Assembly (NCBI RefSeq): GCF_001011115.1
Contig: NZ_CP008874.1
Span: 1,116,001 to 1,180,000, forward strand
DNA: 64,000 bases
Direction: 5' to 3'
DNA from: Halanaeroarchaeum sulfurireducens
GTDB taxonomy: Archaea; Halobacteriota; Halobacteria; Halobacteriales; Halobacteriaceae
Both the position numbers and the translations under genes were made by a program. The notes beneath the pieces were generated by a model. It saw nothing but the letters and a program-made list of their open reading frames with translations. It made no database searches and was not told the DNA's origin. Positions 1 to 64,000 of the stretch are shown in pieces (positions within the stretch are counted from its first letter, which is position 1; each line of letters begins with the position of its first letter).

Positions 1-2
1 CA

Positions 3-2270
3 ACCTACGAGGGAGAATCATTCGTGACGGACGACGATGGCGACGCCACGCTGGTATTCAGTGTAACGGAACTGGGAACGTTCGACACCGGTGCCACGCC
101 GGATGTGGCCTACGCGCAGGGTACAACGGCGGACGCTGATGGCAATCTTATGGCCAGTCAGACAATCACGGACACAACCGATGGTGCCGCTCCCGTGCTC
201 GTCTCGACATCGCCGGTCGATGGTGCAACCGGTGTTGGCACAGACACGAACCTGGTTACGACGCTCAGCGAATCAGTCGTCGCTGGATCGGGGAACGTCG
301 AGATCCGACAGTCGGCGGATGACTCGTTATTTGAGGCCATCAACATCACTGATCCCGGAAAGGTGGACATCACCGACGAGGTCGTGACCATCAATCCGGA
401 CGGAACTCTCACCGGGACCGTCGGGTACTACGTGACCGTCAACGCCACGGCCCTGGACGACACGGCAGGGAATTCCTATCCGGGTATCTCTGCGAATACA
501 ACGTGGAACTTCGAGACCGCGGATACCACCGCCCCATCGGTGACGGTCGAGCAACCGAACGGCGGTGAGCGTCTCGCCGGGGGGTCGCTGTACAACATCC
601 AGTGGACAGCGACGGATAATGTAGGTATCCAGGCGAATTCGACCGATCTGGCGTATTCGACCGACAGCGGCACGACCTGGACGACGATTGCGACCGGCGA
701 AACCAACGACGGCACGTATACCTGGACGGTACCTTCGATCGACAGTACGACCGCTCTCGTGCGGGTACAGGCAACGGATACGAGCGGCAACACGGGTCAG
801 GACGTGAGCGACAGCACGTTCGAGATCGACAGCACCGTGCCGGATCTGGCGGGCGCAACGACAGCCGACGTGGCTGGCGACGGGACCGTCGATCGGGTGA
901 TGGTCACGTTTAGGGAGCCGGTCGACGACGGGTCGATCGCAACCACCGACTTTTCGATGTCCATGGGGACCGTCGAAGCGGTCGCCACGGGGGCGACGGC
1001 CGACGACGCGTCCGTGGTGCTGACCGTCAGCGGCCTCGCCACCAACGACACGTCAGTCAACCCCTCCGTAACAGTAGCGGCCAGTTCCGTCGAGGATCTC
1101 GCGGGGAACGCGGGGCCGTCGACCGACACGGCGGTCACGGCGAGTGATGGGGCGGCCCCGGTGCTCCTCTCGGGAGTCACTGACGACGGGGATGCGAACG
1201 GGCAAATCGATCGCGTGACACTCACGTTCAGTGAGGGCGTGACGGGCGGAAGCACCTACGCCAGGGATTACAACGTCGTCGGTTACGACGGTGAGACGAT
1301 CAGGTCGGACGATGGTGACGAAACCCTGAACGTAACGGTCGTCGAATCGGGAACTGCGGACAGCGATGCGACGCCGGAAGTCACCTACACTCGCGGCACG
1401 AGTGCGGACGCTTCGGGAAATCTCGTTGCTAATCGAACCATCAGGGCGCGCGACGGTGTTGGGGATGACGATGGCAGTAGTGACGGGGATGACGATGATG
1501 GTAGCGTAAGTACTGGTGGCGGTGGTGGTGGATCCACATCGAGTGAATCCGAAGTGACCACCACAGAGACCGACGGTCAGGCGACGATCAACATCTACCG
1601 GCTCAGTCCAGGCGGTTCGGTCAACGTCGGGTTCAGCCAAGTGAATACGGAGACCGTCTCTCTCCAGGAAGTCAGCACATCTTTCGACATGGGAACGACC
1701 ATCGACAATACAATGACAGTACAGGTGAGTGAGACGCCACCTGCACACGTCCCGGAACCGGAGGGGGGTACCCACCTGGGATACACGACGATCGAAATTG
1801 AAGGCAACCTTGCCGATAGCGTCACCCAGGGTAAATTTACCTTCAACATCGACCCCGCCCGGCTCGAGGAACTGGATGCCGCTCCTGAGGACGTGAGCGT
1901 AATGCGGCACCACGACGGTGAGTGGCAGGAAGTGACCACCACTTCCATCGACGACACGACCTATCGAGTTACCACGCCGGGCTACTCCACCTTCGCGATC
2001 ACTGTGGCCCAAACGGCGGACATGACCACCACCGAGACCACGACCGTAACGGAGACGGAAACGACAACGGCAACCACGGAAACGACAACGGCAACCACGG
2101 AAACGACAACGGAAACCACGGAAACGACAACGGAAACCACGACCGCACCGGAAACGACGGCCGTAACGACGACCACGACGGCGACGTCGACCAGCACGCC
2201 AGGGTTTGGACCGGTGGTAGCGGTAATCGCGTTGTTGGTTTCCTTACTAATTACACGTAAACGAGCGTAA
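3..2270 (+). CDS. Large PGF-CTERM surface glycoprotein, C-terminal part (5' end outside window)
   Basis: The frame is open from base 3, and the residues before the first GTG (base 24) match a repeat unit seen again near 1260-1450, so the gene starts upstream of the window. About 755 residues are present. They contain Ig-like/Big_5-type units with the GATGVGTDTNL pattern, a unit beginning PNGGERLAGGSLYNIQW, and further 'D(G)DANGQIDRV' repeats. An Asp/Gly linker follows, then a PGF-pre-PGF type domain at about residues 530-670. The end is a Thr-rich stalk, a PGF motif near residue 733, a hydrophobic segment and basic residues (TRKRA). This is the archaeosortase A layout: the protein is exported, glycosylated on the Thr/Asn-rich stalk, and then anchored to lipid after cleavage. 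The ligand or role is unknown. Confidence 0.88.
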   Translation, partial: TYEGESFVTDDDGDATLVFSVTELGTFDTGATPDVAYAQGTTADADGNLMASQTITDTTDGAAPVLVSTSPVDGATGVGTDTNLVTTLSESVVAGSGNVEIRQSADDSLFEAINITDPGKVDITDEVVTINPDGTLTGTVGYYVTVNATALDDTAGNSYPGISANTTWNFETADTTAPSVTVEQPNGGERLAGGSLYNIQWTATDNVGIQANSTDLAYSTDSGTTWTTIATGETNDGTYTWTVPSIDSTTALVRVQATDTSGNTGQDVSDSTFEIDSTVPDLAGATTADVAGDGTVDRVMVTFREPVDDGSIATTDFSMSMGTVEAVATGATADDASVVLTVSGLATNDTSVNPSVTVAASSVEDLAGNAGPSTDTAVTASDGAAPVLLSGVTDDGDANGQIDRVTLTFSEGVTGGSTYARDYNVVGYDGETIRSDDGDETLNVTVVESGTADSDATPEVTYTRGTSADASGNLVANRTIRARDGVGDDDGSSDGDDDDGSVSTGGGGGGSTSSESEVTTTETDGQATINIYRLSPGGSVNVGFSQVNTETVSLQEVSTSFDMGTTIDNTMTVQVSETPPAHVPEPEGGTHLGYTTIEIEGNLADSVTQGKFTFNIDPARLEELDAAPEDVSVMRHHDGEWQEVTTTSIDDTTYRVTTPGYSTFAITVAQTADMTTTETTTVTETETTTATTETTTATTETTTETTETTTETTTAPETTAVTTTTTATSTSTPGFGPVVAVIALLVSLLITRKRA
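2056..2139 (+). repeat. 21-bp tandem repeat, four units (Thr-rich stalk)
   Basis: Four consecutive 21-bp units encode seven-residue TETTTAT or TETTTET blocks in the stalk just before the PGF-CTERM signal. Units start at 2056, 2077, 2098 and 2119 and differ by one or two bases. Copy number could change in frame by slippage and alter stalk length. Confidence 0.85.
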
Positions 2271-2589
2271 GTCCGCTATGCTTTTTCTCAACTGATTATT
2301 TCTCCCAGTGCTGAATTCGCGCGTTCTATTCAGCAGCGACCGAATGTATCTATCTAGACAATGTCAAGGCCTTACTACTGAACTTAGACCTTATTTAGCA
2401 CGCATGTATTATTCCGATTATTGAGGTCTACTTCCGGAATTGGGATCTGAAAGTACAACTATCAATGTCTTCCGCTATTCATCTTCCACGTCACGCCTTC
2501 AGTCGCCGACCTCATGGACTGTTTCCACCCACTCAAACGATACCCGCTGCAGCACTATGTTTATACCGCTCGACAGACTTCTTACCAGT
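2271..2589. other. AT-rich intergenic stretch with a possible terminator hairpin
   Basis: I see no convincing gene in these 319 bases, which are visibly AT-richer than the flanks. A T-run follows the surface-protein stop (about 2281-2287). An inverted repeat GCTGAAT/ATTCAGC lies at 2310-2316 and 2328-2334 and could end its transcript. A TATA-like TTTATA at 2560-2565 belongs to the small ORF that follows. Confidence 0.5.
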
Positions 2590-2694
2590 ATGAGCCTCGA
2601 AGAGACGGTTGACTACCTCGCTCAGGAACTTGACCTCGAGCGGAGTGAACACGTCCGTGAGGTCGGTCAGTCGGTCGCTGAGCTTCGCGACTGA
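2590..2694 (+). CDS. Small leaderless ORF, 34 aa, unknown function
   Basis: This short acidic ORF begins MSLEETVDYLAQELDLERS and ends VAELRD. I start it at 2590 rather than at the in-frame ATG at 2440, because TTTATA at 2560-2565 lies about 28 nt upstream, the spacing expected for a leaderless haloarchaeal transcript. The N-terminal part of the longer frame is Ser/Thr-rich and looks non-coding. The predicted peptide is helical and could be an antitoxin-like or regulatory peptide, but I do not recognise a family. Its stop abuts the stop of an opposing frame (TGATCA at 2692-2697). Confidence 0.4.
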   Translation: MSLEETVDYLAQELDLERSEHVREVGQSVAELRD

Positions 2695-3068
2695 TCAGAA
2701 GATTTCTCTGAAGTCTCGTTCGACGAGTCCGTCCTCCAGATACGTGATGAACTCTTGTTTCGTTGGCCCTTGATGGTCGAGTAGATCCTCCCGACCTGCA
2801 CGTTCAAGGACTGCACGAGCGAAGTCCGTACAGTACGATTCGTGCTGCCCAGCGTACTCTGAAAGGGCGTCTCGCCAGTGCATATCCAGTCGAACTCGGC
2901 CAAACGGATTTGGATACCATCTTTCCGTTCGACGAGGTCGACGCTCAGCTCTTCGAGCAAGTGCGAGCCGAATACCCAACGTCCGAAGCCGAAGAAGGAA
3001 GGCAAACGCTGGGTCTGGATTGCAAAAAGACTCGATTCGTACCCTCTATTCAGCAATAGACCTCTCAA
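2695..3068 (-). pseudogene. Probable decayed coding region
   Basis: Two overlapping minus-strand frames look partly protein-like. One gives a 3' part with ALSEYAGQHESYCTDFARAV and LEDGLVERDFREIF, ending at 2695. The other has LEELSVDLVERKDGIQIRLA further upstream. A frameshift between them near 2880-2900 would join them, which suggests a decayed gene. The base composition is lower in GC than the core genes. The family is not recognised. It may be debris of the same mobile element as the ATPase remnant just upstream on the same strand. Confidence 0.3.
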
Positions 3069-3109
3069 AAGAGCGAAGACAGGGTCTCATCACGCGGAGG
3101 TCGCAGCTA

Positions 3110-3673
3110 TCACCAGGACCAGGGCGAATAGTCGTCCGGATCGTAGGAAACTGCAGTCTCCGGCACCTCGGTCAGCGTGTATTTCAACGCCTCCCCGCGG
3201 TCGTCGATCATCCGCTCGTATACCTCGGCGGTCTTCAAGCCGGTCTTGAAGACGAACTCGGTCGTGAGCTGCGAGCGCCGCATGTCCTTGTAGATGTCCA
3301 TGCCGGAGTGGCCGATGTGGATCGCGTCGACGTTCACCTTCGCGAACCGCTTCACCAGCGGCAGGTACTGCGTCGCCACCTCGTGTGACTGCGTTCGTGC
3401 GTCGAGGTGTGTGCTGCACTCGTCGAAGTGCCACCAGACCGGCGTCTCGGGTGCGATCTCGGGTGGCTCTCCCTGTACGCCGCCCGTCTCGACGTATCGC
3501 TCGTCGCCGAAGACCAGCGCGCGAAACGCCTCGATATCGGTCACGACGTGATCGGCCCCCTCCAGGGTCCGCATGTTCGTCACGACGGCGTGCTCTCGCT
3601 CGCGTCGTAATCGAGCTCGACGAACTTCCGCTCGACCCTGGCGAGACTGCTGCCAGTCGATAACGCCCACCAC
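3110..3673 (-). pseudogene. 3' remnant of a virus/plasmid-type P-loop ATPase (Zot/FtsK-like)
   Basis: The frame carries a Walker-B-like strand (TPVWWHFDE), then conserved-looking text such as HLDARTQSHEVATQYLPLV, VNVDAIHIGHSGMDIYKDM and a tail rich in Asp and Trp (YDPDDYSPWSW). This resembles the C-terminal half of ATP-binding proteins found in haloarchaeal proviruses and plasmids. No Walker A region is present. Around 3593-3600 the coding sense moves to another frame: a different minus frame just upstream reads LARVERKFVELDYDASES before a stop. The gene is therefore both 5'-truncated and frameshifted. The family assignment is from memory of similar proteins and is tentative. Confidence 0.5.
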
Positions 3674-3841
3674 CTCCGGACGGCAGATTGCCCGGAAAAG
3701 TGGCGAGGCTCCTCATGCCCCTTTTTTAAACCTGGCTCTGAACAATATATTAGGAGCCAGTGAGTGGTTTTGAATGCGGCCTGCCAAGACGCGGCCGAAC
3801 AAACACTTAATGGTTAGCCTATCAACTCCTGTTGCAGGACG

Positions 3842-5509
3842 ATGAATGCGATCTTTCTCAGCCACATTCTCATCTTCACCACGTCTGCGATCGTCTGTCT
3901 CGCCAGCATCCCGCGCGCCCGGACGATCCAGCACCCAGGGTCGCGCCGCGGGTTCGTCGTCTTTCTCAGTTCTGTGGCCCTCTGGTCGGGCGGATACGTC
4001 GGTTACCTCCTCGCCCCGACCGAGTGGGGTAAACTCGGGTTCTACATCCTCGGGTTCGTTTTCGCGTTCGTGGCCGTCGGGGCCTTTCTCTATTTCAGTG
4101 CCGCCTACACGGGCCGTCCGCCGGGACAAATGCCGTACCAGAACGCCGCAATTGGCGTGTTTTTCCTCATTATCCTCTTGAAGGCCACGAACCCGCTGCA
4201 CACTCTCTATTTCACGTCCGAATGGACCAGCGAACCGTTTCCCCATCTCGCGATCCACCACGAAATGCTGTACTGGGTCGTACTGGGACTCTCCTACGCG
4301 CTCATCGCGGTGGGCTTTTTCATGCTGATCGAGCGGTTCTATCACACTGGCACCGATAGTCGCCCACTCGTTGTCCTCCTCGCGTTGACCGGTCTGCCCG
4401 CCGGGGCGACGATTCTGGGCGATCAGATACCGGGGCTTCTGCCATTGATGTACGAACCGCCCGGCGTCGCCCTGTTCGCCGTTGGAACGCTGTTCGTCTA
4501 CAAGCAACGGTTCGAGGCGATCCGATTGACCGGCGAGAGCGAGGAACCGGCGATCTTTCTCGACACGGACGGTCGGATCAGGGACTACAATCAGCGAGCA
4601 CGGACCATTTTTCCAGCCCTCGAGGGCTCGATCGGGAAAACGGTCGAGTCCGTGAGTTCGTCGCTCGCTGACACCCTGGCGGAGAGAGGGGTGATTACGG
4701 TATCCGATGGTGACACGCGATACTACGAAATATCGACCACTCCATTCGCGGTCGGCGATGTGCCGACCGGACGGTTGGTGACGATCACCGACGTTACCGA
4801 CCGCGAGACCTACCGCCGGCAACTCGAGGCGAAAACCGAGCAGCTGGAGGCGCTGAATCGGGTTGTGCGACACGACATCCGAAACGACATGGCCGTCATT
4901 CTCGGGTGGGCCGAGACGCTGACGGACCACGTCGACGAGGAGGGAAGAGACGCGCTCGATAAAGTGCTGAAGAAATCCAGACACGTAATCGAATTGACTA
5001 GAGTGGCGCGGGACTTCGTCGAGTCGCTCTCACAGGAGGAAGCTCTGGAGCTGGACTCCGTCGATCTGGCCCAGCGGATCGAAACGGAACTCGAAGCGGT
5101 ACGTGATTCCTCCGAGGACGCTCACCTTCGCGTGGAGGGCGACCTTCCGCGAGTCTCAGTTCAGGCCAACGAGATGCTCTCGTCCGTTTTCAGGAACCTC
5201 CTCGAAAACGCCGTTCGACACAACGACGAGGACACTCCCGAAATCACGGTCTCGTGTGAGGAAGGCCCGGAGTCGGTTCGCGTTCGCATCGCAGACAACG
5301 GGCCGGGGATCCCCGACGAACGCAAGGAGAAAATCTTCGGGAAGGGCGAGAAAGGGCTCGATAGCCCGGGCACGGGAATCGGCTTGTATCTCGTCCACAC
5401 CCTCGTCGATCGGTACGACGGTGACGTCTGGGTGGAGGACAACGAGCCAAAGGGATCGATCTTCGTCGTGGAACTGCCGAAATCGGAACCCGATGACGAG
5501 CGCACGTGA
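3842..5509 (+). CDS. Membrane sensor histidine kinase (7TM-PAS-HisKA-HATPase)
   Basis: The 555-residue sensor kinase has an N-terminal block of about seven membrane helices (residues 1-225) of the histidine-kinase 7TM type. A PAS domain follows (about 230-325), then a HisKA dimerisation domain with the H-box VVRHDIRND, phospho-acceptor His344. The HATPase domain shows the N box (NLLENAVRHND), G1 (DNGPGIP) and G2 (GTGIGLYL). The sensor input is unknown. No response regulator is adjacent, so this is an orphan kinase, common in haloarchaea. A TATA-like CACTTAATGG near 3805-3814 lies about 30 nt before the ATG, so the transcript is probably leaderless. Confidence 0.93.
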   Translation: MNAIFLSHILIFTTSAIVCLASIPRARTIQHPGSRRGFVVFLSSVALWSGGYVGYLLAPTEWGKLGFYILGFVFAFVAVGAFLYFSAAYTGRPPGQMPYQNAAIGVFFLIILLKATNPLHTLYFTSEWTSEPFPHLAIHHEMLYWVVLGLSYALIAVGFFMLIERFYHTGTDSRPLVVLLALTGLPAGATILGDQIPGLLPLMYEPPGVALFAVGTLFVYKQRFEAIRLTGESEEPAIFLDTDGRIRDYNQRARTIFPALEGSIGKTVESVSSSLADTLAERGVITVSDGDTRYYEISTTPFAVGDVPTGRLVTITDVTDRETYRRQLEAKTEQLEALNRVVRHDIRNDMAVILGWAETLTDHVDEEGRDALDKVLKKSRHVIELTRVARDFVESLSQEEALELDSVDLAQRIETELEAVRDSSEDAHLRVEGDLPRVSVQANEMLSSVFRNLLENAVRHNDEDTPEITVSCEEGPESVRVRIADNGPGIPDERKEKIFGKGEKGLDSPGTGIGLYLVHTLVDRYDGDVWVEDNEPKGSIFVVELPKSEPDDERT

Positions 5510-5522
5510 ACCCAATCCGACT

Positions 5523-5539
5523 CACTGTGACGCACAGTG
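5523..5539. terminator. Perfect hairpin between convergent genes
   Basis: CACTGTG, a 3-nt loop and CACAGTG form a perfect 7-bp stem. It sits in the 75-bp gap between the convergent histidine kinase and flavoprotein genes, and may end transcripts from both sides. Confidence 0.45.
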
Positions 5540-5584
5540 TGTCCCGTATTCTGCCGATTCAGGGGCCGAAGGTGGTCGTCCTCA

Positions 5585-6910
5585 TCAGACGTTGGCGTCC
5601 GAAATCAGAGTGGCCGTGTTCCGACCGGCGAGCGCGCTGAACTCCATCGAGGTCATGAGCGATTCGATCGCGTTCGGGTAATACAACTGGTCTGCGAGTT
5701 CGAACGGGGGCCGATCGATACCTGGATCGAACCGGGGGAATCCCTGCCATGACTTCGAGGCAACCACCTCGTAGCTCGTGAACAACCGAGACAGGAGATC
5801 CTTAGTCGGTTCAGTCGGCGTCTCGAGTTCGTACAGTGTCCCGGGGACCCCCTCCACGCTCCCCATCGATGCCAAGAGCGTGAACGGTACGTCGGGATCG
5901 TCGGCGGCAGCCACCAGGTCCGGGATCGACTCCGTCCCGAAATAATTCGTGTCGAGCGTTCCGGCAACGAAACTCAGATGGTTCGTGTGGTAGGGGCGCT
6001 CGGGCGGTGCATCGACACCGTCGAACGTCAGATCGGTTCGTTCGTAGGGGGCCGCAAGCACTGCAGCGTCGACTGCTGTCGTGCCGTCGTCGTGATGGAT
6101 CCGGTACCCATCCGTCTCGCGCTCGATCGTTTGCACCGCGGTCTCCGTCTCGACGTCTGCGGCGCTCTCATCGAGCAGTGTTTCGACGAGCGTCGCATTC
6201 CCGCCCTCGATAGCGAACGGGTCGCCCCCGCTCGCGCCCATGCTAAGGAAACCGTACAGCCCGCCGAACGCGTGAATCGACGGTTCCTGTCCCAGCGTGG
6301 TCTGGGTCGTCGCGGCGAGGACTTCCTCGATGCACTGCTCGGCGATACCGGCATCGGTCAACTGCTCCCGGGCCGTGCGACGACACCAGTCGCCCATCCC
6401 CCACTTCTCGGTGAGTTCCGTCACCGTTCGAACGCTCTCGCCCGCCGCGATCTGCTCGGATAGTTCGCCGAGTTGCTCCTCGAGGGCCGACCCCTCCTGG
6501 AAGAGCCGATACAGCGAGAGTGGATACGATCCGAGGAGGTGGCCGACCGAACTGAACAGCGAGTCCTCGAGGTTGACGGCGAACGACTCCCCGTCCCAGA
6601 TTCCGATCGTGGTCTCCCGGCCCATCGCCGGCGGATCCGAACCGGTGACGTCGAGGGGATCGGCTCGGTTCAGGTCGAATTCCTCGACGAACCCCATGCA
6701 AAACGGGTCGTCGGTGTGGAGGTACTTGCCGCCGATCTCGAATGTGCGGTCGCCGATGGTGGCCGTTTGCAGTCGGCCCCCGACGTCTTCGTTCCGTTCG
6801 AACACCACGACGTCAGCCGCTGACCGGTCCTGCGAGACGAAATAGGCAGTTGCAGCTCCCGTGATCCCGGCACCAACGATGCCAATCCGACCAGAGTCAC
6901 TTCCCGTCAC
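5585..6910 (-). CDS. FAD-dependent amine-oxidase/prenylcysteine-oxidase-like protein
   Basis: The N-terminus has a Rossmann FAD-binding motif (IGIVGAGITGAATA), followed by FERNEDVGGRLQT, typical of amine oxidase and prenylcysteine lyase-like flavoproteins. The Pro-rich C-terminal region (FPRFDPGIDRPPF) and YYPNAIESLMTSMEFSALAGRN resemble the FAD-closing motif of the family. I chose the GTG at 6910 (VTGSDSGRIGIVGAG). The 25 residues before it, back to an ATG at 6985, are low-complexity and unlike the family. The substrate is not predictable. It converges with the histidine kinase and stands alone. Confidence 0.82.
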   Translation of the reverse strand: MTGSDSGRIGIVGAGITGAATAYFVSQDRSAADVVVFERNEDVGGRLQTATIGDRTFEIGGKYLHTDDPFCMGFVEEFDLNRADPLDVTGSDPPAMGRETTIGIWDGESFAVNLEDSLFSSVGHLLGSYPLSLYRLFQEGSALEEQLGELSEQIAAGESVRTVTELTEKWGMGDWCRRTAREQLTDAGIAEQCIEEVLAATTQTTLGQEPSIHAFGGLYGFLSMGASGGDPFAIEGGNATLVETLLDESAADVETETAVQTIERETDGYRIHHDDGTTAVDAAVLAAPYERTDLTFDGVDAPPERPYHTNHLSFVAGTLDTNYFGTESIPDLVAAADDPDVPFTLLASMGSVEGVPGTLYELETPTEPTKDLLSRLFTSYEVVASKSWQGFPRFDPGIDRPPFELADQLYYPNAIESLMTSMEFSALAGRNTATLISDANV

Positions 6911-7338
6911 GCGTTGATCGTGCGATCGGTGTCCCCAATAGGATTGTGCTTTGAGGTGTCGGCATTCGGGTGCCGGCGAGGGCACCGTGGGGGCGAATAC
7001 GAGGAGGGAGATCCGGTTCGTGAGATCCCGCCCGTGAAGGCGCTCTGGGAGCGTGCCGGAGAGTCGAGTGGGTGCGAGTCAATTTTGGAGATTTTGGACT
7101 GGTGAGTGGTTCTGTGTGAGTGCGATTTGGCCAAGACGGTGTTTTTTGGATCGGGTCGGCGTCGGCAACGGAGACGTCTACCAAGGCGGGAGAAACGATC
7201 ACCGAACTACTGCTTGAGCACACGATTTCCGGTCTCGGCCCGCCCACTGATAGTGATGGTTTGGGATATGAGTAGACCCCGCGCCTTTCTCAACTGTTAA
7301 TATCATCTGGGATGAACGTTGATATGGATTGACAACAG
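6911..7338. other. Intergenic region with cupin promoter and inverted repeat
   Basis: No credible gene is visible in these 428 bases. Near the cupin start, a TATA-like GTTAATATC (7296-7304) is followed by the inverted repeat ATATCA (7300-7305) / TGATAT (7320-7325). The repeat would overlap the core promoter and transcription start, where an operator could act. Confidence 0.4.
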
Positions 7339-7692
7339 ATGACACGCATCTCCACCACCGAACTGTTCGAGCGATTCGACGAGGAAACCGACCGCCAGCA
7401 TTTCGAAGTGCTGGACGAGGAGTCAATGACGGTCGAGGTGGCTCGATACGCCGCCGGGACCGCCGAGCCGAAAAATCCGCACACCGGCGACGAGATTTAC
7501 TACATCATCTCAGGGTCCGGGATGGCCAGGGCGGGGGACGAGACCTATTCGGTTGAAGCCGGCGACGTGGTTTACGTCGAATCGGGTCTCGAACACGATA
7601 TTTTCAATATCGAGGAGGATATAACCGCCCTCCTCGTCCTGGCCGGGGAGAACCCTGCGGAATACACGATGCGCGAGGAGAGCGAAGAATAA
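7339..7692 (+). CDS. Single-domain cupin protein
   Basis: This 117-residue protein consists of one cupin barrel. Motif 1 is PHTGDEIYYIISGSG (His48, Glu52) and motif 2 is GDVVYVESGLEHDIFN (His86). Motif 1 lacks the usual second His, so metal binding would use a reduced ligand set (His48, Glu52, His86). The tail is acidic (REESEE), as expected of a haloarchaeal cytoplasmic protein. It is monocistronic. Small cupins can be isomerases, dioxygenases or sugar binders, and nothing here decides between them. Confidence 0.85.
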   Translation: MTRISTTELFERFDEETDRQHFEVLDEESMTVEVARYAAGTAEPKNPHTGDEIYYIISGSGMARAGDETYSVEAGDVVYVESGLEHDIFNIEEDITALLVLAGENPAEYTMREESEE

Positions 7693-7912
7693 GTCCACTA
7701 CGGCCTCAGCACGCCCCACACGTCCGGACGGCCGTGGGAGCTGTCGGATGCCGATATGGCTCGCTGGCGAATGAAGGATCGACTGTGGTTTTTTCGAAAC
7801 TCCGAGAACGCGGCAGTTCTAAGGACGTCTAAACCCATTAGATATGGCGGTCGTTGGCCGAATGCGGGGCTGAAGCGCTAGTTTGGCCTGTATTCTAACT
7901 GCACCCGCTGTA
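7693..7912. other. Intergenic, nothing recognised
   Basis: These 220 bases between the cupin and the small zinc-finger gene show no gene, hairpin or repeat that I can support. Confidence 0.4.
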
Positions 7913-8062
7913 TCAACTCCAGTTGATCCACGGGAACTGGGGGTTGGGCTCGGCACACCCCACATCGAGATCCAGGCACCGTTGACGCTCGTACTAGATC
8001 GCCATTCCGCAATAGTCGCAAATGTTGCTGTGCCCGTCACTCCGTGGGTATTCGGTATTCAT
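7913..8062 (-). pseudogene. Small zinc-finger protein gene with in-frame amber codon
   Basis: The ATG at 8060-8062 is preceded by a near-perfect Shine-Dalgarno GGAGGTG (about 8066-8072). The frame reads MNTEYPRSDGHSNICDYCGM-A-I, then TAG at 7994-7996, then continues open as YERQRCLDLDVGCAEPNPQF up to TGA at 7913-7915. The two halves together give a CxxC (Cys15, Cys18) and a later C-x6-C pair, a four-cysteine zinc-ribbon pattern typical of haloarchaeal microproteins. The stop splits the two knuckles. It may be a recent nonsense mutation, a sequencing error or translational readthrough. Unusually for this window, the start relies on an SD rather than a leaderless promoter. Confidence 0.5.
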
Positions 8063-8455
8063 GGTGCACCTCCTCGTTCCCTGAACTAATCGGCCGCAAG
8101 CGTAGACCCGCCACCATGGGCGAGGTGAACTCTTCTCGAAAAAGGAGCAAACGATTTTCCGATTCTGTTGCTATCGGCTGTTTGAGTGGTGCCACTCCCG
8201 TTTTTGAAAAGTTGATCACGAGGAAGGTTTCGACATGGACTCGGGGGAAGGTGAACCCAGAACCAGACGGTCGCCTCGCTCCGTTCGCACTGCGACTCTA
8301 GAGCTTCAACTCCCGCGTAGCTGTGCGGTCGCCCCCGGATTGGCGGTCGGGGAGCCGAAGGTTCGCGGTTGCGTGTTTTTGGTGCAGATTTTTGTGAGGA
8401 GGGTTCCCGCAGCGAGCGTTTGCGAGCGAGGAAACCCGACGAGTAAAAAGGTGCA
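8063..8455. other. Non-coding stretch containing a tRNA-end-like repeat
   Basis: No gene is recognised between the small zinc-finger gene and tRNA-Ala. It contains the degenerate copy of the tRNA 3' end described separately at 8235-8258. Confidence 0.4.
8235..8258. repeat. Degenerate copy of the tRNA-Ala 3' end (possible att remnant)
   Basis: These 24 bases match 8455-8478, which is the 3' end and T-arm of tRNA-Ala plus one flanking base, at 21 of 24 positions. The copy has the same orientation and lies 220 bp from the tRNA on its 3' side. A direct repeat of a tRNA 3' end is the usual mark left by tyrosine-recombinase integration, although no integrase is present here. Confidence 0.4.
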
Positions 8456-8527
8456 TGGACTCGGCGGGAGTTGAACCCGCGGCCTCTCCCATGCCAAGGG
8501 AGTGATCTACCACTGATCTACGAGCCC
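8456..8527 (-). tRNA. tRNA-Ala (GGC)
   Basis: The 72-nt cloverleaf is complete. The acceptor GGGCTCG/CGAGTCC holds the G3:U70 wobble pair that identifies alanine tRNAs. The D-stem is GATC/GATC, the anticodon stem CTCCC/GGGAG has loop TTGGCAT (anticodon GGC), and the T-arm is GCGGG-TTCAACT-CCCGC. The discriminator is A and the CCA end is not encoded. No intron is present. Confidence 0.96.
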
Positions 8528-8560
8528 TCGAACGCATCCATTTCTTGCACAGGTCGAGTG

Positions 8561-8567
8561 ATAAACC
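8561..8567 (-). promoter_or_regulatory. TATA box of tRNA-Ala
   Basis: GGTTTAT on the minus strand lies about 34-40 nt before the mature tRNA 5' end. This fits a promoter with a short 5' leader to be removed by RNase P. Confidence 0.55.
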
Positions 8568-8816
8568 TCTCGATTCGATGGAGAACGGACGAAAACTGGC
8601 ACAGAAACACTCGAGTAAATCGACCAGGGAATTGTGACCGTCGAGAAACGGTCCGGATAGTAAGGCTTTACCCTGCGGCCCCAGTTTCTCTCGATAGGGA
8701 ACCGCACGACCGCAAATCTGACTCGTCCACGCTCGTGGACTCGGGATTGCGGTAGTGCACGCCGGCACGATGCCGGCCCGCTATCTTGCGGTTCGTGCAG
8801 TTCCAATTCGACAGCT

Positions 8817-9281
8817 ATGGCACGAATGCATACCCGTCGCCGCGGTTCGTCCGGCTCGGACCGACCGGCGACAGATGACCCACCGGAGTGGAGCGACGTC
8901 GACGCGGAGGCCATCGAGGACCGCGTCGTCGAACTGGCAGAAGAGGGCTACGACCCGAGTCAGATCGGACTCAAACTGCGGGACGAAGGCGTCCAGGGTA
9001 CACCCGTCCCCAGCGTCAAAGCGGCGACCGACAAGAAGGTCACCGAGATTCTCGACGAAAACGACGCCGCCCCCGAGATGCCCGAAGACCTGTACAACCT
9101 TCTCGAGAAGGCCGTGAACCTCTGGGAGCACGTGGACGAGAACCAGCAGGACCACTCGAACAAGCGCGCCCTGCAGAACACCGAGTCCAAGATTCGACGA
9201 CTCGCCAACTACTACCGCGGCGACGCCATCGACGAGGACTTCGAGTATACCTACGAGAACGCGAAAGAACTTCTGGAGTAA
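8817..9281 (+). CDS. rps15: 30S ribosomal protein S15
   Basis: The 154-residue archaeal S15 has a basic N-terminus (MARMHTRRRGSSGS), the PPEW motif and the region with GYDPSQIGLKLRDEG. The C-terminal S15 core contains DHSNKRALQNTESKIRRLANYY, which binds 16S rRNA. Length fits the archaeal/eukaryotic (S13e) form, longer than the bacterial 89 residues. It leads a tight cluster with a RecJ-like gene (6 bp downstream), pcc1 and rps3ae, an order I recognise from other haloarchaea. Confidence 0.97.
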   Translation: MARMHTRRRGSSGSDRPATDDPPEWSDVDAEAIEDRVVELAEEGYDPSQIGLKLRDEGVQGTPVPSVKAATDKKVTEILDENDAAPEMPEDLYNLLEKAVNLWEHVDENQQDHSNKRALQNTESKIRRLANYYRGDAIDEDFEYTYENAKELLE

Positions 9282-9287
9282 CCACCG

Positions 9288-10403
9288 ATGTCGACCACCG
9301 GTCGAACCGCCACAGCCGATCCGGACGACGCGGCGCTCCTCGCGACGCTTCGCGAGGCCGACGTCGTCCACCTCGTGAGCCACGCCGACGGCGATTCACT
9401 CGCCGCGGCCGGAGTGCTCGCGAACGCGCTCGCCCCCGCGAGCCTCTTTCAGATCTCGCCGGTGCGAACGGCTGCGGCGGCCGACCGACGGATCGCGGCG
9501 TCGACCGCGACGACCATCGCGATCGGCGTCGACGCCGAGAACACCGACGCGACACTCGGTGCCGACTCGAACGCGCTCGCCGCCTACGGAGTTGCAACGG
9601 AACTCGACGACGCCGATCCCGTCCTGGCGCTCGCCGGCGCGATCGCCGCGGGGACGATCCCCCAGGGCGACGTCGTGGCCGCTGCAACGGACGCCGGCGT
9701 CGAACGACGACCGGGCGTCGCCATTCCGACTGCGGATCTGGCGGACGGGCTCGCCCACTCGACGCTCTTCCACGCGGACGTCTCCGCCGACGAACAGCGG
9801 GCGGGCGCGCTGCTCGCCGAACTCGAACTGCCGGCCGAGATGGACGAGCGGGCCCACCGACGGGTCGCCTCTGCCGTTGCCCTCTCGGCGACGGAGCCAC
9901 CGGCGCCGGCCAGCGCCGTCGCCGGTATCGAACGCGCCCTCCGTCCACACGTCGCGCCCGACGCCCCCTTCGAGACGGTCGAGGGGTTCGCCGACGTGAT
10001 GGATGCGTTGGCGCGGAGCGATCCGGGACTCGCCGCGTCGCTGGTACTGGGTCACGCCGATCGAACCGCGGCCCTCGACGCCTGGCGCGAACACGCGTCC
10101 ACCGTTCACCGGGCGGTCCGACGCGGAAAACGCACCAGGCGGGATGGACTCGTCGTCATCGAGACGAACGACACGGACCCCTGGTCGACGGCACGGCTAG
10201 TCCGGGATTTCCGCTCGGCGGAACCGACTGTCCTGGCGATCGACGACGAGGCGATCGCACTGGCGACGACGGAGGACGACGCGGTGGCTCGCCTCGAATC
10301 AACCGACGCCATCGATGCAGTCTGCGGTCGATCGAGGCTCGCCAGTGCATCGGCGGACGTCGAGGCGGACGCGCTCATCGCCGATCTGGAGGGACAGCAA
10401 TGA
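9288..10403 (+). CDS. RecJ-like DHH-family protein with degenerate active site
   Basis: The 371-residue protein begins with a DHH-type motif I (VHLVSHADGDSLAAAGVL), and GVDAEN stands where motif II is expected. The sequence contains no DHH triad (motif III) and no clear DHHA1 GGGH motif. It is therefore probably not a canonical nuclease, and may play a binding or scaffold role as CDC45/GAN relatives can. It is placed between rps15 and pcc1, and its TGA overlaps the pcc1 start (ATGA), so the two are translationally coupled. The name 'RecJ-like' is usual for this haloarchaeal position; the activity is inference. Confidence 0.8.
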   Translation: MSTTGRTATADPDDAALLATLREADVVHLVSHADGDSLAAAGVLANALAPASLFQISPVRTAAAADRRIAASTATTIAIGVDAENTDATLGADSNALAAYGVATELDDADPVLALAGAIAAGTIPQGDVVAAATDAGVERRPGVAIPTADLADGLAHSTLFHADVSADEQRAGALLAELELPAEMDERAHRRVASAVALSATEPPAPASAVAGIERALRPHVAPDAPFETVEGFADVMDALARSDPGLAASLVLGHADRTAALDAWREHASTVHRAVRRGKRTRRDGLVVIETNDTDPWSTARLVRDFRSAEPTVLAIDDEAIALATTEDDAVARLESTDAIDAVCGRSRLASASADVEADALIADLEGQQ

Positions 10404-10657
10404 GCCGGACAGCGACGATCCGAGCGGCGGTCACAGATCCGGAGACGGTCGCCGCCGCGCTCCGTCCCGACAACACCGAATCGATGACCACGACAGTCGA
10501 CCGGTCGGACGATGGACACGCGCAGGTGGTCACGACCATCGAACGCGATTCGACCGGCGGTCTTCGGTCCACGCTCGACGACTACGTCGTCAACTGCGCC
10601 GTCGCGGACGAAACCGTACAGCTCGCCAACCGACACACCACGACCACTCATGAGTGA
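10400..10657 (+). CDS. pcc1: KEOPS complex subunit Pcc1
   Basis: This 85-residue protein has the length and alpha/beta layout of archaeal Pcc1, the dimerising subunit of KEOPS, which makes t6A37 in ANN-decoding tRNAs together with Kae1, Bud32 and Cgi121. The end LDDYVVNCAVADETVQLA is typical of the family. The start ATG overlaps the stop of the RecJ-like gene by 4 bp, and the 3' end overlaps the start of rps3ae (10650). It is too short and too overlapped to be confident from sequence alone, but position and fold pattern agree. Confidence 0.82.
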   Translation: MSRTATIRAAVTDPETVAAALRPDNTESMTTTVDRSDDGHAQVVTTIERDSTGGLRSTLDDYVVNCAVADETVQLANRHTTTTHE

Positions 10658-11270
10658 ACGATCAGTCTCCAAACGGAGTCAAGAAAAGCGGTGGTACACC
10701 GTCCTCGCCCCGGAGCAGTTCGACCGGGCGGAGCTCGGCCAGACCCCCGCGACCGAACCCGAACAGGCACTCGACCGAACAATCGAAACCACGCTGGGCG
10801 ACGTCACCGACAACGGTGGCGAGAACAACGTCAAACTCACCTTCAGGGTGACCGACGTCGGCAGTGACGCGGCGTACACCGAACTCATCAAGCACGAACT
10901 CACCCGCGATTATAACCGGAGTCTCGTCCGTCGCGGCTCCTCGAAAGTCAAGGCTATCCTGACCGTCCGCACCTCGGACGACTACCGGGTCCAGGTCCAG
11001 CCGGTGGCCTTCACGACGAAAGTCGCAGATCGGAGTCAGAAGGAGGCGATCCGTCGAACGATGCTGGACCTCGTCGAGGAGTCCGCCGCCGAGCGGACCT
11101 TCGAGGGATTCATCGACAGCATCGTCCAGGGTCGACTCTCCAGTGCCATCTACAACGAGGCCAAGACGATCTACCCGCTTCGTCGCGTCGAGGTCGCGAA
11201 GGCGACCCTCGAGGCCCACCCCGAAGAGGTCCACGCGGAAGAAGAAGCGTCGGCAGACGTCGACGAGTAG
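10650..11270 (+). CDS. rps3ae: 30S ribosomal protein S3ae (eS1)
   Basis: This 206-residue eS1-family protein contains KRWYTVLAPEQFDRAELGQT near the N-terminus, a hallmark of archaeal S3ae, and LIKHELTRDYNRSLVRRGSSKV in the core. It is a small-subunit protein without a bacterial S1 counterpart. The ATG at 10650 overlaps the 3' end of pcc1 by 8 bp, so it is the last gene of the rps15 cluster. The C-terminal tail is acidic (EEEASADVDE), as in other haloarchaea. Confidence 0.97.
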   Translation: MSERSVSKRSQEKRWYTVLAPEQFDRAELGQTPATEPEQALDRTIETTLGDVTDNGGENNVKLTFRVTDVGSDAAYTELIKHELTRDYNRSLVRRGSSKVKAILTVRTSDDYRVQVQPVAFTTKVADRSQKEAIRRTMLDLVEESAAERTFEGFIDSIVQGRLSSAIYNEAKTIYPLRRVEVAKATLEAHPEEVHAEEEASADVDE

Positions 11271-11357
11271 ATCACGCGACGGATCCGATTTTGCCGATCG
11301 TGGCCATCGGGGCCCGAAGTATAAACACGTAAGGAGCCGTTGTGCCATCCTCGGCGT

Positions 11358-12047
11358 ATGCGGCCACGGTTCGTCGGACGCCTCGGACACGCCGATCTCG
11401 TGACTGTCACGAATTCCGCCACCGGGTTCGTGGCCGTCGTCGCCGCGACGATCGACCCGACGCTCGCTGCCAGGGTGGTCCTCGTCGGAGCCATTCTCGA
11501 TGCACTCGATGGGATCGTCGCGCGGTGGCGCGGAAGTACGCGCTTTGGCCCGCATCTGGACTCCCTTGCCGACGTGGCCAGCTTCGGCGTCGCGCCCGCG
11601 TTCATCGTTTTCACCCTCGGCAGATCGACCGCCGGGTCGATGGGCCCCATCGAACGGGCGGTCTGGATCGCCGTGCCGGCGATCTTCGTCGCGACGGCCG
11701 TCGTCCGACTGGCACTGTACACCGTCCTTGACGCGGGAGACGACACCACGGAAGGGGTCCAGACGACGCTCGCTGCGACGCTCGTTTCGGCCGCCATACT
11801 CGTCGGCGTCGGACCAACGACGGTGCTGGTCGGGACGGGCCTGCTCGCTGTGGGGATGCTGGCCCCGGTGACGTACCCTGATCTTCGAGTCCGGGACGCA
11901 TTCCTGATGGGGGCCGTCCAGGCGCTGGCGATCGCGTTCCCGACCCTCGCAAATCGGGTCTTCCCGACCGCCCTGCTCGCCTGGGCCATCGGATATCTCG
12001 TTCTGTCACCCAGACTGTATCGGCGCGACGAAGGGAAACGCTCATAG
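11358..12047 (+). CDS. pssA: Archaetidylserine synthase (CDP-alcohol phosphatidyltransferase)
   Basis: The CDP-alcohol phosphotransferase signature D-x2-DG-x2-AR-x8-G-x3-D-x3-D is complete in [25 protein letters not shown]. The rest forms about six to seven membrane helices in 229 residues. The family moves a phosphoalcohol from CDP-archaeol to serine (or another alcohol) at the membrane. The serine assignment rests on the N-terminal resemblance ([14 protein letters not shown]) to PssA-type enzymes. I start at the ATG at 11358; a TATA-like GTATAAAC is at about 11319-11326. Confidence 0.85.
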
Positions 12048-12071
12048 GAATTCTTTCGGAACAACGAAAGT

Positions 12072-13367
12072 ATGAGCGACGGGGACGACGAGTCAGAAAC
12101 GACTCCCGACGAGACAGAGGTAGATCCGCAAGTGACGGAGTTCGAATCGCGAATGGACGACGCAGAGGCACTCCTCGAGGACGCCGAGACCGAACCGGAC
12201 CTCGACGACGTCGATGCGACCCTCGACGAGATCGAATCCGACCTCGACGCGGCGGAGATTCCCGTTGTCGAGCCCGAGGACGAAGACGAGGAGCCAGAGG
12301 ATCCAAAAGAGGACCTCGAATCGCGTCTCGAGGACCTCCGCGACGACGTCGAAGAAGAACGCGGCCCCTACGGCGAGGACGTCGTCGACGCGATCGACGA
12401 CGTGCGTTCGACGATCTCCGAGACGCGCTGGGCAGACGAGGGGACCGACGAACTCGCCGCCGCAATCGAATCGTTCATCGACGCGTTCGGTGAATTCTAT
12501 GATGTCGACTTCGGCACGCCGGTCGCCGACCCATCGGAGCTGACCCACGAGCTACAGACGGCCATGGAGCGGGTCGAAGACGCCGACCTCGACGCTGACG
12601 ACGACGCCGAAACCATCGCCGGACTGCTGGAGGTCGCCGACGATCTGTCCGACGACGTCGATGCCTCGACGGCCTGGCTCGACCTGAAGGTACGTGAGCA
12701 GCTCCGACGCGAGGGATTTTACGAACCGATCGAGGGGAACAAATTCAAGGATTTCCCCCCGGAATGGAGCGCGCTGAAAGTCTGGGAGAAACGCGACAAC
12801 CCCGAAATGGTCCTGTTGCTCCTGGACAAGATGGGCGACTCGGACTTCATCCAGCGGCACTGTATCGAGGCCCTCTCGCACATGGGAACCACGGAGGGGC
12901 TGGACGCACTGACCAAGCTAGTAAAACGCCGTAACGAACGTGCCATCGAGGCCATCGGCAAGATCGGCTCCGAAGATGGCGTAGCCGCCGTCAAAAGCCA
13001 CGCGGAGTCGGATGGGAATCCATCCCTGCAGACGGTCTCGCTCAAGGCGCTGGGCGCGATTGGCAGTGAGGAGACCACCGAAAGCGTCGCTCAGCAACTG
13101 GCCGTCGACAACGCGTCCGTTCGGAGTCAGGCCGCCCGCTCGCTGGGAATGATCGGGGACACCCGGGCGATCGAACCGCTCGCGGACGTTCTCGAGGACG
13201 ACGACGAGGACAACGTCGTGCGCGCGAGCGCGGCGTGGGCACTCGTCCAGATCGGCACCGAGCGTGCACTCGAAGCCGCCGCGGCACACGCCGAGGAGAG
13301 GTCCTACATCGTTTCCGTCGAGGCGACGAAGGCGGAGAAGGCACTCGAAGAACCCGTGCCGGCCTAA
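12072..13367 (+). CDS. HEAT-repeat protein with acidic N-terminal region
   Basis: The first 125 or so residues are extremely rich in Asp and Glu, with likely helical segments. A middle region ends at KFKDFPPEWSALKVWEKRDNP. From about residue 250 on there are PBS-lyase/HEAT repeats such as RHCIEALSHMGTTEGLDALT, AAVKSHAESDGNPSLQTVSL and AARSLGMIGDTRAIEPLADV, forming a solenoid likely to bind proteins. It lies 24 bp after pssA, so it may be cotranscribed. It shares its last bases (CTAA, 13364-13367) with the opposing small membrane gene. The molecular role is unknown. Confidence 0.85.
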   Translation: MSDGDDESETTPDETEVDPQVTEFESRMDDAEALLEDAETEPDLDDVDATLDEIESDLDAAEIPVVEPEDEDEEPEDPKEDLESRLEDLRDDVEEERGPYGEDVVDAIDDVRSTISETRWADEGTDELAAAIESFIDAFGEFYDVDFGTPVADPSELTHELQTAMERVEDADLDADDDAETIAGLLEVADDLSDDVDASTAWLDLKVREQLRREGFYEPIEGNKFKDFPPEWSALKVWEKRDNPEMVLLLLDKMGDSDFIQRHCIEALSHMGTTEGLDALTKLVKRRNERAIEAIGKIGSEDGVAAVKSHAESDGNPSLQTVSLKALGAIGSEETTESVAQQLAVDNASVRSQAARSLGMIGDTRAIEPLADVLEDDDEDNVVRASAAWALVQIGTERALEAAAAHAEERSYIVSVEATKAEKALEEPVPA

Positions 13368-13606
13368 CCGAGGAAGACGGCGACGGTCTGGAGCGTGAAT
13401 GCGAGCGCGAGCGCGAGCGCGCCGAGGCGACCGAACCAGGTGTACTCCTGGGCGTCAGCTGGCGAGATCTGTAGGTTGTAACTCTCGAATTCCGTATCGT
13501 AGCTCACGTAGCTCGGCACCTGAAAGAACTCGATAAACAACAGAATGGCCCCGACCGCGCCGATGGCGGCCCCCGCCAACTGGAACATCGCTGCGATGTC
13601 GTTCAT
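13364..13606 (-). CDS. Small two-helix membrane protein, unknown
   Basis: This 80-residue protein starts at the ATG at 13606 (MNDIAAMFQLAGAA). It has two hydrophobic helices (about 5-28 and 60-79) separated by a loop with YDTEFESYNLQISPADAQEY. A longer frame to 13666 adds 20 basic residues that look non-coding. Its 3' end overlaps the HEAT-repeat gene by 4 bp in convergent orientation. I do not recognise the family. Confidence 0.7.
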   Translation of the reverse strand: MNDIAAMFQLAGAAIGAVGAILLFIEFFQVPSYVSYDTEFESYNLQISPADAQEYTWFGRLGALALALAFTLQTVAVFLG

Positions 13607-13686
13607 ATCGTTGTTCCCGCCTCCGATCACCAAAAACGTACTCCACTGACGAGCCTTTTTATGCAATCACCGGACCAACCGGCCAT

Positions 13687-15237
13687 GTGATCGCCCGCCT
13701 GGTCCTCGCGCTCGCCGTCGTGGCGTCGAACGGATCCGTCTCGCTCGTCGGCGTCTATCCCAACCCCGCGACCGACGGCGACGCCGGCGAATACGTCCTT
13801 CTCGGGTCGAATGGGGAAACCTCTCTGGAGGGGTACGCGCTCACGGACGGGGAAGACACGGTCGCGCTTCCCGCGACGAGGATCGACGGCACCGTCGCGA
13901 TAACCGACGATCCACGGGTGGCGGCGTCGATCGCCAACGAAACGACGGTCGTCGTCGACCATGGACTATCGCTCGCGAACGGCGGTGAATCCGTCCACCT
14001 GCTGCGGGACGGCGATCCCGTTTCAACGCTCACGTACGGACGGGCGCCGACAGCGGAAGTGTGGGACGGAACGACGTGGTGTCCCCTGGGAGCGACCGAT
14101 CTGCCGGTCGCCACCGCTCACTCCGTGCCGGTGACGGCGTTCGCGCTCCCTGATGGGCCAACTGTCCCGGCGGCGCACCTCGATGGCGCCGACGAGCGGA
14201 TCGTCCTCGCGGGGTATACCCTCACCTCGACGGCGGTTGCGGACCGGCTCCTCGCCGCCCACCGGCGGGGCGTGCGCGTCTCGGTTCTCGTCGACGAATC
14301 CCCGGTTGGGGGGACGCCCGCCAGTCAGATCACGACGCTGAACCGACTGGCAGCGGCGGGAATCGAGGTGACTGCCTCGGGTGGAGAGCGCGCTCGCTAT
14401 CAGCACCACCACGCGAAGTACGCCGTCGTCGACGACGCCGTCCTCGTGACCTCCGAGAACTGGAAACCCGCGGGCGTCGGCGGGCGCGCGAGTCGAGGTT
14501 GGGGTGTGGTCGTTCACGACCAAGCGCTGGCCGACCACCTCGGGGCCGTGTTCGCGGCGGACGCCGGGGGGCTCGACGGGCAACCGTGGCCGGAGGACCC
14601 CTCGCCCGGGCAGCCAGACACGTTGGCCGATGGTACCTACCCGTCGCGGTTCGAACCCGTTCGAACGAACACCGACCGGGTTCGCGTCATCGTTACGCCC
14701 GACAACGCGGAACGGGAACTTCGCGGTTTGCTCGATGGCGCCACCGAATCGATCCGAATACAGCAGGTGTCCGTCGACGAGGACGGGCCGCTCCTGGAAG
14801 CAGCGATCGCAGCGGCCCGTCGCGGCGTTTCTGTTCGTCTCCTTCTCGGCAGTGCCTGGTACGTCGAGGGGGACAACGCTGCACTCGCAGCGAACCTCAC
14901 GAGATTGGCCGGCGAAGAGGACCTGCCCCTGTCCGTGAAACTGGCCGAACCACGGTCACGGTACGACCACCTCCACGTCAAAGGCGTTCTCGTCGACCGC
15001 AAACACGCTGTGGTCGGGAGCCTCAACTGGAATCGACACGCCTTGCGAGAGAACCGGGAAGTGGCGGTCATCGTGACTGACGACGGCGTCGGCCGGTATT
15101 ACACCAGGCTGTTTCGGGCCGACTGGCGAGGCGCAGCCTGGCGAATCCACTGGACGACGCTGGGAGCAATCGTGATCGCCGGGCTGGCCGTCGTTCGGTA
15201 CGCGAACACCTTCGACTTCGAGCCGCCGGAGCGTTAG
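13687..15237 (+). CDS. Exported phospholipase D-type protein with lamin-tail-like domain
   Basis: The GTG at 13687 begins a signal peptide (MIARLVLALAVVASNGSV). Next comes a lamin-tail-like beta domain (VGVYPNPATDGDAGEYVLLG, YALTDGEDT). Two PLD-family HKD motifs follow: HHHAKYAVVDD near residue 240 and LHVKGVLVDRKHAVVGSLNW near residue 430, so one chain can form the whole active site. A C-terminal membrane helix (about 488-508) would anchor it outside the cell. The ATG two bases upstream runs into TGA, and a TTTTTATG box lies about 30 nt before the GTG. It may act on extracellular DNA or lipid; the substrate is inference. Confidence 0.87.
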   Translation: MIARLVLALAVVASNGSVSLVGVYPNPATDGDAGEYVLLGSNGETSLEGYALTDGEDTVALPATRIDGTVAITDDPRVAASIANETTVVVDHGLSLANGGESVHLLRDGDPVSTLTYGRAPTAEVWDGTTWCPLGATDLPVATAHSVPVTAFALPDGPTVPAAHLDGADERIVLAGYTLTSTAVADRLLAAHRRGVRVSVLVDESPVGGTPASQITTLNRLAAAGIEVTASGGERARYQHHHAKYAVVDDAVLVTSENWKPAGVGGRASRGWGVVVHDQALADHLGAVFAADAGGLDGQPWPEDPSPGQPDTLADGTYPSRFEPVRTNTDRVRVIVTPDNAERELRGLLDGATESIRIQQVSVDEDGPLLEAAIAAARRGVSVRLLLGSAWYVEGDNAALAANLTRLAGEEDLPLSVKLAEPRSRYDHLHVKGVLVDRKHAVVGSLNWNRHALRENREVAVIVTDDGVGRYYTRLFRADWRGAAWRIHWTTLGAIVIAGLAVVRYANTFDFEPPER

Positions 15238-17126
15238 CGGTCGAGCGTACTCGACAGAGCCTCGTCGATCTCCGCATCGGCCATCTTTTCGACGAGGGCG
15301 TCGAGGACCGCCTCACGCATGCCCGGGACGAATCGGATGCTTCCGACGACCAGGTGACCGCCACCGCTCACGCCGGCCCCGGGGAGCTCGTCGTTCAAGT
15401 CGCTCACCATCTGCGGGATATCGAGGCGTACCCCATCGCTCCTGAGAACGGCGAAATCGGGGCCGTACCCGATGGAAATCACCGGCTCCCTCGTTTCGGT
15501 GACCTTTCGGTCGTGAATCTCCCCCGTCGTCTTGCCGGGGGCGGGATAGGTGAAGCGATGGGCATGGGCGTCGAGGTCGAGCCGGTAGAGGTGGGCGCCG
15601 TTGGCGATGCGTTCGTGGTCGACGTGGCTCATGGCGTCGTCAAGCTGTGCGTCGACGGCGTCGCCCGCCCGATCGTCGAGGAACGTGACGAGGTCGCGGT
15701 GACGCGCCTCGTCCACGTCGTCGATGCCGAGAACGTCGTAGATGAGGGTGCGTCCCGCGTCGTACCGGAGCATGTACGCCTCGTAGTCTAGGGCTTCGCC
15801 GATCTCCTCCAGGGAGTCACGGGAGTGACCCGCCTCTTTCGCAAGCGCGAGATAATCATCCATTGCGTCGGCTTTCGACCGATCCGAGAGGCCGGCGACT
15901 GCGGGGACGTGTCGGAGTTCGTCGGTCAACGTGGGATCGATCATCCGGGCCAGTTCGACGCTCAACATCCCCGCCGTGATCCGGTAGTCCTCACCGTGAA
16001 GATAGGGGTTCACGTGCTCTTCGACGAACGGTTCGACCGCCTCCGGGTCCGGGTGATGGTGGTCGAGAACGATGATCGGGATGTCGTAGTGATCGAGGGT
16101 TCGATACGCCGGGCGGTCCTCCTCCGTGCTCCCGTTGTCGAGCATGAGCAACAGTGGAAGTTTCTGCCCGTGACGGTCCCGATCGCCCAGCGAGTAGTTC
16201 AGATCCCGGGTGGCGTCTTCCATCTCGTAGTAGGGCGCCTTGCTCGGGAGTCGCTTGAGTTGATGGCGTTTCGCCGACGGTTCGGCGTGTGTTTTCTCGA
16301 TGAGCCGTTCCAGGGCGAGTTGCACCGGAACGGCCGCACACATCCCGTCGCCGTCAGCGTGGTGTCGAATGCGGATCGGTCGGCTTTCGAGGACCGTCCG
16401 ACGGAGCCGCCGAGCCACACGACGGAGTTCCGGGAGCATCTGCTCGAGCGCGGGCCAATCGACCAGTGGATCGAGTTCCGGTGGTTCGGCGCGTTCGGCG
16501 ACGGCGGCCTCCAGTCGGTTCCGCACCGAACGTTCCCGATCATCGTTCAGACGTTCGATGTCGTCGACCTCGACCTGTACGGAGTCCTCACGGGTCTCCA
16601 CGACGCCCCGAACGTGGACGACGTCCCCAACCTCGACCGCCGCATGCGCGCGGACGCCTGCTCCCTCGAAGGCGGTACACGGGACGATGGCCGTTTCGTC
16701 GCGCACCCGGAAGATCGTGGGGCCACCCGTCTGCTTGACCTGGACGACTTCTCCCTCCAGATGGACCGTCTGACCGACGTTCTGGCGGAGAACAGCGGTC
16801 GCCGTCCGATCGTAGCTCGGAGCCCGTTCGACCACGTTCTCCGGTTCGATATCGGCCGGTTCGAAGCTCAGATCCCCGTTTTGTCGAATCTCTGCGAGTT
16901 CGACGACGAGTTCGTCGCCGACCTCGTACTGTCGGGAGAGAGTGGATTCGTGAACGAGGCCGGAGACGTTCTCGGAGAGATCCACGAAGATACCGTAGTC
17001 GACGACACCGTTGACGCGGGCGACGTACCGTTCGCCCTCCGTCACGTCCTCCCGGGTACAGCCGGGAGCGAGTTGGACGACGGCCTGGCTCTCGCCGGCA
17101 TCGTCGGCCGTAGAAACGTTAGTCAT
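15234..17126 (-). CDS. S1-OB-DHH phosphoesterase (RecJ-like, catalytically complete)
   Basis: The 630-residue protein has an S1 RNA-binding domain (about 30-90) and a second OB fold (about 118-190). The DHH phosphoesterase core follows, with motif I HHADGD (255-260), LMLDNGS, VLDHHHPDP and a C-terminal DHHA1 glycine motif (VSGGGH). Unlike the short RecJ-like protein in this window, all metal-binding motifs are present. The family hydrolyses single-stranded nucleic acid or small nucleotides; the S1 domain points to RNA. Start chosen at ATG 17126 (MTNVST), six codons inside the longest frame. It is divergent from the JAMM gene and shares TTAG with the PLD gene end. Confidence 0.9.
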   Translation of the reverse strand: MTNVSTADDAGESQAVVQLAPGCTREDVTEGERYVARVNGVVDYGIFVDLSENVSGLVHESTLSRQYEVGDELVVELAEIRQNGDLSFEPADIEPENVVERAPSYDRTATAVLRQNVGQTVHLEGEVVQVKQTGGPTIFRVRDETAIVPCTAFEGAGVRAHAAVEVGDVVHVRGVVETREDSVQVEVDDIERLNDDRERSVRNRLEAAVAERAEPPELDPLVDWPALEQMLPELRRVARRLRRTVLESRPIRIRHHADGDGMCAAVPVQLALERLIEKTHAEPSAKRHQLKRLPSKAPYYEMEDATRDLNYSLGDRDRHGQKLPLLLMLDNGSTEEDRPAYRTLDHYDIPIIVLDHHHPDPEAVEPFVEEHVNPYLHGEDYRITAGMLSVELARMIDPTLTDELRHVPAVAGLSDRSKADAMDDYLALAKEAGHSRDSLEEIGEALDYEAYMLRYDAGRTLIYDVLGIDDVDEARHRDLVTFLDDRAGDAVDAQLDDAMSHVDHERIANGAHLYRLDLDAHAHRFTYPAPGKTTGEIHDRKVTETREPVISIGYGPDFAVLRSDGVRLDIPQMVSDLNDELPGAGVSGGGHLVVGSIRFVPGMREAVLDALVEKMADAEIDEALSSTLDR

Positions 17127-17228
17127 TACTGGTAGGTCATACAAATCGGGGCGGTTAACTCTTTACGGGTTCGACCGACGGAGACGCGTTCCGGAACCCT
17201 TAGAACGGGCCAGCGGCCACAAACGCGT

Positions 17229-17717
17229 ATGCGCCTCGGTTCGCGGCCTCCCGTCGTCGGAATTGCGGCGGAGACGCTCGATTTCGCCCGGGAAGCCGCG
17301 AGGGATGCCCATCCGAACGAATACCTTGGCGTCCTTCAGGCGACGCCCTCTGCCGACCTCGATGGATTTAGGGATCGGGATGGCGTCGTCGTCACGGACA
17401 TTCTGGTCATTCCCGCGACGAAATCCGGCCCGACGAGTGCGACGATGCGACGACATCTCGTGCCGAACGACAATCGAACCGTCGGGTCGATTCATTCCCA
17501 CCCGAGTGGCGTCTTGCGACCGAGCGACGAGGACAGACAGACCTTCGGGGCCGGCGTCGTTCACGTCATTCTCGGTGCCCCCTACGGCCCCGACGACTGG
17601 CGAGCGTTCGATAGCGAGGGAGAACGACGCTCGCTTCCCGTGCTGGACGTCGACCTCCCCGACCCGGAATCGTTCTTCGACTTCACCCAGGAAGATATCG
17701 ACGAGGAGCTCGAATGA
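17229..17717 (+). CDS. JAMM/MPN+ metalloprotease (Mov34 family)
   Basis: The JAMM zinc motif is complete: Glu31 (NEYLGVLQ), then [16 protein letters not shown] giving His89, His91 and Asp102. Archaeal JAMM proteins remove ubiquitin-like SAMP modifiers from target proteins and from linear fusions; substrate use here is inferred from family. The 162-residue length fits the stand-alone archaeal type. Its stop overlaps the ribL start by 4 bp, so the two are coupled in one transcript. Confidence 0.9.
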
Positions 17718-18145
17718 CACGAGTCGTCGCACAGGGAACCTTCGACATCATCCACCCGGGCCACGTTCACTATCTCGGCCAGGCCGCCGCGATGGGTGAC
17801 GAACTCCACGTCATCGTCGCCCGACGGCAGAACGTGACCCACAAGGAGCCGCCGATACTGCCGAATCGACAGCGAAAAGACGTCGTCGCGGCGCTGGACG
17901 TCGTCGACGACGCGCGAGTCGGCAACGAGGACGATATCTTCGCGCCCATCGAGGACCTCGATCCGGACGTGATCGCCCTGGGCCACGATCAGCACCACGA
18001 TTCCGAGGCGATCGCGTCGGAACTCGCCACGCGCGGGATCGATTGTGCCGTCCGCCGGGTGTCGGCCCGCGAACCCCGATACGACGGCGAACTGCTCTCC
18101 ACGCGCACGATCATCGATCGCATTCTCGAAACCCGATCCGAGTGA
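17714..18145 (+). CDS. ribL: FAD synthase (archaeal RibL)
   Basis: This 143-residue cytidylyltransferase-fold enzyme has the nucleotide-binding HxGH motif ([13 protein letters not shown]) and the C-terminal STRTI motif. It carries out ATP + FMN to FAD, the last step of flavin cofactor synthesis in archaea, whose RibL is unrelated to bacterial RibF. Cysteine near the C-terminus (DCAVRRV) is present as in characterised members. It is translationally coupled to the JAMM gene. Glycerol-3-phosphate cytidylyltransferase is the main alternative within the fold. Confidence 0.88.
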
Positions 18146-18240
18146 CCCCTCTGGACTGCGGTTCGAGGCCACGGATCCCGTTGCCGTTCGTTCCAGACCG
18201 CCCGAAGGGTCTTTTTGCAAGCGACGCCTGGTGTGATCCG

Positions 18241-19044
18241 ATGGGGATTCGTCAGTTGCTCCGGGGGACGCTCGGCTGGAACAGACTCGAGGCGGTCGCC
18301 CGCGAGATTGCGATCAGATACGATCGGCCGGTCGTCCGCATGACGTTTCTGGACGCCGAGAACTGGCTGTCGACCCCGTGTGTCGTGGACGAGGACTGGT
18401 TCGTGAAGATTATCTCTCCCCGTAATGCCTTCGTTCACGCGCTGTTTACCGGCGCGCGAAACCTCGGCGCGGTCACGGCCGGGGGCGAGGGGTTTTTCGA
18501 ACGTGCGACGGGCCCCGTCGAAATGGCACGCCACGAACTCGAGGCGACCCGTCGGATGCAGGAGATCGGCGTGAATGCCCCGGAGCCAATCGAGGCCTTC
18601 GAGGTGAACGGACTGGGTGTCGTGGTCATGGAGTATCTGGAGGACTTCACCACTCTGGACGCGCTCCCGGCCGAGGTCGTCGACGAGTACGCCGTTGACC
18701 TCTTCGAGGCGTTATCGACGATGCACGCTCACGATCTGGCGCATGGCGATCTCCGCGAAGAGAACGTCCTCGTCCACGACGACCAGCTGTTTTTCATCGA
18801 CGCCACCAACGTCGATGAATCGCAGATCGACGACGCGCGGTCCTACGACGTGGCGTGCGCGCTGGGAGCGCTGGAACCGTACATCGGTGCGTCGGCCGCA
18901 GTGGAAGCCGCCGCACAGTTCTACCCGGAGTCGGACCTCCGGGAGGTGACGGATTTTCTTCCGTTCGTTAACCTGCGGCCCGACCATGACTTCAACCCGA
19001 GGACCGTGCGGGACGCGATCGACGCGATCGAAAGCGATGAATGA
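18241..19044 (+). CDS. RIO/ABC1-like protein kinase
   Basis: The 267-residue kinase-like protein has a catalytic loop HGDLREENVL (Asp170, Asn175), a metal-binding IDATN (Asp187), a candidate Lys56 in FVKIISP and an MEYLEDF hinge. The ATP lobe is short, as in RIO and Bud32 type kinases. The frame is open further upstream within ribL, but ATG at 18241 follows the only proper intergenic space and begins MGIRQLLRG. It may phosphorylate a protein or be an ATPase in ribosome assembly; no partner is evident next to it. Confidence 0.8.
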   Translation: MGIRQLLRGTLGWNRLEAVAREIAIRYDRPVVRMTFLDAENWLSTPCVVDEDWFVKIISPRNAFVHALFTGARNLGAVTAGGEGFFERATGPVEMARHELEATRRMQEIGVNAPEPIEAFEVNGLGVVVMEYLEDFTTLDALPAEVVDEYAVDLFEALSTMHAHDLAHGDLREENVLVHDDQLFFIDATNVDESQIDDARSYDVACALGALEPYIGASAAVEAAAQFYPESDLREVTDFLPFVNLRPDHDFNPRTVRDAIDAIESDE

Positions 19045-19087
19045 GGGTCACAATGAATAACATGGCTTCCGAGTAATTGTTCGACCG

Positions 19088-20068
19088 ATGGTCCGTATCC
19101 TGACCAGCGACGACGTCCGTCCGCTTTTGAAGATGACCGACGTGCTGACGGTCGTCGAAGACGCCATCGTGGCGCAGGGAGCGGGGAGGGTGGAGCGACC
19201 GGACCGTCCACATTTTCCGGTGGGGTACGGTCTCGACGTGAACCGCCCGCTGGAGCCGATGGGCACCGGTCTGGTCATGTCGGCGTACGTCCATGGCACG
19301 GACTACTTCGCGACGAAAATCGCGAGCGTCCATCCCGACAATCCGCGTCGTGGCTTTCCAACGACCAGTGCCCAGATCGCAGTGAACGACGCGGCGACCG
19401 GCCAACCGGTCGCATATATGGATGGGACTCACGTCACGGGGGCGCGAACGGGGAGCGTCGGGGGTCTGGCAGTACGGGAACTCACGGACGGCCCGGTTCG
19501 GGTCGCGGTCGTCGGTGCGGGGGTGCAAGCGCAGTGGCAAGTGAGAGCCATCGACGCGGCAACCACGATCGAATCCGTCGTCTTCCATTCACCGCACGAA
19601 CGCTCCAGAACCGGCGTGGCTGAAACAATGCGGAACGAACTCGATGTCGACGCCGCCCCGGTCGACGACGTTGGTGCCGCCGTCAGCGACGTCGACGTCG
19701 TCGTCACGGCCACGACGAGTCACGAACCGGTGTTCCCGGGAGATGCACTCGCGGAGGGCACGGTCGTGGTGGGTATCGGCTCGTATACGGACGAGATGCA
19801 GGAGATCGACCGAACGACCTTCGACCGATCGAGCCAGGTCTTTGCCGATGTGCCGAAAGCGGTCGAAGATATCGGTGACATCCAGCAGGCTGGCCTCGCA
19901 GGCGACGATCTGATCCCGTTCGCGGATCTCCTCTCCGGCACCGTCGACCCGACAGACGGTATCACGATCGTAGAAAGCGTCGGATCGGTGGTGATGGACG
20001 TCGCGACCGCGTCGTACGTGGTCGATCGGGCGCGCGAACGGGACGTTGGTGAGGAGGTTCCGTTTTGA
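19088..20068 (+). CDS. Ornithine cyclodeaminase/mu-crystallin family protein
   Basis: This 326-residue protein aligns with the OCD/mu-crystallin family. Signs are TSDDVRPLLKMTDVL at the start, Lys in YFATKIASVHPDN, MDGTHVTGARTGSVGGLA, the Rossmann motif VVGAGVQAQWQ and DVPKAVEDIGDIQ near the end. Members include ornithine cyclodeaminase, alanine dehydrogenase and ketimine reductase, all NAD(P)-dependent; the substrate cannot be fixed here. Its 3' end lies inside the first unit of a short tandem duplication (20056-20110). Confidence 0.88.
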   Translation: MVRILTSDDVRPLLKMTDVLTVVEDAIVAQGAGRVERPDRPHFPVGYGLDVNRPLEPMGTGLVMSAYVHGTDYFATKIASVHPDNPRRGFPTTSAQIAVNDAATGQPVAYMDGTHVTGARTGSVGGLAVRELTDGPVRVAVVGAGVQAQWQVRAIDAATTIESVVFHSPHERSRTGVAETMRNELDVDAAPVDDVGAAVSDVDVVVTATTSHEPVFPGDALAEGTVVVGIGSYTDEMQEIDRTTFDRSSQVFADVPKAVEDIGDIQQAGLAGDDLIPFADLLSGTVDPTDGITIVESVGSVVMDVATASYVVDRARERDVGEEVPF

Positions 20069-20110
20069 GACGAACGACGACAGGGTTCCGTTTTGTGACG
20101 AACGACGACA
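20056..20110 (+). repeat. Tandem duplication of 27 bp at the 3' end of the OCD-family gene
   Basis: Units at 20056-20082 and 20084-20110 match at 26 of 27 positions, with a 28-bp period. The first unit contains the gene's last four codons and its TGA. The second lies in the convergent intergenic space before the nitrilase gene. Confidence 0.85.
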
Positions 20111-20307
20111 ATTTCGATCCCGCGAGAAGACGTACACGTCACAGGCGAGGAGATCCACGGGTGGCGAAGGCGGTGCCCCGAGCCGCCTTCGCTCCGGGAG
20201 TCGGGGGCCGTCCGGGCCGCGTGTAGGTTGTGCCAGCGTGTGACGAGAAAAGCGTCAGTTGCCGGCATGAAATCCTTGTTGTTGCTCACGTATAAACCTG
20301 TTCGCCG

Positions 20308-21108
20308 TCAATCTCGACGATCCACGAGGGCGGGAAACGCATCGCGAACCTCATTCACCCGATTGGGATCGATGTCGGCGAGAACGAGCGTGGGCTGGTC
20401 GCCAGAACTCGCAATTTCCGTCCCCCAGGGATCGTATACGGTCGATCGGCCGAGGAGCGTCGCTGCGTCGAACTCCGCCGCACCATTGATCGTGGCGACG
20501 TAAAAGAGGTTCTCGACGGCACGCGCTCTCGAGAGTGTCTTCCAGTGCTCGACACGGGGGTATGGCCAGGCACTCGGGACGAGAGCGAGCGTGACGTCCC
20601 GGTCGGCCAGTTCGCGATAGAGTTCCGGAAATCTGAGGTCATAACAGGTACTCAAGCCGATGGTGAACCCCTCGAACTCGCCGACGCCGAAGGTTTCTCC
20701 AGGAACGAGCAGGTCGCTCTCCTCGGATTCGTACCCGAAGAGGTGGCGTTTACGGTACGTTGCGAGGCGGTTCCCGTCGCGGTCGAAGAGGACGGTCGTG
20801 TTCGCCAGCCCGTCGTCGGCCGGCCCGTCGCCGTCGCTGGCGGCCAGGTCCTCGACGATACTGCCGGCCATGACACCCACGTCACGTGACGACGCCGTCT
20901 CACGGATCATCGAGAGGGTCGGGCCATCCAGCGGTTCGGCGAGTTCTCGGTACCGATCGAAGGCGAAAAACCCCACGTTCCACAGCTCCGGTAGTCCAAC
21001 GAGGTCCGCCCCGCGGTCGGCTGCGGTCTCGATGGCCTCGACTGCGCGGCGGCGGTTCGTCTCGACTGCCCCCTCGCCGATGTCAAGTTGTGCCAGTGCC
21101 AGTTTCAT
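20308..21108 (-). CDS. Nitrilase-superfamily carbon-nitrogen hydrolase
   Basis: The 266-residue hydrolase has the complete Glu-Lys-Cys triad: Glu41 (GLPELWNVG), Lys120 (TYRKRHLFG) and Cys155 (GLSTCYDLRFPE). It resembles omega-amidase/Nit2-type enzymes, which hydrolyse small amides such as alpha-ketoglutaramate or deaminated glutathione, but the substrate is not certain. It overlaps the upstream SRPBCC gene by 4 bp (its ATG over that gene's TGA), so the two are coupled. Confidence 0.88.
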   Translation of the reverse strand: MKLALAQLDIGEGAVETNRRRAVEAIETAADRGADLVGLPELWNVGFFAFDRYRELAEPLDGPTLSMIRETASSRDVGVMAGSIVEDLAASDGDGPADDGLANTTVLFDRDGNRLATYRKRHLFGYESEESDLLVPGETFGVGEFEGFTIGLSTCYDLRFPELYRELADRDVTLALVPSAWPYPRVEHWKTLSRARAVENLFYVATINGAAEFDAATLLGRSTVYDPWGTEIASSGDQPTLVLADIDPNRVNEVRDAFPALVDRRD

Positions 21109-21527
21109 TGTTCGTCGAGGTAGCGGCGGAGCGCTCGTTCGAGATTGCCGATCTCTTCCTCGAAGTTTCGTTCGAAAAACCGTTCCACGCCTGGGGCCCG
21201 TCCCTCAACGACGAAGACGTTCGAGACCGTTGCGGAGTGGTCAGCCTTCGCTATGGTGTGTTTCCCGGTCACCGTGAACGCCTTCGACGTGCCCCTGAAT
21301 TTGACGTCCGTCGGCGGATTCCGCTCGACGTCTTTCGTTCGGACCTGAAGGGTCCTGCGAACGAGGGGGATCGGGAGATCGATGTGCCAGATGGTCGTCT
21401 CCCCTCGCCGATCGAACCGATCGACGACGCTAATGGCACGGGCCCGTTCGGCCGGGTCTGCGATGAACTCCCAGATGTCCTCCGGCGAGGCGTCGACGTC
21501 GAACGTCCGTTCGACCCGAACGGTCAT
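21105..21527 (-). CDS. SRPBCC (START-like) protein
   Basis: This 140-residue protein has the helix-grip layout of the SRPBCC superfamily: MTVRVERTFDVDASPEDIWE opening, IADPAERA, and a long C-terminal helix (ERFFERNFEEEIGNLERALRRYL). Such proteins bind hydrophobic small molecules in a deep pocket. It is the first gene of a coupled pair with the nitrilase and lies 37 bp after the winged-helix gene on the same strand. The ligand is unknown. Confidence 0.82.
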   Translation of the reverse strand: MTVRVERTFDVDASPEDIWEFIADPAERARAISVVDRFDRRGETTIWHIDLPIPLVRRTLQVRTKDVERNPPTDVKFRGTSKAFTVTGKHTIAKADHSATVSNVFVVEGRAPGVERFFERNFEEEIGNLERALRRYLDEQ

Positions 21528-21564
21528 GATGGATACTCCGCCGGGGTCCTAAAAAATCCGCCGA

Positions 21565-21789
21565 TCAGGCCCGTTCGACCCGCCAGGTCGTCGACCGGGA
21601 CCGCCCCCACTTCTCGATGTCGACGTCGTCCGATTTCTCCGCGAGGTCCGCGAGCCGGACGCCCACCTGCTTTGCGGAGAGGCCGAGGGCATCGGCGATG
21701 TTCTTCGCCCGAAAGTACCCCTCCCCGCCGGAGACGCTGTCCCGGAGGTACGCGAGGATGCGACGCTCCGCCTCTGTGTATTCGGACAT
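21565..21789 (-). CDS. Small winged-helix protein (DUF7123-like)
   Basis: The 74-residue protein reads as a compact winged helix: YTEAERRILAYLRDSVSGGE, then FRAKNIADALGLSAKQVGVRL as the recognition helix-turn-helix, and a wing ending WGRSRSTTWRV. I recall this pattern as a conserved haloarchaeal family, probably DUF7123. A longer frame on both sides exists, but the ATG at 21789 begins MSEYTEAER, as in relatives. It is probably a DNA-binding protein with unknown targets. Confidence 0.82.
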   Translation of the reverse strand: MSEYTEAERRILAYLRDSVSGGEGYFRAKNIADALGLSAKQVGVRLADLAEKSDDVDIEKWGRSRSTTWRVERA

Positions 21790-21857
21790 TGGGTGTTTGT
21801 ACGCCCCGAGCGGGTATAACTCTTGTAGATGCGATAGTGCTCGCCTGGCGCCCCAGA

Positions 21858-22040
21858 TCAGTGATAGACGTGTAGAGAGACCATGAGGAGAGCTCCGAAG
21901 ACGACTGCTGCGCCGTATCCCAGTCCACCGAGAACTCCGTCGATGTAGAGGATGCCTGCCGAGACAGCAGCCAACAGGCCGAAGAGTATTCCGATTCCGG
22001 TATCGAGGTCCGTTGCCGAGTTGCTCGTCGTTGTCGACAT
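21858..22040 (-). CDS. Small two-helix membrane protein (DUF7525-like)
   Basis: This 60-residue protein has a polar Thr/Ser-rich start and two hydrophobic helices (about 18-36 and 41-58) joined by a GVLGGLGYG turn. I start at the ATG at 22040 (MSTTTSN); the longer frame to 22067 adds MGGREQGTF without support. It resembles a family of small haloarchaeal membrane proteins (DUF7525, from memory). Function unknown. Confidence 0.7.
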   Translation of the reverse strand: MSTTTSNSATDLDTGIGILFGLLAAVSAGILYIDGVLGGLGYGAAVVFGALLMVSLHVYH

Positions 22041-22093
22041 GAACGTACCTTGCTCGCGACCCCCCATAAAAGTGTACGGACGGCCTCAGGGAT

Positions 22094-23122
22094 TCAGACG
22101 ATGGTCGTGTAGTCAGATTGCTCGTTCAGCGCCAGATTCGACGCGATCTCCACGTTGCGCATCGCGTACTCCGCCGTGTGCTGGAGGGCGACCAGGACAT
22201 CGCGAACCATCAATAGTTCGTCGTTTTCCATCTCCGGCAGGTCCGACAGGATGTCCCCCTCCCGGTCTTTGATCTCGTCGAACAGCGACCGTGCCTCGAG
22301 CGTCGTATCGTAATCGCGCTCGACGACGGCCTCGACGCCCAACTGGGACAGCTCGTCGACCTGGTCGTTGAATTCCCGGATGCGCCGCATCGTCGCCTGA
22401 TCGACGTCCAGCGTGCCCTCCTCGGCCTCGCAGACGATGTCTGCGATGTCCTCTGCGTTGTCCGCGGTCAGTTCGAGACTCTTCGCGACCGATCGATACG
22501 CGATGAGAGGAAAGCCGTCCCTGAGACCGACCGCCCTGGCGAGACTTGGATTCTGATACGCGGTGAAAATCAGCCGAAGGAGCAACACGAAAATCTTGTT
22601 GGCCTGGCGCTCTCGGTTTTGGGCCCGCCGAGCGAGGTCGTCGTTGCCATGGGCCAGTGCCTTGATGGCCTCGCCGCGCATGGTTCGTCCCGTACTCTCG
22701 AGACGCTTCAGGAGGTTATCGAGGGTAAAGTCCTCGGGGTCGACCGAGCACCGGATCGTAATGCGATCCGGCGTCTCCTCGATGACTCCCAGCCCCATCA
22801 GCTGGGTTTCGGCGTTGTACACGGCGTTGATGTGACCGCTCCCGAGCGTGTCCTCCGCGGTGACGTGGATGATGCGACGTCCCAGTACGTACTGACCGAT
22901 GATCGCCCGTTCGACGGCATCAACGTCGAATTTCTCGACGTGCACCGTCGCCTCGCTCTCCTCGCCTCGTGCCGATTCCGGCGTGACCGTCAACGTGCCC
23001 TTGCTACTCTCGCGCACAGTGACCTCGTCACCCTTCTCGACCTCCTGTTCCCGGGCCCACGCCGCAGGTAACGTCATCGCCAGGGTCGACGGTCCGAGTC
23101 GCTGTACCTTCCTCGTATCCAT
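22094..23122 (-). CDS. PhoU-domain regulator with AbrB-like N-terminus
   Basis: The first 45 residues (MDTRKVQRLGPSTLAMTLPA, WAREQEVEKGDEV) are a SpoVT/AbrB-type swapped-hairpin DNA-binding domain. The rest forms two PhoU helical bundles (KSLELTADNAEDIADIV, VLVALQHTAEYAMRN). This architecture is the archaeal phosphate-uptake regulator type, acting on transcription rather than only on the Pst transporter. Start at ATG 23122; a CTTATG TATA-like box about 25 nt upstream suggests a leaderless transcript. No pst genes lie nearby, so target genes are inferred to be elsewhere. Confidence 0.86.
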   Translation of the reverse strand: MDTRKVQRLGPSTLAMTLPAAWAREQEVEKGDEVTVRESSKGTLTVTPESARGEESEATVHVEKFDVDAVERAIIGQYVLGRRIIHVTAEDTLGSGHINAVYNAETQLMGLGVIEETPDRITIRCSVDPEDFTLDNLLKRLESTGRTMRGEAIKALAHGNDDLARRAQNRERQANKIFVLLLRLIFTAYQNPSLARAVGLRDGFPLIAYRSVAKSLELTADNAEDIADIVCEAEEGTLDVDQATMRRIREFNDQVDELSQLGVEAVVERDYDTTLEARSLFDEIKDREGDILSDLPEMENDELLMVRDVLVALQHTAEYAMRNVEIASNLALNEQSDYTTIV

Positions 23123-23206
23123 ATCTACCTGGTAGAACATAAGGTGCCTTAATCTTGTCTCTACGCCACATATTGCGTGGACACGTCGGACGAACGACAC
23201 CTTCGC

Positions 23207-24274
23207 TCACACGATGCGAATCATCCGCCGCTCGTATCGACCGATTCGCACCTTGACCCAGCCCCGGAGTTCCTCGTCCAGCGATTGTTCGCCCGTGTCG
23301 ACCCGGAGCACGCCCGTGGTCTTCAGTTTCTCCCGTGAGGCCACGATCTCGACGTCGCATTGTCGAATCACGGCCGGTGAAAGCTGTTGGTTACCGCGAC
23401 CGAAGACGAATCCCTGCCCGCCGATTGGTGAGACGACGATGACGTTCTCCGAACCCAGGGCGGAAAGAATCTCGGTTTCGTTCCCATCCCGGACGAGCAC
23501 CTCGCCGTCCCGGTACACGTCGACCCCGAGAGGGCTCCCCGTAAAGCCGAGGGTCTCCTTGATCGTCTGGAGCGTTCCACCTGGTCCCAGGACGTACGTG
23601 CCGCCAGGTTTCACGTCGTCTGCGACGCCGCGAGCCAGTCCTTCGACGTCACCGCCGGTGAGCTGCTTCGACGACTGCAGTTCGCCATCGACCGGAACCC
23701 GGGCGACCGCTTTGAGAGACGGTTTGACCGTCCCGTCCCGGTAGGCCGCTTCGTCGATATCGTTGACCTCTCGGGTCTCCACCGCCTCGAAGGTGGCAGC
23801 GAGTCGGCCAGCCGCCTCGGGACTCACGGCGAACACCGACGAGAACACCTTCACTCCCGCCGGAACACCGAGAAGCGGCGTGTTGGCCCCGAGATCTTCG
23901 AGCGTCGTGGCGACGTCGACGGCCGTGCCGTCCCCGCCGACAAAAAGAATCAGGTCGACGTTCTCCGAGACGAACGCCTCGACGGCCTCTCGCGTGTCCG
24001 CCGCGGTGGTCCGTTCGCCCTCGGGGTGACCCAGCACAACCGGGTCGAATCCCGCCGACGTTGCTTCCGTTTCGCCCATTTCGTTTCCCCAGGCGAAGAG
24101 CGTCACGTCACTCGTGTGCGTATCGAGTGTCTCGAGCGCCTGTCTCGCCCGTTCAGGAGCCCTTTGCGTTGCACCGAGCTCTCGTGCTCGATCCACCACT
24201 CCGTCAGTGCCTTTGAGGCCAACGCGTCCCCCCATCCCGGCTATCGGATTCACAACCAGTCCGATTCGTCGCAT
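23207..24274 (-). CDS. ATP-NAD kinase family protein (AcoX-like)
   Basis: The 355-residue protein has a nucleotide-binding N-terminus (GLVVNPIAGMGGRVGLKGTD), the GGDGT motif of NAD/diacylglycerol kinases (ILFVGGDGTAVDV) and a C-terminal domain with VVSPIGGQGFVFGRGNQQ, typical of the COG3199 branch. Whether it phosphorylates NAD is not established for this branch. It lies directly upstream of the PhoU-type gene on the same strand, with an 84-bp gap. Confidence 0.85.
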   Translation of the reverse strand: MRRIGLVVNPIAGMGGRVGLKGTDGVVDRARELGATQRAPERARQALETLDTHTSDVTLFAWGNEMGETEATSAGFDPVVLGHPEGERTTAADTREAVEAFVSENVDLILFVGGDGTAVDVATTLEDLGANTPLLGVPAGVKVFSSVFAVSPEAAGRLAATFEAVETREVNDIDEAAYRDGTVKPSLKAVARVPVDGELQSSKQLTGGDVEGLARGVADDVKPGGTYVLGPGGTLQTIKETLGFTGSPLGVDVYRDGEVLVRDGNETEILSALGSENVIVVSPIGGQGFVFGRGNQQLSPAVIRQCDVEIVASREKLKTTGVLRVDTGEQSLDEELRGWVKVRIGRYERRMIRIV

Positions 24275-24444
24275 ACCCCTTGCTCGACGGGAGGAAAGAA
24301 AAAGGGGACGCTCCGGGGACGCCGTCCGGATGCGCTGATTCTTTGCCAGGATAGCCGATTAGCCCTCGGTCGGCCGCTTTCCAATCGTCCCGCTGACGAC
24401 AGCGGTCGTCAAGAGTTAAGGGATCTCGATTGATACACGTAAAT

Positions 24445-24555
24445 ATGTTCGAAATACTCGCAACGTCCGAGTTGCCAGCGAACTCCGTGGGATGGACCGT
24501 CTTTGTTCTCAGTCTCGTCATCGCCGCCATCTGGATCCGATACCTCTACCGCTAG
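24445..24555 (+). CDS. Single-helix membrane microprotein, 36 aa
   Basis: ATG at 24445 opens a short frame, MFEILATSELPANSVGW, followed by the hydrophobic helix TVFVLSLVIAAIWI and a short RYLYR tail. It looks like a single-pass membrane peptide with the basic end inside. An AGTTAAGG box about 27-30 nt upstream would give a leaderless transcript. It converges on the CinA-like gene and shares CTAG (24552-24555), both genes ending in TAG. The GC-rich third positions support coding. Function unknown. Confidence 0.6.
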   Translation: MFEILATSELPANSVGWTVFVLSLVIAAIWIRYLYR

Positions 24556-25229
24556 ACGCGGTCGCGAAGCCATTCGGCCGCGCGTTCGACCTCGTCGGGG
24601 TCCGTAGCGGCGATTTTGAGTCGCACCCCGTCGTTCGGATAACTCCCCACCCGCACGTCGAAGTGTTCGTTCGCCTCATTGAGGACGTCGATGAGCGCGC
24701 TCTCCGGACCCTCCGAGTGCACGATCTCGGTCGTGATCTGTTCGCCCTGGAAGTCCTCCTGAATCCGTTCGTACATCGCCCGCATCTCGTCGGGAACGCC
24801 GGGAAGAACGTACACGTTCTCGACGATCGCACCCGGCGCGACGCCCTCGTCGTTGGGGATCATGCTCGCTCCGTCGGGTAATTTCATCGTCCCGGACACG
24901 AGATCCTGTCGGGAGTACTCGACGTGTTCGTCGAACCAGATGACGGCGTCCTCGTGTTCGACCATCTCGAGGTCGAACGCGTGGGCCACGCCGTCGAGGG
25001 TGACGTCGTCGTGCGTCGGACCGAGCCCGCCAGTAACGACGACCGCGTCGAACGCGTCGGCATACCGGGCCACCGAATTCGCGATGACGTCCTGTTCGTC
25101 GGGAACGACCAGCATTCGTCGGACCGTCGCGCCGCGTTCCGCGAGCCGTCGGCCCAGCCACGAAGCGTTGGTGTTCTCCGTCTCGCCGACGAGCAATTCG
25201 TCTCCCACGGTGACCACCGCTACGTCCAT
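24552..25229 (-). CDS. CinA/MoaB-like molybdopterin-binding domain protein
   Basis: The 225-residue protein has the MoCF-binding fold with VAVVTVGDELLVGETENTNA at the start and VVVTGGLGPTHDDVTLDGVA, the signature of CinA N-terminal domains. The bacterial C-terminal nicotinamide deamidase domain is missing, as usual in archaea. It may be a nucleotide pyrophosphatase acting on ADP-ribose or NADP breakdown products; the assignment is by family only. Confidence 0.87.
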   Translation of the reverse strand: MDVAVVTVGDELLVGETENTNASWLGRRLAERGATVRRMLVVPDEQDVIANSVARYADAFDAVVVTGGLGPTHDDVTLDGVAHAFDLEMVEHEDAVIWFDEHVEYSRQDLVSGTMKLPDGASMIPNDEGVAPGAIVENVYVLPGVPDEMRAMYERIQEDFQGEQITTEIVHSEGPESALIDVLNEANEHFDVRVGSYPNDGVRLKIAATDPDEVERAAEWLRDRV

Positions 25230-25268
25230 GTCACCAACGGTGTACCCCGGACCGCTTAGTCCCGACGG

Positions 25269-25979
25269 TCACCGTTCGTCGTCGACACCGAAACCGGCGG
25301 CTATGCGCTCTTCCTGGAGTCGCCGTAGCCTGGAGCGATAGTACGCCACCCCGGCGCCGGCGACGAGCACGAGCACTCCGAGAAGTCCGGCGAACAGGAG
25401 GAGATCCCGCTCCTGATAGTAATCGACCTCGATGCGATCGGACTCGATCGACGACCAGGTGAGGACGACCCGTTCCCCCTGGTTCGCTGATTCAAAACCT
25501 GACGGATTGGCCCCGCCGAATACGGGTAGTGAGATGCGCATGTCCGGCGGGAGCCGGACCTCGTGCGATCGGTTCGTCACGACGGGGACGGTCAGGCTAC
25601 GGGCGGGACTCGATGCGGTGTACGCAAACTGACCAGCTGATTCGGGGAAGGTGACGACGGTGTGTTTGTTCTGTTCCTCGACGGAAAGCGCGCTGGCGTT
25701 GGCGACCGTGCCGTTCTGGTATCGGAACTTCACGGCCGAAATCGACACCGGTTGTGTCCCCAACAGTTCGTCCCTGAGCGCGAGACGAACCTCGCTATCG
25801 TCGTCGAGGGTGTAGACATACCGGTACTCCGAGTGCTCGACAGTGATCGTAACCGCTTCGGTGGTGTTCCAGTCGTACTCCGCCGATTCGTTCAGGGCCG
25901 CATCGTCGACTGCGGTCCCCCCACATCCGGCCAGAAAGACCAGGCCGACGAGGCCGACGATCGCCAGCGTTCGCCTCAT
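25269..25979 (-). CDS. DUF5803-type lipoprotein with C-terminal membrane helix
   Basis: A lipobox signal (VGLVFLAGCGG, Cys near residue 19) shows export and lipid anchoring. The extracellular part (about 25-190) is beta-rich with repeated Asn/Ser/Thr sequons. A membrane helix (about 193-215, LLLFAGLLGVLVLVAGAGV) and a basic cytoplasmic tail with SRLRRLQEERIA follow. It is recognised as the haloarchaeal DUF5803 pattern. It overlaps the DUF2110 gene by 4 bp and follows it and TFE on the same strand, so these form a small operon. Role unknown. Confidence 0.82.
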   Translation of the reverse strand: MRRTLAIVGLVGLVFLAGCGGTAVDDAALNESAEYDWNTTEAVTITVEHSEYRYVYTLDDDSEVRLALRDELLGTQPVSISAVKFRYQNGTVANASALSVEEQNKHTVVTFPESAGQFAYTASSPARSLTVPVVTNRSHEVRLPPDMRISLPVFGGANPSGFESANQGERVVLTWSSIESDRIEVDYYQERDLLLFAGLLGVLVLVAGAGVAYYRSRLRRLQEERIAAGFGVDDER

Positions 25980-26644
25980 GGAACGACGGCGAGTAACTCG
26001 GCTCGCAGGTGCGAGCCGATATTTGCGAGCAGCCCCGGCGGATCGGTCCCCTCTGCACAGACAATGCTCTGTTCGAGTAAGCCGAGGCGCTCGACGGTGA
26101 CGATATCGTTGGCGTGGCCGGCACGGTTGACGGTCGCGCGCACTTCCGCGCGCGTAGCGCTGTTGACGTTCACCCGGCCGACGTCCTCACGTGTCCAGTC
26201 GTACAGCCTGTCCCGCTCTTCCTCGGCCAGACTGGGCGGATCTCCGTGGGTAAACCGGAGCGGAAGGTGCTGGACGAGGCCGAAACGCGTCCGGATCTGC
26301 TCTGGAGTGCCGGCACCCAAGCCGAGTTCATCCGCCGGGATCCGGATATCCTCACCCGCGTCGAGGACGAATCCGTCATCGTCCCACGATTGTAGCGTGC
26401 CGACGTAGGTGTTTTCTGCCTCGAACTCGGCGGTGATCTCTCCCCACGTTTCCCGGAGGACGTTCCGCGCGGCGGTCGCATCGGCCCCCTCGACGGTTAC
26501 CGACGGGAACCCGTCGTGGCGCAGCCCGACCGTCCACTCGACCTCCAGGTCGGCGAGGTCGTTCCCGACGAGGGAGTCGAGGGAGTCGAGAGCGCGGTCC
26601 CGTGCGTCGCCCGTGACGTAGACTTTGGTAGCGAGAACGACCAT
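25976..26644 (-). CDS. DUF2110 family protein
   Basis: This 222-residue soluble protein begins MVVLATKVYVTGDARDRALD and contains WTVGLRHDGFPSVTVEGADA, then an S1/OB-like stretch (NTYVGTLQSWDDDGFVLDAG). It follows tfe immediately (tfe ends at 26645), a neighbourhood conserved for DUF2110 in haloarchaea. The link to transcription initiation is inference from position only. Confidence 0.85.
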   Translation of the reverse strand: MVVLATKVYVTGDARDRALDSLDSLVGNDLADLEVEWTVGLRHDGFPSVTVEGADATAARNVLRETWGEITAEFEAENTYVGTLQSWDDDGFVLDAGEDIRIPADELGLGAGTPEQIRTRFGLVQHLPLRFTHGDPPSLAEEERDRLYDWTREDVGRVNVNSATRAEVRATVNRAGHANDIVTVERLGLLEQSIVCAEGTDPPGLLANIGSHLRAELLAVVP

Positions 26645-27163
26645 CTATGTGGTAACTCCGAGGTCAGACCGAAGCGCATCGATGCGGTCGTCGACGGCAT
26701 CGATGATGGCGTCGTTGCCCATCGCATCGAGTTCCGAGCCGCACTCGGGGCACTCGAACCCAAGGTCCATTGCCTCGCCGAATTCGAACCGAATCGAACA
26801 CACCTCACAGAGATAGAACTCGTTCATCTCCTCGTACTCCCGACGATCCTCCAGTGCGTCGAGCAATCGGACCATCTCGTCGTGGAGGTTCCCCGGAATA
26901 TTGTCGTATTCGAACGTCCAGAGGTACGTGAGCCAGCCGGAGTCCTCGTCACGCACCCGTCTGTACATCGCCAGATCGTTCTCGTAGAGGATGAACAGCG
27001 CGCGTCGGACGTCGTTCAACTCCAGTCCAAGCCGTTCGGCCAGTTCCTCGTCGGTCACCTCACCGTCCGGCGGAGCCGCGGCCACGGGCATGCCCTTGGG
27101 CCCCACCAGTTCGTTAAGGTATTTCTGGACCACGGGGTCCTCCAGCAAGTCCTCAAAAGCCAT
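26645..27163 (-). CDS. tfe: Transcription factor E (TFE, TFIIE-alpha homologue)
   Basis: The 172-residue protein has an N-terminal winged helix (VTDEELAERLGLELNDVRRALFILYENDL), a linker with WTFEYDNIP, and a C-terminal zinc ribbon with Cys119, Cys122, Cys138 and Cys141 (YLCEVC, FECPEC). TFE helps RNA polymerase open the promoter and stabilises the transcription bubble with TBP and TFB. It is the first gene of a set with DUF2110 and the DUF5803 lipoprotein. Confidence 0.95.
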   Translation of the reverse strand: MAFEDLLEDPVVQKYLNELVGPKGMPVAAAPPDGEVTDEELAERLGLELNDVRRALFILYENDLAMYRRVRDEDSGWLTYLWTFEYDNIPGNLHDEMVRLLDALEDRREYEEMNEFYLCEVCSIRFEFGEAMDLGFECPECGSELDAMGNDAIIDAVDDRIDALRSDLGVTT

Positions 27164-27207
27164 TGGTGTTATTTCCCAGTCGCACGACCATTAACCTTGT
27201 GAGACGC

Positions 27208-27744
27208 CTACTCGGTATCGACGACTCGCTTTCCGGTTTCCCTCGGGACGACGCGACTCTCCGCGTCGGTCCACTCGCGGTCGAGTTCCCGCCCGTCGTA
27301 GAGGCGATCGAGGAAGACGGCGAGTCCGGCGACCTCCGAGTGTGGTTGGTTGGTCACGCCCACGTTCCAGTCGGCCTCCTCGTACACCGAGAACGGCACC
27401 TTCTCCGACCCCACGACGACCAGCAGGGACTGACTCGCGTGGCGCTCGCGGATCTCGGCTTCGACCGCCTGGATTTGCTCCCCGTACATCGTCAGGTGAA
27501 CGACCGTTCCCTCCCAGTCCCGGATGGTGGCGTGTTGCTCGTCGGTTCGGGCGACATCGAAGGGGCCGCCGAAGCGGTCGGTGATGTCTCGAACGGTCTC
27601 GACGGCGTCCGTCGCATTCTCCGGATAGATGACCCGGTCCGCCCCCAGCGCCCGGGCGGTTAGCCCGACGTGTGTCGTCATCCTGTCGTCGCGACCCGGG
27701 CGATGTCCCAGCCGTAAGACCGCGACGTCGGGTTCTCCCTGCAT
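27208..27744 (-). CDS. trm56: tRNA (cytidine(56)-2'-O)-methyltransferase
   Basis: This 178-residue SPOUT-class enzyme of COG1303 (aTrm56) begins with VAVLRLGHRPGRDDRMTTHVGLTARALGAD. It has the knotted C-terminal region VVVGSEKVPFSVYEEADWNVGVTNQPHSEVAGLAVFLD. It methylates C56 of the T-loop of archaeal tRNAs. It is divergent from the epimerase gene, with 89 bp between the start codons. Confidence 0.93.
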   Translation of the reverse strand: MQGEPDVAVLRLGHRPGRDDRMTTHVGLTARALGADRVIYPENATDAVETVRDITDRFGGPFDVARTDEQHATIRDWEGTVVHLTMYGEQIQAVEAEIRERHASQSLLVVVGSEKVPFSVYEEADWNVGVTNQPHSEVAGLAVFLDRLYDGRELDREWTDAESRVVPRETGKRVVDTE

Positions 27745-27833
27745 ACCGGATAGTACACGGAGACGCCGTTAGGGATTTCGTTCGTCGCCGTCGAGACCGG
27801 AACGCACTTCCTTACCCCCTCGTACCCACGAAC

Positions 27834-28772
27834 ATGGAACTCTCCGGTAAGCGAGTCGTCGTGACCGGTGGAGCGGGTCTCGTCGGATCGCACCTCGCAG
27901 CCGCGCTCGCACCGGACAACGACGTCCTCGTGGTTGACGACCTTTCGAAAGGCACTCGCGAGCAGGTCCCCGAAGGGGTCGAGTTCGCGAAGCGCGACGT
28001 CCGATCCGAGACGGCCGTCGCGGACGTCATCACCGAGGACGTCGATATCGTCTTTCACTTCGCGGCCTATACCGACACGAACCACGCCGAGCCCCGAACG
28101 CTGTTCGAGGAGAACACCGAGATGACCTACACCGTGCTCGAACGGATGCGCGAGGTTGGCGTCGACACTGTCGTGTTCACGTCCTCCTCGACGGTGTACG
28201 GCGAGGCACCGATGCCCACGTCCGAGGAGTTCGCCCCCCTCGAACCGATCAGCATCTACGGGGCGGGCAAACTTGCCGATGAGGGCCTGGTCTCGACGTT
28301 CGCCCACTCGTACGGGATCGACGCTGTGATCGTTCGGTTCGCCAACATCGTGGGCCCCCACCAGCGGGGAAACGTCATCCCCGACTTCATCGAAAAACTC
28401 CTGGAGGACCCCGACACACTGGAGATACTGGGGGACGGCCGCCAGGAGAAGTCCTACATGCACGTCGAACAGTGCATCGACGCGATGTCCTACGTCGTCG
28501 AACACGCCGACGAGGAGTGCACTATCGTTAATCTGGGGACGAAGACCACGACATCGGTCACCGACATCGCCGACATCGTCGCCGACGAACTCGACGTGGA
28601 CCCGACCTACGAGTTCACCGGTGGTCGACGCGGCTGGACCGGTGACGTTCCGAAGATGCGCCTCTCCATCGAGAAGCTCGAATCGCTCGGTTGGGAACCG
28701 GCGGAGACGAGCGACGAAGCCGTTCGACGGGCGACCAAACAGCTCGTGCGCGAACTTCGCCCCGAGAGCTAA
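27834..28772 (+). CDS. NAD-dependent sugar epimerase/dehydratase (SDR)
   Basis: The 312-residue extended SDR has the NAD motif VTGGAGLVGSHLA, the active-site Ser in FTSSSTVYGEA and the YxxxK motif (SIYGAGKLADE). The C-terminal part PTYEFTGGRRGWTGDVPKM is typical of UDP-glucose 4-epimerase-like proteins. It probably makes a nucleotide sugar for glycan or S-layer decoration; the exact sugar is unknown. Start at ATG 27834; the longer upstream frame is GC-skewed noise within the trm56 promoter. Confidence 0.88.
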   Translation: MELSGKRVVVTGGAGLVGSHLAAALAPDNDVLVVDDLSKGTREQVPEGVEFAKRDVRSETAVADVITEDVDIVFHFAAYTDTNHAEPRTLFEENTEMTYTVLERMREVGVDTVVFTSSSTVYGEAPMPTSEEFAPLEPISIYGAGKLADEGLVSTFAHSYGIDAVIVRFANIVGPHQRGNVIPDFIEKLLEDPDTLEILGDGRQEKSYMHVEQCIDAMSYVVEHADEECTIVNLGTKTTTSVTDIADIVADELDVDPTYEFTGGRRGWTGDVPKMRLSIEKLESLGWEPAETSDEAVRRATKQLVRELRPES

Positions 28773-28822
28773 TCCGGCCACTCGCAGAAGGGTTTTTGGT
28801 CGTTCTCGTGGGAAGGTAAAGC

Positions 28823-29254
28823 ATGGATCACGAAGCGACGGTGCGGGGGGTCGCCGTGACGGACGAAGAGGAACAAGTACCCGCCGTCATCCTCGACGTC
28901 AGGGACGAGGTCCTCCCCGTCTTCGTGACAGCCGATCAGGCCCAGTCGATACAGATCGCACTCTCGCCCGATACGTTCGATCGACCGCTCACCCACGACC
29001 TGTTCATCGAGATGCTCACGGAGTTCGGCGGGGCCGTCGACCGCGTTCGGGTTGACGAACTGAACGAGGGAACGTTCTACGGAAAACTCGACGTCGAGCG
29101 ATATGGGGAGGGCCAACGGTCCGAGATCAGCTTCGACGTCAGACCGAGCGACGCGATCGCCATCGCGGTGCGCGTGGACGTTCCGATCTTCGTTGCCGAC
29201 GAAATCGTCGAGGCGGCGGGTCAGTCCCCGGATTCGATCACGTTCGAAGAGTGA
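28823..29254 (+). CDS. Bifunctional nuclease domain protein (DUF151)
   Basis: The 143-residue protein carries the BFN/DUF151 pattern: VPAVILDVRDEVLPVFVTADQAQSIQIAL, HDLFIEMLTEFG, GTFYGKLDV and a terminal RPSDAIAIAVRVDVPIFVADE. Plant and bacterial relatives have been reported to have RNase and DNase activity. It follows the epimerase after 50 bp. Its TGA abuts the stop of the opposing methyltransferase gene (TGATCA at 29252-29257). Confidence 0.9.
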   Translation: MDHEATVRGVAVTDEEEQVPAVILDVRDEVLPVFVTADQAQSIQIALSPDTFDRPLTHDLFIEMLTEFGGAVDRVRVDELNEGTFYGKLDVERYGEGQRSEISFDVRPSDAIAIAVRVDVPIFVADEIVEAAGQSPDSITFEE

Positions 29255-29818
29255 TCACGCCGATCGGATGGCGGTGACGAAGAAGGTTTCCGGGCGACCA
29301 CGATAGTGCTCGACCTCGAACCCGGCCCTCTCGATTTCCGCGACGGCCGTCTCCGGGCCGACGCGAGCGTGAACCGGTGGACCCCGTTCCCCCTGGCCGT
29401 CCTGGGACCAGTCCACGACGACGAATCGGGCCCCGGGGCGCAAGACGCGCCAGATCTCCGACAGGGCTTCGTCCGTGTCGAACTCGTGGAACGTCATCGT
29501 GGTGTACGCCGCGTCGAAGGTTGCGTCGTCGAAAGGCATGTCGTCGACGCCCGCGGTCACGATATCGACGTTCTCGGGTATGCCCGTCGACCGGAAGTGG
29601 TCGTGCATCTCGGGCTGGAGATCGACGGCGTGCACCGAATCAACGAACGGGGCCACGTCCCGGGTGTAAAATCCCGTCCCGCTCCCCAGATCGAGCATCG
29701 CATCGTCCGACGCCGGGGCCAGTGCACCGACGAGTTCGTCCCGCGAGAGGTACCGATACCTGACGATTTCCTCTAAACTTTCGGCGGCGGCCGGGTCGAA
29801 CGTGTGATCGTTTCCCAT
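29255..29818 (-). CDS. Class I SAM-dependent methyltransferase
   Basis: This 187-residue protein has motif I LDLGSGTGFYTRDVAPFV, an acidic second strand (VHAVDLQPEM), MPFDDATFDAAYTTMTFHEF as motif II/post II and LRPGARFVVVDW as motif III. It belongs to the methyltransf_11 type with unknown acceptor. Start at ATG 29818 (MGNDHTFDP), nine codons inside the longest frame. It is the last chromosomal gene before the IS1341-type element. Confidence 0.87.
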   Translation of the reverse strand: MGNDHTFDPAAAESLEEIVRYRYLSRDELVGALAPASDDAMLDLGSGTGFYTRDVAPFVDSVHAVDLQPEMHDHFRSTGIPENVDIVTAGVDDMPFDDATFDAAYTTMTFHEFDTDEALSEIWRVLRPGARFVVVDWSQDGQGERGPPVHARVGPETAVAEIERAGFEVEHYRGRPETFFVTAIRSA

Positions 29819-29869
29819 CGTCAACCATCCGGGACCGACTGGCAAATGCGTTGGGAAGAGCCAACCCCG

Positions 29870-31335
29870 AAGATTATGTGGGGTACAGGCGCAAAACCCC
29901 GCCGTTCACAGTAGGTGACGAAGTACCTCAATTCCGTAGTATTTACAAGCGGTCTAGGAGAATGCCGGGGCTTGACCCGGGGTTGAATCCGATAGGCAGG
30001 GATACAAACCATTAAATGAACACTTCACTAATCAAAAGACAGCGATGGAGTACAGTCACCGCTACCCCATATATCCTACACAAGAGGTAGCGGCTGAACT
30101 GGAACGTCACATCGACATTCATCGCCAAGCGTACAACTACACCCGGTACGAGTACGAGAACGTGGATGCCGAGGATATCGGCTCCGCGTACAAACACCAC
30201 TACCGACTTCCCGACTGGAAAAGCGAGTTCCCCGTCCTCTCAGAGGTCAATTCAAAGGCTCTGCAACGAACCGTTACACGGTTCTATCAGAACCTCTCGA
30301 ACCTGAAAACCCAGAAAAAGAACGGCAACAAGGTCGGGAAGCTCAAGTGGAAGTCGCCACGGGAGTTTCAGAGTATGACGTATTCGCAGTCCGGTTTCGA
30401 ACTCAAAAACACGAGTGGCCGACGTGCGAGCCTCTGGCTCTCCAAAATCGGAGACATCAAACTCCGCTACCACCGCGAAATCCCTGACGAAGCGGACATC
30501 AAAGAAGTCACCATCAAAAAAGAGACGACCGGCGAGTGGTTCGTCTCGTTCGGCCTCGAAACCGACGACGCTGACGTACCCGAGAAACCCGCGATGGACG
30601 AGTTAGATTCCACCAACAGCGTGGGTATCGACCTCGGTATCCTCAACTACATTCACACCAGCGACGGCAAGACGGTGGATTGGCTCGACCTCGAAGATGA
30701 GTACGAGCGACTCCGCCGCGAGCAACGCAAGTTCTCACGGAAGCAGAAAGGGTCGAACAACTACGAGAAACAGCGTCGGGAAGTGGCGAGGGTCAAGCGT
30801 CACATCCGACGAAAGGTGCTTGACTACCAGCACAAGATTACGACGTGGCTCGTCCGTGAGTACGACGCAGTTTTTGTCGAGGATTTGAACGTGAAGGGGA
30901 TGCTGGAAGACTCGCACAACGCTCGCAACAAGCAGGACGCGGCGTGGCGACAGTTCATATCCTTGCTCGACTACAAAGCCGACCTGTACGGCTGTCACGT
31001 CGTGCAGATTGAACCTGAGGGGACGACGAAAGAGTGTGCGTCCTGCGGTGTAGAGACAGCGAAGCCCATCTGGGTGCGGGAACACTCTTGCCCGTCGTGT
31101 GGGTTCGAGTGTGATCGTGACGCGAACGCGGCGATGAATGTCCTGCAACGCGGGTTTTCTGAGTTAGGGCTGGGATGGCCCGAAGACACGCCTGTGGAGA
31201 CTGCGCTCCCTACGGACACCACCTCGGTGTCTGCAAAGCGCGTCATCGAAGTAGGAAGCCTCGGGTCGTTCGAGAGAGCGAAGCCCTCTCGTGATGACGA
31301 GACGCCTTCGGCGTCTCGAACCACTTGACCCCGAG
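29870..31335 (+). mobile_element. IS1341-type (IS200/IS605 family) element, tnpB only
   Basis: The element consists of a left-end region without genes (about 29870-30044), an intact tnpB and a right end that coincides with the tnpB stop. The left end carries the stem GCCGGGG-CTTGA-CCCGGGGT-like structure around 29963-29977. The right end carries the perfect hairpin GAGACGCC-TTC-GGCGTCTC (31301-31319), typical of the structured ends that IS605-family elements use in place of terminal inverted repeats. No tnpA is present. Exact edges are estimates. Confidence 0.65.
30045..31328 (+). CDS. tnpB: TnpB RNA-guided nuclease (OrfB), apparently intact
   Basis: The 427-residue TnpB has the split RuvC triad intact: Asp196 (GIDLGIL), Glu279 (FVEDLN) and Asp359 (CDRDANAAMN). 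The zinc finger uses Cys331, Cys334, Cys349 and Cys352. The N-terminal helical region (YPTQEVAAELERHIDIHRQ) is normal. A tail of about 60 residues after the last RuvC motif overlaps the element's right end. TnpB uses an omega-RNA copied from the element's 3' end to cut DNA, keeping the element in place. The guide part would come from the sequence just beyond 31328. Codon use is slightly less GC-rich than in neighbours. Confidence 0.93.
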   Translation: MEYSHRYPIYPTQEVAAELERHIDIHRQAYNYTRYEYENVDAEDIGSAYKHHYRLPDWKSEFPVLSEVNSKALQRTVTRFYQNLSNLKTQKKNGNKVGKLKWKSPREFQSMTYSQSGFELKNTSGRRASLWLSKIGDIKLRYHREIPDEADIKEVTIKKETTGEWFVSFGLETDDADVPEKPAMDELDSTNSVGIDLGILNYIHTSDGKTVDWLDLEDEYERLRREQRKFSRKQKGSNNYEKQRREVARVKRHIRRKVLDYQHKITTWLVREYDAVFVEDLNVKGMLEDSHNARNKQDAAWRQFISLLDYKADLYGCHVVQIEPEGTTKECASCGVETAKPIWVREHSCPSCGFECDRDANAAMNVLQRGFSELGLGWPEDTPVETALPTDTTSVSAKRVIEVGSLGSFERAKPSRDDETPSASRTT

Positions 31336-32058
31336 GCGATTCACGACCGACTCTTCGCGTCCCAATATGGGCCCGCAGCGAGTTCGTATCTGACCGACGA
31401 CTATCGGAGCGCCAGAGTCGTCTACGATATCGAAAGCGACGCCTCTCAGGCGGAAGCGGCCGGTGCCGCGAGGGACCTCGCAGCCAGGTATCGCCTTCCG
31501 GCCGTCGGTACTGGCCAGACGGTGGTCTTCCAGGAGGTGGCGGATTCCATTCTGGCATCCGCGGTCTCCAGTCTCGCCACCGCCCTGGCTGGCGCGGCGG
31601 TGTTTCTGATCGTGATCTACCGCCTGCTCGAGGACAGTGGCAGCCTCGGGATCGTCAACCTCGTGCCCATTCTGGTCACGCTCGCGCTCGTTCTCGGAAC
31701 GATGCGGCTGATCGATATGCCCTTCAACGCGATGACGGCGACAGTCCTCTCGATCGCGCTCGGGCTCGGGACGGACTACTCCGCGCACATGACCCACCGG
31801 TTCGTCGACGAGTTCGACGGCACGAACCGCGAGGGTGCCCTCGAGGCCACCGTGATGGGTACGGGGGGTGCGCTAACGGGGAGCATGCTCACGACGGCCT
31901 CGGGCATCGGCGTTTTGGTCCTGTCGATCACACCGATTCTGGGGCAGTTCGGAACGATCATGGCCATTTCGATCGTCTATTCGTACCTCACGGCCATGCT
32001 GGTGACCCCCTCGGCGGTGGTCGTCTGGGTCAGGCTCGGCGGGTTCTCCCTTCCCTGA
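31291..32058 (+). pseudogene. 5'-truncated RND/MMPL-type transporter (C-terminal part)
   Basis: From about 31327 the frame encodes the last 240 or so residues of an RND-superfamily exporter: a short periplasmic-type segment, then about five membrane helices with SIALGLGTDYSAHMTHRFVD, GALTGSMLTTASGIGVLVLS and a final helix. The N-terminal half is missing, and the sequence before it is the right end of the IS element. ATGs at 31291 and 31294 lie inside the element, so a chimeric short protein could be made. The missing half is not upstream of the element in this window, which implies deletion or rearrangement. Confidence 0.8.
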
Positions 32059-32068
32059 GACCGCCAGC

Positions 32069-32971
32069 TCACTGGGTGGAGTCTTCCGAGGCGTCCTTCC
32101 ATTCACCGATACCAAGCGGATCGAGGTGGACGTGAACGTCGCCGACGTTCGGCAACGAGAGCACGCGATCTCGCAGTTCCATCTCGACGCGATGGGCGTC
32201 GGTCAGCGATAGATCGCCGGCAATCTCTGCGTGGAACTCGACCTCGATGGTGGGGCCGACGTAGTGACAGCGAAGGTCGTGGACACCCTCGACCGCGGGA
32301 TGGGACCGAATCGTCGACCGGATCTCGTCGAGTTTCTCCATCGGTGGGGCGCTACCGACGAGGTAGTCGACGTTCTCCCGCATGATCAAAAGGCCTTCCC
32401 GGAGGACGAGCGTGCTGACCAGACCTCCCGCGATAGCATCGAGGACGGGATAGCCGATCGCCGCACCGAAGACGCCCACGACCGCGGCCATCGACGTGTA
32501 GACGTCGTTGAGCGCGTCCTTCCCGAGCGCGTCGAGCGCGGGAGATCCGAGCGACCGGTTCGATCGTTCGGTGTACCAGTAGACGACGATCATGTCGAGA
32601 ATCGCAAAGGCGAGCCCCCCGACGAGATAGGGGCTGTAGACGACGGACGGCCCCTCGATGATCCCGGTTCCGGAGTCCCAGAGCAGTTTGAACGCGAGAA
32701 GGACGAGTGTCGCCCCGACGAACAACGCCGTCAACGGCTCGACCCGTTCGTGTCCGTGTGGATGGCCCCGATCCGGTCCTTCGAACGCCAATCGACCCCA
32801 GACGAGGACGATGACGCTCGCGAGCAAGTCGGCCAGTGAGTGGGCTGCGTCCGCGATGAGAGCCAGACTTCCGAACGTGAGACCGATGGCACCCTCCACG
32901 ACGATCTTCGCCACGTTCCCGACGACGTTCACCCACGACGTGCGAACGAACGTCCATCGGTCTTCGTCCAT
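32069..32971 (-). CDS. Cation diffusion facilitator transporter
   Basis: The 300-residue CDF protein has six membrane helices and a cytoplasmic ferredoxin-like C-terminal domain (about 205-290). Helix 2 carries the metal site Asp41, His44, Asp48 (LIADAAHSLADLL). A His-rich loop GHPHGHERVEP follows helix 3. The helix-5 site is DALGKDALND, where an expected His is replaced by Lys, so zinc may not be the cargo; Mn, Fe or Co are alternatives. It exports divalent cations in exchange for protons. Confidence 0.9.
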   Translation of the reverse strand: MDEDRWTFVRTSWVNVVGNVAKIVVEGAIGLTFGSLALIADAAHSLADLLASVIVLVWGRLAFEGPDRGHPHGHERVEPLTALFVGATLVLLAFKLLWDSGTGIIEGPSVVYSPYLVGGLAFAILDMIVVYWYTERSNRSLGSPALDALGKDALNDVYTSMAAVVGVFGAAIGYPVLDAIAGGLVSTLVLREGLLIMRENVDYLVGSAPPMEKLDEIRSTIRSHPAVEGVHDLRCHYVGPTIEVEFHAEIAGDLSLTDAHRVEMELRDRVLSLPNVGDVHVHLDPLGIGEWKDASEDSTQ

Positions 32972-33073
32972 CGCACCAATGTGTGCGCCCCGTGGATTTG
33001 AGCGTTGTGTTGGTCGGGACGGTTTCGCCGAGATACCGCAATGCGTAGAGGACCTGAATGCCTATTCGGGACC

Positions 33074-33508
33074 ATGCCCGACCGAGTGACCCACGACCAT
33101 CCGACGATCGAAACGCTCGACGCCACCCTCGGGCGCTACGGGGGGACTCACCGGCCCGAAATCCGCCTCCCTCCGACCGACGCCGTCCCCACCGGGACTG
33201 TGATCAGGGTCGTACTCGACGGGACCGAGTATCGCTCCCAGATCGAAGCTGGATCCGACGGGGGTCCGGTTATCAGGGGTGCGTACGAGACGCCTCGGCT
33301 GGCCCGGAATCCGGGAACGGCGACGGACGCGCTGAAACCGTGGGTCGACGAGCGAGACCTCGAGTTCGGGCGTACCGTCCACGTCGACGTCATCGATGCC
33401 GGTCACGCGGTCGGCCTTCGGGCCCCGGGTGAGGCTGCTACCTACGCGTCGACATCGTCGCCGGCCGACAGTCTCGCGGCTATCGCAGAAGACCTCGAAG
33501 ACCAGTGA
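33074..33508 (+). CDS. Conserved haloarchaeal protein (DUF7112-like)
   Basis: This 144-residue soluble protein begins MPDRVTHDHPTIETLDATLG and is beta-rich (TGTVIRVVLDGTEYRSQI, FGRTVHVDVIDAGHAVGLR). It ends with a short acidic helix. I start at the ATG at 33074 rather than an upstream GTG. I recall it as a haloarchaea-specific family (probably DUF7112) without known function. It precedes the tfb gene but is separated from it by 233 bp with tfb's own promoters. Confidence 0.75.
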   Translation: MPDRVTHDHPTIETLDATLGRYGGTHRPEIRLPPTDAVPTGTVIRVVLDGTEYRSQIEAGSDGGPVIRGAYETPRLARNPGTATDALKPWVDERDLEFGRTVHVDVIDAGHAVGLRAPGEAATYASTSSPADSLAAIAEDLEDQ

Positions 33509-33657
33509 GTGGGCCACCGACACACTTTTATGCGTGTTGGTGTGCCATGGTAAACGTCCACATATTCTTAGGCATCCCAAAAGGTGCAGATTTCGCCGCT
33601 TTCGCGTCCTGTCTGTCCTATCTCTCATGAATGACCAGGTGGTATCTGAGCAAAAGG

Positions 33658-33712
33658 TTTATATGGTTTACGGTGTTACATGAGATAAGGAACACCACGG
33701 AGGTAGTTTATA
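33658..33712 (+). promoter_or_regulatory. Two TATA boxes before tfb
   Basis: TTTATA occurs at 33658-33663 and again at 33707-33712. The second lies 30 nt before the ATG and fits a leaderless transcript. The first would give a leader of about 55 nt. Two start sites could give basal and conditional expression. Confidence 0.5.
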
Positions 33713-33741
33713 GTTTCCTCCCGATTCCGCCCTGCCCCACC

Positions 33742-34716
33742 ATGAGCAATTCACAAATCAGGACGTTCAACGGCGAAGGCCAGCGAACCGACACCACCGA
33801 AGAGGAAACCACACGCGAAGACGAGTCGACCTGTCCCGAGTGTGCCGGTCACCTCGTCGTCGACGAGGAGCGCGGGGAGACCGTCTGCGAGGAGTGCGGC
33901 CTCGTCGTCGAAGAAGACGAGATCGACCACGGCCCGGAGTGGCGGGCCTTCGACTCCAAAGAGAAGGATCAGAAGTCCCGCGTCGGGGCCCCCACGACCA
34001 ACATGATGCACGACAAGGGCCTCTCGACGAACATCGGGTGGCAAAACAAGGACGCGTACGGTCGTGCCCTCTCCAGCCGCCAGCGCCAGAAGATGCAGCG
34101 GCTCCGAACCTGGAACGAGCGCTTCCGCACACGAAACTCCAAGGAGCGCAACCTCAAGCAGGCCCTCGGTGAGATCGAACGGATGGCCTCCGCCCTCGGA
34201 CTGCCCAAGGAAGTACGCGAGACGTCGTCCGTCATTTATCGACGCGCGCTCGAGGAGGACCTCCTCCCTGGCCGGTCCATCGAGGGCGTCGCGACCGCCT
34301 CGCTGTACGCGTCGGCCCGCCAGATGGGAACGCCGCGGAGTCTCGACGAAGTCGCGACCGTCAGCCGGATCGGCGAAATGGAGTTCAAGCGGACTTACCG
34401 GTATATCGTCCGCGAATTGAGTCTCGAGGTACAGCCGGCCGATCCCGCGAGTTACGTCCCCCGTTTCGCCTCGGAACTGGACCTCGACGAGGAGGTCGAG
34501 CGACGGGCACGGGAACTCCTGAGCACCGCCCAGGAGCACGGGGTCACCAGCGGCAAGAGCCCCGTGGGCCTCGCCGCTGCGGCCATCTACGCGTCGTCGC
34601 TCCTGACAAACAAGAAGGTGACACAGAGTGAGGTCTCGGACGTGACGAACGTAAGCGAAGTCACGATCCGGAACCGGTACCAGGAGCTCCTCGAAGCGGC
34701 CGAAGTTCCGGCCTAG
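33742..34716 (+). CDS. tfb: Transcription initiation factor IIB (TFB)
   Basis: The 324-residue TFB has an N-terminal zinc ribbon (Cys31, Cys34, Cys49, Cys52), the B-reader/linker with PEWRAFDSKEKDQKSRVG, and two cyclin-like repeats (about 130-220 and 225-320) that contact TBP and the BRE. Haloarchaea usually carry several tfb genes; this one has the full layout of a general factor. Start at ATG 33742, because the upstream frame (MTRWYLSKRF) includes the promoter. Its TAG overlaps the opposing DUF1684 gene by CTAG. Confidence 0.96.
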   Translation: MSNSQIRTFNGEGQRTDTTEEETTREDESTCPECAGHLVVDEERGETVCEECGLVVEEDEIDHGPEWRAFDSKEKDQKSRVGAPTTNMMHDKGLSTNIGWQNKDAYGRALSSRQRQKMQRLRTWNERFRTRNSKERNLKQALGEIERMASALGLPKEVRETSSVIYRRALEEDLLPGRSIEGVATASLYASARQMGTPRSLDEVATVSRIGEMEFKRTYRYIVRELSLEVQPADPASYVPRFASELDLDEEVERRARELLSTAQEHGVTSGKSPVGLAAAAIYASSLLTNKKVTQSEVSDVTNVSEVTIRNRYQELLEAAEVPA

Positions 34717-35258
34717 AGCCGTTCACCGGCTCGAATTGCCACGGCCAACTCGTTATTTTCCGGCGGTAGCGCCGACACGTAATCGTCGTCGTACACGCAG
34801 AACGGATGGTACGCGAGGTTGAAATCGAGGGCCACGTCGGCTCCGGTTTCGACGTCATCGACTGACATCGTCACGTAGCGCCCCGTTTTCGCCGTCTCGT
34901 CGCCGCTGGTCGCGTCCCGAAACGGCACGAGCAGTTCGTCGGCACTCGGAGCACGGTAGGCGGTCAGGACGTGATGGTCACCGCCGTAGGAGAACCCCAG
35001 GGTCCCGACACGCTCGTATTCGATTCCGGGACCGCGGTTCGCCGGCAACTCGACGGTCTCGGGGTCCTGGACCCATTGGAGTCTGGCGACGACCCGGGCT
35101 TTCGTATCCAGTGAAAAATACGGTAGGCCGTCGAACGCGTCCCGGTCGTCCTCTGGAATGGGCGAATCGGGATCCGTGGCCAGAAACGCGTCCTTCTCGC
35201 TGCGATACTCGCGAACCCGCTCACGCCAGGCGGATTCGTCGAAATCGGATTCCGGCAT
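34713..35258 (-). CDS. DUF1684 domain protein
   Basis: This 181-residue protein shows the DUF1684 pattern: WRERVREYRSEKDAFLATDPDSPIP, FDGLPYFSLDTKARVVARLQ, and the conserved C-terminal LDFNLAYHPFCVYDDDYVSALPPENNELAVAIRAGE. Family function is unknown; it is widespread in archaea and bacteria. Start at ATG 35258 (MPESDFDES). It is convergent with tfb (4-bp shared end) and divergent from rtcA. Confidence 0.9.
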   Translation of the reverse strand: MPESDFDESAWRERVREYRSEKDAFLATDPDSPIPEDDRDAFDGLPYFSLDTKARVVARLQWVQDPETVELPANRGPGIEYERVGTLGFSYGGDHHVLTAYRAPSADELLVPFRDATSGDETAKTGRYVTMSVDDVETGADVALDFNLAYHPFCVYDDDYVSALPPENNELAVAIRAGERL

Positions 35259-35376
35259 GGGTCGAGGTATCGGACGCGTGCGGGTAACGATGTTGGTGGC
35301 CGATGAGGCCGTCTTCAAATTTCGTTCCGCATCGTGAGGTCTCCGGATTTATCTGCCCCGCCAGCGAAGACCATCC

Positions 35377-36414
35377 ATGCGCACAGTCGACGGAACGGCG
35401 GGTGGTGGACAGCTCGTCCGGACGGCCGCCGCCATGAGCGGGGTCACCGGCGACGCCATCCGGATGGAGAACGTCCGCGGAGCCCGGGACCAGCCCGGCC
35501 TTCGCGCCCAGCACGTCGCGGCCATCGAGACCGTCGCGGCACTCGCCGACGCAACGACGGAGGGAGTCGCCCTTGGTTCCGAGGCGTTCACCTTCGAGCC
35601 CGGCACCCTCTCTGGGGGTGCACACGAGGGCGCCATCGAGACGGCCGGAAGCGTCACCCTCGCCTTCGACGCGGCCCTCCCGCTCGCCGCTCGACTGAAC
35701 GCCCCCGCCACCGTTACCATGTCGGGCGGGACCGACGTCACGTGGTCGCCGCCCTTCGACTATTTTCGGTCGGTCAAACTGCCGCTCCTCCGGACGATCG
35801 AATTGCGTGCAGAGACGGTTCTCGGGCGACGCGGGTTCTATCCCTCCGGTGGCGGCCTCGCTGGGCTGTCGCTTGCCCCGTCGACACTCGCACCGCTCGA
35901 ACTGAGTGATCGGGGGGCGCTGGAGTCGGTCGAGGTTCACTCGGTGGCAGCCACGTCGCTCGAATCCGCGTCGGTCGCAGACCGGCAGGCCGTCGCCGCT
36001 ATCGAGACACTCGAGGCCAGCGTCGACGCGCCGATCGACGTCGACATCTCCTACGCCGATGCGGCGGACAAGGGATCTGCAATCGTGATCGTCGCCTCGT
36101 TCGAGTCGTCAGTGGCCGGGGTTTCCGCACTGGGGGAGCCCGGAAAGCCGTCCGAAGCGGTGGCGCAGACGGCGACTGATCGTCTCGACGCGTTCCGTGG
36201 GACCGATGCGGCCGTGGATGTCCATCTCGGGGATCAGCTCGTTCCGTTCCTCGCGCTCGCGGGCGGGAAAGTGCGAATCCCCCGGGTCACTGACCACGTC
36301 GAGACGCATCTCTCGCTCGTCAGGGAGTTCGGCTTCTCGGTGAGCCTGACACGTCTCGACGACGGCGAAGCGCTCCTCGAATCCGACGGGGGCGATCAGG
36401 GGACGATTCCGTAG
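35377..36414 (+). CDS. rtcA: RNA 3'-terminal phosphate cyclase
   Basis: The 345-residue RtcA has the opening DGTAGGGQLVRTAAAMSGVTG, the middle motif RRGFYPSGGGLAGL, and the C-terminal LGDQLVPFLALAGGKVRIPRVTDHVETHL with the candidate nucleotidyl-accepting His in TDHVETH. It converts RNA 3'-phosphates to 2',3'-cyclic phosphates using ATP. The protein is Ala-rich and acidic. Its 3' end overlaps the next gene by 19 bp in convergent orientation. Confidence 0.92.
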   Translation: MRTVDGTAGGGQLVRTAAAMSGVTGDAIRMENVRGARDQPGLRAQHVAAIETVAALADATTEGVALGSEAFTFEPGTLSGGAHEGAIETAGSVTLAFDAALPLAARLNAPATVTMSGGTDVTWSPPFDYFRSVKLPLLRTIELRAETVLGRRGFYPSGGGLAGLSLAPSTLAPLELSDRGALESVEVHSVAATSLESASVADRQAVAAIETLEASVDAPIDVDISYADAADKGSAIVIVASFESSVAGVSALGEPGKPSEAVAQTATDRLDAFRGTDAAVDVHLGDQLVPFLALAGGKVRIPRVTDHVETHLSLVREFGFSVSLTRLDDGEALLESDGGDQGTIP

Positions 36415-37319
36415 GTGTCGCCCTCAGGGGACTCGGTCGGCGCGACGGTGACGTTCGTCTCGTAGGTGAGATCCGGTTGCCGAACCGAGACGTGGATCGT
36501 CGCGTCGTAGATGGCTGCGTCGGCGGACATGGTGTCCGGGTACTGTGTGGTGGTGACCCCACCGGGGTCGCGGTCGACGAACACCACGAACCGACCGTCG
36601 GCAGCGTCCCCGTTCCGAAACGAGACGTCGTAGGGCGAGTCCACATTTGAGCCGAACGCCGGGCCATCGCAGGGTTGCCCCCCAACGGTCCCCTGGGTTA
36701 GATCCACGACCGCCGATTCGTTCGCGACGGTACAGGTCGTCGAATTGCTCTCGTTTGAGAGCGTGACGTCGACTGAATCGGTCCCCCCGTCCGCGACGTC
36801 GGCCGTCCACTCGTTACCGGACCCATCGCTCACGATGACGGTCAGCGTGCTCGCGTTCGGTGTCACGTTCATCTCGAATCGCCGGATCTGTTCGACGTCC
36901 GAGGCAATCGTCCAGCTTTCGTTCCCGTCCGCGTTCGTGAAGTTGCGCGTCTCACTCTGGGAGATGCGAGTTCCATTGGTGGTGTCGACGAGCGAGACGG
37001 TCGCCAGTTCGCCGTGCCTCGCGGACTCGCGTTCGGCCGCCGCATTCAGATTGTCGAGGTCGGCCTGGAACCGGTCGTGGATCGAAGCGTGGTCCTCCGA
37101 ATTGGGGGTGGCGTTGTAGCGATTGGCAAGCGCGAGGAGGCCGGTGGCCCCCGCATCCATCGACTGCTGGAACGCGATGGCGTCCTGGCCGCTCACCGTC
37201 TCGCGTGTCGCCAGGTTCTCGGTGTAGATGGCCGTGTTCGTGATCAGTGCCAGGGCAACGAGCGTGACGGCGATGCCGAGCGCGGCGACGAGGATGACCT
37301 GCCCCCGGGAGCGATGCAT
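36396..37319 (-). CDS. Secreted pilin-like membrane-anchored protein
   Basis: A short basic start (MHRSRGQ) is followed by one hydrophobic helix (VILVAALGIAVTLVALALI), as in haloarchaeal pilin-like and prepilin-related proteins of about 300 residues. The extracellular part is rich in Asn-x-Ser/Thr sequons. It contains a Cys pair (TTCTVANES, GGQPCDGPAF) and ends in a beta-type domain without a second helix. The exact DUF is not recognised. It may belong to a surface or pilus structure, but no pilus genes are next to it. Confidence 0.75.
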   Translation of the reverse strand: MHRSRGQVILVAALGIAVTLVALALITNTAIYTENLATRETVSGQDAIAFQQSMDAGATGLLALANRYNATPNSEDHASIHDRFQADLDNLNAAAERESARHGELATVSLVDTTNGTRISQSETRNFTNADGNESWTIASDVEQIRRFEMNVTPNASTLTVIVSDGSGNEWTADVADGGTDSVDVTLSNESNSTTCTVANESAVVDLTQGTVGGQPCDGPAFGSNVDSPYDVSFRNGDAADGRFVVFVDRDPGGVTTTQYPDTMSADAAIYDATIHVSVRQPDLTYETNVTVAPTESPEGDTYGIVP

Positions 37320-37356
37320 CGATCCACGATTGAACGGCTCCCGGGAAAAGCGTTCC

Positions 37357-38253
37357 CTACGGGGTGGTGTCTGCGCTGCTCACGAGATAGATGCCCGCGG
37401 CCATTACGACGCCCCCACCGACGAACGCGGGTCCGAGCGTCTCGTCGAGGAAGACGAAGCCGAGCAGTGAACCGACCGCCGGCTGCGCGAAGAAGAACAC
37501 CGCCACGACACCAGCTTCGAGTGACTCGACACCGCGATACCAGAGATACCAGGCGATGGCCGTGCTGAACACCCCGAGATAGGCGACGGCCCCGAGAACC
37601 GGGAGGGTCGTGGGCAACGAAAGCGGCGATACCCCGAGCAGCCACAGCTCGACGCCGGCCGCACAGCCAAGAATCGGCACTGCCCACACCGTCGAGTACG
37701 TCGCCGTCTCGAGGGCGGAGTAGCGGCGAACCAGCGGCGTGCCCCAGACGGTGTACGCCGCCCAGCCGAAACTCGCCACCAGCAGCGCGGCGACGCCAAG
37801 CGTACTGGCACCACTCACCTGCGAGAGATCGTACTGACCGGAGAGGACAACGATCGTCCCCACCGTCGCCACTGCCATGCCCCCGACTTTGCGGCGTGAC
37901 AGCCCCTCGTCGAGGACGGCGACCCCCAGCGGGAGCGTGAATACCGGCGTCAGGACCGTCAACAGCGACCCCTGGCTGGCGTTGGTGAGGTCGGTTCCCA
38001 CGAACTGCGTGAGGAGCGTGACCGCGACCCAGACTCCGAGAGTGCCAAACCGTCGGTGTTCCTGGCGCGACAACGATCGAGACGGACTCCAGAGACGAAC
38101 GACCGCGAGCAGCGTGACGGCCCCCAGTGCCACGCGCAGGAACGCGAGTGTCGCCGGAGGTATCGAGGCGAAGCCCCACTTGCTCACCACGTACATGCCG
38201 CCCCACAGAGCCGCGGCGGTGATCGGCCCCACGACCTCCGCAAATCGAGCCAT
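37357..38253 (-). CDS. EamA/DMT-family transporter
   Basis: The 298-residue protein has ten membrane helices in two EamA repeats: GMYVVSKWGFASIPPATLAFLR in the first, and a second with GAVAYLGVFSTAIAWYLWYRG and PAVGSLLGFVFLDETLGPAFVGG. It probably exports a metabolite such as an amino acid. I prefer the ATG at 38253 (MARFAEVVGP) over the GTG at 38274. Confidence 0.87.
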   Translation of the reverse strand: MARFAEVVGPITAAALWGGMYVVSKWGFASIPPATLAFLRVALGAVTLLAVVRLWSPSRSLSRQEHRRFGTLGVWVAVTLLTQFVGTDLTNASQGSLLTVLTPVFTLPLGVAVLDEGLSRRKVGGMAVATVGTIVVLSGQYDLSQVSGASTLGVAALLVASFGWAAYTVWGTPLVRRYSALETATYSTVWAVPILGCAAGVELWLLGVSPLSLPTTLPVLGAVAYLGVFSTAIAWYLWYRGVESLEAGVVAVFFFAQPAVGSLLGFVFLDETLGPAFVGGGVVMAAGIYLVSSADTTP

Positions 38254-38336
38254 CACGTCCGGGTTCCGGTCCACATCCCCTGAGTCTGCCGATAGCGATC
38301 GAGACTTCTATTTGCTCTCGTTCCGCTTATCCAACC

Positions 38337-39242
38337 ATGCACGTCGCGGTCATCGGAGCGGGAGCCCTCGGGACGCTCCTGGCCGGTCGGCTGAAACGGG
38401 CCGAAACGTCCGTCACGCTCGTCGGACACCCGGGGCGTCACCTCGATGCCATCGCCGATAGAGGAGTATGCATCGAGCGGCCCAATGGAACGGCGGAGTC
38501 CGCCGATCTCACCGTCTCCACCGAGCACGACGAAGTCGCAGCGGCGGACTGGGTCCTGTTGGCGGTAAAGAGCTACGACACGAAGTCGGCGATGGCCGAT
38601 ATCGCTCCCTCGCTCGACGGAACGACGGTTCTATCGGTTCAGAACGGCCTCGGGAACGCCGAAACCATCGCAGAATACGTCGACCCCGAGCAGGTCGTCG
38701 TCGGCACGACCGGCCACGGTGCGTCGATTCCGGAGCCGGGGAGAGTGGATCACGCGGGCACGGGCGAGACGGTGATCGGCCGCTACTTCACGGATATCGA
38801 TGAGGAGGTCGAGACCATCGCCGCGACGCTCACGGCGGCGGACGTCGAAACGAGGGTAACGGACCGTCCGAGGGACGCAATCTGGGAGAAGCTCCTCATC
38901 AACGTCGCGATCAATGCCTCGACGGCGCTCGCACGCGTCCCGAACGGGTACCTCCTCACCTCCCAGCCGGGCGAACGACTCCTCGAACGAGCTATCGAGG
39001 AGGCGATCGACGTCGCCCAGGCCGAAGGACGGTCGGTTCCGAACGACGTGGTCGACCACGCGAAAACCGTGGCCAGGCGAACGGCCACGAACACGTCCTC
39101 GATGCGCCAGGACATTGAATCGGGTTCCCGAACCGAAATCGATGCGCTCAACGGTGCCATCGTCTCGCTCGGACGCAAACACGATGTCGAGACACCCGTC
39201 AACCAGACGCTCGCGGACCTCGTCCGCCTGGCGGAACGGTGA
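38337..39242 (+). CDS. panE: Ketopantoate reductase (2-dehydropantoate 2-reductase)
   Basis: The 301-residue enzyme has the NADPH motif VAVIGAGALGTLLAGRL, the conserved Lys in VLLAVKSYDT and NGLGNAE, and the C-terminal helical domain with EKLLINVAINASTALARVPNG. It makes pantoate from ketopantoate in CoA synthesis; in archaea pantoate then goes to pantoate kinase. No other CoA genes are next to it. The oxidase gene follows after 46 bp with its own TATA box. Confidence 0.9.
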   Translation: MHVAVIGAGALGTLLAGRLKRAETSVTLVGHPGRHLDAIADRGVCIERPNGTAESADLTVSTEHDEVAAADWVLLAVKSYDTKSAMADIAPSLDGTTVLSVQNGLGNAETIAEYVDPEQVVVGTTGHGASIPEPGRVDHAGTGETVIGRYFTDIDEEVETIAATLTAADVETRVTDRPRDAIWEKLLINVAINASTALARVPNGYLLTSQPGERLLERAIEEAIDVAQAEGRSVPNDVVDHAKTVARRTATNTSSMRQDIESGSRTEIDALNGAIVSLGRKHDVETPVNQTLADLVRLAER

Positions 39243-39288
39243 GCGTGGGAGTGATACTATAAAGGGCTCTGGGATGCAGGGTCCAGAC

Positions 39289-40485
39289 ATGGATCACGAC
39301 GTTCTCATCGTTGGCGGGGGAGTCGTCGGGCTCTCGACCGGACTCCACCTCGGGCGCCGAACCGGCCTTGACGTCGCCGTCGTCGAGAAGGAACACCAGC
39401 TCGCGAGCCACCAGAGCGGGCGCAACTCGGGGGTCCTCCACCCCGGGTTCAATTACGAGCCGGGATCGCTGAAGGCCGAGTTCGCCACGGACGGGACCAG
39501 GCGAATGAAAGAATACTGCCGCGAGAACGACATCCCCCTTCGCGAGTTCGGCGTCGTCGTCAGCGCACTCGACACCCGGGAAGAACGGCGTCTGAGTGAA
39601 CTCAAAGAGCAAGCAGAAGCGAACGAGGCGAAGGCGGAAATCATCGACAAGGCCGAACTCGAGGAGCGCGAACCGCACGCCCGCGGACGAGCGGCACTCT
39701 ACGCCCCCGAAGCCGCCTCGGTGGACAGCCAACAGTACGTCTACCAGCTCGCCCGCGACGCCCAGGCCGAAGGCGTGGCACTCTACCTCGGGACCGAGGT
39801 CGAGCGACTCGTCGACCGCGAGAGCGGATACCGTCTCGAGACGACCCACGGTCCGCTCGACGCCCGGTTCCTCGTCAATGCCGCGGGGCTGTACGCCGAC
39901 GATCTCGCCCAGCAGGTGGGCGTCGGCGGGGACTACCAGATCGTGCCGTTCCGGGGTGAGTACTACGAGCTGGTGGCGGATCGGCGATCCCTGGTCAACA
40001 CGATGATCTACCCGACTCCCGACCCAGATCTCCCCTTTCTGGGTGTCCACTATACCCGCCGCACCGACGACAAGGTCATCATCGGCCCCAACGCCGTGCT
40101 AGCGTTCGGCCGCGAGGCCTACGACAACACCGACGTGAATCTGAGCGAACTGTCGGACGCCCTCCAGTACGAGGGCCTCTGGAAACTCCTCTCCTCGCCG
40201 AAAATGCTGCGTGTTGCCGGCGAGGAGTTACACAAATCCTATCGCAAGCAGCGGTTCACCCGTGCCGCCCAGCGTCTCGTGCCGTCAGTCGAGGCCGACG
40301 ACCTCGTCAAGTCCTACGCCGGGATCCGCGCCCAGATCGTCCGAAACGACGGCGAACTCGTCAAGGACCCGCTTTTCGTCGAATCGGAGGACGCCATCCA
40401 CGTGCTGAACGCGGTCTCGCCGGGACTCACCGCCTCCCTTCCCTTTGGCGACCATCTCGCTGAACGGATCGAAACGGCGTTCTAG
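39289..40485 (+). CDS. lhgO: L-2-hydroxyglutarate oxidase
   Basis: This 398-residue flavoenzyme has the FAD motif VLIVGGGVVGLSTGLHL, the family motifs EKEHQLASHQSGRNSGVLHPG and PFRGEYYEL, and the C-terminal SYAGIRAQIV. It oxidises L-2-hydroxyglutarate back to 2-oxoglutarate, a metabolite-repair step feeding electrons to the membrane. An ACTATAAAG box at about 39255-39263 is 28-30 nt from the ATG at 39289, so I prefer that start over the ATG at 39274. Confidence 0.92.
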   Translation: MDHDVLIVGGGVVGLSTGLHLGRRTGLDVAVVEKEHQLASHQSGRNSGVLHPGFNYEPGSLKAEFATDGTRRMKEYCRENDIPLREFGVVVSALDTREERRLSELKEQAEANEAKAEIIDKAELEEREPHARGRAALYAPEAASVDSQQYVYQLARDAQAEGVALYLGTEVERLVDRESGYRLETTHGPLDARFLVNAAGLYADDLAQQVGVGGDYQIVPFRGEYYELVADRRSLVNTMIYPTPDPDLPFLGVHYTRRTDDKVIIGPNAVLAFGREAYDNTDVNLSELSDALQYEGLWKLLSSPKMLRVAGEELHKSYRKQRFTRAAQRLVPSVEADDLVKSYAGIRAQIVRNDGELVKDPLFVESEDAIHVLNAVSPGLTASLPFGDHLAERIETAF

Positions 40486-40497
40486 CCCCAATCACCG

Positions 40498-41673
40498 TCA
40501 AATATCCCGTGCGCTTCGTATCGCGAACCAGAGAGCGACCGCCGAGAGCAGGCTCGCGACCGCGAGAAGTCGCCAGCTCACACGAAACCCCGCCGCGTCG
40601 GCCACGAGGCCGAACGCAGGCGGTGCCACGAGCCCGCCGAGGTTGAGGGTGGTCTGTCCGCCGGCAGTGGCCGCTCCCGTCTCGTCGTCGGGAACCAGAC
40701 GCACCAGCGTCCCGTGATACAGTCCAGTCACGCCGAGCATGGACACCCCGAGAATGGCGACGAGGACGAATTGCACTGACACACCTGCCAGTGGCAGGGC
40801 GATGAATAGGGCGGCCGCCGTCCCCATCTGGGCCAGCATGACCCGGAAGGCACCCCCTTCGGGCGACCCGGGCAACCGATCTGCCAGTTCTCCCACCCCA
40901 ATGCGGCCGGCGCTTCCGGAGACCTGCATCGTCGCCAGCGCAAAGCCGGCGATCTGGACGCTCGTCCCTGAATCGCCGAGGTACGGGACCAGATATCCGG
41001 TCGTGGTGAAAACGCCCGAACCGATGAAAAACCCGGCGATGGTCAGGAGGACGTAGGTCCGATTCGACCGGAGACCACGGATGTTGGGCAATTCCATCGA
41101 ACCGCTCCCTCCGATCCCCCGATAGCCGATGAGATACCCCACGGCGACCACTCCCGCGACGGTCCCGATACCGAAAAAGGCAGTCCGCCACGTCCCGCCG
41201 ACGCGAGTCGCGTTCGTGACCGCCACGGACGCGATGGCACTGCCCATCGTAACACCCACCTGTTTGACCCCGATGGCGAGATTGTACCTGCCCTTGGGGG
41301 CTCGGGCGGCGATAGCCCGGTTCGTCGCGGGCATCGCGCTCGCGTAGGACGCTCCCAGGATGAAGACAGCTATCAGGAGAACCTCGTAGGTAGGGGTGAA
41401 CCCGATCGTCAGGGCTCCGGTGGCGAGCAGGCCGAGGCCGAGGACCATCGCGACCCGGTCCCCGTAACCGTCGACGATGGCGCCAGCCGGAAACAACATC
41501 AGGGTATATCCGAGCGTCATGACGGCGAGCAGAATGCCGATCTGGTACTGCGAGACCTGGAACTCGGCAGTGATAGCGGCTGTCGCAGCGAAGACGGAGT
41601 AGTACGTCGAACTGGCCACCACCTGCCAGCCACCGACGGCCCCGACGCCCAGCCAGGATCGTTCGACCGACAC
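40498..41673 (-). CDS. Major facilitator superfamily transporter
   Basis: The 391-residue protein has twelve membrane helices, with the MFS loop 2-3 motif as PAGAIVDGYGDRVAM and a matching loop in the second half (GVGELADRLPGSPEG). It starts at a GTG (41673). The pattern resembles sugar phosphate/cyanate type MFS members, but the substrate is unknown. It is convergent with lhgO (12-bp gap). Confidence 0.88.
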   Translation of the reverse strand: MSVERSWLGVGAVGGWQVVASSTYYSVFAATAAITAEFQVSQYQIGILLAVMTLGYTLMLFPAGAIVDGYGDRVAMVLGLGLLATGALTIGFTPTYEVLLIAVFILGASYASAMPATNRAIAARAPKGRYNLAIGVKQVGVTMGSAIASVAVTNATRVGGTWRTAFFGIGTVAGVVAVGYLIGYRGIGGSGSMELPNIRGLRSNRTYVLLTIAGFFIGSGVFTTTGYLVPYLGDSGTSVQIAGFALATMQVSGSAGRIGVGELADRLPGSPEGGAFRVMLAQMGTAAALFIALPLAGVSVQFVLVAILGVSMLGVTGLYHGTLVRLVPDDETGAATAGGQTTLNLGGLVAPPAFGLVADAAGFRVSWRLLAVASLLSAVALWFAIRSARDI

Positions 41674-41883
41674 GTCAGACCACTAGTGACCGGGGAACTC
41701 TTCTTTGGGGCGATACGTCCGTTCGGCCGTGCATATCCGTTCAAGTGTGGTCCCTCCAGAAAAACGGGCCGGTTCCGGCGCGTGTTTGCGTCGTCCCGCA
41801 CCGTGACAACGACGCATCCTCACGGATCGGGGGTATCGGACGACAACGGAGACGTGAAAAGGGGAGACCACCCACACGTATCC

Positions 41884-42552
41884 ATGGTGCCCCCGCTGGC
41901 CGTCGACATCGACGGGACGTTGAGTCGTGCAGACCGCTCCATCGACCCACGGGTGCTGGATGCACTCCGCGAGTGGGACGCACCGGTGGTCATCGCGACC
42001 GGGAAGGCGCTCCCGTTCCCCGTTGCACTTTGCCAGTTCGTCGGGATCCCCGAACGGGTCATCGCAGAAAACGGCGGTATCTCCGTCGTCGACGACGAAT
42101 TGCTCGTTCACGGTGATCGGGATGCTGCAGACGCCGTCGTCCGCGATTACGAGGAGGCGGGCTTCGATCTCGGGTGGGGTGAACTCGACCTCGCAAACCG
42201 CTGGCGTGAGACCGAGATCGCCGTCAGCCACGATGCTCCCCTGGATCCGCTGTCGGCCATCGCAGACGATCACGGCCTCGAGGTCGTCGATACCGGATTC
42301 GCGTACCACGTCAAATCGCCGACCGTAAGCAAGGGGACGGCGCTGACAGACGTCGCCGAAACGCTCGGCGTCCCCCCGTCCTCTTTTGTGGCCATTGGAG
42401 ATTCGGAAAACGATGTCGGCATGCTCGAACGGGCCGGCGAGTCGTTCGCCGTCGCGAACGCAGACGAACTGGCACGGAGAGCCGCAGAAACGGTAACCGA
42501 GGGTGAATACGCGGACGGATTTCTCGAGGCGATCGACGCGATCCGCCGGTAA
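41884..42552 (+). CDS. pgp: Phosphoglycolate phosphatase (archaeal HAD type)
   Basis: This 222-residue HAD phosphatase has motif I AVDIDGTLSRADR, motif II VIATGK, a C2-type cap, Lys in SPTVSKGTAL and motif IV FVAIGDSENDVGMLE. It matches the archaeal TA0175-like group annotated as phosphoglycolate phosphatase. Related sucrose- or mannosylglycerate-phosphatases are an alternative. The start at ATG 41884 is set by family length; the 200 bp before it hold no recognised gene. Confidence 0.87.
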   Translation: MVPPLAVDIDGTLSRADRSIDPRVLDALREWDAPVVIATGKALPFPVALCQFVGIPERVIAENGGISVVDDELLVHGDRDAADAVVRDYEEAGFDLGWGELDLANRWRETEIAVSHDAPLDPLSAIADDHGLEVVDTGFAYHVKSPTVSKGTALTDVAETLGVPPSSFVAIGDSENDVGMLERAGESFAVANADELARRAAETVTEGEYADGFLEAIDAIRR

Positions 42553-42593
42553 TCGGCGGAGCCTTTTCGTCAGTCCACAATCCTACTCAAGGT

Positions 42594-43616
42594 ATGCGGG
42601 ATATACGGGATCGACTTCGTTCAGGAACCACTCCGACGGTGACAGTTCTCCCGGATGGAAGCGTCGATCGACGGTCGGAAATCGTGGGCGTCGACGGCGA
42701 CCAACTCTCGCGGGAGACCGTGGGGGCCGAGATAGCTTCCGACGGGAAGACGTTCCTGACGGAGTGGCATGGCGTCGAGCCGGGCGGGCAGTCCCCCAAT
42801 GCGGCCCGACAACTCCACGAACTTGGGGCGGAGACGACACTTATCGGTCATCTCGACCACTCGATTTTCGACTCGATCCCCTTCCGAACGTATTCGATGG
42901 GCGATCCGGCGGAGATACACGTGTACGAACTCGCGGACGGGGTGATGATGTTCGCCGCCGAATCGACGGATATCGAGACGTGGACGTTCGATCGGGTGGA
43001 AACTGCCCTCGGGCCAAATCTCGAGTCGGCCTTTGGGGCCGATGCCGTGCTGTGGATGAACTGGGCGGCATTTCCGCACGGAACCGCTGCCCTCGAGCGG
43101 ACGAGCGAGTTGCTCGGGTCGGAGACCACACTGGTCATCGATCCCGGCGCGGTGTCCACGCGATCGACTGGCGACGCCGTCGACCTGCTCGACGGGCTTC
43201 GCAATGCGGACCCGGCTGGCGATACTGTATTGAGCCCGAGTCGGCGAGAGAGCAACGCGCTCCTCGACGCGCTGGGGATCGACGTGTCCAACCGATCGGA
43301 GATCGCGACCGAACTACGCGAGTATACCGACATTGCGGCCGTGGCCGTTCACGACAAACCGGCCGCGACCGTCGCGACGGAACAATCAGTCGTCGAGGTT
43401 CCAACGGTCGAAGACGTTGAACCGAACCGACACGCTGGCGCGGGAGACCGATTCAACGGGGGCGTTACCTACGCGCTCGCATCGGGTTGGTCGTGGGCAG
43501 AGACACTTACCCTCGGCAATGCCTGCGCGACCCACTACATCACGCACGATCGCTGTGGCGACCGAGCGGACCTCCTCGCGCTCCTCGAAAGGTACGCGGA
43601 CGACGATAGGGTGTAG
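42594..43616 (+). CDS. PfkB-family carbohydrate kinase
   Basis: The 340-residue sugar kinase has a glycine pair in GVEPGGQSPNAARQL for substrate binding, and the catalytic anion-hole motif RHAGAGDRFNGGVTYAL with Asp as base. It has no allosteric domain. It probably phosphorylates a sugar or nucleoside; the middle sequence (SPSRRESNALLDAL) does not fix the substrate. It lies 41 bp after pgp, so the two may be cotranscribed. Confidence 0.88.
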   Translation: MRDIRDRLRSGTTPTVTVLPDGSVDRRSEIVGVDGDQLSRETVGAEIASDGKTFLTEWHGVEPGGQSPNAARQLHELGAETTLIGHLDHSIFDSIPFRTYSMGDPAEIHVYELADGVMMFAAESTDIETWTFDRVETALGPNLESAFGADAVLWMNWAAFPHGTAALERTSELLGSETTLVIDPGAVSTRSTGDAVDLLDGLRNADPAGDTVLSPSRRESNALLDALGIDVSNRSEIATELREYTDIAAVAVHDKPAATVATEQSVVEVPTVEDVEPNRHAGAGDRFNGGVTYALASGWSWAETLTLGNACATHYITHDRCGDRADLLALLERYADDDRV

Positions 43617-43629
43617 CCCGACGAACCGA

Positions 43630-44031
43630 TCACGAATCGCCGACGATGGCGACGGTTACGGTCCGCCGTCGCGGCCCGTCGCCGTCGAAAAACAGGATCG
43701 ATTGCCAGGTGCCGAGATCGAGGTGCCCGTCTGTGATCGGTACGGAGACGCTCGATCCGAGAAGCATACTCCGCAGGTGGGCCGTCGCGTTGTCGTCGAT
43801 CTCGTCGTGGCGGTACGCTTGATCGTCCGAGACGAGCGTGGACAGGATGGTTTCGACGTCCGCCAGCAGACCGGATTCGGCCTCATTGATGGTCACGCCA
43901 GCGGTCGTATGTGGAACGTGAACGGTACAAATGCCATCCTCGACATTGTCCGGAACGCGCTCTGTGACGAGGTCCGTGACGTCGGTGACTGAAACGCCGT
44001 GATCCGTTTCGACGGTGAAGGACCCAGACAT
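43630..44031 (-). CDS. YjbQ-family protein (secondary thiamine-phosphate synthase type)
   Basis: This 133-residue protein has the UPF0047/YjbQ motifs: CTVHVPHTTAGVTINEAE, HDEIDDNATAHLRSMLLGSS and the C-terminal GTWQSILFFDGDGPRRRTV. The family is a small trimeric beta protein with a conserved His-rich metal pocket. Thiamine phosphate synthase activity is weak and may not be its true role. Start at ATG 44031 (MSGSFTVET). Confidence 0.9.
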   Translation of the reverse strand: MSGSFTVETDHGVSVTDVTDLVTERVPDNVEDGICTVHVPHTTAGVTINEAESGLLADVETILSTLVSDDQAYRHDEIDDNATAHLRSMLLGSSVSVPITDGHLDLGTWQSILFFDGDGPRRRTVTVAIVGDS

Positions 44032-44072
44032 GGAAGAACCCACGCGACCCCCCGGCAAAAGTGTTGGCCGAG

Positions 44073-44393
44073 CTACAGCGGGATGAACCGTTCCAGCCAA
44101 CCCCTGATTCCACCGCTGCTGCGGGCGTCCTCGAAGACCGGGTGAAGCGCGTTGAGAAAGTCTCGACGGGTCTCGAAACGATCACGACCAGATCTATCGA
44201 CGGCCTCGGAGAGAGAAATCGTCCGCCCAGACGGGTCGTACGGGACGTCGGGATTGCCGAGTTCGTCCACCAGTTCCTCCGCGCGGATGGGAAAGTCCAC
44301 GTCCGTCCGTCGAAGTCGGTCGTCGAGTGCGGGAATGCCAAACGCGACCGCGTCGGGCTCATCCTCGTCAGACGGCGGCGGTACGGCAGCCAT
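44073..44393 (-). CDS. Small conserved haloarchaeal protein (DUF5789-like)
   Basis: This 106-residue acidic protein contains DVDFPIRAEELVDELGNPDV and SLSEAVDRSGRDRFETRRDF, resembling the haloarchaeal DUF5789 family (from memory). The end RGWLERFIPL is hydrophobic-basic. It lies between YjbQ and the HTH regulator, all on the minus strand. Function unknown. Confidence 0.7.
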   Translation of the reverse strand: MAAVPPPSDEDEPDAVAFGIPALDDRLRRTDVDFPIRAEELVDELGNPDVPYDPSGRTISLSEAVDRSGRDRFETRRDFLNALHPVFEDARSSGGIRGWLERFIPL

Positions 44394-44433
44394 AGTAAAC
44401 GCTCGGCACTCCGATTACAAAGATCCGGTGGGT

Positions 44434-44832
44434 TCAGGGCTCCACGGGGGGAAGATCTTCGTCGTCGTACTTCGTCCGGAATTCCGAGATGAGCTGGCCC
44501 ATCTTCGCGTACCAGTCGTTGAGGAGGCGTTGCATGTCCTCCGCGATGGCGTCCGGATCCGTCGGCTTGTACACGTGATAGTAGCCGCCCTGGTCGTAGT
44601 TGACCTGTTCTTTGGTGATGAAGCCGGCGGAGAGCAGGCGCTGAACCGCCCGGTACGCCGTCGACCGCTCGCGATCGACCCGATCTGCGATTTCGTCGAC
44701 CGTGAGCGGATCGTCGGTGCTCGTCAGCTCCTTGAACACCTCTTTGTCGAGGGTTTTCAGGCCATGCATACACTCCAGTAACCCCTCGCACTGCATATCC
44801 CGCGAAAGGTATTCGCTCATCGATTCGGTCAT
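44434..44832 (-). CDS. HTH regulator with N-terminal cysteine pair
   Basis: The 132-residue protein has a winged helix (LTVDEIADRVDRERSTAYRAVQRLLSAGFI) followed by a short coiled region (DAIAEDMQRLLNDWYAKMGQL). The N-terminus has two cysteines six apart (DMQCEGLLECMHGL, Cys15 and Cys21), well placed for a redox or metal switch. TTAAAAG (about 44857-44863) lies 25-30 nt upstream, suggesting a leaderless transcript. It is directly downstream of the rhodanese-MBL gene and may control it; that is inference. Confidence 0.82.
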   Translation of the reverse strand: MTESMSEYLSRDMQCEGLLECMHGLKTLDKEVFKELTSTDDPLTVDEIADRVDRERSTAYRAVQRLLSAGFITKEQVNYDQGGYYHVYKPTDPDAIAEDMQRLLNDWYAKMGQLISEFRTKYDDEDLPPVEP

Positions 44833-44975
44833 ATCGTGGGGTAAGACCCGAGACGGTTAAAAGGGTTGTGTGAATCTTGCACTATCTTTCGGGAAACGTG
44901 GGCACACAGCGGACCTGATTGACACAGGGTCGCCCCGGAACGGCCTCGCCAGCGGAAACTACGTCAGTCCTGGTT

Positions 44976-46154
44976 TCACAGCGCGTCCGCGCTCGTCGCA
45001 CAGTTATTGGGCCCGAGTTCGAGTTCGAAGGCCTGCCTGTCGGTGACGCTCTCCTGTCCGAGGTTTGTCGCGATGATGGTCTGGTAGTTCGTCGGGCGTG
45101 GCGGCATGTCCTCGAGAACACGCTCGACGAAGTCGTCCTCGGAAAGCGAGAGCATTTCCATCCTCTCGCGAAGGTCCCCTAGCGTGGCGGTGTACGTCCC
45201 GTCCTCGGCCGGTTGGGCGGCGCCGCTGTAGTGCCCGCCGGCGATGAGGAGATCGTCGGGATAGTCGAGAATCACGTTCTGAAGCGTCTCGTAAAGCGTC
45301 CTGGCCGCGTCCGTTGCGCCCTCGTCCCCGTGTTCGAGGTCCGGCCTGGCGACGCTTTCCGTAAAGAGGCCGTCGCCGGTCAACAGCACGCTATCGTCGA
45401 TACGATACGAGGTCATCCCGGAGGTGTGTCCCGGCGTGTGAACCGCCGTGACGACGGCGTCCCCAACGTGGAATTCCTCGCCGTCCGTCGCCGCCTGGAC
45501 CTCGTCCGCGTACGTCACGCCCCGTTCGATCGCCGGCTCGGGAAGGACGCCCACCGTGCCATTGCCCATGAGTCGACGGACTCCGCTGACGTGATCGGCG
45601 TGGATGTGGGTGTCGAACACGTACGAGAGATTCGCCTCGTGATCCGCCACGTCGGACCGATACCGATCCAGGAACGCTCGCAAGGGGTCGAAGACGGCCG
45701 CTTCGTCTCCATCGACGAGGAAGTAGGCCAGACACCCCGACGAGGGGCGCTGATACTGGTAGAGCGTCCCGGAGCCATCGTATCGCTCTACCGGCGTTGC
45801 GACGTACACACGAGCCCATCCCTCCATCCCCTCGTCGAGGTTCAGTGCGTCGATGCCGTGGTCCCGCAACGTGGCGGCGATGTCGGCACTCGTTACACCT
45901 TTCGCACAGACGACGACCAGCGGATCTCCTTCGGGAAGCGAGTCCAGGAGGTCGGCGTCCAGGTCGCCCTCGAATTCCTCCCCGGGCACGTTCACTGCAT
46001 CGACTTCGGGGCCGTCGATGTGCCACTCCTCGTAATCGGCTTCACTGCGGACGTCGAGAATCGCGACCGGGTCGTCGGCCTGTATCCGGTCGTATAGCTC
46101 GCGGGGATCGACTGCCCCGCCGTCGGGAGATGTCGTTGCGGGCTGTGATGTCAT
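44976..46154 (-). CDS. Rhodanese-MBL fusion (persulfide dioxygenase type)
   Basis: The 392-residue fusion has an N-terminal rhodanese domain with active-site Cys83 (VVVCAKGVTS). A metallo-beta-lactamase domain follows with THIHADH (His183, His185, Asp187, His188), PGHTSGMTSY and GGHYSG, the pattern of ETHE1-like persulfide dioxygenases. It would take sulfane sulfur onto the cysteine and oxidise it to sulfite. Start at ATG 46154; AAATAAGT at about 46182-46189 is its TATA box. The upstream frame (MKYLFARG) lies in the promoter. Confidence 0.87.
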   Translation of the reverse strand: MTSQPATTSPDGGAVDPRELYDRIQADDPVAILDVRSEADYEEWHIDGPEVDAVNVPGEEFEGDLDADLLDSLPEGDPLVVVCAKGVTSADIAATLRDHGIDALNLDEGMEGWARVYVATPVERYDGSGTLYQYQRPSSGCLAYFLVDGDEAAVFDPLRAFLDRYRSDVADHEANLSYVFDTHIHADHVSGVRRLMGNGTVGVLPEPAIERGVTYADEVQAATDGEEFHVGDAVVTAVHTPGHTSGMTSYRIDDSVLLTGDGLFTESVARPDLEHGDEGATDAARTLYETLQNVILDYPDDLLIAGGHYSGAAQPAEDGTYTATLGDLRERMEMLSLSEDDFVERVLEDMPPRPTNYQTIIATNLGQESVTDRQAFELELGPNNCATSADAL

Positions 46155-46318
46155 GTGGATCGAACGACGTAACCCACGGGCAAATAAGTATTTCATCGTC
46201 CCGACGAGATCCGCACCGAGGTCACCGAGACGTTTCGGAAACGGAGCCCAAAACCGCCGAACTCGAGTCGATTGTCCGATCTGGCGCTCGACGAGAGGAG
46301 CGATCCACGCGGGAAGCG

Positions 46319-46783
46319 TTACGGGTCCGTCGAGATCGATCCGATGGCCGTCACGAGCGGCCCGAGATCGGCGTCCCGGGGTGTCGAGACACGGGTAAGA
46401 ACTTGCCCGTTTACCGCGTCGCGCTCGATATCTCCGACCAGGATCGTGGGGACGTCGACCGATTTGAACCCCTCCGCGACGACGAACTCGTACTCGTCGT
46501 CCAGGAGATCGATCCCACGAGAGAGGCTCTCGTCGGGGTCGCGATCGGCATCGGTCCCCTCGACCCGGACCTGAAAGGTCAGTGACGGCGTGAGGCCCAC
46601 GACGGCGTCGGCACCGGCCTCCCGATGTCGGTACGTGTCTTTGCCCGGGGTGTCGACGTCGACGTCGTGGTGGATGGACTTCACCGTCGCGACGCGTCCC
46701 CGCTCCTTCAAGACGGGGACCAGACGCTCGACCAGCGTCGTCTTGCCGCTGTCCCGGTACCCCGCAATGGCGACCACGGTCAT
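46319..46783 (-). CDS. mobB: Molybdopterin-guanine dinucleotide biosynthesis adapter MobB
   Basis: This 154-residue P-loop GTPase has Walker A AGYRDSGKTTL, the conserved VATVKSIHHDVDVDTPGKDT and YEFVVAEGFKSVDVPTILV. MobB assists MobA in making the bis-MGD cofactor. The matching mobA is at 52692-53360 in the same window, though not adjacent. A TATA box for the next gene (46872-46879) lies in the divergent gap. Confidence 0.9.
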   Translation of the reverse strand: MTVVAIAGYRDSGKTTLVERLVPVLKERGRVATVKSIHHDVDVDTPGKDTYRHREAGADAVVGLTPSLTFQVRVEGTDADRDPDESLSRGIDLLDDEYEFVVAEGFKSVDVPTILVGDIERDAVNGQVLTRVSTPRDADLGPLVTAIGSISTDP

Positions 46784-46908
46784 CGTCCAGAGTCTAGAAT
46801 CGGAGGCACATAGGTGGGTCGAACCGAGGTTCCGGGTGGCGACTGGCCCGTCGAACCTCCGGAGCGAACAGCAAAATTATATCAGGGTGTCCGAACCCAC
46901 GTTGTAGC

Positions 46909-48021
46909 ATGCAATCGGGGAAGGTCCTGGGGATCCTCATCGTGACGGTCGTTCTGACGACGGCCGTCACCCCTGCAGGCGGCGCCATCCAGAGCGACCT
47001 CGCCGCGCCGGGGGACGTCGATCCCGATTCCGTCCACATCGGCGTCGACGTACGACCCGACGGGAGCGCCGAGTGGACGATCCAGTACCGCGTCGCACTG
47101 AACGACGAAAACGAGACTGCGGCGTACGAGGATATCGTCGCGGACGTCGAGAACAACTCCTCTGCGTACGTCGACCGGTTCGCGTCGCGGATCAACGCGA
47201 CCGTCGACGAAGCGGAGACTGAAACAGGCCGATCGATGTCCGCGTCGAACTTCTCCGTCACGGCGAAGATAAGCGGCTTGACCCAGTCCTATGGAACCAC
47301 GACGTACACCTTCGTATGGCATGGCTTTGCCGCCACCGAGGGCGAAACGCTAAGGGTGGGCGACGCGCTTCGCGGATTCTTCCTCGACACTAGCACCACG
47401 ATGCGTGTCACGTGGCTCGACGACTACACCGCGACGACAGTGCTACCCTCGCCGAGTGACCAACAGGCCACGTGGGTCGTCTGGCAGGGGCCGATCGAAT
47501 TCGGCGAAGACGAACCCCAGATCGTTCTCGAACCTGATGCCTCGGAGCCCGGCGACGCGGAAACGACAGGTTCGTCCGCTGGTCCAACGACGGCCGTCAC
47601 TGATGGCTCGAATGACGCGCTACTCCTCGTGGCCCTCGTCATCGGCACACTCCTTGCACTCTCGTTCATCGTCGCGTGGTACTACAGAACCCGTGAGGAA
47701 CGAGGTGGCCCCGCCGGATCGACGACTGTTGGCGGCCCCGACAGCGCCACTCCCGAGGAGACTTCCGTACCGCCACCCCAACCCGTGGAGGAGAGTGCCC
47801 CACCCGAAGAGCTACTGAGCAACGAAGAGCGAGTGATCAGATTCCTCGCCGACCACGGAGGCCGAGCGAAACAACAGGAACTGGTCGACGGACTCGACTG
47901 GACGGAGGCCAAAACGAGCCAGGTGCTCTCCTCGATGGCCGAGGAGGGCACCGTCGAGAAGTTCCGCATCGGCCGCGAGAACGTCGTGAAACTTCCGGAG
48001 GACGATACCGATGAGATCTGA
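46909..48021 (+). CDS. Membrane-anchored winged-helix regulator with extracellular domain
   Basis: The 370-residue protein has a signal peptide (VLGILIVTVVLTTAVTPAGG), then an extracellular domain (about 35-215) with DVRPDGSAEWTIQYRVALND of the DUF7345 kind. One membrane helix (about 237-260) is followed by a Pro-rich linker. The cytoplasmic winged helix reads LSNEERVIRFLADHGGRAKQQELVDGLDWTEAKTSQVLSSM. It is a one-component sensor that could pass an outside signal straight to DNA. AATTAT at about 46875-46880 is 29 nt before ATG (leaderless). A secreted protein gene follows. Confidence 0.85.
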   Translation: MQSGKVLGILIVTVVLTTAVTPAGGAIQSDLAAPGDVDPDSVHIGVDVRPDGSAEWTIQYRVALNDENETAAYEDIVADVENNSSAYVDRFASRINATVDEAETETGRSMSASNFSVTAKISGLTQSYGTTTYTFVWHGFAATEGETLRVGDALRGFFLDTSTTMRVTWLDDYTATTVLPSPSDQQATWVVWQGPIEFGEDEPQIVLEPDASEPGDAETTGSSAGPTTAVTDGSNDALLLVALVIGTLLALSFIVAWYYRTREERGGPAGSTTVGGPDSATPEETSVPPPQPVEESAPPEELLSNEERVIRFLADHGGRAKQQELVDGLDWTEAKTSQVLSSMAEEGTVEKFRIGRENVVKLPEDDTDEI

Positions 48022-48112
48022 GGACACCGATGGGGGTCAATTCGGCTTAATTGGAGTGAATTCACGCGCACAGTCGTGGGGACATAAGTTCTCTGTCGAC
48101 CGAGAAGGGAGT

Positions 48113-49213
48113 ATGAATAGAGTCGTGGTGATGACGACAGCCCTCGTGGTCGTCGCCCTCGTGACGGCGGGAATCGGGGCTGTTGCCGGCACGACCGCCG
48201 GAACAGTCGGCTCCGGCCAGGTCGTCGCTGATTCCGCAAACATACCGACGAATTCGACAGAAAACGTCACGACGAACGCGACGACAAACGACACCGCCGC
48301 GAACGTCACGTCGGGCGCTCGCCTCGGCGGCGTTATCGGTGCCCAGCGGGCCGAACACGAGGCTGAAGTGGAGAGTCGATCATTCGAACTGGCCTACGAG
48401 TCGGCGGGCACGAACGACAGCAAGGCGGCTGTCGTGGCAAATCAGACCGAGCGGATAACGGAGCGACTCCGGATCCTCCAGAACGAGTCGGATCGGCTCG
48501 AACAGGAGCACGCGAACGACACTATCTCGGATGGGGCGTACTACGGCCAGCAGACCGCACTCGCCGCCCGCATCGAGGCTATCGAACGCCAGGCGAACCG
48601 GACCACAGCCAGTGCTCGATCACTTCCGGACGCGGCGCTGGAGGCCCGCGGTCTGAATAGAACTGATCTGCAAGCGCTCGATAACAGAACCCGTTCCGCG
48701 AATGCCGCGACGCCCGACGTCGCCAGAGAAATCGCCGGTGCCCAGGTCGGCCATCCGATCGGCCCGCCTGAGACCGTTCCGGGCGCTGCCGGGGGCCCAC
48801 CCGATCGGACCCCCAATACCCCGGGCGGGGCGCAGAATAATACCTCCGAAGCGGGGACCTCAATGGGAGGTCCGTCGCCCCCCGAGTCCTCGAACGGGAC
48901 ACCGGGACGGAGCGGTTCGGACGACACGACCCAGGGTTCGGTCGGAGCGGGAGGTGGGACCGCCACCGACAATTCCGCAACAGCAGGTCAGCCGTCGCCG
49001 GGTAGCGAGAAGGGCAAGAACGACGCCGACGACGCGGAATCGGACCCGTCGTCGCCGGGTGGCGAGAAAGGCAACAAGGGCGCCGATGACGCGGAATCGT
49101 CACCCTCGTCGCCGGGTGGCAATACCTCAGCGTCCGGTGGACCGAGTACCGCCGACCACCCCGTCTTTGGTAGTTCCTCGGCGATCGAGTTCGTTCTCGG
49201 ATTTTTCGGCTAA
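48113..49213 (+). CDS. Secreted coiled-coil protein with low-complexity tail (DUF7096-like)
   Basis: The 366-residue protein has a signal peptide (VVVMTTALVVVALVTAGIGA) and Asn-x-Thr sequons. A helical region (about 70-165) follows, with RLGGVIGAQRAEHEAEVESR and RITERLRILQNESDRLEQEH. Then comes a long Gly/Pro/Ser/Asp tail with the SSPGGEKGNKGADDAE repeats, and a hydrophobic end (AIEFVLGFFG). It may associate with the membrane regulator encoded 91 bp upstream. An SD-like GAAGGGAG precedes the ATG at 48113. The start is set by the signal peptide, not the longer frame. Confidence 0.8.
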   Translation: MNRVVVMTTALVVVALVTAGIGAVAGTTAGTVGSGQVVADSANIPTNSTENVTTNATTNDTAANVTSGARLGGVIGAQRAEHEAEVESRSFELAYESAGTNDSKAAVVANQTERITERLRILQNESDRLEQEHANDTISDGAYYGQQTALAARIEAIERQANRTTASARSLPDAALEARGLNRTDLQALDNRTRSANAATPDVAREIAGAQVGHPIGPPETVPGAAGGPPDRTPNTPGGAQNNTSEAGTSMGGPSPPESSNGTPGRSGSDDTTQGSVGAGGGTATDNSATAGQPSPGSEKGKNDADDAESDPSSPGGEKGNKGADDAESSPSSPGGNTSASGGPSTADHPVFGSSSAIEFVLGFFG

Positions 49214-49233
49214 CCAATCGGCCCGATCGACCG

Positions 49234-49434
49234 TCATTTTCGCGCCATCTCGACAATGACGATGATGGCGATGATGAGCGTCCCGAACCCGGCGACGGCG
49301 AACCAGAGCCCCGCGACCACGGTCGGCGCTCGAACGGAAGTGAGAACGAACCAGAGAACCGTGAATATCCCCACCAGGACGAGAACAAGAATGTAGGCCC
49401 GCACAAACAGCGAAACGTACCGACCGATGTTCAT
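49234..49434 (-). CDS. Small two-helix membrane protein
   Basis: This 66-residue protein (MNIGRYVSLFVRAYILVLV) has two hydrophobic helices spanning most of the chain, with a short loop around VRAPTVVAG. Start at ATG 49434; a longer frame to 49461 is not supported. Unknown function; it converges with the secreted protein gene 20 bp away. Confidence 0.72.
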   Translation of the reverse strand: MNIGRYVSLFVRAYILVLVLVGIFTVLWFVLTSVRAPTVVAGLWFAVAGFGTLIIAIIVIVEMARK

Positions 49435-49526
49435 AGCGTCCCAAACATCCGGGACTGACAAAAGTCGGTCGACAGCGATCGGCCAGGACCAGAACTCACG
49501 TGTACGGGCCGTCCGTCCGAATTCGT

Positions 49527-49976
49527 ATGCGCGTGAGCGTCATCGGCGGTTCGGCGGTGAACGAAGGAGTATACGAGACCGCCCGTGTTCTGGGAACCCA
49601 ACTCGCGGAACGCGGGCACACGGTCGTCAGTGGGGGACTGACAGGCGTCATGGAGGCGACTGCTCGTGGGGTCGAACAGGCCGGCGGAACGACCATCGGC
49701 ATCATTCCGGGAACCGATCGCGACGACGCGAACCGATTCGTGGACACCGTCATCGCGACGGGTCTCGGGGACGCCCGGAACGCACTGGTCGCCCTCAACG
49801 GCGACGCGGTCATCGCGGTGGACGGTGGACCGGGCACGCTCTCGGAGATCGGTCACGCCCGCGCTCTCGACAAACCCGTCGCCGGCCTCGACACGTTCGA
49901 CGTCCCTGGCGTCCAGCCGGTCGAAACGCCGGAAGCGGCCGTCGAATACGTTGAGGGGGCTGTCGAAACGGATTGA
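49527..49976 (+). CDS. LOG-like Rossmann protein (TIGR00725 type)
   Basis: This 149-residue protein starts MRVSVIGGSAVNEGVYETA and has the motifs GGLTGVMEATARGVEQAGG and VDGGPGTLSEIGHA of the LOG/TIGR00725 group. Related proteins bind or cleave nucleotide monophosphates (cytokinin-type phosphoribohydrolases), but this branch has no proven activity. Start at ATG 49527; the upstream frame lies in the promoter region. Confidence 0.87.
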   Translation: MRVSVIGGSAVNEGVYETARVLGTQLAERGHTVVSGGLTGVMEATARGVEQAGGTTIGIIPGTDRDDANRFVDTVIATGLGDARNALVALNGDAVIAVDGGPGTLSEIGHARALDKPVAGLDTFDVPGVQPVETPEAAVEYVEGAVETD

Positions 49977-50060
49977 CCACGAGGCAGGTTCGAAAACGTC
50001 TCAGTTCCTCATCGTCAGTGGATCCTCTCGAGCACGAGACCTTGCATCGAGGCCCGTGAT

Positions 50061-51239
50061 TCACTCCTGGTCACTGAACCCCGATTCGACGACGCGAAAC
50101 CCGCCCGTTTCCGCTCGTCCCGAGAGTTCCTGCTGTGGGAAGGGAATCTTGATCCCTTCGCGTTCGAAGGCTCGTTTCACGGCCCGAACCGCTGCACTCG
50201 TGGCCTTCGCTCTGCGCCGAGCGCTCGGCTTGTCGATCCAGAAGCGCAGTTCGAGAACGACCGCCGAGTCCGCAAATCGACTGGTGATAGCGACTGGCCG
50301 CGGCACGGACAAAATATTGTCGACGTCCGAAATCGCATCCACCGCGACTTTCTGGGCCTGCTCCGGGTCCGCGTCGTAATCGATGCCCACCTCGACGACC
50401 AACCTGAGCCGTCCCTTCCGGGATCGGTTGATGATGGTCGAATTGCTCACCATGTCGTTCGGAAGGACGACGTATTCCCCGTCGAAGTTCTCCATTCGTG
50501 TGTTGACGATGGTGATGTCGGTGACGATACCCTCTTCGTCACCGATCTGCACCCAGTCGCCGATCTCGAAGGGGCGTGAGAACATCAAAACGAAGCCCGC
50601 GAGAAGGGATCCGAGCGTTTGCTGGGCGGCGATACCGACGACGATGCCCAGAAACCCGGCACCGACCAGCATCCCGCTGAGATCCACACCCCACATCGTG
50701 AGCGCGGCCAGGGACACCGCAGTAAAGAGGACGATCTGGAGGACACGAAAGGTGATCTCCTCCTGGTGTTTGGTGAACTGCTCGGAGCGTTCGGTAACGT
50801 GGTCCAGCCAGGAGTCGAGCACGTCGACGCCGATCCACGCGAGAAGGAATAACAGGATCGTCAGGGCGATCTGACCCAGAATCGGAACGGACAACGATAG
50901 GGCTGTCAGGGTTCCGAGAACGATGTTGGATTGACCCCAGACGATGAGGATGGCAAAGACGGTAACGAAGGCGAGAATTACCTGGATGGTCTGGACCAGC
51001 AACCGTTCAGTGACCCACCACGGCGCCACAGCGGCGAGTCGCTCGACGCGCTCCTCGACCGGACCGCGGACGACCGTTACCGAGATGAACCGTCGCGTCT
51101 GGTGGACCAGTATCGGGAGGGCGAGGCGGGCGAAAAGGTGGGCCGCGATGACGAGGCCGATCGTCGTCGCGATTCGTCCCTCGAGCGACATCGGTCCCTC
51201 GAAGGTCACTGTTGGCGTGAGTCCCACCCAATCGCTCAT
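50061..51239 (-). CDS. Small-conductance mechanosensitive channel (MscS family)
   Basis: The 392-residue channel has several N-terminal helices, the pore-lining TM3 with VGAGFLGIVVGIAAQQTLGSLLAG, then the cytoplasmic beta domain (FEIGDWVQIGDEEGIVTDITIVNTRM). The C-terminal cage contains SRFADSAVVLELRFWI. It opens under membrane tension and releases solutes after a drop in salinity, a basic need for halophiles. It is divergent from the flavoprotein gene. Confidence 0.92.
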   Translation of the reverse strand: MSDWVGLTPTVTFEGPMSLEGRIATTIGLVIAAHLFARLALPILVHQTRRFISVTVVRGPVEERVERLAAVAPWWVTERLLVQTIQVILAFVTVFAILIVWGQSNIVLGTLTALSLSVPILGQIALTILLFLLAWIGVDVLDSWLDHVTERSEQFTKHQEEITFRVLQIVLFTAVSLAALTMWGVDLSGMLVGAGFLGIVVGIAAQQTLGSLLAGFVLMFSRPFEIGDWVQIGDEEGIVTDITIVNTRMENFDGEYVVLPNDMVSNSTIINRSRKGRLRLVVEVGIDYDADPEQAQKVAVDAISDVDNILSVPRPVAITSRFADSAVVLELRFWIDKPSARRRAKATSAAVRAVKRAFEREGIKIPFPQQELSGRAETGGFRVVESGFSDQE

Positions 51240-51256
51240 CGGTGGCTATTCACCCG

Positions 51257-51268
51257 CTACGTACGTAG
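51257..51268. promoter_or_regulatory. Perfect palindrome in a divergent promoter region
   Basis: CTACGTACGTAG, 12 bases with perfect dyad symmetry, lies 18 bp upstream of the MscS start and about 30 bp upstream of the ATTTATA box of the flavoprotein gene. It is a candidate operator that could act on either gene. Confidence 0.35.
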
Positions 51269-51329
51269 TCATTGGGATTTTCGAGTCTGTGGCGAACGAT
51301 TTATACGGGAAATGCGCCACCGTGAGAAT

Positions 51330-52712
51330 ATGCAACGGGTGGACGTGGCCATCGTCGGTGGCGGTCCCGCGGGAACGTCAGCAGCCATTGCCGCTGCTGA
51401 GCGGGGAGCCGACGCAATCGTCATTGAAAAGGGGGTGCCGCGGTCCGACCGGGATCGTCTCGGCCCCGACTCGACGGACGCCGCTGGCTTTCTCGATTAC
51501 TGGGTCGACATCGCAGACATCGACGTCGAAGCCCTGCCCGAGGACGTGATCCTTCGGGAAATCGACGGCGCCGATTTCGTGGGTCCGAACGAGCACGTCG
51601 CGATCGATCGGACGGGGCTGCCGTCATCGTACGACGGGTTCGGATTTACGTTCGATCGGACTCGTCTGGATGACCACCTCCGGGACCGGGCGGAGCAGAT
51701 GGGTGCGGAATATCGGGTGGGAACCGCGGTCAGGTCCGTCGAGACCGATCTGACTGGGACTCCCGAACATACGCTTCGGCTCGCGGACGGGTCGGAAATC
51801 GTCTCCTCGCAGTTGATCCTCGCGGACGGTCCTCAGCGGCAGGTCACGATACCGGTTCTCGACCAGTACCTGCCGGCTGATCGACAGGCTTCGAGCGTCA
51901 TGAATCCACGATCCGCCAACCACATCGCCTACCAGGAATACCGGGAGTTCCCCGAGGAGGTGTTCGATCCCTCCCGGCTCTCCTTCTGGTGGGGGTGGAT
52001 GCCCGGAGAGACTGCCTATCCATGGATATTTCCGAACGCGGGGTCCGTCGCCCGCATCGGGTTGACCATGCCCATCGGAATGGATATCGGCGACGTGAGC
52101 GATCGCGACGCCTATCGGTTGCTGAAGCCGGAAGACGAGAGATTTCCGACGGGTCGCGTTCTCGTCAGGCGAATGCTCGACGAACTGTACGGGGACGAGT
52201 ACGACGTAGAGACGGACTTTCCCGTGCTGGAATCGGGGCACGGAAAGAGCGACGGGACCGAGACCTATCCGATCTCATCGACGAAGCCCATCGACTCGCC
52301 GACCGACGCGAACATCGCCGTCGTTGGCGGGGCAATGGGAACGACATCGGCGTTCCACGAGGGCGGCGATCACGTCGCCATACGGACCGGGAAGATCGCT
52401 GGCCGACTGGCTGCGACCGACTCTCTCGATCGGTACAACCGATCCTGGAAGGAGGCGATCGGCGAAGAAGTCCGCAGGAATGTCGCCATGGCGTCCATCG
52501 TCGAGGCGTACACGCCGGCGGACTGGGACCACGTCTTCCGGACGGTGAGGGATATCCTCTCGTATCGCGACGGCGGATCCATGATCGATTTTTCGAGCGT
52601 GAGAACGGGATTCGACGCGCTTTCCCTCCTCACACGGTACGAGTGGCGACGGTTCCTACAGCGTGGCGATCGGTGTGCGATGATCCAGGAATCAACGTAC
52701 TCCGTTCGGTGA
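51330..52712 (+). CDS. Geranylgeranyl-reductase-like FAD oxidoreductase
   Basis: The 460-residue flavoprotein has the FAD motif VDVAIVGGGPAGTSAAIAAAERGAD and the family triplet PRSDRD. A digeranylgeranylglycerophospholipid reductase-like middle section carries PYPWIFP-like text (AYPWIFPNAGSVARIG). The C-terminal part IAVVGGAMGTTSAFHEGGDH closes the FAD site. Such enzymes reduce isoprenoid double bonds of archaeal lipids, but several paralogues exist and the substrate is unclear. ATTTATA at about 51298-51304 favours the leaderless ATG at 51330 over 51312. Confidence 0.85.
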   Translation: MQRVDVAIVGGGPAGTSAAIAAAERGADAIVIEKGVPRSDRDRLGPDSTDAAGFLDYWVDIADIDVEALPEDVILREIDGADFVGPNEHVAIDRTGLPSSYDGFGFTFDRTRLDDHLRDRAEQMGAEYRVGTAVRSVETDLTGTPEHTLRLADGSEIVSSQLILADGPQRQVTIPVLDQYLPADRQASSVMNPRSANHIAYQEYREFPEEVFDPSRLSFWWGWMPGETAYPWIFPNAGSVARIGLTMPIGMDIGDVSDRDAYRLLKPEDERFPTGRVLVRRMLDELYGDEYDVETDFPVLESGHGKSDGTETYPISSTKPIDSPTDANIAVVGGAMGTTSAFHEGGDHVAIRTGKIAGRLAATDSLDRYNRSWKEAIGEEVRRNVAMASIVEAYTPADWDHVFRTVRDILSYRDGGSMIDFSSVRTGFDALSLLTRYEWRRFLQRGDRCAMIQESTYSVR

Positions 52713-53360
52713 GTCGGAGAAAGCACTCTCGGCAGTCTCCTCCTGGCTTCGTTCCACGTACCGTTCGGCCTCCCGGCGGTCCGCCGGGGTGTTGACGTTC
52801 CGGAGCGACCAGCGTTCGCCGTCACCTGACACGGGGACCGCGTCGAACGACAGTCGACCGACGGCCGTGGCGGGGCTCTCGATTCCGTCCTCGAGGGCCT
52901 CGCTCGTCACGCGAAGTGTGCGATCCGTCTCATAGACAGCCTGGAGGGGCTGTAGCCACTCGCCATCCTCGCCCCGTTCGACCGGTATCGCTGCCTCCGT
53001 CCCGTTCGCTCGCTCGAAGAGCGTTTCGACGAACTTCCGGTCGACGAAGGGCATGTCACACGCGACGACGAGGGTGTACTCCGCTGCCGACCGCTCGAGA
53101 CCAACAACCATGCCCGCCAGCGGCCCGCGGTCCGGGACGTCGTCGAAGGCGAACCCATACTGAACGTCGAGATCCGCGAGCGCGGTCTCGATGGACCGTC
53201 GCTGATCGGTTCGCACGTTCACGACGATGTCGTCGACGAGTGGGGCGACGGTCGAGACGACCCGGCGGATCATCGGCTCGCCGGCCACGTCGGCGACGGC
53301 CTTGTCAGCGTCCCCGAACCGTGTGGAAAATCCGCCAGCGAGGACGACGGCCCCTTTCAT
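52692..53360 (-). CDS. mobA: Molybdenum cofactor guanylyltransferase
   Basis: The 222-residue nucleotidyltransferase has GAVVLAGGFSTRFGDADKAVADVAGEPM (the GTP-binding loop with conserved Lys) and VVACDMPFVDRKFVETLF (metal-binding Asp). The C-terminal region LRNVNTPADRREAER fits MobA. It joins GMP to molybdopterin for MGD-type enzymes. Its 3' end overlaps the flavoprotein gene by 21 bp, convergent. Confidence 0.92.
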   Translation of the reverse strand: MKGAVVLAGGFSTRFGDADKAVADVAGEPMIRRVVSTVAPLVDDIVVNVRTDQRRSIETALADLDVQYGFAFDDVPDRGPLAGMVVGLERSAAEYTLVVACDMPFVDRKFVETLFERANGTEAAIPVERGEDGEWLQPLQAVYETDRTLRVTSEALEDGIESPATAVGRLSFDAVPVSGDGERWSLRNVNTPADRREAERYVERSQEETAESAFSDSPNGVR

Positions 53361-53469
53361 ACTCGCACAGAAGTGATTCCTGCCGAAAAGTCATTCGCCT
53401 GGTGCCATCTCGCGGAGAGAGCACCCCCGAGCCAAAGGGTCATTAGTGTCCCTCCACGAGATTTCGACG

Positions 53470-54342
53470 ATGATTACGGTCGAGACGGTGGAGAAACGAT
53501 ACGGCGACGTTCGGGCAGTCCGGGATATCGATTTCTCCGTCGACTCGGGCGAGGTCTTCGGACTGGTGGGTCCGAACGGGGCGGGCAAGACGTCGACGTT
53601 GAAAATGATCGTGGGGCTGGTCGAACCGACGGCGGGCCACATCACCGTGAACGGCCTCGACCCGTCCGACACGGGGATGCGCGAGACACTCGGGTACCTG
53701 CCCGAGGAGTCGCCACTGTACGACGAGATGACGCCGCGAAGCTACCTTCGCTTTTTCGCCGACCTCTACGGCGTACCACGCCCGACTGCCGACGAGCGAA
53801 TCGCGCGAGCCCTCGACAGACTCGAGCTGGACGTCCGGGACCGTCCCGTCGGCGACTTCTCGAAGGGAATGAAACGGAAGGTCGCCATCGCCCGCTCGCT
53901 CGTCAACGATCCCGACGTGCTCGTCTACGACGAACCGGCGAGCGGCCTCGATCCGGCGACCACGCATACCGTCGTCGAGTTCACCCGGGAACTGGCCGAG
54001 GCAGGAAAGACCGTCCTGTTCAGCGCACACGACCTCTATCACGTCGAGAGCGTCTGTGATCGCGTCGCGATCGTGCGAGACGGGGAGATTGCGGCGAAAG
54101 GGGCCATCGAGGAGATCCGGAACCGACACGGGACCGTCGAGTATCGTGTCTTCACCGACGTCCCGCTGGAGGCCACGACGGCCGTCGGCGATCGCTGGGT
54201 GACGTCGGTCTCGTCGATGGACGCCGTCGATCGTCTCCGTGAGCGCGCGAACGAGGCTGGCGGTTCAGTCGTCGACATTCGGACACGGGAGTCCAGCCTC
54301 GAAGAGCTGTTCCTCGAAGTGACCGCGGACGGTGACGAATGA
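53470..54342 (+). CDS. ABC transporter ATP-binding protein
   Basis: The 290-residue ATPase has Walker A GPNGAGKTS, a Q-loop region (GYLPEESPLYDEMTP), the signature motif DFSKGMKRKVAIARSL (FSKGM instead of LSGGQ, as in ABC-2 exporters), Walker B VLVYDEPASGLDP and H-loop SAHDLYHVES. The C-terminal extension (about 220-290) is typical of the NatA/CcmA-like group. Its stop overlaps the first permease start (ATGA at 54339), so the genes are coupled. Start at ATG 53470. Confidence 0.93.
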   Translation: MITVETVEKRYGDVRAVRDIDFSVDSGEVFGLVGPNGAGKTSTLKMIVGLVEPTAGHITVNGLDPSDTGMRETLGYLPEESPLYDEMTPRSYLRFFADLYGVPRPTADERIARALDRLELDVRDRPVGDFSKGMKRKVAIARSLVNDPDVLVYDEPASGLDPATTHTVVEFTRELAEAGKTVLFSAHDLYHVESVCDRVAIVRDGEIAAKGAIEEIRNRHGTVEYRVFTDVPLEATTAVGDRWVTSVSSMDAVDRLRERANEAGGSVVDIRTRESSLEELFLEVTADGDE

Positions 54343-56144
54343 GACCGCGACGTGCCCTTCGGATCGGACGCCTCGAGGTCTCGAAAGCGACGAGTGGGAT
54401 GGACCGCAGCGCGGCGGTTGCCATCCTCGTCGTCCTGGCCGCAATTGGCGGGATGGTGCCGATGCTGGTCGAGACGAATCCCGCCCCGAGCGAGGACCTG
54501 TACCGGATCGGCGTCGATTCCGGGAGTCCGTATTACCCAGCGGTGCAGGACGCGCCCGAGTTGCGAGCCGTCCCGACCGACGACGGAGCATTCCAAACCA
54601 GCGAGGTCGAGGTCCGCATCGTCGGAGAGACGCTTTCCGTTCGAGACACCGAAGCTGGGCGGGCGGCGGCGAGGGCGGTCCGTGAAGCCGTGGTGTCCTA
54701 CAACGAGCGGCTGATGCGGACCGAATCCGACCAGGCGGCCGCGTTTCCGGTCCTCGTGACGCTTCGTTACGTTCCGCGGGACGTACCGTCCGTCGCCCTC
54801 GCCGACGCAGCCACAGGCGACAGGACCGATACTGTCTCGGAGGGAACGACCGACACCGCCTCCACGACTGCCACAGATTCGACCGACGGAGGCGTCGCTG
54901 ATAGCGAGACGACCGGAGCTCCCGAGTCGCGGGCAACTGCGACTGCACCGCAAGACGAAGGGGGATTCGGTCCATTCGACGGGCTCCTCGGATCGCAGCA
55001 GACCGGTACGCCCACGTCGATATCCCCGCCGTTCCCACTTCGATCGCTCCTGCTCGCGTTCGTCTTTTTGCTCCCGTTTAACGTGGTCATTCAGGCGTAT
55101 GGCAGTTCGGTGTTCGCCGAACGCATCGGTCGCCGTGGCGAACCACTGCTGGTTTCGCCAGCGACGAGAGGGGACATCATCGTCGGGAAGACGCTCCCGT
55201 ATCTCGTCGGGGCCATCGGTATTACGGCCGTCATCGCCGCAGCCGTCGGCGGCGGCGTTCGGACCGTCGCCGCGATCGTGCCGCTCGCCGGGCTGTTTCT
55301 CGGGGCCACGTTCGTCGCGGGGATGCTCGCACGGTCGTACAAGGAACTCACGTTCCTGACAGTGACCATCTCCGTCGTCCTGACCGCGTACGCCTTCGTC
55401 CCGGCAGTATTCTCGCAGATCCATCCGATCGCCGCCATCTCCCCGCTCAGCGTGGTCGTCAACGATCTCGAATCGGTGCCGTTCGCGCCGGGCGCGTTCG
55501 CCCTCTCGACGCTCCCGGTGACCCTCGCCACGGCTGTGTTGTTCGTCTTCGGCGCCGGCATGCTCCAGGAAGAGCACATGTTCACGCGACGCGCGTTGCC
55601 GGCGAAAATCCTCGATGCGATGGCCGCGCCGCTGGGGGCCCCGTGGACCGTTGGTCTCTGGACCGCGCTCTACATTCCGTTCGTCTTCGTCGTGGAACTC
55701 TTCGTGGTGGCAAGCCTCTTCGTCCTCCCGGCGTCGAAATCGATCCCGGTCTTGCTCGCAGCTATCGCCGTCGTCGAAGAACTCGCGAAGAGCCTGCACG
55801 TGTTCGCCGGATTCGAGCGCGGCCGGTTTGCCGACACGGGGCGGGTTGCGATTACCCTCGGCGTACTATCTGGCGTCGGTTTCTTCATCGCGGAGAAGGT
55901 GATGGCCATCACCCAGCTCGTGGGGCTGCCCGAACTCGAGGTGGGTCGCGCAGCGTTCGGGCCGACCCTTGGGGGACTGTCGCCCGGGCTGCTCTTGCTC
56001 GCGCCGCTGGCCTTGCACGTCGGGACGGCAACCCTCTCCGCGATCGGCGCGGCCAGATCGCGCCGGGCGTACCTCCTCGGACTCACCGCCGCCATCGTCG
56101 TCCACGTTGGCTACAATCTCACGGTGGTGAGACTCCTTGCGTAG
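54339..56144 (+). CDS. ABC-2 permease fused to a PrsW-like intramembrane protease domain
   Basis: The 601-residue membrane protein begins with a helix (about 25-45) and a long outside domain with a Thr/Ser/Asp-rich part (about 150-215), then ABC-2-type helices to about residue 410. The last 180 residues carry the motifs of PrsW/type II CAAX-like proteases: EELAK (480-484), FFIAE (Glu519), LALHVGT (His560) and VVHVGYN (His589, Asn593). These fall on predicted helices, as needed for a membrane-embedded metal site. It lies between the ATPase and a second permease with overlapping ends. Confidence 0.82.
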   Translation: MRPRRALRIGRLEVSKATSGMDRSAAVAILVVLAAIGGMVPMLVETNPAPSEDLYRIGVDSGSPYYPAVQDAPELRAVPTDDGAFQTSEVEVRIVGETLSVRDTEAGRAAARAVREAVVSYNERLMRTESDQAAAFPVLVTLRYVPRDVPSVALADAATGDRTDTVSEGTTDTASTTATDSTDGGVADSETTGAPESRATATAPQDEGGFGPFDGLLGSQQTGTPTSISPPFPLRSLLLAFVFLLPFNVVIQAYGSSVFAERIGRRGEPLLVSPATRGDIIVGKTLPYLVGAIGITAVIAAAVGGGVRTVAAIVPLAGLFLGATFVAGMLARSYKELTFLTVTISVVLTAYAFVPAVFSQIHPIAAISPLSVVVNDLESVPFAPGAFALSTLPVTLATAVLFVFGAGMLQEEHMFTRRALPAKILDAMAAPLGAPWTVGLWTALYIPFVFVVELFVVASLFVLPASKSIPVLLAAIAVVEELAKSLHVFAGFERGRFADTGRVAITLGVLSGVGFFIAEKVMAITQLVGLPELEVGRAAFGPTLGGLSPGLLLLAPLALHVGTATLSAIGAARSRRAYLLGLTAAIVVHVGYNLTVVRLLA

Positions 56145-57186
56145 ACGGCTGCACGTCGCACGACGGACGATCGGGTCGCTGCGCTCGGAGAAGACCATTC
56201 TCCTCGCGATCGCGATTCAGTTGTTCGTCGCCGCCTTCTCGTCGTTCATGGTGGTCGGGCTGGTCTCGCTCTCCGATCCAGGCGCGACCCAGGGCGCGTA
56301 CTCCGTGGACGTGGCCGTCAGCGGCGACGTGAGCGACGATCTCGTGTCCGTCGTCGAGGACGGCGATGCGCGCACCGCTCACACGTTCGAGACGCGCGAA
56401 GCGGGACTCGACGCCCTCGCGAACGGCCGGGTCGACGGCGTGCTTCACGCGGAAACGGTCGGCGGTGGCCGGGTGGTCGTCGAGGCCGTCGCACCGGAGG
56501 GTGATTTCGAAACGACACTGATCGTCGTTCAGTTGAAAGACGCGCTCGCCACGTTCGAACGCCACCAGCGTGGGTCGCTGTCTCACCGCCTCGAAACGCG
56601 ACCAGTCCCGGTTCCGAACGTCCCGCAGTCCAATCCCTACTTCGAGTTCACGTACACCGTGTTGATCCCCGTGCTGGTCGTCCTCCCGGCGTTCATCAGT
56701 GGTAGTATCACTGCAGACTCCCTTGCCGAGGAGATCGAGCGTGGGACGCTGGAACTGTTGCGCGTCGCGCCGGTCACTGCGGCGGAAATCGTCGATGGAA
56801 AGGCGCTGGCGATGATCGTCATCGCACCGGCGCAGGCAGCGCTCTGGCTCGGCCTGCTGGCCCTCAACGGCACGGCCGTCGCCAATCCTGGCACGATTCT
56901 TCTGGTGGTGACGGCCTTCGCAACCGCGTTCGTCACGCTGGGGGCCGGCCTGGCCGCGCTCGTTCGCAGACGGTCGGAGGCTCAACTGCTGTACTCGTTC
57001 GCAGCGCTCGCCCTCTTCGCCGTGACCATGTTCGCCCCCGAAAATCCGCCGGCGGTCATCGCGAAGCTGGCCGTCGGCACCGAAACGGCGATAACGGTCG
57101 CGACGGTCATCGCGGGCCTCCTGTTCGCCGGTCTCGGCTACTGGACGCTCCGGACGCTGCTGGATCGTGGCGACCATCTCGGGTAG
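56137..57186 (+). CDS. ABC-2 type permease
   Basis: The 349-residue protein starts with a basic segment (MRRRLHVARRTIGSLRSEKTI), one helix, and an extracellular domain to about residue 165. Five to six helices follow, with FISGSITADSLAEEIERGTLELLRVAPVTAAEIVDGK, the ABC-2 coupling region. It begins with a TTG that overlaps the previous gene by 8 bp, and no better start is in frame nearby. It pairs with the fusion permease and the ATPase to form an exporter, perhaps of NatAB type. Confidence 0.87.
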   Translation: MRRRLHVARRTIGSLRSEKTILLAIAIQLFVAAFSSFMVVGLVSLSDPGATQGAYSVDVAVSGDVSDDLVSVVEDGDARTAHTFETREAGLDALANGRVDGVLHAETVGGGRVVVEAVAPEGDFETTLIVVQLKDALATFERHQRGSLSHRLETRPVPVPNVPQSNPYFEFTYTVLIPVLVVLPAFISGSITADSLAEEIERGTLELLRVAPVTAAEIVDGKALAMIVIAPAQAALWLGLLALNGTAVANPGTILLVVTAFATAFVTLGAGLAALVRRRSEAQLLYSFAALALFAVTMFAPENPPAVIAKLAVGTETAITVATVIAGLLFAGLGYWTLRTLLDRGDHLG

Positions 57187-57228
57187 CAGCCACGAACACT
57201 TTTGGACGCAGCGGCTGTCCCTCGTCGC

Positions 57229-58203
57229 ATGGAGTACACCACCCTGGGAGACACCGGAATGACCGTCAGCAAGATCGGACTGGGCTGTATGAGCTTCGGG
57301 TCCCCCGACTGGCGACCGTGGGTCCTCGACGAGGAGGAGTCAATGCCGATCATCGAACGCGCCATCGAGCTGGGGATCAACTTCTTCGATACGGCCAATA
57401 TGTATTCCCGGGGCGAGTCCGAGCGTATCCTCGGGAAGGCCCTCGAAGGCCACCGCGAGGAAAGCGTCGTCGCGACCAAGGCGTACTTCCAGATGGACGA
57501 GGCCAACCCCCACTCGGGCGGCCTGTCCCGGAAGGCCATCGAGCAGGAACTCGATCACAGTCTGGAGCGGTTGGGCATGGACACCATCGACCTCTACCAG
57601 ACCCACCGCTGGGACGCGGACACGCCCATCGAGACCACGCTCCGAGCGCTCGGCGACGCGGTCGACCGGGGGAAAATCAGACATATCGGCGCGAGTTCGA
57701 TGTGGACCCATCAGTTCGCGGAGTCACTCGCTGTGGCCGATCGCGAGGGGTTGCCGCGATTCGAGACGATGCAAAACCACTACAACCTGGTGTATCGCGA
57801 GGAGGAACGCGAAATGCTGCCGTACACACAGCGCCAGGACGTTGCAGTGATCCCGTGGTCGCCGCTGGCCAGGGGGTATCTGGCCCGTCCCCACGAGGAC
57901 GTCGACGCGACAAAACGCGGTGAAACGGAAGAACACCTCTACGATCACCCCTATCGGGAGGGCGGTGGCCCCGCCGTGAACGAACGGGTCCAGGAACTGG
58001 CTGCAGAGAAGGGCGTCACGATGGCCCAGATCGCCCTGGCGTGGCTGTTCCACAAGGACTGGGTCGACGCACCGATCGTCGGGACGACGAGCGTCGAGCA
58101 TCTCGAACAGGCCGTCGAGGCCCTCGACATCGACCTCTCCCGGAGTGACATGGCCTACCTCGAAGAACCGTACGAACCGGTGCCAGTCTCCGGACACGAT
58201 TAA
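57229..58203 (+). CDS. Aldo/keto reductase
   Basis: The 324-residue barrel enzyme has the opening MEYTTLGDTGMTVSKIGLGC, catalytic Asp and Tyr in FFDTANMYSRGESE, Lys in VVATKAYFQMD, His in LYQTHRWDADTPIE and the NADP-site Ser/Arg region near GTTSVEHLEQ. It is of the YajO/AKR11-13 type acting on aldehydes or sugars. Start at ATG 57229. Confidence 0.92.
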   Translation: MEYTTLGDTGMTVSKIGLGCMSFGSPDWRPWVLDEEESMPIIERAIELGINFFDTANMYSRGESERILGKALEGHREESVVATKAYFQMDEANPHSGGLSRKAIEQELDHSLERLGMDTIDLYQTHRWDADTPIETTLRALGDAVDRGKIRHIGASSMWTHQFAESLAVADREGLPRFETMQNHYNLVYREEEREMLPYTQRQDVAVIPWSPLARGYLARPHEDVDATKRGETEEHLYDHPYREGGGPAVNERVQELAAEKGVTMAQIALAWLFHKDWVDAPIVGTTSVEHLEQAVEALDIDLSRSDMAYLEEPYEPVPVSGHD

Positions 58204-58209
58204 GTGGGA

Positions 58210-58626
58210 TCACTGACCGGCGGAAAGATAGACCGCCGCGACAGCGAACAGCAAGCCGAGACCCTTTCTGGCGGTGACCGACTCCCCGAGGACGAGAAAT
58301 CCCACGAGCGAGCTCAGGGCGAGGAACATGCCGAAAATCGGCGTGACGACGCTCACCGGACCCAGCGCCAGTGCCTTGTAGTACGCGAGGATACCGACAG
58401 CGAGCGCGATCCCGGCCACGTAGAGGTACGGCGCGCGCGGGTGGGTAAGATACGCCATCACCGACTCGTCCGTCGTCACGATCAGGGCGGCCGCCGCAAG
58501 CACGAGCATCGTGTTGGAGACCATTACGGCCACGTTCGTCGGGATCTCCTCGGTGGCGATTTTCATCAGTGGCGCGACGAGACTGTAAGCGAACAGAGCG
58601 ATCAGCGACCAGCGGAGATATCCCAT
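58210..58626 (-). CDS. Half-size EamA-domain membrane protein
   Basis: This 138-residue protein holds only one EamA repeat with five helices (LIALFAYSLVAPLMKIATEEIP, GPVSVVTPIFGMFLALSSLVG, ARKGLGLLFAVAAVYLSAG). Normal DMT transporters have two repeats, so it must form a dimer, like the small EmrE-type proteins. No second half is adjacent. The frame is intact and not a truncated remnant by its clean start and stop. Confidence 0.82.
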   Translation of the reverse strand: MGYLRWSLIALFAYSLVAPLMKIATEEIPTNVAVMVSNTMLVLAAAALIVTTDESVMAYLTHPRAPYLYVAGIALAVGILAYYKALALGPVSVVTPIFGMFLALSSLVGFLVLGESVTARKGLGLLFAVAAVYLSAGQ

Positions 58627-58676
58627 GAGGACCTGTCCTCCCGCGTTGCGCTAATCAGTTGCGACGCGTGGTCCTC

Positions 58677-59348
58677 TCAATCGAGGAAAACCCATTCGGT
58701 CGGCGAGGACGTGATACCACGGACCCGAACTTCTCGGCCACCCTCCTCCGGAAGGCGGACATCGACGATGCCGTCGAAGAGCTGGCTGATCGTGTTCACT
58801 GCCTGCTCTTCGTGCGAACTCGGATCGATGGCGAAGATGCCCAGCCAGTCGTTTGATTGAATCTGGCTCGTGAATACGTGCAGGAATCTGAACAGGCGCT
58901 GGAGGTCGACGTACATCACGAGGGGCGTTATCGAGTCGAAGCCGATGCGAAATCGCTGGATGTCGGCCTCGTTGGCCTCTCTGGCGATCTCCGAGAACTC
59001 GATACCGATACCGGTGAGGTCGCCCGGCGAACCGACCGATCGAACGTTCTCGTGTTCCCCTCCACCCTGAGAGCCGACGCAGTCGATCAGTTGAAGATAG
59101 TCCTCATCAGGATCCCGCAACTCCCGGTACTCCTTGAGGACGGCCGAAGCGGGGTCATTCGTGGTGACGATAGCGCCCCCTTCGTTCACCGATGCACCCT
59201 GGGCGAGCATGCGAAGGATGAGTCGACGCTTGCCCGCCATCGACGGTCCGCTCACCAAAAGATTCGTCCCTGCCGCCACTTCGCTGACCAGTGACGACGG
59301 CAGAACGGCGTCGAGATCGTACATCATTCGTTCAGAGTTCGCCGACAT
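58677..59348 (-). CDS. RecA/RAD55-like protein with altered Walker A
   Basis: The 223-residue RecA-fold protein has the P-loop GPSMAGKRRL, where the usual Ser/Thr after Lys is Arg, so ATP hydrolysis is doubtful. A Walker-B-like strand RFRIGFDSITPLVMYVD is present, and the C-terminus has ISQLFDGIVDVRLPEEGGR. Haloarchaea have several such KaiC/RAD55-like proteins linked to signalling. GTATAC about 25 nt upstream of ATG 59348 supports this start (MSANSERMM). Confidence 0.8.
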   Translation of the reverse strand: MSANSERMMYDLDAVLPSSLVSEVAAGTNLLVSGPSMAGKRRLILRMLAQGASVNEGGAIVTTNDPASAVLKEYRELRDPDEDYLQLIDCVGSQGGGEHENVRSVGSPGDLTGIGIEFSEIAREANEADIQRFRIGFDSITPLVMYVDLQRLFRFLHVFTSQIQSNDWLGIFAIDPSSHEEQAVNTISQLFDGIVDVRLPEEGGREVRVRGITSSPTEWVFLD

Positions 59349-59477
59349 TTCGTGCCACGCGAGGTTCGTATACACCTATATCGAGAGCGTATAAGTAACT
59401 GAGGGAAAAGAATGCGGGCACCCACTCGGGTCGGATCCCCGCGGTAGACGTATCCGTCTTGGTGCCAATCCTGACAT

Positions 59478-60065
59478 ATGCGCGATCTCGACGATACCGA
59501 CGTCGAAATCCTCCGACTGCTCATCGAGGACGGGCGACGACCGTATCGGGAAATCGCCGACGAGGTGGGACTGTCTGCACCGGCCGTCTCGGATCGGGTG
59601 ACGCGGCTCCGCGATCAGGGAGTCATTCGTCGGTTCACGGTCGCCCTCGACAGGGAACAGCTTCGTGAGGGGACGCCGGTACTCGTCACTCTTCGGGTGG
59701 ATCCGACGAACCTCGAGTCCGTCCGTCAGACGTTGCGGGACCACGAGGCCGTCGAACACGTCTTCGTGACCGTCGAGTCCCGACTGATCGTCCAGGCGAA
59801 CGCTCCATCGAACGTCCGAGAGTGGCTGCTCTCGGTCGTCGATCCCGAGGACCTCGGGGCGGTGGAGGTGGACCTCCTCAGCGACGCGGAGTGGACGCCG
59901 ACCGTCGGCGCCACGGAATTTGCACTCACCTGCGACGAATGCGGGAATCGGGTGACGTCTGAGGGGGTTACCGCTCGGTTCGACGGCGAGGTGAAGCAGT
60001 TCTGCTGTCCGTCCTGCGAGGCACGATACCGGGAAACGTACGAGGAGCTCGCTGGCGACGTCTGA
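59478..60065 (+). CDS. AsnC/Lrp-type regulator with C-terminal TRASH domain (copper-responsive)
   Basis: The 195-residue regulator has an AsnC helix-turn-helix (DLDDTDVEILRLLIEDGRRP, GLSAPAVSDRVTRL), then a Lrp-like alpha/beta domain (about 65-135). A TRASH metal domain with Cys152, Cys155, Cys176, Cys177 and Cys180 ends the protein. TRASH domains bind soft metals such as copper. The next gene, a CopA ATPase, starts 103 bp downstream, which fits a known archaeal copper-regulator arrangement. It would derepress or activate copA on Cu(I) binding. Confidence 0.9.
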   Translation: MRDLDDTDVEILRLLIEDGRRPYREIADEVGLSAPAVSDRVTRLRDQGVIRRFTVALDREQLREGTPVLVTLRVDPTNLESVRQTLRDHEAVEHVFVTVESRLIVQANAPSNVREWLLSVVDPEDLGAVEVDLLSDAEWTPTVGATEFALTCDECGNRVTSEGVTARFDGEVKQFCCPSCEARYRETYEELAGDV

Positions 60066-60168
60066 CCCGGCGGGGCTTTGGATCCTTCGGGTTATGGGGT
60101 AAATGAACGTAGGTTTGTTAGGAGCAATGCGCATCAATTGGGAACCCCTATAGTCTGTCGTGACCGCA

Positions 60169-62748
60169 ATGCGCCACGCCAGCCTGGAATTGACCGGCAT
60201 GAGCTGTGCGAACTGCTCGGCTGCCATCGAAGAGGCACTGGAAGAACTGTCGGGCGTGGATGTGGCGTCGGCAAACTTCGCGACCGACGATGGGACTGTT
60301 GCGTACGACCCGGATCGCACCAGCCTGACCACAGTCTACGATGCAATCGAGAACGCCGGCTACGAGGCGGCAAAAGCGTCCATCTCGATCGGCGTCAGCG
60401 ACATGTCCTGTGCGAACTGCGCGGAGACCATCGCCGACCGTCTCAACGAAACGCCGGGGGTCCTCTCGGCCACCGTCAACTACGCGACCGACGAGGCGAA
60501 CGTCACGTACAATCCTGCGGACGTGGATCGATCCGACCTGTACGACGCCGTCGAAGCGGCCGGCTATTCCCCAGTACGGGAATCTGAGGGCCAAAGGCGT
60601 TCCGACGTCGACAGACGGGCAGCCTCACGCGACGAGGAGATCCGGCGGCAACGTCGGCTCGTCCTGTTCGGTGCGGTGCTATCGGCCCCGCTGATCGGTC
60701 TCATGGTCGGCCACCTGTTTGTCCCGTCGGTCGTCCCCGAGACCGTCGGTCCTGTCGGCATCAACTGGATCGCGTTCCTGTTCGCCACGCCCGTCCAGGT
60801 GGTCCTCGGCCGCGAGTTCTACGGAAACGCCTGGACAGCGGTCGTACACAACCGGACCGCGAACATGGACGTACTCATCGCGCTCGGGTCGACGACGGCG
60901 TATACCTACAGCGTCGCGGTCCTGCTCGGGATCGTCGCCGGCGGCCAGTACTTCGACACGGCGGCGCTCATCCTCGTGTTCATCACGCTGGGAAACTACC
61001 TGGAGGCGCGCTCGAAGGGTCAGGCAGGAGAGGCGATCCAGGAACTGCTCGAGATGGAAGCGGAGACCGCGTCCGTGATCGGACCGGACGGAACGGAACG
61101 ATCGGTCCCACTCGCGGAGGTTCAGGTGGGCGACCTCCTGAAAGTCAGGCCCGGCGAGAAGATTCCGACGGACGGTGAGGTGATCGACGGGCAGAGCGCC
61201 GTCGACGAGTCGATGGTGACCGGCGAGTCGGTCCCCGTCGAAAAGGCACCGGGCGACGAAGTCGTCGGCTCCACCATCAACGAGAACGGCGTCTTGACGG
61301 TACAGGCAACGAAGGTCGGCTCCGAGACCGCCATCCAGCAGATCGTCGAACTCGTGCGGGAGGCCCAGTCGCGCCAGCCAGCGATCCAGAACACGGCCGA
61401 TCGGATCAGCGCGTACTTCGTTCCCGCCGTCATCGTGAACGCGGTGATCTGGGGAGCGGTGTGGTACCTGTTCCCTGCAGGCCTCGCGGGGGTCGTCGAC
61501 GCGCTTCCCCTGTGGGGAGTCGTGGCAGGGGGTCCGACTGTCGCGGGTGGTGGCGTCTCGGTCTTCGAGTTCGCCATCATCGTCTTCGCCAGCGCCGTCC
61601 TCATCGCCTGTCCGTGCGCGCTCGGGCTCGCGACGCCGGCGGCGACGATGGTCGGCACGAGCATCGGCGCTCGGAACGGCGTCCTCTTCAAGGGTGGGGA
61701 CGTCCTCGAACGGGTTCGGGACGTGGACGCGGTCGTCTTCGACAAGACCGGAACGCTCACCCGTGGCGAGATGACGCTCACGGACGTCGTTGCGCTCGAC
61801 GAACAGCGAAAAGCGGACGGAACGAGTATCGACGAATCGTTCGTCCTCCGGATGGCTGCGGGCGCGGAACGCGGTAGCGAACACCCCCTGGCTACGGCAA
61901 TCGTGGATGGTGCAACGGACCGCGACCTGTCGATGGCCGAACCGTCGGACTTCGAAAACGTTCCGGGGCACGGAATCCGCGCCACCGTCTCGGGCCACGA
62001 GGTCCTCGTGGGCAATCGCGCCCTGCTCGAATCGGAAGACGTCGACGTCGATTCGTCGATCGAACCGCTGGAATCACTCGAATCGGACGGGAAGACCGCA
62101 ATGCTCGTGGCCGTCGACGATCGGGTCGTAGGTGTCATCGGGGTGGCCGACGAGATTGAACCCTCCGCGGAGCGGACAGTTGCGGCCCTCTCCGATCGGG
62201 GCCACGACGTCTGGATGATTACGGGCGACAACGAGCGGACGGCGCGTGCGGTCGCCCAGTCGATCGGCATCAAGGCCTCGAACGTCGTGGCGGGAGTTCT
62301 CCCGGCGGACAAGGCGAGCGCAATCGAGGAAATACAGGACGAGGGCCGGGACGCGATGATGGTGGGCGACGGCGTCAACGACGCCCCCGCGCTCGCCGCG
62401 GCGTCGGTCGGAGCCGCCATCGGCAGCGGAACGGACGTGGCCATCGAGGCCGGGGACGTCACGCTCGTTCGCGACGATCCGTACGACGTCGTGAAGACGA
62501 TCCGTATCTCCGAGGCGACCCTCGCGAAGATCAGACAGAACCTGTTCTGGGCACTCGGGTACAACACGGTGATGATTCCGCTGGCTTCGCTCGGACTGCT
62601 CCAGCCGGTGCTCGCCGCGGCTGCCATGGCGTTCTCGAGCGTGAGCGTGCTCACCAATAGTCTCCTGTTTCGACGGTACGTCCCCGACGTCGACTACCAG
62701 CTCTTCGGTCGGGCGCGGACAACGTCGATCGAACCCGAAACGCCCTAA
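60169..62748 (+). CDS. copA: Copper-exporting P1B-type ATPase
   Basis: The 859-residue CopA has two N-terminal heavy-metal domains (Cys13, Cys16 and Cys81, Cys84; both MSCANC), eight membrane helices with CPC (Cys481, Cys483), an actuator loop TGES, DKTGT with phosphorylated Asp525, SEHPL and [11 protein letters not shown] plus the SEHPL and MxxSS elements point to Cu(I) or Ag(I). It pumps copper out of the cytoplasm. A CCCTATAG box about 22 nt upstream favours the ATG at 60169; the GTG at 60160 is an alternative. Confidence 0.95.
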
Positions 62749-62772
62749 ACACCTGACCGACAAAACGGTTCC

Positions 62773-63030
62773 ATGTCGATTACCGTTACCGTCTCGGACA
62801 TGTCCTGCGACGGCTGTGAAGAGATCGTCGAAAACGCCGTATCGGAGGTCAACGGCGTCGAATCTGTCGAAGCCGATAGTGACGCAGAGACGGTCACCGT
62901 CGAGGGATCCGACGATGTCGAAGCGATCATGGAAGCCATCGATTTCGCGGGCTATTCGCCGTCCCGGGAATCCACGGAAGGGGACGAAGAGGACGCCGAC
63001 ACGACCGGGGCGGACGAAGACGAAGCGTAA
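62773..63030 (+). CDS. Heavy-metal-associated domain protein (CopZ-like chaperone)
   Basis: This 85-residue protein is one HMA domain (about 1-65) with MSCDGCEEIVENAVSEVNGV giving the CxxC copper site, and a very acidic tail (EGDEEDADTTGADEDEA). It is 24 bp after copA and probably passes Cu(I) to its N-terminal domains. The GMxCxxC loop has DMSCDGC, close to CopZ. Confidence 0.92.
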   Translation: MSITVTVSDMSCDGCEEIVENAVSEVNGVESVEADSDAETVTVEGSDDVEAIMEAIDFAGYSPSRESTEGDEEDADTTGADEDEA

Positions 63031-63173
63031 CGACGGGGACTCTCGTTTTCACCGACCGTTCGTCCAGTCCATACATAGTCAGTAGCGTCTGCGATACCAT
63101 CGGTCCTACCGTAACAGATGGGGGGTTCATTCCAACATTTCAAATAACGAAACAATAACCAACGATGTTAGGC

Positions 63174-63190
63174 GGTTACTATAGGTAACC
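63174..63190. promoter_or_regulatory. Perfect inverted repeat before a winged-helix gene
   Basis: GGTTACTATAGGTAACC, six-base arms around a five-base centre, lies 23 bp before the TATA box (TTTATA, 63213-63218) of the next gene. It is a candidate operator, perhaps for self-regulation. Confidence 0.45.
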
Positions 63191-63247
63191 AGGTGACGGT
63201 GTGGATACCAAATTTATAATATCCCTCCGAACTTTGGGTAAGGTAGA

Positions 63248-63514
63248 ATGACGCAATCCGACAACAGCGTTCGAGACTTGCCCCCGAGTGGAAAGTTGGT
63301 CCTGAAGGTTCTGGAGTACAACGGGGGCCTCACGCAAAAGCAGATCGTCGAGAAGTCGCGGCTCTCCCAGCGGACCGTTCGCGACGCCCTGGATCGCCTG
63401 CAAGACGGGGGCGTCGTCGAGAAGAACATCTACATCCCCGACGCCCGGCAGAACCTCTACACGCTCACCGTCGACTCCGAGGCGCCGGTCGAAGCGGCGC
63501 CGTCCCTCGACTGA
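63248..63514 (+). CDS. Small winged-helix transcription regulator (MarR-like)
   Basis: The 88-residue protein is mainly one winged helix: LPPSGKLVLKVLEYNGGLTQ, KQIVEKSRLSQRTVRDALDRLQDGGVVE, and a wing with IYIPDARQNLYTL. It is a common haloarchaeal small regulator. The TATA box at 63213-63218 gives a transcript starting within a few bases of the ATG. The copper genes end 217 bp upstream, so it is probably separate from that module. Confidence 0.85.
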   Translation: MTQSDNSVRDLPPSGKLVLKVLEYNGGLTQKQIVEKSRLSQRTVRDALDRLQDGGVVEKNIYIPDARQNLYTLTVDSEAPVEAAPSLD

Positions 63515-63628
63515 GCGGTTCCGACGGACCGTCCCGATCTCAGCACGGTCCACTGGTGGTCGGCTCATACCACGTTTTTCGGCAATTCGACTCCGCGCGG
63601 ATCGTCGGGTCCGCACATCGTCACCGCG

Positions 63629-63638
63629 TTTTATTTAT
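63629..63638 (+). promoter_or_regulatory. TATA box for the uracil-DNA glycosylase family gene
   Basis: TTTTATTTAT lies about 28-33 nt before the GTG at 63662, the spacing for a leaderless transcript. Confidence 0.5.
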
Positions 63639-63661
63639 TTTCTCGAGTCCTGGTATGAAGT

Positions 63662-64000
63662 GTGAAAATCCGCACTGACCGGGTGAGAAATCCGTTCGGC
63701 ATGTCCCCGCCTTGCGAACGGTTCGTCCCGGGCTATGGAGATGCCAATGCCGACGTGCACGTAATCGGCGACCATCCAGGCCGTCACGGCGGCATTCGGA
63801 CCGGCGTTCCGTTTACGGAGTCGGTCGCGGGCGAGCGGATGCAGGCGTGTCTCGAGGGGGTCGGACTGCTCACTGAGCCAGGCGACGCTCCGACCCTGGA
63901 TAACCTGTTTTTCTCCTATCTCCACCCCTGCGTTCCCGATGACTCCCCGACAGCGGAGTCCTACGCAGAGATGGAACCGTTTTTCGATGCCGAACTGCGG
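63662..64000 (+). CDS. Uracil-DNA glycosylase family protein, N-terminal part (runs off window)
   Basis: The frame from GTG 63662 reads NPFGMSPPCERFVPGYGDAN, then DVHVIGDHPGRHGGIRTGVP and LDNLFFSYLHPCVPDD, and continues past the end. The pattern matches haloarchaeal uracil-DNA glycosylase superfamily proteins: GDHPG corresponds to the water-activating region, and Cys residues may bind an iron-sulfur cluster as in family 4. An ATG seven bases upstream meets TGA at once. The catalytic C-terminal motif is outside the window, so activity cannot be judged. Confidence 0.8.
   Translation, partial: MKIRTDRVRNPFGMSPPCERFVPGYGDANADVHVIGDHPGRHGGIRTGVPFTESVAGERMQACLEGVGLLTEPGDAPTLDNLFFSYLHPCVPDDSPTAESYAEMEPFFDAELR

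Follow-up and report, generated by a model that had tools for sequence, protein, structure and literature searches.

A probable pseudogene of a tRNA-adjacent zinc-finger family in Halanaeroarchaeum sulfurireducens

The window analysed here, a stretch of 64,000 nucleotides of Halanaeroarchaeum sulfurireducens (NZ_CP008874.1, positions 1,116,001 to 1,180,000), contains a small cysteine-rich frame with a strong Shine-Dalgarno sequence and an in-frame amber codon. The question raised by this locus is whether the gene is broken or whether UAG is read through. An earlier note, made from the sequence alone, named both possibilities, the gene being either just broken by a nonsense mutation or translated across the stop. 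The genome around the window comprises 2,209,738 bases in two contigs (2,085,482 and 124,256), and the features of the locus are the following.

7913..8062, minus strand: probable decayed att-proximal small zinc-finger gene (pseudogene), from the family profile (E 2.7e-7, 31.9 bits) and the translation
8062-8060 and 7915-7913, minus strand: start ATG and end TGA of the zinc-finger frame
8067..8073, minus strand: Shine-Dalgarno sequence GGAGGTG, separated from the ATG by 4 nt (CACC)
7994..7996, minus strand: in-frame amber codon TAG, codon 23, a sense codon at that column in 33/33 aligned relatives
7957..7960, minus strand: GGGG run, putative frame change by one base relative to the family; beyond the run the other frame matches the family ending
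8236..8258, minus strand: degenerate second copy of the tRNA-Ala 3' end (20/23 nt), putative old att site
8305..8315, minus strand: inverted part-copy of the tRNA-Ala T-arm (CGGGAGTTGAA), within the spacer from tRNA to att copy
8456..8527, minus strand: tRNA-Ala (GGC), called by ARAGORN, presumed integration target
8817..9281, plus strand: conserved host neighbour gene on the other side of tRNA-Ala, matched in 26/26 genomes of the organism's family and presumably the gene for ribosomal protein uS15

The minus strand from 8062 to 7913 translates as MNTEYPRSDGHSNICDYCGMAI, TAG, and then YERQRCLDLDVGCAEPNPQFPWINWS. CDYC occupies codons 15-18, the frame stays open for 26 codons after the TAG, and reading through would give a full length of 49 residues. 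The start is 393 nt away from tRNA-Ala(GGC) (8527-8456), counted from the tRNA 3' end, and gene and tRNA share the strand. The layout described in the earlier note, with GGAGGTG 4-5 nt before ATG 8062, a CxxC pair, TAG at 7994-7996 and an open frame up to TGA at 7913, was borne out at every position, the spacing being 4 nt. Very probably, we propose, the frame is a pseudogene: it would be what remains of the first gene of an integrative element, either a provirus or plasmid-like, that had entered tRNA-Ala(GGC) at its 3' end. The frame is homologous to a zinc-finger family, is interrupted by an amber codon, has lost the CRP-stop ending of that family and lies behind a degenerate repeat of the tRNA 3' end.

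Homology to a zinc-finger family

A profile of 11 relatives, from which the window was left out, matched the window frame over positions 10-38 of 38 with 31.9 bits and an E value, for one genome, of 2.7e-7, and the halves upstream and downstream of the TAG align to the same relatives. Because of this homology, the window frame is more than a chance open frame. The two parts, which had been suspected to form one zinc ribbon, thus belong to one zinc-finger gene, and relatives that span both halves, by which the earlier note proposed to recognise a single gene, have a sense codon in place of the TAG in 33 of 33 cases. A search with X placed at the stop also picked up another locus of the window's genome (E 2.1e-5), along with relatives elsewhere.

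The relatives have in common ICxYCG, I, four further residues, QxC, PALDxGxCRP and a stop, and the family was defined accordingly as zinc fingers of about 40 residues with the pattern ICxYCGxxI-x4-QxCPALDxGxCRP-stop. Column counts refer to an alignment of 33 rows, which are the 37 family loci less L055, L058 (the window), L059 and L060, removed before counting. The window frame matches the core profile of the family and lies, like a family member, on the same strand just behind a tRNA 3' end or att copy. An intact frame with C-x7-C and CRP-stop is absent from it, owing to the TAG at codon 23, C-x6-C and an apparent frame shift. Since it has neither the intact frame nor the CRP-stop, we regard the window copy as a relic and not as a working member.

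At E values up to 1e-5, the profile of the relatives matched 122 of the 392 genomes of the order (haloarchaea), in 44 of 95 genera. Known families were hardly touched: Pfam and NCBIfam returned no family for the window frame (X at the stop), and the 11 relatives gave no clear family in Pfam, NCBIfam or PHROGs, the best E values (0.0032, 0.004 and 0.059) each occurring in one member. The HVO_2901 zinc finger of NCBIfam was reached by one of the 11 (E 0.004) and by none of the others, and the best E values in the PDB search were only 0.48 and 0.55. One relative used in tblastn found no match in 50,697 phage records and three among 72,556 plasmid records; two of these three matches fall on a hypothetical protein, and the third on no annotated feature. 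Our literature search yielded no report of the family described here, which is not proof of absence. The family is widespread and tRNA-adjacent, apparently unnamed and probably att-proximal.

In 31 of the 33 relatives, the stop codon of the zinc finger shares bases with a possible next start (A/G/TTGA). In many loci (e.g. L075 and L056) the overlapping next frame encodes a short zinc ribbon or SWIM-domain protein, that of L075 matching the SWIM domain PF04434 with 24.1 bits.

Lesions of the window copy and the amber codon

At the column of the TAG the 33 aligned relatives carry E (14), D (11), T (3), N (2), R (2) or G (1). Further downstream, the last two ligand positions enclose seven residues in 33/33 relatives, the first of them being C in 32 and Y in one, whereas the window frame reads C-x6-C. 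The second cysteine pair described in the earlier note therefore does not hold as such, since the last cysteine fits only a shifted frame. Scored against V-C-R-P, the ending of the family, the frame of the window gives -0.9 bits and the frame one base over, where VCRA is read, 10.9 bits. Of 200000 random stretches, 92 gave a shifted reading at least as good as VCRA and 6283 a difference between frames as large as that of the window, so that what is rare is the absolute fit of VCRA and not its advantage over the other frame. With a frame shift allowed at a penalty of 8 bits, the gain was 3.7 bits in the window copy and 0.0 bits in 33/33 relatives. An earlier, poorly designed shuffle test, in which the whole tail was scrambled, was not significant (gain reached in 207 of 1000) and was superseded by the random-stretch test of the family ending. 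Judged from the sequence, a one-base frame change in the GGGG run at 7960-7957 is well supported; the GCAEP cysteine would then be out of frame, as would the tail NPQFPWINWS. The gene appears to be broken twice, by the amber codon and by this frame shift, and has neither the CRP-stop ending of the family nor a stop overlapping a possible next start.

The tail NPQFPWINWS was also considered as a conserved extension, as suggested by the weak match L013, and rejected, because the translation there shows no zinc finger; since L013 had moreover been picked from 59 genomes, its match to the tail was dropped as chance. At the DNA level, positions 7918-7945 of the window match positions 1537-1564 of L013, from a genome of another family, over 28 nt at 93%, which is odd but probably also due to chance after selection among 59 genomes. 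Two further loci hold, by eye, apparently decayed zinc fingers with the family ending in another frame, namely L060 (G000:C1:1322306-1325386), in the same genome as the window and behind tRNA-Lys, and L059 (G002:C2:1840916-1843990), behind tRNA-Ala.

Readthrough of the UAG to give the full zinc finger of 49 residues, whether it relied on a suppressor tRNA, on pyrrolysine or on leaky termination, is in our view extremely improbable. The 26-codon open frame beyond the TAG and the strong Shine-Dalgarno sequence before the ATG favour readthrough, but the last four family columns fit the shifted frame only. Moreover, among all 17 rows of the profile search that gave E 2.7e-7 for the window, the window's row is the only one with an internal stop, and no internal stop occurs among the matches listed in the search of 392 genomes, which do not include the window's row. 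A query running past the family end gave eight rows besides that of the window with a stop, six being TGA at the family's own end and two being TAG in weak matches (L013, which does not belong to the family, and G044:C14 with E 0.73). The PylS_Cterm model for PylS reached at best 23.1 bits in the genome against a cut-off of 178.15; among 14 control genomes it responded below the cut-off in 12 and above it in one. A CUA anticodon was absent from the 44 tRNAs read, a list that is incomplete because a tRNA-Pro(GGG) turned up outside it. Of the two marks of a UAG-recoded (pyrrolysine) gene, neither a PylS above the cut-off nor, among the 44 tRNAs read, a CUA tRNA was thus seen in the genome. Among 44 likely genes of the window, picked by length and acidity alone, 29 end in TGA, 10 in TAA and five in TAG.

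Of the two possibilities raised in the earlier note, the broken gene stands and readthrough is unsupported, the downstream half being apparently frame-shifted and PylS under the cut-off. That the gene was only just broken is doubtful: there is a second lesion, the ending of the family is gone and the att copy is degenerate, all of which suggests decay of longer standing. A decayed copy with a real stop codon argues for ordinary gene decay and not for readthrough, and one candidate for stop-codon readthrough in haloarchaea is removed.

An error of sequencing or assembly, with the gene intact in the cell, is very unlikely. One lesion does lie in a G run, a common site of sequencing errors, and the locus was read in one assembly, of one genome of the species. 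However, two separate lesions would have to be explained, the CRP-stop ending and the overlap with the next start are both lost, no other part of an element was found in the window, and the copies L059 and L060 have the family ending in another frame as well. We also give next to no credence to the 22-residue truncated peptide, with its one CxxC, being a functional micro-protein itself: the start codon and Shine-Dalgarno sequence are kept, but no short version stopping at this place is among the matches listed, and the first half lacks the second ligand pair. The kept ATG and strong Shine-Dalgarno sequence also speak against decay, and a short peptide could still be made from the gene.

Relatives at tRNA ends and their possible role

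Of the 36 relatives' loci, i.e. the 37 family loci less the window, 30 have a tRNA gene (Pro, Ala, Val or Lys) that ARAGORN placed directly upstream in the same orientation. Rfam added a tRNA, which we read as Trp, in L049 and L088, and called none in L045, L048, L054 and L073, the latter adjoining masked sequence; in the first three of these, 3' fragments of tRNA-Trp were seen upstream by eye. Such proximity is expected by chance in under 1% (from 44 tRNAs in 2.2 Mb), and as a control, a tRNA was found within about 3 kb in two of 17 weak-match loci outside the family (17 of the 18, L013 being left out). One of these two control loci, L018 (G041:C3:153494-156616), has a different CxxC gene directly behind tRNA-Pro(TGG), which by eye resembles the frame after the integrase in HRPV-9.

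Nine regions, each some 55 kb long, were searched for a direct repeat of the tRNA 3' end at a distance, and seven hold one of 13-22 nt. It measures 22 nt at 15.9 kb in G058, 21 nt in G031, 18 nt in both G009 and G003, 15 nt in G008 and 13 nt in both G001 and G011; the 13-nt repeats (E about 0.05) could be chance matches. The two other regions (G014 and that of tRNA-Val of G000) showed no such repeat. The integrase domain PF00589 was confirmed in two elements, and tblastn with these two integrases found relatives in G031 and G008 and, weakly, in G011, and none in G014, G009, G003 and G000. Judged by the distant repeats and the integrases, several members, if not more, stand first in an element integrated at a tRNA, and position suggests the same for others. 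The genome of the window itself holds a member without internal stop behind tRNA-Val(GAC) (L047/L032, G000:C1:1673713), where the tRNA 3' end recurs exactly over 26 nt; its region of 55.8 kb showed no distant repeat and no integrase.

CxxC genes beside attP in haloarchaeal proviruses are already known, as they directly follow attP in pleolipoproviruses and Halfvol2 (Dyall-Smith et al. 2021, PMC7911831). Those genes and the family described here are both small cysteine-motif genes right after the attachment site at a tRNA gene, on the same strand, and both would be near integrase and attP in the circular form. The figure legend there gives two CxxC motifs, whereas our family has one CxxC plus C-x7-C, and the window copy is broken. 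Any CDS bridging attP next to the integrase would have belonged to the rest of the element, which is not in the window. In HRPV-9, the one such virus compared, the family profile found nothing above noise (best -0.4 bits, 16,000 of 16,159 bases searched), so that the position is shared but, as far as tested, the sequence is not. The C(P)XCG micro-proteins of Haloferax volcanii are likewise haloarchaeal, shorter than 70 residues and built with a CxxCG knuckle, but have two C(P)XCG motifs, whereas only the first pair of the window gene and its family is CxxCG and the second is C-x7-C.

Since the zinc finger abuts the attachment site and its stop codon shares bases with a possible following start, the intact protein is perhaps a small metal-binding accessory that aids integration or excision. 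It may bind DNA or protein and serve either these reactions or the early operon of the element. In SNJ2, Orf2 and Orf3, small genes of the integrase operon, are reported to raise the efficiency of integration (PMC8371274, PMC5867852) and are comparable with the zinc finger by description. For the archaeal integrases described to date, both integration and excision can proceed with no directionality factor (PMC8371274), and this argues against an essential role of that kind for the zinc finger. The wider reading, in which intact relatives mark many unrelated tRNA-integrating haloarchaeal elements (tRNA-Ala, Pro, Val, Lys and Trp) as accessory of integration and excision or as directionality factor and the window copy is a fossil of this kind, is tentative and in our view rather unlikely. 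To our knowledge, such factors are scarcely known in archaea. With the family as a marker, tRNA-integrated elements and what is left of decayed ones can be located, and it can be tested if integrases of archaea depend on small accessory factors.

The tRNA-Ala site of the window

The putative att copy at 8258-8236 agrees with the tRNA-Ala 3' end in 20 of 23 nt (88% over 25 nt), while 2000 dinucleotide shuffles reached 18 at most and 20 in none. Comparison with the relatives suggests how it is to be read. ARAGORN called a tRNA in 31 loci; in seven of them, the window among these seven, the gap between tRNA and zinc finger exceeds 200 nt, and all seven hold a second copy of the tRNA 3' end (16-20 of 20 nt), from which the spacing becomes 87-212 nt; the other 24 loci have gaps of 61-198 nt and a best copy of 9-13 of 20. 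In the window the ICxxC codons lie 212 nt beyond the degenerate copy, L070 has 168 nt from its second tRNA-Ala copy to the zinc finger, and the spacing behind tRNA-Ala is 167-198 nt in L059, L069, L076, L081 and L087.

The conserved neighbour at 8817..9281 fixes the orthologous tRNA-Ala site. On the side of its homologue, tRNA-Ala(GGC) was found in 20/20 genomes of the organism's family looked at (of 26), and two of these 20 (that of the window and G002) have a zinc finger at the site. So do three of 10 more distant loci (L089, L003 and L090); of the 12 named loci, nine were taken into this comparison.

We propose that an integrative element would have inserted at the 3' end of tRNA-Ala(GGC) with its zinc finger beside the att site. 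The rest of the element may then have been lost or cut down, a further insertion at the tRNA would have displaced the old att copy, and the att-proximal gene would have decayed after the loss of its element. Against decay of this kind stands that near the window copy no integrase, second gene or far att repeat was found: tblastn with the two integrases gave only E 0.69 and 0.99 in the window, no remnant of a second gene was seen downstream (three frames, by eye), and the search for a far tRNA-Ala 3' repeat at the other end of the element found no long match. As an added fossil at a tRNA integration site the window copy is in itself of little weight, and its main value is that it led to a widespread family at the tRNA end of integrated elements.

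Two further observations concern the tRNA ends. A repeat of about 145-160 nt, 83-85% identical, occurs in the window genome behind tRNA 3' ends or an apparent tRNA-Ala 3' fragment (window 8311-8470, minus strand; G000:C1:1736572-1736730, 326727-326872 and 223407-223548), also near tRNA-Ala-CGC and tRNA-Ser-GGA. By eye, the stretch between the tRNA and the second 3' copy often contains an inverted T-arm piece followed by GAGCGAAGCGAG-like sequence (window 8235-8455; L047, L057, L060, L070, L074 and L080), which looks like small units stacked at tRNA ends.
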